33,144 bases of DNA, from positions 1-33,144 of the forward strand of contig OMVY01000015.1 in NCBI GenBank assembly GCA_900314635.1, read 5' to 3'. This stretch comes from an uncultured Methanobrevibacter sp. (GTDB taxonomy: Archaea > Methanobacteriota > Methanobacteria > Methanobacteriales > Methanobacteriaceae). Positions 1 to 33,144 of the stretch are shown one piece after another (the stretch's first letter is position 1; each line of letters starts with the position of its first letter). Position numbers and translations under genes: made by a program. Under the pieces are notes generated by a model that worked only from the letters and a program-made list of their open reading frames with translations, searched no databases and was not told the origin of the DNA.

Positions 1-217
1 TCTATCCTTATTTTCAAAAAATAAACAATTTAACGAAGAAAAAAAGTTTTAACAAAAAAATACTATTTTTTAAAATCACTCAAGTTTGATACAGTCCCAG
101 GATTTTCAATATGATTTTTAAAATATTGGAATTAAATTTTTTTTAGTTTGGATTACATTTTTCAGTCGTTTTAATGGAGTCGGATTTTCAATCTCTATTC
201 GGATTTTTCCAAAGGGG

Positions 218-1468
218 CTACTTGATTCCGACTTCAATAACATCCAATTCAGCACAGATTGCCTGAGTGCCCAGAACTTCGCTAACGCTTGGTTTGGACC
301 TGCCTTCGTCGCTTGAAATCAGCTCCTTGATGTACAATCCCCCTTCTGTTTTTATAATCATCTCAAAGCTGTGTGGATTGATGTATTTGCAGCTCAGCTC
401 TTTCACTTCCTTTTCTCTAATCTTGTCTGCTCTTCTGTGGGATACTCTTATAGGTGTTCTCTGCTGGATGGTGTGCAGTGACTGCAGCTTGTCCAGGTCT
501 TCTTCCCTTATCTCGTCTTCACATTCCACAAGCGCCCTGTAGACCTTGTAGGTATCTGGAGAGGAAGTCTTGATTTCAGCTTTCCTTTTTCTGACTGTAT
601 ACTTCAAGTTGTGATAGGCTGTTTTTCCAAGGGCTGCTTCATTTGCCTCTCTTTCTATTTTCTCCAGGTCGAGCTTTCTGATTCTCGGCTCCTTTATCTC
701 GAGGACGAATGGACGGCCGTCTCCAAGCATTCTCACATCGATATCCTCTCTGCCTGCGCCATGGAATTTTGCCTCATAGCCTTTGGAGTATTTCAATGCG
801 GTCTGGGACAAGAGCTCTTCAACAGATTCAGGATACTGCTTTCCTGTGAAGTTGCAGGCCTCGCATCCCCTGCCTTTGCATTTCCTGCATGGCCATTTGG
901 TCTGGGGAATGTTTCTCACAAGCTTGTTGTATCGTCCTTCTATGAAAATAGGATTGATTTGTATTCTTACCTGGACCGGATTCTCCACATCTTCTTTAAG
1001 CATTCTTCTAAAGTCCGCCATTATGATGACATCCTCCTTGTCGAAGTCCACCTCCTGAGGGAGGTTTTTCTCAAGAAGCTTTCCCATTTCTCGATTTACT
1101 TCCCTTTTCAGGATTTCCACATCAAGTCCGAGCTTTTCACTTATTAGAGCATCCTTCTCAACTATCTCCTTCGGCAGTTTGCATCCAACAACGAAAGTGT
1201 CGAATTCAACTTCCAGAAAGTCGATTTTTTCACATACCAAATCGAGGAGGCTTGAATCTATTTCCTTGAAAATGTCGCTGCAGATGTCGCATTTAGTATC
1301 TTCATCATATTCTGGAAGTTCAAGGGCCTTTCGAATCTTCTCCCCCCTTTCCACGTTTCCATTTCCTTTCACAACATCTGAAAATTTACGTCCGAGGCAG
1401 TGATTGCAGATATTTCCATTTGTAAGTTCTATTAAGCTTGAAGCTTTAGCAAGTATTTCCTTATCCAA
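218..1468 (-). CDS. pus10: tRNA pseudouridine synthase Pus10
   Basis: The product (416 residues) should make pseudouridine 54, and often 55, in the T-loop of archaeal tRNA. Visible hallmarks are an N-terminal zinc-binding pair CNHC/CDIC (Cys21, 24, 60, 63), a second CRKC-GCEAC cluster near residues 194-205, and the catalytic-loop motif GREDIDVRML near residues 239-248, which contains the active-site aspartate. Length fits archaeal Pus10. The start codon is TTG on the minus strand. I chose it because GAGG lies 7 bases upstream and the next methionine falls well after the essential CNHCLGR motif. It lies 209 bases downstream of srp54 on the same strand, so the two may be co-transcribed. What is seen: motifs and start. 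What is known: the Pus10 reaction. Confidence 0.93.
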   Translation of the reverse strand: MDKEILAKASSLIELTNGNICNHCLGRKFSDVVKGNGNVERGEKIRKALELPEYDEDTKCDICSDIFKEIDSSLLDLVCEKIDFLEVEFDTFVVGCKLPKEIVEKDALISEKLGLDVEILKREVNREMGKLLEKNLPQEVDFDKEDVIIMADFRRMLKEDVENPVQVRIQINPIFIEGRYNKLVRNIPQTKWPCRKCKGRGCEACNFTGKQYPESVEELLSQTALKYSKGYEAKFHGAGREDIDVRMLGDGRPFVLEIKEPRIRKLDLEKIEREANEAALGKTAYHNLKYTVRKRKAEIKTSSPDTYKVYRALVECEDEIREEDLDKLQSLHTIQQRTPIRVSHRRADKIREKEVKELSCKYINPHSFEMIIKTEGGLYIKELISSDEGRSKPSVSEVLGTQAICAELDVIEVGIK

Positions 1469-1677
1469 TTAAATTCCTCAATTTGTATTTTTAAAAATAG
1501 AATAAATAAATCAATAGCTTGATAGCTATTTAGAAAACAAGTTCAGTGATTTAAGAATCGATTCATTTTTTTTATTGATTAATTAAATCAGTTTTTGTAG
1601 TTTTTGGGATTTAATTAGTAAATCCATTGTCTAATTAAATCCACTTAAAGAATATAAATTTTAAATAATCATGGAGA

Positions 1678-3015
1678 TCATCGGTTCATGAATTGGCCCA
1701 TAAGCCTGTTCATGGCTCCTCCACCCATTCCCCTGCGGCTGATTCCTTTCATGGCCTTCTTGGTGTTGTTGTAGTATTTCAAAAGATCCTTCACATCGCT
1801 TTCACTAACACCTGCGCCGCGGGAGATTCTTTGTATGCGTGAGTGCTTGATAATCTTTGGATTCTCCATCTCCTCATCAGTCATTGAAGACATTATGACC
1901 TTGAAATGTTCGATTGTGTCTTCGGTCATCTGACTGGCTTCCTTAGGGATTTTTCCGCTGAGTCCTGGAATCATGTTCATCACCTTGTTCATAGGCCCCA
2001 TGCTGTTCATCATTTCAAACTGATTCTGCATGTCCTTTAAGGTGAATTTGCCGCTGAGCATGGCATTCATGGTTTCGGTTGCTATATCCTCATCAATAAC
2101 CTCTTCCGCCTTTTCAATCAGGCTTCTGATGTCTCCCATACCAAGCAGTCTTGATATGAATCTTTCTGGGTCGAATGCCTCGAATTCATCGATTCTCTCA
2201 CCAGTACCTATGAATTTAATCGGAGCGCCGGTTTCAGCAACTGCGGATAATGCGCCTCCTCCTTTTGCAGTACCATCGAGTTTTGTGATAATGATTGAAC
2301 CGATATCTGTAGCTTCTGAAAATGCTTTTGCCTGTTCTCCAGCCTGCTGGCCTATTGTTCCATCAATGACAAGAATGGATTCGTTAGGTTCGATTATCTT
2401 GTCCAGTCTGTTCATCTCTTCAATCAGGTCAGCTTCATTGCTGTGCCTTCCCGCAGTATCGAAAATGATGATTTTTTGATTTTTGAACTTTTTAAGACCT
2501 TTCTCGGCCAAATCCAGAGCATCCTTGTTCTCAGGGTCTCCGTAAAGCTGAATCTGCATTTCATCAGTCAATTGTTTCAATTGCTCGTATGCAGCCGGCC
2601 TCCATGTGTCTGTACACACAATTGCTGGAGAGAATCCTTTTTTCTGAAGGTAATAGCATAGTTTTCCAATGGTGGTGGTCTTACCACTACCTTGAAGACC
2701 AAGGAATAAGATTTTGAATGGCTTGGCATCGATTTTAAGCTCTTGAGCTTCAGAACCTAGCAATTCCACCATTTCTTCATAGATGATTCTGATAACATGT
2801 TCTCTTGGTGTGATTCCCTTTGGAGGTTCCTCATTAAGAGCACGATCTTCAATTTTCTTAGATAATTTCAAAACAAGCTGGATGTTCACATCTGATTGTA
2901 TCAAAGCTCTTTGAATGTCCTTAACGACTTCTTTTACAACCTTTTTATCGATAACACTCATTCCAGCCAGTTTCTTCATAGTGTTTGTAAGGTTTTCACC
3001 TAGATTGCCTAGCAT
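1678..3015 (-). CDS. srp54: Signal recognition particle 54 kDa protein
   Basis: This is the GTPase subunit of the signal recognition particle (445 residues). It binds signal peptides and 7S RNA and delivers ribosomes to the membrane receptor FtsY. The order is an N helical bundle (about 1-90), a G domain with P-loop GLQGSGKT (106-113), DTAGR (186-190) and TKLD (244-247), then a methionine-rich M domain (about 300-445) with repeated MxxM stretches and a basic, glycine-rich tail. The ATG start has a clear GGAG site just upstream on the minus strand. It is transcribed divergently from hpt across a 310-base spacer. The 7S RNA gene was not seen in this window. Confidence 0.97.
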
Positions 3016-3325
3016 AATATCTCCTCGATATTCCGTAAAATTTGATAATTCTGATTTAATAGTCTGTCTGACTTATTTGTATTCAATCTAACTGTTTGCC
3101 GACTTATTTCGGATTTAAATCGGATTATTATGTCGATTGACTTGTTCATATTTGAATAGGGCCGTGATTTTGCTTCATGAAATTTGATTAGCCCTGATTT
3201 TATTAATCTTTATTAACTATATTGTATAAAATTAATAGTATATAAAAATTTATTCATCTTTTGATATAAAATTATTGAAAATGAAATTTTTTATGGTTTT
3301 ATTCCAATTAGTTTGAGGTTTAAGA
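3016..3325. promoter_or_regulatory. Divergent promoter region srp54/hpt
   Basis: This 310-base spacer separates two divergent genes. For hpt there is a good archaeal TATA-like element, TATATAAAA at 3239-3247, about 80 bases before the start codon, and a GAGGT ribosome site at 3315-3319. The left half contains a 10-base palindrome GATTTAAATC (3112-3121) inside a repeated TCGGATT context, and two copies of GACTTATTT. No gene was found. The palindrome resembles the motifs upstream of the PAC2 gene, but in AT-rich DNA this could be chance. Confidence 0.5.
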
Positions 3326-3895
3326 ATGCTTGAAAAATTAGTTGAGTCTTTGGAAAAAGCACCTGTGGTTAAAAAGGGCGATTATGATTATTTTGTACAT
3401 GGTTTAAGCGATGGAGTGCCTGCACTTGATCCTGAGGTCTTGAAGGAAATCTCCATTTATCTTAAGGAAAAACTGGATTTCAGTAAAATCGATAAGATCG
3501 TAGGGGTTGAAGCAATGGGAATTCACCTTGCTACTGCATTATCACTTGAAACAGGAGTTCCTTTTGTAGTCATCCGTAAAAGGGAGTACGGACTTCCTGG
3601 AGAGCATGTAATTACAAAATCAACAGGCTACGGCACATCAAAATTATATATCAACGATTTAAACGAAGGAGACAACATAATATTGATTGACGATGTTGTA
3701 AGTACCGGAGGCACATTGACTTCTGTAATCAATGAATTGAAGCTCATCGGAGTTAATCTGCTTGATGTCATTGTCGCGGTTGCAAAAGGCGAAGGCAAGC
3801 AGATTGTTGAAACCAATACGGGAGTTGAGCTTTTAACACTTGTTTCCCTGCATGTTGAAGAAGGAAAAGTTGTTGTAGACTCTGTAGATGTTTAA
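3326..3895 (+). CDS. hpt: Hypoxanthine/purine phosphoribosyltransferase
   Basis: This is a type I phosphoribosyltransferase (189 residues) that salvages a purine base with PRPP to give the nucleotide. The PRPP-binding loop is plain: ILIDDVVSTGGTL around residues 119-131, with the acidic pair Asp122-Asp123. The sequence also has the archaeal-type KREYGLPGEHV loop near residue 85, which resembles adenine-type enzymes, and this length and arrangement match the hypoxanthine phosphoribosyltransferase annotated in Methanobacteriales. The substrate assignment rests on family recall; guanine or adenine use cannot be excluded. The ATG has a GAGGT site 6 bases upstream. Dph2 follows on the same strand after 153 bases. 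Confidence 0.88.
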   Translation: MLEKLVESLEKAPVVKKGDYDYFVHGLSDGVPALDPEVLKEISIYLKEKLDFSKIDKIVGVEAMGIHLATALSLETGVPFVVIRKREYGLPGEHVITKSTGYGTSKLYINDLNEGDNIILIDDVVSTGGTLTSVINELKLIGVNLLDVIVAVAKGEGKQIVETNTGVELLTLVSLHVEEGKVVVDSVDV

Positions 3896-4048
3896 TATTT
3901 TTGAATTATTTAACCAGTTGTTGACTTAATTTGAGTTAAATGGTATCTTAAAATATATGCTTGAAATCTTTTAAAAAACTTTTTTGAGGTTTAGGCTTAT
4001 TAAACAAGATATTATTAACTTTCTATTTTTTTATTCTGTTTTGATAAA

Positions 4049-5056
4049 ATGTCTTTATATGATATGGAACTTGACAAGGTCATAGCTAGAATCAAGGCTG
4101 TGGATGCTAGAAATGTAGGCTTGCAGTTTCCTGAAGGCCTCAAGATGCAGGCTGTAGCTATTGCTCGTGAAATCGAGGATAAGACCGACGCTACTGTCAT
4201 CATATCAGGTGATCCCTGCTTTGGAGCCTGCGACGTATCCGACCGCAAGATGAAGGGCATAGTGGATTTCATAGTTCATTACGGCCACACTCCCCTTCCT
4301 CTCAAGTACTCCATCCCGACAATGTTCCTGCCGGCCAAGGCGCAGATCAATATTAAAAAGCATTTGGAAAATGCACTTGAATATCTGGAAGACTATTCAA
4401 AGGTTGCTGTTGCCACAACAGCCCAGCATCTTCATCTTCTGGATGAAATGGTTGATTTCTTAGAGGATAATGGAAAGGAGGTTGTTGTAGGCTCATCCCG
4501 CAGCACCAAGAAGGGCCAGGTCTTAGGATGCAATTTCTCATCAATCAAGAATCTTGATGCTGAAGTTTATCTCTTTATTGGAAGCGGCAATTTCCACCCT
4601 TTAGGCATTAGGTTGTTCACCAAATCCGTTGTGCTTGCCATAGACCCTTACAGCGGTGAGATAAGAAAAATGGACGAATATGCCGATAGGATTCTAAGGA
4701 TACGATTTGCAAGAATCATCAAGGCCCAGACAGTTCAAAAATGGGGGATAATTGTCTCATCCAAGGAAGGTCAATACAGGATGAAGCTTGCCAAGGAGCT
4801 GAAGAAGATTCTCAAAGAGGAGGGCATGGAAGCTTATATAATCGTATTGGACCATGTCAACCCTGATGTTCTCCTTCCATATATGGAACTGCAGGGTTTT
4901 GTTGTCACAGCATGTCCTAGAATAGCTATTGATGACTCTCAAATGTATGAAAAACCGGTTATCACTCCTCAAGAACTTGAAATAGTTTTAAACAAGAGGG
5001 AATGGGAAAAATACCAATTGGATGAGATTTCCTTTGAGGACAGGTATTATCAATAG
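4049..5056 (+). CDS. dph2: Diphthamide synthesis protein Dph2
   Basis: Archaeal Dph2 (335 residues) is a non-canonical radical SAM enzyme. It transfers a 3-amino-3-carboxypropyl group from S-adenosylmethionine to a histidine of elongation factor 2, the first step of diphthamide synthesis. The three separated cluster-cysteine regions are visible: GDPCFGACD (Cys57/Cys61), the VLGCNFSS stretch near residue 165, and [12 protein letters not shown] near residue 286. The start is the first ATG after an in-frame TAA at 4016-4018. No Shine-Dalgarno site precedes it, so the mRNA may be leaderless or weakly initiated. It is the last housekeeping gene before the NRPS block. Confidence 0.95.
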
Positions 5057-5085
5057 CTTATAATTTTTCACACTTTTATTTTGAT

Positions 5086-5271
5086 AGTTTATTTGATTTT
5101 TGGGTGATGTTTTAGTAAATTTGAATGAGTTTATTTTGATTTTTTGGTGATGTTTTAGTAAATTTGAATGAGTTGATTTTTTTGTGATGTTTTAGTAAAT
5201 TTGAATGAGTTGATTTTTTTGTGATGTTTTAGTAAATTTGAATGAGTTTATTTTGATTTTTTGGTGATGCT
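5086..5271 (+). repeat. T-rich tandem repeat array carrying the NRPS ribosome site
   Basis: A core beginning GTGATGTTTTAGTAAATTTG recurs at 5104, 5147, 5184 and 5221. A truncated fifth copy at 5264 reads GGTGATGC and runs straight into the NRPS start codon at 5272. The spacings are 43, 37, 37 and 43 bases, in a symmetrical order, because the linker between cores exists in a long and a short form. A degenerate linker is visible from about 5086. The last copy supplies the Shine-Dalgarno sequence GGTGAT. The full copies carry the same GTGATG followed by an immediate ATG-TTT-TAG. Confidence 0.9.
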
Positions 5272-8200
5272 ATGAAAAATTTAAATAAATATAATAATTG
5301 TTTAACAAATGTGCCTAATGTGATCGAATCAACATTCAATCAAATAATTTTAAATTTTGATAGGGAAGTTGATGAATCTTTTTTTATTTCAGCAATGATT
5401 ATTTATTTATCCAGAATAAATCAGTCTGAGGGAATAATTTTTAAAATTTACAGAAATAATTATGAAATTCCTCTAAAACTTGATTATAATGAGAACATTT
5501 CAGTTAATTCATTATTGTTAGAAGTGGATGATTTGATAAGTAATATCCAAGTGAAGGAGCATGTTTTTGATAATGAATTATTGCATGCATATTCTTTTTT
5601 TAACAAAAAGATTAATGATGAGTTCGTTCCTCATGAAAAATCTATTTTAAACTGTTTGTTTGATGGAAAATCCATTGAATTCGTTTATAATGACAGTATT
5701 TTTTCACAGATTCAGATGGAATTTTTAATTGATAGTATTAAGGACATAATTAAACGCATGGATGAAAATCAGGATACTCTTTTAAAAGATTTAAATATTG
5801 TTTCAGATAATGAAATGGAAATCTTGAAAAGGTTTTCAAAAACAGACACTCTGGATTTCGATAATAATAATGAAACAATAATGGATTATATTCATAAAAA
5901 TGCTTTAAAATCACCAAACCAAATAGCAATTTCTGATACAATCACTAATGTAACTTATGGGGAATTTGATAAATATATTAATGCTTTATCTGCAATATTG
6001 CATAATCTGGGTGTTGAAAAAGGGGAATGTGTTGGCGTCTTGCTTCCAAGAATTCCAATGTATATTGTCTCATGTATGGGAATTACAAGAAACGCATCTG
6101 TTTTTGTTCCTCTTGATTTAACCTATCCGAAGGATCGGATTGATTATATTATCGAAGAGAGTGGAATGAATTATATCATATCCTCCAAAACAGTTGATTA
6201 TGCCTCACAGTTTGAAGACAAAAATATTTTATATATTGAGGAGTTAGATTGGGGCACCGATGAGGTATCTCCAAATAATGTTGTTGCTAGTGATTTGGCT
6301 GCAATATATTTCACATCAGGTTCAACAGGTAATCCTAAAGGGGTTAAGACCTCCCATTACACTTTTTTACTTGAAGCATTATACTCTTCAAAATACCTGA
6401 CATCCGGATCGGACATTGCATGTTATGTTAACTTAACTTTTTCATTTTCTGTTGTATCGTATTCTGCTTTTGTTAAAGGAGCTAACTGCATTATAATTAA
6501 TGAATATCTTAAAGAGAATGTCCCAGAACTAATAGAATTTCTGCAGGTCACTCCTCTTGATGCTCTGATTTTACCTACAATTCTTGGAGCAACAATATTG
6601 GAGCGAACAGAAATTAAAACAAAGAATATGATTATAGCGGGGGAACGATTAAAAGAGGCAACTCCAACAATTTTAAGTCGTAAAACAGATTTAATAAATT
6701 GTTATGGGTCTACTGAAGCTTTAGTAATGGCCTATCAGGATGTAAAGAAAGCATCACAATTGGATGAAATCCCCGTTGGTTATCCTGCTGGAAATACATG
6801 GATTTATATCTTGGATAAAAATAACATGCCTCTTCCAATAGGAGTTCCTGGTGAAATTGTTGCCTCCAGTTTGAAATTAGCTCTCGGATATCACAATAAT
6901 GAGGCGCAAACCAATGAGACCTTTGTCGAAAATCCATTTTCTGACTGTTGGGAAAATAAAAGAATGCTTCACACTCGAGATCAAGGATATTTTACTTTTG
7001 ACGGAGAATTAGTGGTTAAGGGAAGGATTGACCGACAAATTAAACTTAGAGGTTTAAGAATCGAGCCGGGTGAAATTGAAAATGTCGTTTTGAATTATTC
7101 TCCATCAATCACCAATGTTGTTGTTGAACTTAGAAATGATAACCTCGTATGTTATTATATTAGTGATGATGAAATTGATGAAGATGACTTAAATGAATTT
7201 ATAAAGGGAAAGGTAACACCTTATATGGTTCCTTCATTTTATATGAAAATGGATGAGTTCCCTCTTAATTTAAATGGAAAAGTGGATGTCAAGGAACTTC
7301 CAACACCTGAATTCGCCATTGAGGAAATCGTTGAGCCGAAAACAGATATTGAAATTAAATTATTCGAAATCATCTCTAACATACTAAAAACAGACAAATT
7401 CGGTATCACTACAGATTTAGTCAGGTTAGGTTTAAATTCACTGTCATCAATAAAAATAGCTTATGAAATAGCATCCAATTGGGGAGTTCAACTCAGTATC
7501 AAGGAACTCAATGATGCAAAGGACATTCAGAACTTGGCATCTCTAATCGATGCTCCAAGCGAATTGACAGAGGTAGTCCATGAAAAGCAAGAATTATATC
7601 CTTTAAGCCAAAATCAATTGGGAGTTTACTTCGAATCCATAAAACATCCGGACAAGCTGATTTACAACACCACATCCGCTGTTGATTTGGGGGCAGGTAT
7701 TGATGTTGAAAAGCTTAAAAGCTCAATTGTTAACCTGGTTGATAAATACACATACCTGAAAAGCATATTATTTGAAGAAAACGGAAAAACATATCTTAAG
7801 AGGCAGGACGATGAGCCTGTTAATGTTGACGTGTTTGAAAATCCGGCAACAGATGAGATTAAAAACAGTTTTGCACGCCCATTCGATTTGTTCAAAGGGC
7901 CATTGTATCGTTTTGAAATTTATCATACTGTGGATAAAACAATCCTGCTCATGGATGTTCATCACATTTTGTTTGATGGAACTTCAGTCAATCTATTCAT
8001 TAATGAGCTATTGGATGAATATGATGACATTAATGATGCAGAGGAAGTTAGCTCCGGATTTGACTTTATTTTAGATGAAAAAGAACTTGAAGGAAGTGAA
8101 AAATACCTGAAATCCAAAGAGTTCTTTGAAGATAGGCTGGCGGATATTGAAAATGTGACTTCAATCAATCCGGATAAGGCTGGTGAAAAAGAATCAGGTT

Positions 8201-11200
8201 CTCTTAAGGAGGTTTCAGTTCAAATCAACAAGGAGAATATTTTCGAATTCTCTAAAGTAAATGGAATAACTCCTAACAGCTTGTTTTTAGCGTCATCCCT
8301 TTTAACATTATCAAAATTCTCATACACTAAGGACATGTTATTAACCACAATTTCCAATGGAAGAATCAATCCAAAGTATTTCAAGACATTGGCAATGATT
8401 GTAAGGTCACTTCCGATTGCAATGACAATTGACACCAACCAAAGTGTCTTGGATTACATTAATTCCGTTAATGAAACCTTTGTCGACACAATCGATAACG
8501 AATCATATCCATTCACTAAAATATTTGAGGAACATAATTTTATTCCGGAAATCTATTATGCTTACCAAGTAGGCCTGTTTGATGAAAAGATATTGAAAAA
8601 CGGAAATAAGGTTAATGTCGAACCGCTGGAACTTGATTATCCAAAATTCAACATTTGCATATATGTGGAAGAGGATTTGGAAAACATAAATCTTATAATA
8701 CGCTATAATGACCAGTTATATTCACATGGATTGATGGAATCATTAGTTGAAAGCATTAATGTGGTATTGAACAAATTTATGAATTCCTTAAATGAAAATG
8801 CTTCAGATATTTCACTTTTAACTGACTTTGAAGAAAATGAAATAGCTAAAAAAGAAGCGGAATTAACATTAAATATAAACGAACCGTTATTGAAAGATAA
8901 ATTTGAATATGTTGCTTCTAAAAAACCAGATGAGATTGTAGTGTATGCAGTTGATGCTAATCTGACTTTTGAAGAACTTAACGCTAAAGCAAATGTATTT
9001 GCAAATTCATTAATTGACAGTGGTTTTAAAACAAATGATAAAATCATATTGAAATTGAAAAGGACTTCTAAATTAATGATAGCACTCATCGGTTCCCTAA
9101 AAGCCGGTGTTTCTTTCATTCCGGTTGACCCTAAGTATCCTCAAGAGAGAATTACTCATATTCAGGAGGATAGCGGATGTAAGATGATTATATCAGACGA
9201 TCCGCTTACAGGTGAAGTAGGCATTGATAATTTGCTTAATGGCTCAAACACTACAAATCCAAAATTGGATTTGAAAAATGATGACATTGCATTCTTAATT
9301 TACACATCCGGTTCAACAGGTCTTCCAAAAGGAGTAATGATAAAACAGGATAGCATTACAAATTACATCAAACCTACTCCAAAAAACTCTCCAATAAATG
9401 CAATAGCGAGGGATGTTTCTAAAATGCTGTCCATTACAACCGCATCTTTCATTGCATTTTTACGTGAAGCCTTCGCATCAGTAATGAATGGAGTTCCAAT
9501 GGTGCTTGCAGATGAGGAAGCATCAATGAATCCAATTAGGCTGGCAAACTTAATCAAGGAGCATGGAATTGATGGAATGTCCGCAACACCATCCAGATTG
9601 CAGCAATATTTAACAATCGAGGATTTCAAAAGGGTTTTAAATGACATCAAGGTAATCACAATTGGTGGTGAAAAGTTCATAGAGTCATTGTACCCTACAT
9701 TAGTCAAATATACCAATGCAGACATTTACAACTCATATGGTCCAACAGAAGTCACCATTGCATCCCATGCAAAACTTATGAAGGACAGTAATGTATCTGA
9801 AGGAAAACCTATCCACAACACTATCGATTTAATTGTGGATCTTGACAATAATCCATTGCCTGACCATATTGTGGGAAATATTGCAATTGGAGGTGTTGGA
9901 GTTTCTTCAGGGTATTGGAACAAACCTGAGTTAACCGAGAAGGCATTCTATATCAAGAATGGTATTCCTTATTATAACACTGGAGATTTGGGTTATAAAC
10001 GTGATGATGGAGAGCTTGTGGTTGTCGGAAGGGCAGATTCACAAATTAAGCTTAGAGGTTTGAGAATAGAAACCGGTGAAATCGAGAATGTCATACTGAA
10101 AAATAGTGGGATTGATTTGGTGTTTGTTAATGTTCAAGTCATCAATGATACCGAATACTTATGTGCATACTATGTTGCAGACTCTGAAATTGACACCAAT
10201 AAATTAAAAGAGGACATTTCACAGGAATTAACAGATTATATGATTCCAACATTCTTCATTCAATTAGAAGAGTTACCTCTGAACCCTAACGGTAAATTGG
10301 ATAGGAAAAAATTGCCGCTTCCATCAATTGATGATGAGATAACTGAAGTTGTTGAGGCTTCAAACGAATTGGAACAAATTGTATTGGACATGTGCAGGGA
10401 CATTATCTCAAAAGACGATTTCGGAGTCACAACCAATCTGTTCAACATTGGTTTCACTTCATTAACTGTTATTCAGCTACTTGCAAGGATTTCCGAAGAG
10501 CTTAAAGTCGATGTAAGCATCATGGACATGATGAAATCCAAAAATGTTCTGGATATTGTCGAGTTGATTGATGCTGCGGATATGGTATCTGAAACTGAAG
10601 AAGCGGAATTGAGGGAATATTATCCTTTAACTCACAACCAATTGGGAGTTTACTTTGACTGCATTAAAAATCCTGATAAGATAGGATATAATCTGCCGAA
10701 GATCATCAGGTTTGATAAGAGTGTGGATTCAGCAAAATTAAGGAAAGCAATCATTGATGCTATTGATTTGCACTCCTATTTGAAAATGGAGCTTGTCCAA
10801 AAAGACGGGCAGATATTGCAAAAGCGAAATGATGAACTCGACATTTCAGATTTGGTGACAATCACAACACAGGATGTGGAAGTAACTAAAGAGGATATTG
10901 ATGCGTTCATACGCCCATTCTCATTATATGATGACTTATTATTCAGGTTTGAAATCATTGAAACACCTTCAGAAGTGGTATTGCTCAATGATTTCCACCA
11001 TTTGATATTAGACGGAACATCAGCTAACCTCTTCTTCAGAGACATTACCCTGTTCTATGATGGCAAAATCGATGATATCCCAGAGGAGACAGTGGATGCA
11101 TTTGAATACAGCCTGATTGAAAATGATTTGGAGAACTCAAACAAGTACAAGCAGGCTGAAGCATTCTTTGACAGGCAAATTTCCGATTTTGATGAATCAA

Positions 11201-14200
11201 CTGTTGTCACACCTGACCTTGAATCCAATGATGAAGGTGTCTTATGCACTAATGAACTGTCCTTGAATGCCAGTGATGTTCATAGTTTCTGTAGAAAAGA
11301 AGGCATAACTGAAAACAACCTGTTCCTATCCGCTACAATCTTGGCATTGTCCAAGTTTAGTTTTTCAAGAGATCTATTGATTTCAACAATCTCCACAGGC
11401 AGAACCAATCCAAAATATAGGAATACCATTGGAATGCTTGTAAAAACACTTCCGTTTACATGCCACATCAAGTCAGAAAAATCCGTTAAGGATTTAATCG
11501 AGGATGTTAACGAAAACTGGCTCAACACTTTGAATTATGAGTTTTATCCATATACCAAAATCGCAAATAAATATGATCTGACTCCTGAATTCCTCTACGT
11601 CTATCAAGGAGAGATTATTGAGGATTTGAACATGAATGGCAGGACCTATGAAAGGGAAAGAATTGATTATGACTCCCTAAGGTTCAAGATATCATTCAAT
11701 GTTTTAGAGGAAAAAGGTGAATTGAAATTAATCAACCAATATGACAATTCACTTTATTCAAGCCATATGATTGACCTGTTTAATGAGGCGGTTAAAAAAA
11801 TCGTTGAAAAATTCATGGCTTGCGAGATATCCGAAACAATGGTTAAGGATATTGGACTTGTAGAGGAGCCTGAACTTGAAGAATTTGACTATTCATTCAA
11901 TCCTTTCCTGAATGAGGTGTTCCATGAGACAGTTGAGAAAAATAAGGATAAGCTGGCTTTAATTGCTGAAGATGGTGAATTCACATATGATGAGCTCAAC
12001 CGCAAGGCCAATCGTATTGCCAACGCCTTAATCAAGAAAGGAGTCAAACCTGGAGACAAGGTTTTATTCAAACTTAAACGTGACAGCAACCTGACCGCAT
12101 CCATGTGGGGAATTATTAAAGCTGGAGCGGCATTCATTCCAGTTGACCCTGAATACCCTGATGAACGTATCAATTACATATATGGCGACTCTGAGGCGGA
12201 TTACATCATTTCTGATTTCAGCGACAACAACACATTGAATGTATTTGACTTGTTGAAAGAAGAGAATGAAACCAATCCTGTAGTTAAATTCGATCCGGAT
12301 AATCTAGCATTCATGATTTACACATCAGGCTCAACAGGCAATCCTAAGGGTGTCATGCTCACACATAGAAACATTACAAACTATTTGCTCTTAAAACCTG
12401 AAAACAACTACATTACTGATGTGGTGACAAACAGAAAACGTGTTTTAGGAATTCAAACAGTAACATTTGATATTTCAGTCTGTGATGTTCTAGTTCCGTT
12501 GACACATGGTTTGACATATGTATTTGCCAGTGATGTTGAAGCAAAAGACGTGCTTGCCCTTGCGAAACTGATCAAGCGTACAAAAGTTGATGCAATGGCT
12601 GGAACTCCTTCCAGATTATTCCAATATCTCGATTTGGAAGAGATGAAGGAGGCATTCAAAAATCTCAAATCCGTTTCCCTTGGTGGTGAACCGTTTAAAC
12701 CCCAATTGTTTACCCGAATTAAATCCATCAATCCGGATGTCAACATCTACAACGGTTATGGACCTTCAGAAACTACAATCCATACAAATCACAAACTGCT
12801 TACAAGTGCTGACAATATTACAACAGGCAAGCCAAATTACAATGTGATCATGGACGTTCGTGACATTGACGGCAACTTGGTCCCGGATGGAGTGATGGGT
12901 GAAATATATATCGGTGGTCTGGGAGTAGGAAAAGGTTACCTGAACAAGGAAAAACGTACAAAAGAGTCATTCATTAAAATCAATGGAATTAATTATTACA
13001 AATCCGGTGATTATGGTACAATCGACTCTGAAGGAGAATTTGTAATTCACGGAAGGTTGGATAATCAAATTAAGCTTAATGGTTTGAGAATTGAATTGGG
13101 AGAAGTTGAGCAGTCAATCTTGAAATTCGGCAAAATCAAGGAAGTTGTTTGTGCAATCAAGAAAATCAATGAAAATGACCACTTATGTGCTTATTACACT
13201 TCCGATGAGGAAATCGACAAGGATGAACTAAAGGACTTCATTTCAAAAACATTGACAAAATACATGGTTCCATCAGTATTTGTACAACTTAATGAATTGC
13301 CTTGGACCTTGAATGGTAAAATCGAAGTTAAGAAACTGCCTATTCCGGAAATAACAAATGAATATGTAAAACCAAGCAATAATGTTGAAGCGTTCTTCGC
13401 ATCTGCATTTGAAGAGATTTTAGGATTAAACAAGGTTGGAGTTACAGACAACTTCTTTGACATCGGCGGAACATCATTGCTTGTTACAAAACTCACAATC
13501 AGTGCCTTGAATGAAGGTTATGAAGTCCAATATGCGGACATATTCAATCATCCTACTCCAAGAGACCTGGCACAATTCATTTCAGGCGAGGAAATTGTTG
13601 AAAGCGAGGAAAGCCAATACGACTATTCAAGAATTGATGAGCTTTTATCTCAAAACACTATGAATAACTTCTTAAATGGCGATTTACGCGATTTAGGTAA
13701 TGTCTTGCTTACTGGAGCAAGCGGATTTTTAGGAATTCACATACTTAAGGAGCTCATTGAAAATGAGGAAGGCATTATTTATTGTCTGCAGCGTGCCGGA
13801 AAAAGCATTACTGCAGAAGACAGATTGAAATCCCTGCTCTTTTACTATTTTGATGAGAATTATGAAGACCTCTTTGGAAAAAGGATTATTGTTGTTGAAG
13901 GAGACATTACCAATATTGAAGACTTTAAAAAGCTTGAAAATTACCCAATCGATACGATTATCAATGCCGCTGCTAATGTAAAACACTTTGCTGAAGGCAG
14001 TCAAATCGAGGATGTTAACATTTTCGGTGTGATGAATGGATTGGAATTTGCTAAAACCGTTGGAGCATGCTATGTTCAAGTCTCAACAACAAGTACCGCC
14101 GGTGAAAGCGTTAATAATTTCCCTCCTAGGGATACAGTATTTGACGAGCAGACATTGTATGTTGGTCAGGCATTGGACAACAAATATCTCTCAAGTAAGT

Positions 14201-14793
14201 TTGCTGCTGAACGTCTTGTCCTGGAGCATGTTGTTGAAGGCGGAGATGGAAAAATCGTCCGTGTAGGTAATCTGATGGCAAGGGAATCTGATGCAGAGTT
14301 CCAGATCAACTTTGAGTCAAATGGTTTCATCAACCGTATAAAAGCATATGTCACATTGCATGCGATGCCATTCGACTTGCTTGTTGCACAAACTGAATTC
14401 AGTCCGATTGATGTTGTGGCAAAATCCATCGTAACACTATCCAAGACACCAAGATTAAACACTGTGTTCAATTCATATAATAATCACTACATCACTTATG
14501 CTGATGTTTTGCATGTGCTTAAATCTCAAGGTTATGAAATGGATAAAGTGGAAATGGATGAATTCAATGAATTGCTGGATAAGGCTCGAAAGGATGAATC
14601 CAAACAGGAAGGTATTTCAGGACTTGTCACACAGGTAGGTATGGGCAAATCCAAGAACAGGAGCATTATTGATGTGTCAAATACCTTTACAATCAACATC
14701 TTGAATCATTTTGATGTGTACTGGCCTTTAACAACCTATGATTACTTGAATAACTTTATCAATTATCTTCAATCAATGGGATTTTTGGAATAG
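5272..14793 (+). CDS. Three-module nonribosomal peptide synthetase with terminal reductase
   Basis: This giant enzyme (3173 residues) assembles a short peptide on carrier domains. The visible order is: half a condensation domain (1-190); A1 (SGSTG 349-353, A10 Lys670); carrier 1 (Ser723); C2 (from 776, HHILFDG 897-903); A2 (SGSTG 1346-1350, Lys1675); carrier 2 (Ser1730); C3 (from 1784, HHLILDG 1909-1915); A3 (SGSTG 2352-2356, Lys2683); carrier 3 (Ser2735, GGTSL); and a thioester reductase (TGASGFLG 2814-2821, YLSSK 2972-2976) that should release an aldehyde or alcohol. The A4 aspartate binding the alpha-amino group is Ser391 in A1 and Ile1394 in A2, but Asp2400 in A3. There is no thioesterase, epimerase or MbtH gene, and no phosphopantetheinyl transferase in the window. 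GGTGAT precedes the ATG. The product is unknown. As I recall, M. ruminantium M1 has comparable NRPS genes beside MATE exporters. Confidence 0.95.
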   Translation: MKNLNKYNNCLTNVPNVIESTFNQIILNFDREVDESFFISAMIIYLSRINQSEGIIFKIYRNNYEIPLKLDYNENISVNSLLLEVDDLISNIQVKEHVFDNELLHAYSFFNKKINDEFVPHEKSILNCLFDGKSIEFVYNDSIFSQIQMEFLIDSIKDIIKRMDENQDTLLKDLNIVSDNEMEILKRFSKTDTLDFDNNNETIMDYIHKNALKSPNQIAISDTITNVTYGEFDKYINALSAILHNLGVEKGECVGVLLPRIPMYIVSCMGITRNASVFVPLDLTYPKDRIDYIIEESGMNYIISSKTVDYASQFEDKNILYIEELDWGTDEVSPNNVVASDLAAIYFTSGSTGNPKGVKTSHYTFLLEALYSSKYLTSGSDIACYVNLTFSFSVVSYSAFVKGANCIIINEYLKENVPELIEFLQVTPLDALILPTILGATILERTEIKTKNMIIAGERLKEATPTILSRKTDLINCYGSTEALVMAYQDVKKASQLDEIPVGYPAGNTWIYILDKNNMPLPIGVPGEIVASSLKLALGYHNNEAQTNETFVENPFSDCWENKRMLHTRDQGYFTFDGELVVKGRIDRQIKLRGLRIEPGEIENVVLNYSPSITNVVVELRNDNLVCYYISDDEIDEDDLNEFIKGKVTPYMVPSFYMKMDEFPLNLNGKVDVKELPTPEFAIEEIVEPKTDIEIKLFEIISNILKTDKFGITTDLVRLGLNSLSSIKIAYEIASNWGVQLSIKELNDAKDIQNLASLIDAPSELTEVVHEKQELYPLSQNQLGVYFESIKHPDKLIYNTTSAVDLGAGIDVEKLKSSIVNLVDKYTYLKSILFEENGKTYLKRQDDEPVNVDVFENPATDEIKNSFARPFDLFKGPLYRFEIYHTVDKTILLMDVHHILFDGTSVNLFINELLDEYDDINDAEEVSSGFDFILDEKELEGSEKYLKSKEFFEDRLADIENVTSINPDKAGEKESGSLKEVSVQINKENIFEFSKVNGITPNSLFLASSLLTLSKFSYTKDMLLTTISNGRINPKYFKTLAMIVRSLPIAMTIDTNQSVLDYINSVNETFVDTIDNESYPFTKIFEEHNFIPEIYYAYQVGLFDEKILKNGNKVNVEPLELDYPKFNICIYVEEDLENINLIIRYNDQLYSHGLMESLVESINVVLNKFMNSLNENASDISLLTDFEENEIAKKEAELTLNINEPLLKDKFEYVASKKPDEIVVYAVDANLTFEELNAKANVFANSLIDSGFKTNDKIILKLKRTSKLMIALIGSLKAGVSFIPVDPKYPQERITHIQEDSGCKMIISDDPLTGEVGIDNLLNGSNTTNPKLDLKNDDIAFLIYTSGSTGLPKGVMIKQDSITNYIKPTPKNSPINAIARDVSKMLSITTASFIAFLREAFASVMNGVPMVLADEEASMNPIRLANLIKEHGIDGMSATPSRLQQYLTIEDFKRVLNDIKVITIGGEKFIESLYPTLVKYTNADIYNSYGPTEVTIASHAKLMKDSNVSEGKPIHNTIDLIVDLDNNPLPDHIVGNIAIGGVGVSSGYWNKPELTEKAFYIKNGIPYYNTGDLGYKRDDGELVVVGRADSQIKLRGLRIETGEIENVILKNSGIDLVFVNVQVINDTEYLCAYYVADSEIDTNKLKEDISQELTDYMIPTFFIQLEELPLNPNGKLDRKKLPLPSIDDEITEVVEASNELEQIVLDMCRDIISKDDFGVTTNLFNIGFTSLTVIQLLARISEELKVDVSIMDMMKSKNVLDIVELIDAADMVSETEEAELREYYPLTHNQLGVYFDCIKNPDKIGYNLPKIIRFDKSVDSAKLRKAIIDAIDLHSYLKMELVQKDGQILQKRNDELDISDLVTITTQDVEVTKEDIDAFIRPFSLYDDLLFRFEIIETPSEVVLLNDFHHLILDGTSANLFFRDITLFYDGKIDDIPEETVDAFEYSLIENDLENSNKYKQAEAFFDRQISDFDESTVVTPDLESNDEGVLCTNELSLNASDVHSFCRKEGITENNLFLSATILALSKFSFSRDLLISTISTGRTNPKYRNTIGMLVKTLPFTCHIKSEKSVKDLIEDVNENWLNTLNYEFYPYTKIANKYDLTPEFLYVYQGEIIEDLNMNGRTYERERIDYDSLRFKISFNVLEEKGELKLINQYDNSLYSSHMIDLFNEAVKKIVEKFMACEISETMVKDIGLVEEPELEEFDYSFNPFLNEVFHETVEKNKDKLALIAEDGEFTYDELNRKANRIANALIKKGVKPGDKVLFKLKRDSNLTASMWGIIKAGAAFIPVDPEYPDERINYIYGDSEADYIISDFSDNNTLNVFDLLKEENETNPVVKFDPDNLAFMIYTSGSTGNPKGVMLTHRNITNYLLLKPENNYITDVVTNRKRVLGIQTVTFDISVCDVLVPLTHGLTYVFASDVEAKDVLALAKLIKRTKVDAMAGTPSRLFQYLDLEEMKEAFKNLKSVSLGGEPFKPQLFTRIKSINPDVNIYNGYGPSETTIHTNHKLLTSADNITTGKPNYNVIMDVRDIDGNLVPDGVMGEIYIGGLGVGKGYLNKEKRTKESFIKINGINYYKSGDYGTIDSEGEFVIHGRLDNQIKLNGLRIELGEVEQSILKFGKIKEVVCAIKKINENDHLCAYYTSDEEIDKDELKDFISKTLTKYMVPSVFVQLNELPWTLNGKIEVKKLPIPEITNEYVKPSNNVEAFFASAFEEILGLNKVGVTDNFFDIGGTSLLVTKLTISALNEGYEVQYADIFNHPTPRDLAQFISGEEIVESEESQYDYSRIDELLSQNTMNNFLNGDLRDLGNVLLTGASGFLGIHILKELIENEEGIIYCLQRAGKSITAEDRLKSLLFYYFDENYEDLFGKRIIVVEGDITNIEDFKKLENYPIDTIINAAANVKHFAEGSQIEDVNIFGVMNGLEFAKTVGACYVQVSTTSTAGESVNNFPPRDTVFDEQTLYVGQALDNKYLSSKFAAERLVLEHVVEGGDGKIVRVGNLMARESDAEFQINFESNGFINRIKAYVTLHAMPFDLLVAQTEFSPIDVVAKSIVTLSKTPRLNTVFNSYNNHYITYADVLHVLKSQGYEMDKVEMDEFNELLDKARKDESKQEGISGLVTQVGMGKSKNRSIIDVSNTFTINILNHFDVYWPLTTYDYLNNFINYLQSMGFLE

Positions 14794-16527
14794 ATGATTA
14801 AAATGTATGAACGTAATTATGAATTATTAAGAAGTAAATTCAGTGAATTTTTCCTGCCGACATTGTTCACTTCAATGGCGGGAAATATCTGCTTGTTTGT
14901 GGATGGTTTAATTGTAAGTTTTTTACTGGGTGCCGGCAACCTGTCTGCAATTCAAATCGTGGCTCCTGTGGCTACATTTGTCAATCTGATTTATTGGATG
15001 ATAGGTCTGGGAGGCAGCGTGCTCTGTTCTGTTGCAAAAGCCGAATTCGATTCGAATAAAAGCAATTCTTACTTTACAGTTGCAATAATGTCTCTTTTCT
15101 CAATAGGGATATTGATTGCAGTTTTTGGAGTAGCGTTTTCAGGATCTATTGCAAAATTCCTATGTGCTTCACAGTCTGCTCTGATTCCGGATGTTACTAG
15201 CTATTTTGTTTTCTTAATTATCGGGATGCCATTTTTATGTTATATGATGAGTTTATCATACTTCATAAGAGCAGATGGTATTCCAACATTACCATTTAGA
15301 GCAATATTGCTGGCTAACATTATAAATATCTGCTTTGATGTTATTTACATCAAATTCTTCGCATTGGGTATTGGCGGTGCGGCATTAGCCTCTTCAACAG
15401 GTTTCTTAATGGGTTCCATATTCATTTCATATTACTTCTTCAAATCAGAACGCACATTGCAATTCATTAAGTTGAAAGCTGGAAAATTCTTCAATTATCT
15501 CAAAGAGATTGTCACTTCAGGATTTTCATCTTCATCAACACAATTGTACCTGACATTGAAGTTGTTCATCATAAACATTTTGCTTGGGATATATATTGGA
15601 AAATCAGGGCTTGTTGCATTTGGAATATGTTATAACAGTTTATTCATATTGTATATCTTCTTGATAGGAACCGCTCAAACCATGTCTCCAATCGTCTCAG
15701 TTTATTTTAAGGAAGAGGACTATTCAGGTGTTAGTTATGTAATACACAGATCATTGAAAATAGTTTTGGTTTCAAGTTTGGCGTTATCTGCTCTATTCAT
15801 AGTCTATCCTCAATCATTGCTGATGCTGTATAGTGTTAAAAATCCTGCTGATGTTCCTGTGGTATTGAATGCTTTAAGGATATTTGCAATAAGTTATGTT
15901 GGAACTGCAATAACATTTTTATACACTTTCTATTCCCAGGCAATACAAAAAAATCAATTATCTACAATCATTTCATTGCTTGAAGGATTGGTATTGCCTA
16001 TTGGATTTGCAGTTGCATTGTCCTTCGTGTTTGGTGGAAATGGAATTTGGATTTCCTTTGCATTGGCAGAAATATTTACAATAGTGTTCATATTTGTTTA
16101 TTCAAAGTATATTAACAAAAAAACAGATGGAGAATATTCCGGCTTCTTTATCAATAAGCATAATGATGATAATGTATTTGAACACACTATAAAAGGCAAT
16201 ATTGAAGAGGCGGTTAATTTATCTCGTGAAGTTCAAGATTATTTAAAAGACAATAAATCCTCAACTCTTGTCAGTTTGGCCATTGAAGAAATGCTTGTAA
16301 ATATCATTAATAGTAATGATGAGGTCGACACAATAGATGTGATTGTCAGAGATAATGGCGATGAAATATTGATTTCCATTAAGGATACTGGAATTGATTT
16401 CAACCCGGTTATTGAAAATGATAATATGGAATTTGACAATATCAGTGTTTTGAATAAAATTGCGGAAAAAATCGATTATTCTAGAGTGTTAGGTTTGAAC
16501 AGTACTGTAATCACTATTAAAAATTGA
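14794..16527 (+). CDS. MATE-family exporter fused to RsbW-like ATPase domain
   Basis: Residues 1 to about 440 form a polytopic membrane protein of the MATE/polysaccharide-flippase superfamily, with about twelve hydrophobic helices. Such proteins export small molecules using an ion gradient. Residues about 450-577 are soluble and look like a GHKL ATPase of the RsbW anti-sigma type: an N-box IEEMLVNIIN (Glu498, Asn503) and a G1-like box KDTGIDFNP (Asp531, Gly533). The start codon abuts the NRPS stop codon with no gap, so translation is probably coupled; a second in-frame ATG lies at 14803. The position implies export of the NRPS product. What the ATPase domain does is unknown, since archaea lack sigma factors; it might phosphorylate a STAS-domain partner encoded elsewhere. 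Confidence 0.88.
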   Translation: MIKMYERNYELLRSKFSEFFLPTLFTSMAGNICLFVDGLIVSFLLGAGNLSAIQIVAPVATFVNLIYWMIGLGGSVLCSVAKAEFDSNKSNSYFTVAIMSLFSIGILIAVFGVAFSGSIAKFLCASQSALIPDVTSYFVFLIIGMPFLCYMMSLSYFIRADGIPTLPFRAILLANIINICFDVIYIKFFALGIGGAALASSTGFLMGSIFISYYFFKSERTLQFIKLKAGKFFNYLKEIVTSGFSSSSTQLYLTLKLFIINILLGIYIGKSGLVAFGICYNSLFILYIFLIGTAQTMSPIVSVYFKEEDYSGVSYVIHRSLKIVLVSSLALSALFIVYPQSLLMLYSVKNPADVPVVLNALRIFAISYVGTAITFLYTFYSQAIQKNQLSTIISLLEGLVLPIGFAVALSFVFGGNGIWISFALAEIFTIVFIFVYSKYINKKTDGEYSGFFINKHNDDNVFEHTIKGNIEEAVNLSREVQDYLKDNKSSTLVSLAIEEMLVNIINSNDEVDTIDVIVRDNGDEILISIKDTGIDFNPVIENDNMEFDNISVLNKIAEKIDYSRVLGLNSTVITIKN

Positions 16528-16579
16528 ATATTGCAAGCTTCATCTCGCAGAAACTAATAAAGAGTGTTTAATTTTTTTG

Positions 16580-16603
16580 AAAGAGTCTTTTTTAAGGCTC
16601 TTT
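16580..16603 (+). terminator. Hairpin terminator after the NRPS/MATE unit
   Basis: AAAGAGTC (16580-16587) and GGCTCTTT (16596-16603) form an 8-pair stem with one G-U pair and an 8-base T-rich loop. T-rich runs flank it. It lies 53 bases after the exporter stop codon and probably ends the two-gene transcript. Confidence 0.6.
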
Positions 16604-16681
16604 AAAAACTTTTTGATTTATTTTTCCTTATATTTAAATTTCATGGCATGTCGACAAATTTTGAATCCGTCCTTTTTAACC

Positions 16682-16723
16682 TAATCGAATTTTTTATATT
16701 TAATCTAACCGAATTTTTTATAT
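16682..16723. repeat. Short direct repeat in the exporter/csl4 spacer
   Basis: TAATCGAATTTTTTATAT (16682-16699) and TAACCGAATTTTTTATAT (16706-16723) differ at one base and are spaced 24 bases apart. The rest of 16604-16820 is AT-rich and shows no gene. The function is unknown; the second copy ends in a TATA-like stretch. Confidence 0.6.
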
Positions 16724-16825
16724 ACTAATAATAAACATATTAAATTACATATGAAAAATTAGACATGTTTATGAATTTTTTGATATTTTAAAAAACTTCC
16801 AAATTTTATTAAAAACTTTATCATG

Positions 16826-16963
16826 TTTATAAAAGCATAAAATGCTTTATTTGTTGAAATAATAGATTTAACAGCCTTCGCTGTTAACGGATAATTTCTT
16901 AAATAACAATTGAAAGACGAAATAGTTGGAAGGTCTTGTTGTTATTATTTTTGAGGTGTAAAT
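16826..16963 (+). promoter_or_regulatory. csl4 promoter and structured leader
   Basis: TTTATAAAA at 16826-16834 is a good TATA box, predicting a start near 16855. It overlaps the beginning of an inverted repeat AAAGCAT/ATGCTTT (16832-16838 and 16842-16848). Near the predicted 5' end of the RNA, TTAACAGC-CTTC-GCTGTTAA (16868-16887) makes a perfect 8-pair hairpin. A GAGGTG site lies just before the csl4 ATG. Together these suggest a leader of about 110 bases with a 5' hairpin. Confidence 0.5.
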
Positions 16964-17530
16964 ATGAAGATCAATACTGGAGATTTTGTAATGCCTGGTG
17001 ATTTCTTAAGCGTAAGCGAACAATTCCTGCCGGGTGACGGGGCATATGAAGATGACGGCAGCGTCAAATCAGCTACTGCTGGAAATGTATCAATCGATAA
17101 AAAGGCAAAGGAAATCTCTGTAATTTCAAAATCAAACGGCCCTAATCTGTTGAAAGTGGGAGACATAGTTTATGGTGAGATCAAAGACCTTCGCGGTCAA
17201 AGAGCATTAGTCACTGTTCATGCTAAAAAAGGAGAAACAAGAGAACTTGCATTGCCTTATCTGGCGGCTATTCACATTTCTCAAATCACTCCTGGCTATA
17301 TTGACAAGATTACCGATGCTTTTAGAATAGGCGATTTGATAGAAGCCCGCGTAGTAAAAATAATGAAGGACAATATTGATTTAAACACTGAAGACAGGGA
17401 CTGCGGTGTTGTAAAGGCAATGTGCACTAAATGCAGAGCTGAAATGGATCCTGTCAATCAGGACGAAGTCTACTGTCCTGTATGTGACAGAAAGGAGAAA
17501 AGAAAAGTCTCTTCAAACTATGAAGAATAA
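16964..17530 (+). CDS. csl4: Exosome subunit Csl4
   Basis: Csl4 (188 residues) is one of the RNA-binding cap proteins of the archaeal RNA exosome, which trims and degrades RNA from the 3' end. Visible parts are an N-terminal domain with the MPGDFL and EQFLPGDGAYEDDG motifs (about 1-55), an S1 RNA-binding domain (about 63-140, starting at the LKVGDIVYGEI strand), and a C-terminal zinc ribbon with CTKC (154-157) and CPVC (171-174). The ATG is preceded by GAGGTG. It begins the transcription/replication/translation run that continues to about 26177. Length and domain order are standard for archaea. Confidence 0.96.
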   Translation: MKINTGDFVMPGDFLSVSEQFLPGDGAYEDDGSVKSATAGNVSIDKKAKEISVISKSNGPNLLKVGDIVYGEIKDLRGQRALVTVHAKKGETRELALPYLAAIHISQITPGYIDKITDAFRIGDLIEARVVKIMKDNIDLNTEDRDCGVVKAMCTKCRAEMDPVNQDEVYCPVCDRKEKRKVSSNYEE

Positions 17531-17534
17531 TTGA

Positions 17535-17623
17535 ATTTCAATCATTTATTGAAATTAAGTTTTAGAATTATTTTAAATTAAGTTATTTCAATCATTTATT
17601 TGAAATTAAGTTTTAGAATTATT
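17535..17623. repeat. Twin hairpin repeat between csl4 and rpo11
   Basis: Two nearly identical copies of a 38-39 base unit lie at 17535-17572 and 17585-17623. Each contains an inverted repeat: TTTCAAT-CATTT-ATTGAAA in the first copy and TTTCAA/TTGAAA in the second. Both are followed by TTAAGTTTTAGAATTA. They may act as tandem terminators or processing sites between csl4 and rpo11. Confidence 0.7.
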
Positions 17624-17671
17624 AAGTTTATAATGCGATTTTAATTTTATTTATTGGCAAGTGTGGTATTT

Positions 17672-17950
17672 ATGGAAATAGAAGTTATTAAAGAATCTAA
17701 ATTGGAACTCGAAATGACTATTCATGGAGAAAATCACTCTCTTTGTAATGTTTTAAGAAAATATCTCATGGAAGATGATGATGTTGAATATGCGGTTTAT
17801 GCTATTGACCACCCTCTTACTGGTGAGCCAAACATGACCATTAAAACCAAAAGGTCTAAAAGACCTAGAAACTCTCTTCAAAAAGCAGCTGAAAGATTAA
17901 AAGCAGAAACAGCTGAATTCAGAGAGTTAATTGAATTAAATGTGGAATAA
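17672..17950 (+). CDS. rpo11: RNA polymerase subunit Rpo11 (RpoL)
   Basis: Rpo11 (92 residues) pairs with Rpo3 to form the assembly platform of archaeal RNA polymerase, as Rpb11 or the alpha subunit does elsewhere. The family motif is clear: HGENHSLCNVLRKYL around residues 19-33, followed by the AIDHPLTGEP strand and the RNSLQKAAERL helix. I chose the ATG at 17672, which has GTGGT upstream and gives the standard N-terminus MEIEVI; an in-frame TTG at 17654 lacks a ribosome site. The neighbours csl4 and tfs fit a transcription cluster. Confidence 0.96.
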   Translation: MEIEVIKESKLELEMTIHGENHSLCNVLRKYLMEDDDVEYAVYAIDHPLTGEPNMTIKTKRSKRPRNSLQKAAERLKAETAEFRELIELNVE

Positions 17951-18344
17951 GATTATTCATTTAATCTTAATTTCTTCTTTTTTTACTATTTTTTTATAAT
18001 TTTAGCTTTTGGTTTTTTCAATCATTTTTTATAATTTTAGCTTTTGGTTTTTTCAATTATTTTTTTATAATTTTTAACTTGCTTCCCTTATTTTTTTTAA
18101 AAATTTTCAATTTTTTTATTACATTCTAAATCTTTTTTTATTTAACTCAATTTTACTAATTCTTTGATTTTTTGCTTAAAAAAAGCTATTTTTTTACTAA
18201 TTTTTAAATTAAGTTTAAATACTATGAAATAATAAACTTTATTTATTATATGTTAACAATGACATATTGAAATTTAATATTTATTAATTGATAAATTCAT
18301 TATCATAATTTTTACTTTTATATATATTGTGTGGTGGTTAAAAA
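17951..18344. other. AT-rich spacer rpo11/tfs with a 35-base direct repeat
   Basis: No gene was found in these 394 bases. A 32-base sequence starting TTTTTATAATTTTAGCTTTT occurs at 17991-18022 and again at 18026-18057, period 35. Long T runs after 17980 probably end rpo11 transcription. TTTAAATA at 18214-18221 is a possible TATA box for tfs, implying a leader of about 100 bases; a second TATA-like string just before 18330 is too close to the ATG for a leader that includes the GGTGG ribosome site. Confidence 0.6.
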
Positions 18345-18671
18345 ATGGAATTTTGCAAGAATTGTGGCGCTATGCTTCTTCCAAATACTGAAGTTTGTGG
18401 CAACTGTGGAGAGAAAGTAACTTCAGAAGAGATAGACAAGATCAAGGAAGAATACAAGCAGGAACTAAATGATACAGAGCTCAATTCTAAAGAAGCAGTT
18501 GTTGATAAAGGCGAAGAAATCAACACCCTTCCTACAATAAAAATAACTTGTCCCGAATGTGGATATAATACTGCAGGATGGTGGCTGCGTCAAACCCGAA
18601 GTGCCGATGAGGCAGAAACTAGATTCTACAAGTGCCTTGACTGTGGTCACACTTGGAGAGAATATGATTAA
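18345..18671 (+). CDS. tfs: Transcription factor S (TFS)
   Basis: TFS (108 residues) stimulates RNA cleavage by stalled archaeal RNA polymerase, as TFIIS does. The N-terminal zinc ribbon has CxxC pairs at Cys4/7 and Cys18/21. The C-terminal ribbon has Cys69/72 and Cys97/100 around the TFIIS signature QTRSADEAETRFYKC, with the catalytic acidic pair Asp88-Glu89. The middle (about 27-60) is a charged linker. The ATG follows GGTGG. The protein is full length, and the acidic pair indicates an active cleavage factor rather than an inhibitory paralogue. Confidence 0.96.
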   Translation: MEFCKNCGAMLLPNTEVCGNCGEKVTSEEIDKIKEEYKQELNDTELNSKEAVVDKGEEINTLPTIKITCPECGYNTAGWWLRQTRSADEAETRFYKCLDCGHTWREYD

Positions 18672-18676
18672 TTAAT

Positions 18677-18702
18677 CCTTTACAAATAAAGGGCATTTTT
18701 TA
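18677..18702 (+). terminator. Hairpin terminator after tfs
   Basis: CCTTT (18677-18681) and AAAGG (18688-18692) form a short stem with a 6-base loop, followed by GC and a run of T. It lies just after the tfs stop codon. Confidence 0.5.
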
Positions 18703-18795
18703 AGTATTTTTTAAAATTCATACTTGACAAATTAAATTTTTGTAATTCGGGGTTTGAAATTACAAAAAAAGATTATAATTTAAAGGTAGATGGAA

Positions 18796-20388
18796 ATGTC
18801 TAATTCTAATAAAGATAATTTAGAGGATGCGGCGGAATCTGCTTCCAAGTTAAATGAGGATGTTAAACCATCCAAATTTAATAAAACCAAATCAATTTCA
18901 GAAGTTTTCAGTAAACTGGAGCTCTCTGAAGATTTAGAAGAGGATTCAGTTGGGGATATCGCCCCTGCTAATGATGATTCCGTAATCATTCCCCTTCATG
19001 ATGAAGCTGAAGAGGAGGATATCGTCTTTATTCGCGATGAGGATGATGAAATCATCCCTATTCACAATGAATATGGCGCAGAAGAGGCATACTCTAATGA
19101 AATAAGCGAGGGCGGTCTTATTTTAAATCCTGTCGATGATGACCCTCTGGACGAATCAGATGTGGATGAGATTGAAAATACGGAGGATTCTCTGAATCTC
19201 AAATCTGATGAAAACGATGACAGTGATGCTATTTCCGATGAAATAGTTCCTGAACTATTTAAGAAAGATGATGATGGAGATATTTCCGACGAAAAGATTC
19301 CAGAATTATCCAATGATATTGAAGAAGAAAGTTCAAATCAGGCATTGGATGATGAGAAATTGGAAAATACCAAACCTTCTTCACAAGGAGTCATAATCAA
19401 TTCGAATACCGATGAGGATGAAGATTCTAAAACCGTTGACTCATCATTCATATTTTCCGGTATTGGTTTTGTTGTCGGACTTGTAATTTTCATTTTTGGT
19501 TTAATTCATTACACTACAGCTTCTGACAGGGTTGTAGACAATGTTTTATCTGGTGAAACAGCTGGAATGGCTGTGATGATAATCATAATAGGCTTGATTA
19601 TTCTTGCATTCAGTGTTATATCATTCATTTCTTCAAGAAAGTCTTCAAGGTTCATGGATGCATTCAGTGATATAAGGAGCATAGATTATGACGAAATCAA
19701 GAACGATACTTTCTCTCGTGATGATTTCGAATCTGCATTTACCAATGTCTTTAAAAGGGATAATACGGAAAATGAAGATGATGAAACTCCTGTAAAAAAT
19801 GAATCTGAAGGTTCTGCTGAAGCATCAATTGGCTCTTTGATTGGAAGTCTTAGAAAAGGAAGATCTTCAAAAAGCAATGATTCAGGCCAATCAGATGAAA
19901 ACACACAAAACTCTTCTTCTAGCAAATTTAAATCAGCGGATGATTTTGATTCATATATCGAGCCTATCCATATGGAATCAAGTGCTCAAGACACTATTTT
20001 TAATAATTCCGACGCCAAGGATGAACCTGTTGATGATTCAGACATAGATTTTAATGATTTAGATGATGGTTCTTCAGATGATGATTTTGGTGCTGGTAGT
20101 TCTTTAGATGCTGATTTTGGAGCTGAAGATTCTACAATTGAGCCAGTTGGGGATGCAAATGCCGAATCAATCGAGGATATCGGCATTAAATCCAGAGTCG
20201 TTGATGAAGATGCCGGTTTTGAAGTATTTGTTCCGGATTCCGACTCAGATAGTATTGATGTGGATGCTATCAAAGCAGATTCCATTCATAAATTCAAGAA
20301 ATCATTAAACCTTGATGATATTTTGGATGATGGAAAAGGAAATGATATGTCTTCTGATGTTGAAAATAGCAATGAAGATAATAATTAA
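18796..20388 (+). CDS. Acidic two-helix membrane protein, function unknown
   Basis: I do not recognise this protein (530 residues from this start). It has three parts: an acidic, Asp/Glu/Ser-rich N-terminal region (about 1-215), two hydrophobic helices (about 217-238 and 256-280) joined by a short loop, and a second acidic Ser/Asp-rich region (about 290-530). Repeated elements include EIVPEL/KIPEL and DDDFGAGSSLDADFGAE. With two helices, both acidic tails should be on the same side of the membrane; no signal peptide is seen. I chose the second ATG (18796) because AGGT lies 8 bases upstream; an in-frame ATG at 18790 is too close to that site. It sits between tfs and pcn. No enzyme motif or zinc finger is visible. 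Confidence 0.8.
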   Translation: MSNSNKDNLEDAAESASKLNEDVKPSKFNKTKSISEVFSKLELSEDLEEDSVGDIAPANDDSVIIPLHDEAEEEDIVFIRDEDDEIIPIHNEYGAEEAYSNEISEGGLILNPVDDDPLDESDVDEIENTEDSLNLKSDENDDSDAISDEIVPELFKKDDDGDISDEKIPELSNDIEEESSNQALDDEKLENTKPSSQGVIINSNTDEDEDSKTVDSSFIFSGIGFVVGLVIFIFGLIHYTTASDRVVDNVLSGETAGMAVMIIIIGLIILAFSVISFISSRKSSRFMDAFSDIRSIDYDEIKNDTFSRDDFESAFTNVFKRDNTENEDDETPVKNESEGSAEASIGSLIGSLRKGRSSKSNDSGQSDENTQNSSSSKFKSADDFDSYIEPIHMESSAQDTIFNNSDAKDEPVDDSDIDFNDLDDGSSDDDFGAGSSLDADFGAEDSTIEPVGDANAESIEDIGIKSRVVDEDAGFEVFVPDSDSDSIDVDAIKADSIHKFKKSLNLDDILDDGKGNDMSSDVENSNEDNN

Positions 20389-20469
20389 ACTTATTGCAAG
20401 ATTTTAAAAAAATTTAATTAATTTGAAAATAAATTAATTAAATGATTATTTTTTTTAAGAGATGATATG

Positions 20470-20736
20470 ATGGCTGATTCCGATTTGGAAGATAAGTATT
20501 CTAAATACAACTTTGATGATGATGAGGAGGATTTGGAGGATAAGTACTCTAAATTTAATTTTGATGATGATGAAGAGGGGGAGGCTCCTGAAGAATCCGA
20601 ATCAAAAACTTATAAAAGACCGACTTCAGAAGAATTGGAAGCTTCTAGAAATAGAATTATTGAAGGAACCGGTTTTGATATGAGATTTAGAAAAAAGAAA
20701 AAACGACGAGTTAAAAAATCTAGAAAAAAAGTTTAA
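20470..20736 (+). CDS. Small acidic-basic protein with duplicated 16-residue unit
   Basis: I do not recognise this protein (88 residues). It opens with two copies of DLEDKYSKxNFDDDEE, encoded by a 48-base tandem repeat beginning at 20482 and 20530. A mid-section PTSEELEASRNRIIEGTGFDMRF may fold as a helix. The last 17 residues are almost all Lys/Arg, so the tail could bind nucleic acid or an acidic partner. GAGATGAT lies immediately upstream; ATG codons at 20467 and 20470 are both in frame and I took the second for spacing. It lies between the acidic membrane protein and pcn. Confidence 0.75.
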   Translation: MADSDLEDKYSKYNFDDDEEDLEDKYSKFNFDDDEEGEAPEESESKTYKRPTSEELEASRNRIIEGTGFDMRFRKKKKRRVKKSRKKV

Positions 20737-21036
20737 TTTTTTCCATTTTCTTTTTTATTTATCTGATCTTAGTTTTTTATTAAATTTTTAATCTATTTTA
20801 TTCACTACTTTTCCCACTTATTTTTTATATTTTCCTCTTGTTTTTTCTATCAAATTATTTGTTTGCTAAACATAAAACAATATTTTGTATAAATTTATTA
20901 ATGATGAATTACTAAAAATTAATTATAATCAAATATGTTAAAATGCTGAATCTGATTAACATATTTTTAAAAAATTATGATATAATTGATTTTTATATTA
21001 TAAATTATCCTTAAATATATCAAGAGTTGATAATTA
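20737..21036. promoter_or_regulatory. pcn upstream region with 11-base inverted repeat
   Basis: No gene was found in this 300-base spacer. AAATATGTTAA (20931-20941) and TTAACATATTT (20956-20966) form a perfect 11-base inverted repeat with a 14-base spacer. A TATA-like stretch TTTTATATTATAAA follows at 20991-21004, and GAGTTGAT, one mismatch from GAGGTGAT, lies at 21023-21030 before the pcn ATG. The inverted repeat is placed where a regulator could act on pcn transcription. Confidence 0.5.
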
Positions 21037-21771
21037 ATGTTTAAAGCAGAATTAAGTAATCCAAACATCTTAAAAACCAGTTTTGATGCTATTTCTTCAA
21101 TCGTTGATGAAGTGCAGATCCAAACTGATAGTGAAGGCTTTCGTTTAGATGCCTTAGATCGTAGTCACATTACTTTTGTTCATTTAGAATTAAAATCCAG
21201 TTTATTTGATGAGTTTGTCTGTGATGAACCTGAAAAGATCAATATCGATACTGATGAATTCATGAAAGTATTGAAACGTTCCAAATCCACTGACAGAGTC
21301 ATAATGTCATTGGATGAGGGAAACTTCATCATCACCTTTGAAGGCGAAGCTAAGAGAACCTTTAAAATTAGATTAATCGATATTGAATACGAGTCTCCAA
21401 CTCCTCCTCAATTGAACAGTCCTACAAAATTCGAGATTCCATTTAATCTCTTAAAAGATTCCATTCAGGACATGGACTTGTTTTCCGACAAGATTACCTT
21501 AATGGTTGATTCTGAAAAATTCAGAGCATCAGCTGAAGGAGAATTCGGAGATGCAAATATTGAATACATACACGGTGAAAAAATAGACACAGAAGCTAAA
21601 TCAGTATTTTCACTGGAAAAAATCAGAGAAATGCTCAAAGCAGATAAATTCTCTGAAATGGCCATCATTAACCTTGGAACCGACATTCCATTATATCTGA
21701 CCCTCAGAAGGGTTGATGGTGAAGGAGAGCTCAGCTTCCTGCTGGCTCCAAGAATCGAATCTGAAGATTAG
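21037..21771 (+). CDS. pcn: DNA sliding clamp PCNA
   Basis: PCNA (244 residues) forms a ring on DNA that tethers DNA polymerase and repair enzymes. The length is typical. Features include the N-terminal [19 protein letters not shown], the [17 protein letters not shown] strand-helix (about 37-53), an interdomain stretch near residues 117-133, and the C-terminal LAPRIESED. It carries a GAGTTGAT ribosome site and a strong hairpin terminator downstream, so it may have its own transcript. GINS follows after 120 bases, which fits replication-factor clustering. Confidence 0.97.
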
Positions 21772-21780
21772 ATTTAGTTT

Positions 21781-21820
21781 ATTAATAGAAATTCATTTTC
21801 TATTAATTCCTTATTTTTTT
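21781..21820 (+). terminator. Strong hairpin terminator after pcn
   Basis: ATTAATAGAAA (21781-21791) and TTTCTATTAAT (21797-21807) form a perfect 11-pair stem with a 5-base loop, followed by TTCC and a T run to about 21820. It lies 9 bases after the pcn stop codon. Confidence 0.75.
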
Positions 21821-21891
21821 ACTCAAATTTAAAGATAAATTTTATCAATTCACACCTTTGGAATTAAACATTTTTTTATAAGTTGATTATT

Positions 21892-23160
21892 ATGGAAAGA
21901 GATTTTTATAAGACATTGCGCAAAGTTCAAAAAGCGGAACGTAATAATAAAGGCTCCCTGTCAAGAGTGGGGGACGACTTTTATAAAAAAATGTATTCCT
22001 ATATTAAAGAATTGGAGCATTCCATTCAAAACAATCCTTTTTCTAATGAAGAGCATAATCTTTTAAAGAATTCCCAAATAGTAGCTGCTGAAATCTGCCA
22101 GTGGAGGGAGAAGAAGATAAGCGACAGTGCCATATCAAATATTCAAAGGTCCTACATACTCTTTTCAAAAGACAGGCCACAATTCGACATGGTTGACACT
22201 ACTCCATTGAATCTCACTCCCGAAGAAGAAATACTCTATTATTCATTGATGGACACCTTGAAAGAGCACAGGTCTCGAATCTCCCTTGACAAATATGCAG
22301 AAGAACATCCTGGAGATATGTATTCCGATTCAGAAGATGAGGAGCCTATTGATTATCCTGACAGCGGAGATTCCGTTGATGATTCCGAATTATCTGATGA
22401 CCAAGATGATGATATTACCATATTCTCTGCAGATGACGAGGATGACTATGACTACAGCAATGAAGACCCTTATATCTTTGCTGCTGGAGGAGATTCTTCT
22501 GCCGATGACCAGTTTGATGAGGTTTCAAAAAGGTTTAATCAAATCAAGAACGCCAAAGTGATTGATGATGAGAAATACGAGCCTATTGAGAAGCAGATAG
22601 CTGATCAAAAGATTTCCAGGGCCAAAGAGGAGGATGCTTTTAATTCACCTTTCCAAAGGAGGGGCTCTCAAGCAGATGATGCGTCAGGTCTTAATGAGGA
22701 TATTGATTCCAGTTTGCCGGATGATGAAACAGGTCTTAGTCATGGTGCTGGCTCCAGTTTGCCGGATGATGAATTTGACGTTAATCTGAATGAAGAGGAT
22801 TCATTTCCAAACATCGACCCGTTTTCTCAAGATGAGGAATTCAATTTCCCAAACCCTTTTGATGAGCAGTTTTCCAATCCTGATGTGGTTGCCAATGATC
22901 ATGAGGATGACTATAATCAGATAAATGCGGATTTGGATAGGATCAATGCCGACTTGGACAAGCTGTCTTCAGAGATTCCAACTGGAAAAAAGGAAAAAGT
23001 TGAAAAGATAGCCGTGAAGATTAATGAAAAAATAAATTCAATCATTGGAGTTGATGAGAAGATTTACGGTCCGTTCGCTCCTGAAGATGTCGTGATTCTG
23101 CCTAAACTCAATGCAGATATTTTAATCGATAAAAATAAGGCAAAACTGGTTGATATTTAA
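21892..23160 (+). CDS. gins51: GINS complex subunit (Gins51-like) with acidic insertion
   Basis: Archaeal GINS joins MCM and the Cdc45/GAN homologue in the replicative helicase. The N-terminal part (about 1-135) has the helical GINS A-domain pattern, with ERDFYKTLRKVQKAERN, DDFYKKMYSYIKELE and EICQWREKKISDSAIS. The C-terminal 40 residues (about 382-422) are a small beta domain with IYGPFAPEDVVILPKLNADIL, typical of the GINS B domain. Between them, about 140-345 is Asp/Glu/Ser-rich and of low complexity, with a 45-base repeat (copies at 22708 and 22753) and the heptads INADLDR/INADLDK. At 422 residues it is about twice the usual length. The ATG at 21892 was preferred over an in-frame TTG at 21883; no clear ribosome site is seen. 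Adjacency to pcn supports the call. Confidence 0.8.
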   Translation: MERDFYKTLRKVQKAERNNKGSLSRVGDDFYKKMYSYIKELEHSIQNNPFSNEEHNLLKNSQIVAAEICQWREKKISDSAISNIQRSYILFSKDRPQFDMVDTTPLNLTPEEEILYYSLMDTLKEHRSRISLDKYAEEHPGDMYSDSEDEEPIDYPDSGDSVDDSELSDDQDDDITIFSADDEDDYDYSNEDPYIFAAGGDSSADDQFDEVSKRFNQIKNAKVIDDEKYEPIEKQIADQKISRAKEEDAFNSPFQRRGSQADDASGLNEDIDSSLPDDETGLSHGAGSSLPDDEFDVNLNEEDSFPNIDPFSQDEEFNFPNPFDEQFSNPDVVANDHEDDYNQINADLDRINADLDKLSSEIPTGKKEKVEKIAVKINEKINSIIGVDEKIYGPFAPEDVVILPKLNADILIDKNKAKLVDI

Positions 23161-23172
23161 TAGATAATCTCT

Positions 23173-23195
23173 CAATTTTTTTAATTGTCTTTTTG
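23173..23195 (+). terminator. Weak hairpin terminator after GINS
   Basis: CAATT (23173-23177) and AATTG (23183-23187) form a 5-pair stem followed by TCTTTTT. It lies 12 bases after the GINS stop codon. Confidence 0.4.
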
Positions 23196-23292
23196 ATACA
23201 AAAAATTTTTTATATTTTTTTTTTACATTAGATGTTTTTAGGTTAATTGAAAATTATTTTTTCATTATAGAAAACAGCTATTTTTACAAAGA

Positions 23293-23461
23293 TTTAAATA
23301 TACCTATTAAACAAATATAATTAATGTATCTATTATTATAATATGATATTTTTCTTGTTTTTAAAATACTATTTTTAATTTTAGATTGTTTTTCATTCAT
23401 TGAATCATAGCTAATGCTATGTTTTATAAATTGATTATAGTTGGAAAATATCAAATAGGTG
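23293..23461 (+). promoter_or_regulatory. Promoter region of the rpl44e operon
   Basis: There are two TATA-like elements: TTTAAATATA at 23293-23302 and TTTATAAA near 23422-23430. A perfect palindromic pair CATAGC-TAAT-GCTATG (23406-23421) abuts the second one, where an operator would sit. The second TATA predicts a start near 23450, just before the duplicated leader element. Use of the first would give a leader of nearly 300 bases. No gene was seen between 23161 and 23612. Confidence 0.45.
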
Positions 23462-23561
23462 CCTCAAGCTCGTGGGAAACTTAAACGGTTCTTATTGGTT
23501 TGTAGAATTATCCTCATGCGACTAGGAAACCTAAACAGTTCCTTGTGGTCTGTTGTAATCA
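23462..23561 (+). ncRNA. Duplicated 50-base structured leader element upstream of rpl44e
   Basis: Two 50-base units follow each other directly (23462-23511 and 23512-23561) and match at 34 of 50 positions. In unit two, TAGG-AAA-CCTA can form one hairpin and AACAG/CTGTT a second. In unit one the same positions read TGGG-AAA-CTTA and AACGG/TTGTA, where pairing is largely kept by G-U wobbles. That pattern suggests a conserved RNA fold rather than chance. The region is more GC-rich than the surrounding spacer and sits just after a predicted promoter. It could be a leader that senses a ribosomal protein, or a separate small RNA. Confidence 0.5.
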
Positions 23562-23612
23562 ATTATTATATGATCTGTCGAAATGGAGTTGGCAGATTTT
23601 AGAGGTGAAAAT

Positions 23613-23888
23613 ATGAAAATGCCTAAAGAAAAAAGAACTTACTGTCCACATTGTAAGAAACATACAATACATGAAGTGCACACTGCTAAAAGACGAAAAG
23701 CTAGTGAATTAAAATGGGGTCAAAGACAATTTAGACGTGTAACCGCTGGTTACAGAGGTTACCCAAGACCATTACCTGGTGGAAATAAACCAGTTAAGAA
23801 GTTAGACTTAAGATACAAATGCAAAGAATGTGGAAAATCCCACATCAGAAAGTCTTTCAGAGTAGGAAAACCTGAATGGGTATCATAG
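23613..23888 (+). CDS. rpl44e: Ribosomal protein L44e (eL42)
   Basis: This is a zinc-binding protein of the large ribosomal subunit (91 residues) that lies near the E site. The archaeal signature is intact: [16 protein letters not shown], the [20 protein letters not shown] stretch, and the C-terminal CKECG pair that completes the zinc site. I chose the ATG at 23613 because GAGGTG (23602-23607) is 5 bases upstream; an in-frame ATG at 23583 lacks a ribosome site. S27e follows after 13 bases, so the two are one operon. Confidence 0.97.
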
Positions 23889-23901
23889 ATAGGTGGTTTA
23901 T

Positions 23902-24081
23902 ATGGCTAGTAATGGTAGAGGAAACTTTTTAAGAGTAAAATGTTTAGATTGTGACAACGAACAAATCATCTTCGATCGTGCAGCTTCTGATGTAAAATGT
24001 ATCATCTGTGGTAAAACCATTGTTAAATCCCGTGGTGGAAAAGCTAAGATCATGGCTCACATCGATGAAGTTTTAGATTAA
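23902..24081 (+). CDS. rps27e: Ribosomal protein S27e (eS27)
   Basis: This small-subunit ribosomal protein (59 residues) has a zinc finger formed by CLDC (14-17) and CIIC (33-36). The sequence [19 protein letters not shown] and the [13 protein letters not shown] tail are typical for archaea. AGGTGG (23891-23896) ends 5 bases before the ATG, so a GTG at 23893 inside that site is not the start. It is co-transcribed with rpl44e. Confidence 0.96.
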
Positions 24082-24234
24082 ATTTATAGCTATTAATTTA
24101 GTTGGTTTGAATTTTTAGATTCAATTAATGAATGCTTAAAAGAAAGATAAAGTTTTTTTACTATTTTTAAGTGTTTATTTTTTCATTTTAAGTTTTTTTA
24201 TTAATTGAAATCTGATTTTATTTTGGTGTTTTAA

Positions 24235-25017
24235 TTGGTAAGAAAAAGTCAAGAATGGCCAGATGAAGGAGAACTTATCGTAGGAACCGTATACAAGGTT
24301 CTTAACTATGGTGCTTTTGCCAAATTGGAAGAATATGAAGGCAAGGAAGCATTCATCCATATTTCTGAAGTTTCTTCTGGTTGGGTTAAGAATATTAGAG
24401 ATTATGTAAGAGAGAATCAAAAAATCGTTGCTCGTGTTTTAAGAGTTAATCCTAAAAAAGGTCATGTTGATGCTTCTTTAAAAAGAATCAGAGAAGACCA
24501 AAGGACTAAGAAAATCCAGCAGTGGAAAATTGAGCAAAAAGCTGAAAAATTCCTTGAACTTGCGGCTAAATCTTTAGACAAGGATTTGGACACTGCTTAT
24601 GATGAAGTAGGTTATGAACTGATGGATATTTTCGGAGATATCTACGGTGCATTTGAAAGTTCTGCTGAAGAAGGGGCTGAAACACTTACTGAGGAAGGAA
24701 TCAGTCAGGAATGGGCTGATGCAATTACCGATGTGGCTGTTAGAAACATCCAGCCTCCTGAAGTGCATATCACTGGATATGTGGATATCAAGAATTACCT
24801 GCCTAATGGAGTGGAAGTCATCAAGGAAGCTCTCATGGCAGCTGAAGATGAGAATATTGAAGTTCAATGCGTTGGAGCACCTCGTTACAGAATCACTGTA
24901 ACTTCTTCTGATTATCTTATTGCTGAAAAGCAATTGAAACAAGCAGCTGAAAAAGCTATAGGGATAGTCGTTGATGCTGGAGGAAAAGGTGAATTCTTCC
25001 GCGAAATTGAGAACTAA
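24235..25017 (+). CDS. eif2a: Translation initiation factor 2 subunit alpha (aIF2-alpha)
   Basis: This is the alpha subunit of archaeal initiation factor 2 (260 residues), which helps place initiator tRNA on the ribosome. The N-terminal S1 domain (about 10-85) has [43 protein letters not shown] in outline, followed by a helical domain and a C-terminal alpha-beta domain ending in [15 protein letters not shown]. The start codon is TTG: GGTG at 24225-24228 is spaced correctly, and it gives the standard archaeal opening [14 protein letters not shown]. The neighbours S27e and Nop10 match the common archaeal gene order. Confidence 0.97.
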
Positions 25018-25046
25018 CTCTCTTTGAAAACAATTAGTGAATTTCG

Positions 25047-25217
25047 ATGAAAATGAAAATGCGCAAGTGTCCTGTCTGCTATATCTACACTCTTGAAGAC
25101 AAATGTCCTAAATGCGGCGGGGATTTGAAGGTGATTTATCCTCCAAAGTATTCTATTGAGGACAAATACGGAAAATATCGCAGGCAATTGAAAAAAGAGA
25201 TGCTTAATAAGGAATGA
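25047..25217 (+). CDS. nop10: Ribosome biogenesis protein Nop10
   Basis: Nop10 (56 residues) is a core protein of archaeal H/ACA RNPs, which guide pseudouridylation of rRNA. The zinc ribbon is clear: CPVC (8-11) and CPKC (20-23). It is followed by the diagnostic PPKYSIEDKYGKYRRQLKKE tail, which binds Cbf5. Three ATG codons in a row of alternating Met-Lys are possible starts; I took the first because GTGA at 25037-25040 is spaced 6 bases from it. It begins 29 bases after the aIF2-alpha stop codon. Confidence 0.95.
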   Translation: MKMKMRKCPVCYIYTLEDKCPKCGGDLKVIYPPKYSIEDKYGKYRRQLKKEMLNKE

Positions 25218-25248
25218 ATCGTTTTATTAACTAGTGATTTGGAGTATT

Positions 25249-25325
25249 TGATTTAAATCATTTGAAGTAGATTAGAATATTGATTTTAAATCATTTTTTA
25301 GCGTTAAAGTATTGATTTTAAATCA
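25249..25325. repeat. Three near-palindromic motifs at about 32-base spacing upstream of the PAC2 gene
   Basis: TGATTTAAATCA (25249-25260), TGATTTTAAATCA (25281-25293) and TGATTTTAAATCA (25313-25325) begin exactly 32 bases apart. Each is preceded by TATT and followed by T-rich DNA. The first is a perfect palindrome. A spacing of about three helical turns places them on the same DNA face, as in an operator array, but a simple tandem duplication is equally possible. Confidence 0.7.
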
Positions 25326-25397
25326 TCATTTAACTAGATTTAAGTATTCCATTTGCTAGTTGCTTTTTTTATTTATTAATTTTATGAGGTTATTTTT

Positions 25398-26177
25398 ATG
25401 AGAACAACTCAATTTAAAGTACTGGAAGAAGTCTCTTTAAACAATCCAATTTTTATAGAAGGACTTCCTGGTGTTGGTCATGTAGGAAAGCTTGCAGTTG
25501 ACCATATGGTTGATGAGCTGGAAGCTACCAAATTTGTGGAAATATACTCTTCCGCATTTCCTCCTCAGGTATATGTTGGTGAAAACGGCATAATCGAAGA
25601 CATGAAAAATGAGCTCTATTACTACAAAACCGAAGATGAGGATGCTAATGACTTTATTTTCCTTGTAGGCAATTGCCAGGCATTGGATACCGACCGCCAA
25701 TACGAGCTTTGCGGTTCAATTCTTGATTTGGTTGAAAGCAAGGGAGCTAGAAAAATCTTCACTGTCGGCGGATTTCCAACAGGTCAGCAAGTTGAAGGCG
25801 ACCGTGTATTATCCGCGGCTACTGATGAGGAAACCATTGAAATGCTTAAGGAAGCAGATATCACTATCAGATCTGCTGATGGTGGCATAGTTGGTGCTTC
25901 AGGATTGTTCCTAGCTTTAGGAAGACTTCGCGGAATGTCCGGCGCATGCGTGATGGGCAAGACTCCAGGATATTTCATTGATGCCGAAGCTGCAGAGGAG
26001 GTTCTAGTCAAGCTCAATCAGCTCACAGGTCTTGAAGTCAGCACTGAAGAACTGGAGCAAAGGGCTGAGGAAACCCGCCAGATGATTCTCAAGGCTCAGC
26101 AGATGGAGCAGGAAATGATGAACCGCGCCATGGCTCAGCAGCAGCAATCCCAAGAAGACCTTAGATATATCGGATGA
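25398..26177 (+). CDS. PAC2-family protein (proteasome assembly chaperone-like)
   Basis: This protein (259 residues) belongs to the archaeal PAC2/COG2047 ATP-grasp-neighbour family, related to eukaryotic proteasome assembly chaperones. Key features are IFIEGLPGVGHVGKLAVDHMVDEL near the N-terminus, IFLVGNCQALD near residue 95, FTVGGFPTGQ near 140, and a long C-terminal Glu/Gln/Met-rich helix (about 210-259) that is probably coiled coil. The biochemical role is not established for most members. The ATG has GAGGT upstream. It follows nop10 after 180 bases, as in other methanogens by recall. Confidence 0.9.
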   Translation: MRTTQFKVLEEVSLNNPIFIEGLPGVGHVGKLAVDHMVDELEATKFVEIYSSAFPPQVYVGENGIIEDMKNELYYYKTEDEDANDFIFLVGNCQALDTDRQYELCGSILDLVESKGARKIFTVGGFPTGQQVEGDRVLSAATDEETIEMLKEADITIRSADGGIVGASGLFLALGRLRGMSGACVMGKTPGYFIDAEAAEEVLVKLNQLTGLEVSTEELEQRAEETRQMILKAQQMEQEMMNRAMAQQQQSQEDLRYIG

Positions 26178-26558
26178 TTATTTAGGCTTTTAAATAATTA
26201 ATTTTTTTATAAAAATAATTTTTTCTAATTCTTTTTTAATTTTTTTAATTTTTTCTATTTTTTCTCTAATCTTTTTTTTAATTTTTTCTAATTCTTTTCT
26301 AATTTTTTTAATTTTTTCTATTTTTTCTCTAATCTTTTTTTTTAATTTTTTCTAATCTTTTCTAATTTTTTTAATTTTTCTCTAATTATTATTCTATTTT
26401 TTTCACTTTTCCCATATGAAAAATTAAATATAATAAGAAAAGGAAATACTTATGTATTGATAAAATTGTGGTATTTCACAATCAATATTAAAATATTATT
26501 TAATAATGTTTAACAAGAATAATCAATTAATTAACTTATACTTATTAGGAATGATATC
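26178..26558. repeat. T-rich spacer with 63-64 base tandem repeat, and ychF upstream region
   Basis: A unit that begins AATTTTTTCTAATTCTTTT starts at 26217, 26280 and 26344, with periods 63 and 64. The third copy is incomplete and ends near 26390. On the plus strand it is almost pure T with scattered A and C, and probably stops transcription from the PAC2 gene. After the repeat, an inverted repeat ATTGTG-GTATTT-CACAAT (26465-26482) lies about 75 bases before the ychF start. No gene was found. Confidence 0.75.
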
Positions 26559-27749
26559 ATGCTTCAAATTGCAGTAACAGGTAAACCGAATGTAGGAAAA
26601 TCATCATTTTTTAATTCAGCCACTGCATCCAAGGTGGAAATGGCAAATTATCCATTCACAACAATCGATGCAAACAAGGCTGTAGCTCATGTAATAACCA
26701 AATGTCCATGCAAGGAGCTGGATGTGACATGCAATCCCCACAATGCTCCATGCTTCGAAGGAACAAGACTTATTCCGATAGAACTGATCGATGTGGCAGG
26801 TCTTGTGCCGGGAGCTCACGAAGGAAAGGGTCTTGGAAACAAGTTCCTCGATGACCTCATGCAGGCCAAGGTATTCATTCATGTCATAGATGCCTCAGGT
26901 TCCACAGATGAGGAGGGAAATCCTGTAGACCTTGGATCCCATGACCCATTGGATGACATTGAATTTCTAGAGCATGAAATAGTCATGTGGATGTATGGAA
27001 TAGTAAGCAGAAACTGGGTGAGACTTGTAAGAAAGGTTGAAGCAGAACATCTGGATATCTCCCGCGTCATCTTCGACCAACTCTCAGGTACTGGAATAGC
27101 TCTTGAAGATGTTATTGAAGCTTTGAGAACAGTCAGTCCAGATTTCGGCAAATGGGAAGAGGAAGACCTGCAATTGCTTGTTAAAAACCTTCTAAATATT
27201 GCAAAGCCAAGTCTGATTATTGCAAACAAGGCAGACCTCCCTGGAGCCCGGGAGAATATTGAAAGGATCAAAGAGAAGTATCCTAATGTGATTGCAACCT
27301 CTGCAGAGTCCGAGCTTGCCCTTGTCAATGCTGCAAGAGTTGGTTTGATTTCATACAAGTCTGGAGATTCCAGTTTCGAAATCCTTGAGGGGGACAAGCT
27401 TAATGATAATCAGAAAAAGGCACTAGAATACATCCAGACCAATATCCTGGATGTTTATGGAAGCACTGGAATCCAAAAAGCTTTAAACGAGGCCATCTTC
27501 GATTTGCTTAACATGATTGTAGTCTATCCTGTAAGTGATGAGCACAAATTCACAGACCAGAAGGGCAATGTATTGCCTGATGCTTTCCTGGTTCCAAAAG
27601 GATCCACTCCAAGGGAATTTGCATATATCATTCACACAGATATAGGCGACAAGTTCATGCATGCGGTGGATGCGAGGAAAAACATGAGGATTTCCAGCGA
27701 CTACGAGCTGTGCGATGGAGATATAATACGCATTGTAACCCACGGATAG
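26559..27749 (+). CDS. ychF: YchF-type translation-associated GTPase
   Basis: This is an Obg-related P-loop NTPase (396 residues). It has G1 GKPNVGKSS (8-16), the NYPFTTID switch region, G3 [22 protein letters not shown] (from 78), and NKAD near residue 228. The C-terminal TGS domain (about 315-396) contains [33 protein letters not shown] is the GTP-type G4 motif, unlike bacterial YchF, which prefers ATP. A cysteine-containing insert between the first strands ([17 protein letters not shown], about 49-65) is typical of the archaeal version. The role is probably ribosome-associated. It stands alone between AT-rich spacers. Confidence 0.92.
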
Positions 27750-27828
27750 ATGGGTTATGACCATTAACAGTTGAAATTTATTATTTTATTCATGGAATTT
27801 TATTATTTTATTTACTAGGTGATTAATT

Positions 27829-28941
27829 ATGATGCATCCACGTCCAAGTCCAATAGCTGCTTCATTATACACTCTCAGAGATTTAAATGCAGACGTGATT
27901 GTCATGCATGGTCCTCATGGCTGCTGTTTTAGAACAGGAAGGCTGCTTGAAAGTGATGGAGTTCGAGTTGTCACAACTGCCATGGCTGAAAACGATTTTA
28001 TTTTAGGTGCAGGTGAAAAGCTGGAGGAAACATTGCAGGAAGCTTATGATACATTCCATCCAAAACTGATGGGAATTGTAGGCACTTGTGCAAGCATGAT
28101 CATCGGTGAGGATTTGAAGGAGCCTATTGCAAATCTGGGTCTTGATTGCGTTATCCTGCCGGTTGAATCTCATGGCGGTTTTGGAGAAGGAGATAATACT
28201 GAAGGAGCTATAGCAGTGCTTAATGCGGCTGTGGAATATGGTGTTATTCCTCAAGAAGAGGCAGACAGGCAGAATGAAATGCTGAGGCTTGCTACAGAAG
28301 TGGAAAAAACCCGTGGAATGGCTCAAGGCAAATACATCAAGCCAAATTTCGGAGATAACAAGGAAAAAGTTGCAAGAATAGTTGTAAAAGCTATCAAGGA
28401 AGGCAAAAAGGTAGCATTTGTATTGAATGCAAAAAAGGAGACTTCATATCTCTTTGCAGATATTCTAAACTGCGACTTTTCAAAGCTTGTGGATGGTGCC
28501 GATTCCAATAGGGACATTGAAAATCTTCGCTTCATTGCAAATCTGGATGAAAACATAGGCCTTCCAAGAATCAGGCAGCATGCAGTAAACATTACAAAAG
28601 AGCTTGGTGAAACAGGCATCGATATTGCATGCATCACCGGCGGACTGGATGAATACCCTGTCACTCCAAGAAAAGCCGAGGAATATTTGAAAGAATGGGA
28701 GCCTGATTTGGTGATTGTTGCAGGGGTTCCACATGCATTGTATGTAGAAGAGCTCGACTGCGAGACCATAGCCGTTACAGACGGTCCAAGGCTTGTCCAG
28801 CCACTTAATGAACTGGGATATTCTCATGTGATTGCAGAACTGGATGCACATTCAAAGACATTAGGTGTAGATGAGATAGTTGATTCCGACTTTGGAATGA
28901 TGATACGTTCAGCTATTGAATGGGAGCTTGAAGAAGATTAA
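27829..28941 (+). CDS. cfbD: CfbD, catalytic subunit of Ni-sirohydrochlorin a,c-diamide reductive cyclase
   Basis: CfbD (370 residues) is a NifD/NifK-like protein. With the NifH-like CfbC it reduces and cyclises Ni-sirohydrochlorin a,c-diamide on the way to coenzyme F430, the cofactor of methyl-coenzyme M reductase. The opening [19 protein letters not shown] and the cysteine motifs GPHGCCFRT (Cys32/33) and VGTCAS (Cys87) are characteristic of the family. AGGTGAT (27817-27823) is spaced 5 bases from the first of two adjacent ATG codons. No cfbC or other cfb gene is in the window. Its presence marks the organism as a methanogen or close relative. Confidence 0.93.
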
Positions 28942-29015
28942 TAGTAGTTGGATTAACTATTATTTTAATTAATCGTTATTTTAATTTAAATTATGGTTTG
29001 TGTTGTTTGAAAAAA

Positions 29016-29097
29016 TAATGTATTTTTTTGAAAACGGACATATTATTTGAAAAATCGTTAATGTATTTTTTTGAAAACGGACATATTATTTGAAAAA
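29016..29097. repeat. 43-base-spaced direct repeat upstream of hisH
   Basis: A 39-base sequence occurs twice without mismatch, at 29016-29054 and 29059-29097. Each copy contains GAAAACGGACATATTATTTG. The second copy ends 31 bases before the hisH start codon, so the promoter or leader of hisH lies within the duplication. Confidence 0.85.
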
Positions 29098-29128
29098 ATT
29101 TAATATAAAAACTCTGCAGGTAATTTTC

Positions 29129-29719
29129 ATGATCACAATTATTGATTATAAAAGTGGAAATCTTAGAAGCATTTCCAACAGCTTTAAAAAAATAGGCTCA
29201 GAGGCCATCATCACAGATGATCCATCTGAAATAGCAAATGCAAAGCATCTTGTTCTCCCAGGTGTCGGCGCTTTTGGAACTGCAATGGAAAACATCGAGC
29301 CATTCAAGGATGTGATATATGAGCACATCGATGATGGAAAGCCTTTTTTAGGAATCTGCCTTGGTCTTCAGGTTCTATTGTCTTCAAGTGACGAGGCTCC
29401 AGGAGTCAAGGGTCTTGACATTTTCAAGGGGCATGTCGCAAGGATTCCTGAAGGAAGAAAGATACCCCACATGGGATGGAATCAAATCAGACTAACAAAG
29501 GACTGTCCGATATTGGAAGGTGTTGACGGCAGGGACTTTTACTTTGTGCATTCATATCATGCAGTGCTTGATGATGCTGAGAATCTTTCAGCAACAGTTG
29601 ATTATGGCTTTGATGTAACTGCCGCTGTATCAAGGGACAATGTATTTGCAACTCAGTTCCACCCTGAAAAAAGCGGGGAATACGGTTTGAGAATACTTAA
29701 GAATTTCATTGAGTTGTAG
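29129..29719 (+). CDS. hisH: Imidazole glycerol phosphate synthase, glutaminase subunit HisH
   Basis: HisH (196 residues) releases ammonia from glutamine for HisF in the fifth step of histidine synthesis. The class I glutaminase triad is present: Cys77 in GICLGLQ, and His178 and Glu180 in FHPEKSG. The oxyanion strand PGVGAFG (44-50) is also clear. I chose the ATG at 29129, which has AGGT 7 bases upstream and gives the typical MITIIDYKSGNLRS start. An in-frame TTG at 29090 lies inside the direct repeat and is not needed. No other his gene is nearby. Confidence 0.96.
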   Translation: MITIIDYKSGNLRSISNSFKKIGSEAIITDDPSEIANAKHLVLPGVGAFGTAMENIEPFKDVIYEHIDDGKPFLGICLGLQVLLSSSDEAPGVKGLDIFKGHVARIPEGRKIPHMGWNQIRLTKDCPILEGVDGRDFYFVHSYHAVLDDAENLSATVDYGFDVTAAVSRDNVFATQFHPEKSGEYGLRILKNFIEL

Positions 29720-29786
29720 TTGGTTTTTTTCTCATTTTTTTAAAAAAAACTTATTTTTTATTCATTTTTTCACTATTTTTAAATAT

Positions 29787-29824
29787 CTGATTTTTGTTAT
29801 TTTTTAATAAAAATCAGTTTTTGT
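29787..29824 (+). terminator. Hairpin terminator after hisH
   Basis: CTGATTTTT (29787-29795) and AAAAATCAG (29809-29817) form a perfect 9-pair stem with a 13-base AT loop, followed by TTTTTG and further T runs. It lies about 70 bases after hisH. Confidence 0.65.
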
Positions 29825-29837
29825 AATTGTTTTTTTA

Positions 29838-29986
29838 TATAGTAAACTATACATGAATATTACGTATCATACGCTCTCATAAATTATTTATTTTATAAAA
29901 TACTACTGTTATATAAGCATATTTAAAAAAAAGTATATTTTTTGGAATAAAAAAAGAATTAAAGTATTTTTAAAAATATTTATATA
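29838..29986. promoter_or_regulatory. Palindrome and TATA box in the hisH/nifU-like spacer
   Basis: TATAGT-AA-ACTATA (29838-29851) is a perfect palindrome overlapping a TATA-like TTTATATA stretch. Further right, TTTATATAT at 29979-29987 is a strong archaeal TATA box, predicting RNA from about 30005. No protein gene of normal size follows either element, which supports an RNA gene. Confidence 0.5.
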
Positions 29987-30004
29987 TCATGAAATTATAT
30001 TTAT

Positions 30005-30100
30005 AATTAACAGTACTTAGGGTATTGTTACAACTTACTCGTAAGTTTGTTAAGGAATGAAAAAGGATAATGTCACATTTTTATATCCTTTTTCTTTTGA
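30005..30100 (+). ncRNA. Candidate small RNA with its own promoter and terminator
   Basis: The predicted start is about 25 bases after the TATA box at 29979-29987. The transcript would contain a hairpin ACAACTTA-CTCG-TAAGTTTGT (30030-30050, one bulge), then a perfect 11-pair stem GAAAAAGGATA/TATCCTTTTTC (30059-30069 and 30084-30094) followed by a T-rich tail, which looks like a terminator. There is no plausible ORF inside. The length is about 95 bases. I do not match it to a known RNA family: no C/D boxes, and no tRNA or 7S features. It could instead be an attenuator at the start of a longer RNA covering 30276-30344. Confidence 0.45.
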
Positions 30101-30162
30101 CTATTTTTAATTTTTTCAATTCCAAAATTTGAGTCCTGATTTTTTTTAAATATCATTAAAGC

Positions 30163-30258
30163 AATCTCTTTGTAATAAAACAGAAACTTTCTTAACAAAC
30201 AGAGAGATTAAAAGAATGATAAGCATAACATTTTATTATTTGCGGCCTCTGTTTTATT
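30163..30258 (+). promoter_or_regulatory. Possible pseudoknotted leader before the 22-codon ORF
   Basis: AATCTCTTTGT (30163-30173) pairs with ACAAA and GAGATT (30195-30199 and 30204-30209) around a CAGA bulge. AATAAAACAGA in that hairpin's loop (30174-30184) is a perfect 11-base complement of TCTGTTTTATT (30248-30258), giving a pseudoknot. Between them AATGATAA (30215-30222) and TTATTATT (30233-30240) can form a third helix. AAACAGAG (30197-30204) can alternatively pair with CTCTGTTT (30247-30254). CCTC at 30246-30249 can also pair with GAGG of the ribosome site. Competing helices suggest a switch, but AT-rich DNA makes chance pairing possible. Confidence 0.35.
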
Positions 30259-30275
30259 CAATGGAGGAGGTTTGA

Positions 30276-30344
30276 ATGTGGAAATTCATAGTATTTCTAG
30301 CTTACCTGATATTATGCATTAACGCATTCATAAACATTTTTTAG
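30276..30344 (+). CDS. 22-residue hydrophobic membrane peptide, function unknown
   Basis: The ORF encodes MWKFIVFLAYLILCINAFIN plus two more residues (22 in all), a single hydrophobic helix with one Lys near the N-terminus and one Cys. It is too short for routine gene callers. The main support is the ribosome site GGAGGAGG (30263-30270), the best in the window, correctly spaced from the ATG. An A-T stem with a T tail (about 30361-30380) follows as a likely terminator. It may be a small membrane protein, a leader peptide, or a toxin-like peptide of the type I kind; nothing here decides between them. Confidence 0.55.
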   Translation: MWKFIVFLAYLILCINAFINIF

Positions 30345-30360
30345 TCCAGAGTAGTTGAAT

Positions 30361-30380
30361 AAAAAAGGTTTTTTCTTTTC
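30361..30380 (+). terminator. A-T hairpin and T tail after the 22-codon ORF
   Basis: AAAAAA (30361-30366) and TTTTTT (30369-30374) flank GG and are followed by CTTTTC. The stem is weak, but it is well placed 17 bases after the small ORF. Confidence 0.35.
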
Positions 30381-30562
30381 ATTATTGTTGGAATAGTGAC
30401 ATGTTTCATCAGTATAGTTTCTGTTTTTCCCTTTTTCATAATTTGATTTTTTCAAGAGTTCCCTTTTTTATTTCAAAAATCATTTAAATCATTTTATATA
30501 CTGATTTCAATAAATATAATATTATAAATTCATTAATTATTCTGATTTTTGGAGAGGCGAAA

Positions 30563-31255
30563 ATGATTTATTCAAAGGAAATTGAAAATATGTGTCCCGT
30601 TCACAAGGGGGCAGACCATGGGCCTGCACCAATACCTGAAGAGGGAAAATGGGTCAAATCCAAGGAAATAAGCGACATTTCAGGTTTGACTCATGGAATA
30701 GGTTGGTGTGCGCCTCAGCAAGGATGCTGCAAATTAACTTTAAATGTTAAGGAAGGAATCATCGAGGAAGCATTAGTTGAAACCATAGGATGCTCTGGAA
30801 TGACTCATTCCGCAGCCATGGCTGGAGAGATCTTAGTTGGAAAGACAATTCTTGAAGCATTGAACACAGACCTTGTATGCGATGCAATCAATACTGCAAT
30901 GAGGGAATTGTTCCTCCAGATCGTCTACGGCAGAACCCAGTCTGCATTTTCAGAAGATGGTCTTCCAATAGGAGCCGGACTTGAAGATTTAGGAAAAGGA
31001 CACAGGTCCCAGGTTGGAACAATATACTCAACAAAACTTAAAGGTCCAAGATACCTGGAGCTTACAGAAGGCTATATTACTGAAATAGCACTTGATGAAG
31101 ATGATGAAATAATCGGATACAAGTACATCAACGTAGGGGTCATGCTTGACCTCATAAAGGATGGAACAGATCCAATGGAAGCTATTGAAAAGGCAAGCGG
31201 CCAGTATGGCAGATTTGATGACGCGGTCAAGACAATCGACCCGAGGAAGGAATAG
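30563..31255 (+). CDS. NifU-like iron-sulfur scaffold protein (partner of GGGtGRT protein)
   Basis: This protein (230 residues) resembles the U-type iron-sulfur scaffold fold, with an added N-terminal segment. Cysteines that could hold a cluster are Cys11, Cys49, Cys55, Cys56, Cys77 (IGCSGMTHSAAMAGEIL, the NifU-like motif) and Cys106. The C-terminal part (about 150-230) holds an ELTEGYITEIALDEDDEIIGYKY beta section not found in plain NifU. The exact substrate is unknown. The gene lies 11 bases before the GGGtGRT gene, clearly one operon. I recall that such pairs are found in anaerobic bacteria and archaea. GGAGAGGCG precedes the ATG. Confidence 0.75.
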   Translation: MIYSKEIENMCPVHKGADHGPAPIPEEGKWVKSKEISDISGLTHGIGWCAPQQGCCKLTLNVKEGIIEEALVETIGCSGMTHSAAMAGEILVGKTILEALNTDLVCDAINTAMRELFLQIVYGRTQSAFSEDGLPIGAGLEDLGKGHRSQVGTIYSTKLKGPRYLELTEGYITEIALDEDDEIIGYKYINVGVMLDLIKDGTDPMEAIEKASGQYGRFDDAVKTIDPRKE

Positions 31256-31266
31256 GAGGAATTATT

Positions 31267-32268
31267 ATGAGTTTATTTGAAAGTTATGAAAGAAGAATAG
31301 ATCAGATAGTTCCTGTTTTGGAAAAATACGGCATCAAGGATTTGGAGGATGCCAAAGCAATCTGTAATGAAAAAGGCTTCGACCCTTACGAGATTGTGAA
31401 ATCCGTTCAGCCTATCTGTTTTGAAAATGCCTGCTGGGCTTATACCGTAGGTGCTGCAATAGCTGTGAAAAAGGGTTGCGACAAGGCTTCAGATGCGGCA
31501 AAAGCTATTGGAGAAGGACTGCAATCATTCTGCATTCCTGGAAGTGTAGCTGATGATAGAAAAGTAGGGCTTGGTCATGGAAACCTTGCATCCATGCTTT
31601 TAAGCGAGGAATCAACCTGTTTTGCATTTTTAGCTGGTCATGAAAGCTTTGCTGCTGCAGAAGGGGCCATAGGTATTGCAAACTCTGCAAACAAGGTAAG
31701 AAAAGAGCCATTAAGAGTTATTTTAAATGGGCTTGGAAAAGATGCTGCTCTCATCATTTCAAGAATCAATGGATTCACTTATGTTCAAACCCAGTTCGAT
31801 TACTTCACAGGTGAAGTTGAAGTAGTTAGGGAAAAAGCATACTCCGACGGCGAAAGAGCCAAGGTAAGATGTTATGGTGCAGATGATGTAAGAGAAGGTG
31901 TGGCCATTATGCACCTGGAAGGAGTTGATGTCTCAATCACAGGAAACTCAACAAACCCTACAAGATTCCAGCACCCTGTAGCTGCTACTTACAAGAAGGA
32001 ATGCGTGCTCCAAGGCAAGAAATACTTCTCAGTTGCATCAGGAGGAGGAACTGGCAGAACACTGCACCCAGACAACATGGCGGCAGGTCCTGCTTCCTAT
32101 GGTATGACTGATACCATGGGCAGAATGCACTCAGACGCTCAGTTTGCAGGTTCCTCATCCGTACCGGCTCACGTGGAGATGATGGGACTGATAGGCATGG
32201 GCAACAACCCTATGGTTGGAGCCAGCGTTGCTGTTGCAGTAGCTGTTGAAGAAGCTATGAAAAAATAA
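31267..32268 (+). CDS. GGGtGRT-family protein, function unknown
   Basis: This protein (333 residues) carries the name-giving motif GGGTGRT at residues 259-265 and matches the conserved uncharacterised family of that name. Other conserved-looking stretches are QPICFENACWAYTVGAAIA, VGLGHGNLASMLLSEESTCFAFLAGHESFAAAEGAIG and GMGNNPMVGASVAVAVAVEEAMKK in outline; the glycine-rich loops suggest nucleotide or cofactor binding. Cysteines near residues 54, 58, 83 and 93 could bind iron. An AGGAGGA site sits between the stop codon of the NifU-like gene and this ATG, so the two are co-translated. The role is not known; iron-sulfur or redox chemistry is inferred from the partners. Confidence 0.85.
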   Translation: MSLFESYERRIDQIVPVLEKYGIKDLEDAKAICNEKGFDPYEIVKSVQPICFENACWAYTVGAAIAVKKGCDKASDAAKAIGEGLQSFCIPGSVADDRKVGLGHGNLASMLLSEESTCFAFLAGHESFAAAEGAIGIANSANKVRKEPLRVILNGLGKDAALIISRINGFTYVQTQFDYFTGEVEVVREKAYSDGERAKVRCYGADDVREGVAIMHLEGVDVSITGNSTNPTRFQHPVAATYKKECVLQGKKYFSVASGGGTGRTLHPDNMAAGPASYGMTDTMGRMHSDAQFAGSSSVPAHVEMMGLIGMGNNPMVGASVAVAVAVEEAMKK

Positions 32269-32304
32269 TTTTATTTTTTCATTTTTTTTACTTTTTTTAA
32301 CCTA

Positions 32305-32483
32305 TTTTTCTTATTTTTTCAATCTATAATTTTTCTATTTATTTTTTTCATTAGTTTTCAATAGTTTTTCTTATTTTTTCAATTTATAGGTTTTAATTCA
32401 TTTTTTTCATTAGTTTTCAATTGTTTTTCTTATTTTTTCAATCTATAATTTTTCTATTTATTTTTTTCATTAGTTTTCAATTG
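32305..32483. repeat. 60-base T-rich tandem repeat after the GGGtGRT gene
   Basis: A unit beginning TTTTTCTTATTTTTTCAAT starts at 32305, 32365 and 32424. A fourth start at 32484 gives only a few bases before it diverges. Periods are 60, 59 and 60. Each unit contains CATTAGTTTTCAAT near its end. The array fills most of the 270-base spacer before the ferredoxin gene and probably ends upstream transcription. Confidence 0.85.
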
Positions 32484-32538
32484 TTTTTCTAATGAAATAT
32501 ATTAAAACTTATTAATCATAATTAGAAAATATAATCTT

Positions 32539-32781
32539 ATGGGATTAGGTTCATTTTTTAAAAGGGATAAGAAAGAAGATACTCCGGCGGAAGAAGAAAA
32601 CACCATATCAATCGATCAAAGCAAATGTCTGAATTTGGAATGTCAGAAATGCATTTCAATTTGTCCAAGTGGCGTCTTCTTTTCAGATGATGGCATAACT
32701 GTTGTCGGGGATGCTTCAAGATGCAACCGCTGTTTCAGATGCCAGGCAGTCTGCCCTTCAGAAGCTATTTCGCTTCAATGA
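32539..32781 (+). CDS. 2[4Fe-4S] ferredoxin-like protein
   Basis: This small electron carrier (80 residues) has two cluster motifs: Cys30, 35, 38, 42 (CxxxxCxxCxxxCP) and Cys62, 65, 68, 72 (CxxCxxCxxxCP). The first has four rather than two residues between its first two cysteines. A charged, probably flexible N-terminal extension (MGLGSFFKRDKKEDTPAEEE) precedes the fold. There is no ribosome site before the ATG, and an AT-rich TATA-like stretch lies about 40 bases upstream, so the mRNA may be leaderless. It may supply electrons to the neighbouring NifU-like/GGGtGRT pair, but it has its own spacer. Confidence 0.9.
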   Translation: MGLGSFFKRDKKEDTPAEEENTISIDQSKCLNLECQKCISICPSGVFFSDDGITVVGDASRCNRCFRCQAVCPSEAISLQ

Positions 32782-33100
32782 TTCTTTTTTTATTTTTAAG
32801 ATTTTTGGTAAACTTTTTATGAAATTTTTTAGTAAACTTTTTTTTTAAGATTTTTTAGCAAATGATTTCTGTTTCATTTTTTAGACTTTTTTATAATTAT
32901 AATCTTATTTTTCCTCTATTTGTTAATTATTTGCACATTCATTCTTTATTTCAACCAATATCCGCCGGGACTGTCACAAATTGGTGTGATTTTAAAAAAA
33001 TAGCATTTTTTTGAAAAAATCTTTTTAGTTCGTTAAATCTTTTATTTTTTTAAAAATAAGGACAAAAAACTTAATAAATGAGTGGAGCCAATATAATAAT
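32782..33100. other. AT-rich spacer with a GC-rich structured fragment
   Basis: No gene was found in these 319 bases. The first part has repeated AAACTTTTT and TTTTTAGxAAA strings. Near 32954-32985, the sequence turns GC-rich and contains ACCAAT/ATTGGT (32954-32959 and 32980-32985), with TCACA/TGTGA (32974-32978 and 32985-32989) as an alternative hairpin. It may be a relic of an element or a hairpin in a leader. Confidence 0.5.
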
Positions 33101-33144
33101 ATGTATAACTTAAAAATAAAGGCTCCAATTGATATATTGGACGA
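33101..33144 (+). CDS. Start of a gene cut off by the window edge
   Basis: An ATG at 33101 opens a frame reading MYNLKIKAPIDIL followed by Asp to the end of the window without a stop. GGAG lies at 33084-33087, rather far (13 bases) from the ATG. The codons look like those of neighbouring genes. Too little is present to name the product. The start region is enclosed by inverted repeats TGGAGCC/GGCTCCA (33083-33089 and 33121-33127) and CCAATATA/TATATTGG (33088-33095 and 33133-33140). Confidence 0.45.
   Translation, partial: MYNLKIKAPIDILD

What the first reader, a model, noticed from the sequence alone, without database searches (positions are those of the whole stretch)
5086..16603. NRPS and exporter block inserted in a conserved archaeal housekeeping cluster
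NRPS genes are rare in archaea. Here a 9.5 kb NRPS and its exporter separate dph2 from csl4, inside a run of genes (srp54, hpt, dph2, csl4, rpo11, tfs, pcn) that, by recall, lie close together in other Methanobacteriales. The block has its own repeat array on the left and a terminator on the right, with no transposase, integrase or att-like direct repeats. This looks like a self-contained biosynthetic cassette with an undescribed product.
Basis: partly seen in the sequence, partly recalled or inferred. Interest (0 to 1): 0.8.

Follow-up and report, generated by a model that had tools for sequence, protein, structure and literature searches.

The report
Transplanted peptide-synthesis and export cassette
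A gut methane-producing archaeon carries a two-gene unit, a giant peptide-making enzyme and its exporter, that sits between two housekeeping genes that are neighbours in its relatives; the unit belongs to a family already known from rumen methanogens, but this copy is stitched together from pieces that other methanogens carry in other combinations and at other places in their genomes.

Summary
ORF 5272-14793 is a three-module NRPS (A-T-C-A-T-C-A-T-R). It abuts a MATE exporter (14794-16527) and lies between dph2 and csl4. In all 14 same-genus genomes with both sides assembled, and in 17 more distant ones, dph2 and csl4 are adjacent; only the window has an insert. The csl4 promoter is intact to its right. 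Orthologous cassettes (89-90% NRPS identity) occur in genomes whose dph2 is only 72-76% identical, at another locus where flanks could be read: the unit moved horizontally. It is mosaic: two cassettes, one in a Methanosphaera bin, share modules 1-2 (~88%) but not module 3 (~50%), and the exporter's history differs from the reductase domain's (AU p=0.0003). 'Rare' and 'self-contained' need correction: NRPS-MATE pairs have been published for M. ruminantium since 2010 and are common in rumen Methanobrevibacter; the repeat array is not part of the moving unit; the priming enzyme lies on another contig. The terminal reductase predicts a peptide aldehyde or alcohol; the product is unknown. The exporter ends in an RsbW/SpoIIAB-like domain and the genome's STAS-RsbW-SpoIIE operon is elsewhere, which suggests, but does not show, partner-switch control of export. 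New member of a known kind.

The parts
4049..5056 (+). dph2 (diphthamide synthesis), left neighbour, intact
   Evidence: PF01866 1.6e-99; 79-85% identical in same-genus relatives
5086..5269 (+). tandem array, about 4.6 units of 37-43 bp, in the NRPS leader; three units carry GGTGATG, a possible ribosome-binding motif, the last just before the NRPS start
   Evidence: absent upstream of orthologous cassettes
5272..14793 (+). NRPS, 3173 aa, A-T-C-A-T-C-A-T-R with a remnant C domain at the N-terminus
   Evidence: PF00501 x3, PF00668 x2, PF00550 x3, PF07993; domain map
5272..5871 (+). remnant condensation domain: C-terminal part only, no HHxxxDG
   Evidence: PF00668 positions 404-455 only, 19.2 bits; no HHxxxDG before aa 897
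5884..7302 (+). A1; lacks the usual Asp235 (FSFS); about 30% identical to A domains outside its own subfamily
7579..8814 (+). C1, catalytic motif HHILFDG
8902..10317 (+). A2; FIAFLRE in place of FDxS, a motif type shared with the first A domain of M. ruminantium and Ruminococcus homologues
10479..10786 (+). zone (T2 to start of C2) where near-identity to the L207 and L170 cassettes stops: inferred module-exchange breakpoints
   Evidence: blastn segments end at 10479 (L207) and 10786 (L170); profile
10603..11841 (+). C2, catalytic motif HHLILDG
11914..13341 (+). A3, canonical FDIS motif
13639..14790 (+). R, terminal thioester reductase (TGASGFLG; YLSSK)
   Evidence: PF07993 9.5e-31; best PDB hit 6vtj 4.5e-93, then the AusA reductase 4f6c; motifs
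14794..16527 (+). MATE-family exporter (homologues start at MYERN, so the true start may be 14803)
   Evidence: PF01554 4e-23; alignment
16144..16524 (+). C-terminal RsbW/SpoIIAB-like domain of the exporter, without the GGLG box of stand-alone RsbW
   Evidence: PF13581 2.9e-4, below its curated cut-off; AlphaFold2 pLDDT 85; Foldseek best hits UsfX, SpoIIAB, RsbW, TM about 0.7
16574..16608 (+). hairpin, possible transcript end
   Evidence: -12.1 kcal/mol, z -2.9; not found by the consensus scan
16675..16739 (+). csl4 promoter (AACCGAATTTTTTATATA), conserved in relatives and retained right of the insert; 24-bp unit present twice
16964..17530 (+). csl4 (exosome), right neighbour, intact
   Evidence: PF14382 1.6e-12; 78-82% identical in same-genus relatives

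Best explanation
A two-gene NRPS-exporter cassette of the kind known from rumen Methanobrevibacter was acquired horizontally and inserted between the 3' end of dph2 and the promoter of csl4 in this lineage, leaving both genes intact. Shown by sequence: the empty site in relatives, the same cassette in genomes of more distant lineages (at another locus where the flanks could be read), and mosaic composition, by module exchange inside the synthetase and by exchange at the reductase/exporter border. Inferred from domains: the phosphopantetheinyl transferase on C19 primes the three carrier domains; module 1 loads a starter acid (A1 lacks the Asp that binds an alpha-amino group, and no working C domain precedes it); C1 and C2 each form one amide bond; the terminal reductase releases the chain as a C-terminal aldehyde, or alcohol after a second reduction; the MATE protein exports it. 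Most likely control (weakly supported): the exporter's RsbW-like tail is recognised by the STAS protein of the genome's STAS-RsbW-SpoIIE operon, so export follows phosphatase signalling.
For: Empty site: dph2-csl4 adjacent in 31 genomes, 14 of 14 scorable in the genus; csl4 promoter intact right of the insert. Transfer: NRPS 89-90% identical to L147/L145, whose genomes have dph2 72-76% and srp54 81-84% identical and dph2-csl4 adjacent; DNA 83.5% over the cassette against 68-75% for dph2 and srp54 of the L147 genome. Mosaic: modules 1-2 about 88% to L170/L207, module 3 and R 45-55%; the exporter groups with two-module cassettes, a grouping the R tree rejects, AU p=0.0003. Function: domains and motifs, reductase match to 6vtj and AusA, PPTase/NRPS co-occurrence 11 of 12 against 1 of 16 in family members at least 85% complete, p=6e-6. 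Regulation: STAS, RsbW and SpoIIE genes lie divergently beside the orthologous NRPS in L147, STAS and SpoIIE beside the one in M. ruminantium, and all three together on C19 here; RsbW-like fold of the tail. M. ruminantium NRPS, MatE and PPTase genes rise together under lauric acid (PMC5816558).
Against: No mobile element, att site or target-site duplication shows how it moved. Cassette GC3 is in the range of the neighbours. Nothing shows expression, product or export in this organism. The exporter tail lacks the GGLG box, so it may bind neither ATP nor partner. L170 is a metagenome bin labelled Methanosphaera and its contig could be misassigned. Unsampled cassettes could change the apparent breakpoints.
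Confidence: 0.8

Rival explanations
1. The cassette is ancestral at dph2-csl4 and was lost in all the other lineages.
For: Precise loss in intergenic DNA would leave the same empty sites.
Against: Needs many independent losses within the genus and more outside it, while the closest cassettes lie in more distant lineages whose dph2-csl4 sites are empty.
Confidence: 0.03
2. Assembly chimera: the cassette was misjoined into this contig of a 36-contig draft.
For: Draft genome; no independent record of the same species was available to check the junctions.
Against: It would need two misjoins, both in intergenic DNA, flanking exactly one complete two-gene unit with gene starts, stops and the csl4 promoter intact.
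Confidence: 0.05
3. The cassette travels on a dedicated mobile element or island, here reduced to the cargo.
For: M. millerae SM9 NRPS genes are bounded by transposases (PMC4987999); an integrase-family gene lies about 4 kb from the MATE gene of L147.
Against: No such gene, terminal repeat or target-site duplication in the window.
Confidence: 0.15
4. The synthetase is an inactive or decaying gene.
For: The N-terminal C domain is a remnant and A1/A2 lack the canonical Asp.
Against: A 9.5-kb open frame; C, T and R catalytic motifs present; the same remnant and A motifs recur in related intact genes, including bacterial ones for A2.
Confidence: 0.07

Closest known systems
M. ruminantium M1 NRPS mru_0068 with MatE mru_0069 (Leahy 2010, PMC2812497)
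   Same: NRPS with terminal thioester reductase followed by a MATE gene 80% identical to this one; partner-switch genes nearby
   Different: Two modules with a C domain first, about 44% identical NRPS; located about 180 kb from dph2; RsbW-like tail is a separate ORF; STAS and SpoIIE genes beside it
NRPS cassettes of Methanobrevibacter sp. RGIG7098 (L147) and S6M_St_15 (L145)
   Same: Same synthetase and exporter, 85-90% identical: true orthologues
   Different: Another locus (L147), with the STAS-RsbW-SpoIIE operon divergently upstream; L145's contig ends at the cassette but its 3' flank matches L147's
Cassettes L170 (Methanosphaera bin SIG24) and L207 (RGIG2413)
   Same: Modules 1 and 2 about 88% identical
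   Different: Third module, reductase and exporter of other origin
Rumen Clostridia NRPS-MATE cassettes (L183, L184, L186, L187, L192, L194)
   Same: NRPS ending in R followed by a MATE with the same kind of tail
   Different: About 40% identity; their exporters form a clade placed within the archaeal ones on a long branch
AusA (aureusimine) and ruminopeptin-type gut NRPSs
   Same: Small NRPS; AusA has a related terminal R domain (4f6c); gut NRPSs of the ruminopeptin type make dipeptide aldehydes (PMC12327764)
   Different: Dipeptide makers, bacterial; this one has three modules and scores far below the AusA equivalog cut-off (1306 against 2500 bits)

Membership tests
Reductase-terminated NRPS | A, T and C domains in modules with catalytic motifs | tested here: met
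   3 A, 3 T, 2 full C; HHxxxDG at aa 897 and 1909; three carrier serines
Reductase-terminated NRPS | C-terminal thioester reductase domain | tested here: met
   PF07993; 6vtj 4.5e-93; TGxxGxxG and YxxxK
Reductase-terminated NRPS | Aldehyde or alcohol product | not testable with these tools
   needs enzyme assay or mass spectrometry
Methanobrevibacter NRPS-MATE cassette | NRPS(R) immediately followed by a MATE with RsbW-like tail | tested here: met
   same order in most loci; tail in 66 of 78 MATE ORFs
Methanobrevibacter NRPS-MATE cassette | Partner-switch genes beside the cassette (as in M. ruminantium); not essential to the family as defined here | tested here: not met
   none in the window; the operon is on C19
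AusA equivalog (aureusimine synthetase) | Score above curated cut-off, two modules | tested here: not met
   1305.6 against 2500 bits; three modules
RsbW/SpoIIAB kinase | Fold | tested here: met
   AlphaFold2 model matches UsfX, SpoIIAB and RsbW, TM about 0.7
RsbW/SpoIIAB kinase | Full nucleotide-binding motifs including the glycine-rich box | tested here: not met
   GGLG present in stand-alone RsbW, replaced by NISVL in the exporter tail
Transposon or integrative element | Transposase/integrase or direct repeats at the borders | tested here: not met
   none; 9-nt longest border match, chance level

The most novel reading that the evidence does not exclude
In archaea, which have no sigma factors, an anti-sigma-type partner-switch circuit acts directly on a transporter: the RsbW-like tail fused to the exporter is the effector that the STAS protein binds, gating export of a non-ribosomal peptide. 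The cassette around it evolves by swapping whole synthetase modules and exporters between methanogen genera.
Probability: 0.3. Interest if true: 0.7.

Novelty: new member of a known kind. Interest (0 to 1): 0.45.

Why it matters
No product of an archaeal NRPS is given in the papers read here. This copy indicates that the cassettes move between methanogen lineages and recombine at module borders, so comparing the mosaics (same modules 1-2, different module 3) offers a natural experiment on what each module contributes. If the product is a peptide aldehyde it would be a plausible protease inhibitor or signal in the rumen, where methanogens and hydrogen-producing bacteria live together. The exporter tail gives a testable idea for what anti-sigma-type regulators do in organisms without sigma factors.

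Tried and rejected
Repeat array as a border of the moving unit: rejected, absent from orthologous cassettes, and similar arrays are common in the window. Target-site duplication or inverted border repeats: none above chance. Compositional foreignness: GC3 of the cassette (0.31-0.33) lies within the neighbours' range (0.26-0.49). Contig ends just after dph2 in G003, G007, G008 and G010 as hidden insertions: G010 carries the end of dph2 and csl4 together on another contig, G003 has csl4 180 bp from a contig start with no exporter before it, and G007 and G008 remain unscored. Substrate prediction for the A domains: not pursued beyond the motif, because A1 and A2 depart from the standard code. PDB sequence search for the exporter tail gave nothing; the fold search did. 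The paper believed to describe the archaeal PCP-R structure (PMC8024701, cited in PMC8949500) is not held, so its link to 6vtj rests on recall.
Full report
What is there. The window is a whole 33,144-base contig (C29) of a 2.29-Mb draft archaeal genome. M. ruminantium M1 is in the same genus: it is identified here as G012 from its genome length of 2,937,203 bases (by recall) and from NRPS and MATE genes that match the published description. The NRPS at 5272-14793 has 3173 residues with the order A-T-C-A-T-C-A-T-R, preceded by about 200 residues that match only the last part of a condensation domain and lack its catalytic motif. The stop codon is followed at once by the MATE reading frame, 14794-16527. 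The left flank is dph2, the right flank csl4.

The site. dph2 and csl4 are adjacent on the same strand with gaps of 60-988 bp in 30 genomes by direct measurement (33 loci, three of them second copies of the same place) and in one more (G010) from two searches. All 14 same-genus genomes in which both sides are assembled have the empty site. Three genomes of other genera do not have csl4 next to dph2. The wider order pus10-srp54-hpt-dph2-csl4-rpo11-tfs-pcn recurs in more distant members of the order. Same-genus relatives carry a conserved promoter-like stretch, AACCGAATTTTTTATATA or close to it, upstream of csl4; in the window it lies at 16707-16739, to the right of the cassette, with a 24-bp unit present twice. 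The insert therefore lies between the end of dph2 and the promoter of csl4 and breaks neither gene.

The cassette elsewhere. A scan of genome contigs with the exporter alignment returned 77 loci, most of them Methanobrevibacter, and in most of them an NRPS ending in a reductase lies directly before the exporter. Four carry the same synthetase type: L145 and L147 are 89-90% identical along the part present, L170 and L207 about 69-70% overall. None of these has dph2 or csl4 beside it, and in the genome of L147 dph2 and csl4 are adjacent at another place. In that genome dph2 is 72% and srp54 81% identical to the window's, so the 89% identical NRPS is closer than a highly conserved housekeeping protein. 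DNA similarity between the window and L147 runs from 5262 to 16528, that is, the two genes; non-coding DNA diverges faster, so this is consistent with, but does not prove, a two-gene unit of transfer.

Mosaic structure. Against L147 the identity is even, about 89%. Against L170 and L207 it is about 88% up to aa 1700-1800 and then falls to 45-55% for the rest of the synthetase; the DNA match ends at 10786 and 10479 respectively, in C2 and T2. The exporter tells a third story: it is mostly 74-86% identical to exporters that follow two-module synthetases whose reductases are only about 54% identical. The exporter tree places window, L145, L147, L146, L148 and L182 together (SH-aLRT 96); holding those six together in the reductase tree is rejected, AU p=0.0003 (the group was taken from the exporter tree before the reductase tree was built). 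The synthetase and exporter parts have therefore been recombined. The Methanosphaera label of L170 comes from a metagenome bin and was not verified; L207 gives the same result without it.

Function. The third A domain has the usual FDxS motif. A1 has FSFS and A2 FIAFLRE where the amino-group-binding Asp normally sits (position 235 in gramicidin synthetase numbering, placed by motif from established knowledge); the second motif type is shared with the first A domain of M. ruminantium and of rumen Ruminococcus cassettes. This suggests an unusual starter and an unusual second unit, but no substrate is assigned. The reductase matches 6vtj (4.5e-93) and the AusA reductase. Gut NRPS products of this type are dipeptide aldehydes, some isolated as pyrazinones. 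A phosphopantetheinyl transferase is needed; most archaeal genomes searched lack one; this genome has one, on C19. Among family members at least 85% complete, a PPTase is present in 11 of 12 genomes with an NRPS and in 1 of 16 without (p=6e-6; the genomes are related, so the p-value is optimistic).

The exporter tail. Residues 448-577 give a confident model (pLDDT 85) whose best structural matches are the anti-sigma factors UsfX, SpoIIAB and RsbW (TM about 0.7). Sequence support alone is weak (PF13581 below cut-off). The tail lacks the GGLG box present in stand-alone RsbW of the same genome. In M. ruminantium it is a separate ORF. STAS, RsbW and SpoIIE genes sit beside the orthologous NRPS in L147, STAS and SpoIIE beside the one in M. 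ruminantium, and the three together on C19 here. That the tail is a docking site for this circuit is an inference. In M. ruminantium MatE, NRPS and PPTase genes respond together to lauric acid (PMC5816558).

What is known. NRPS with MatE and regulators was described in M. ruminantium in 2010 (PMC2812497), in M. millerae in 2016 (PMC4987999), and surveyed across rumen genomes in 2021, with 687 NRPS clusters in 125 archaeal genomes and the suggestion of transfer from bacteria (PMC8241843). The exporter tree here places a rumen clostridial clade inside the archaeal one on a long branch, so the direction of transfer is open. A text search found no paper on a MATE-RsbW fusion, which is weak evidence of absence.

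Verdict. What is new is this member, its site, its mosaic make-up and the regulatory tail. Interest 0.45.

Noticed in passing
window 5086-5269, 17535-17652, 17988-18074, 26216-26410, 29016-29097, 32281-32491: Tandem arrays with different units lie in many intergenic regions of this contig; their role is unknown.
   Followed up: partly
L240:7368-10029 (G000:C19:22368-25029): STAS-RsbW-SpoIIE operon, holding the only SpoIIE match found in this genome, far from the cassette; archaea have no sigma factors, so its output is unclear.
   Followed up: partly
L061:15818-17550: In M. ruminantium M1 the exporter and its RsbW-like tail are two ORFs, fused in the window and most relatives: a fission or frameshift.
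   Followed up: no
L183, L184, L186, L187, L192, L194: Rumen Clostridia carry the same NRPS-MATE-tail arrangement; their exporters branch inside the archaeal ones on a long branch, so transfer could have gone from archaea to bacteria.
   Followed up: partly
L232:6198-7301: Phage-integrase-family gene (PF00589) about 4 kb downstream of the orthologous cassette in RGIG7098.
   Followed up: no
G004 (RUG11428), contigs C3, C6, C8, C13, C15, C17, C36: One rumen Methanobrevibacter bin has 27-31 condensation-domain matches, far more than its relatives, and some of its exporter genes have internal stops.
   Followed up: no
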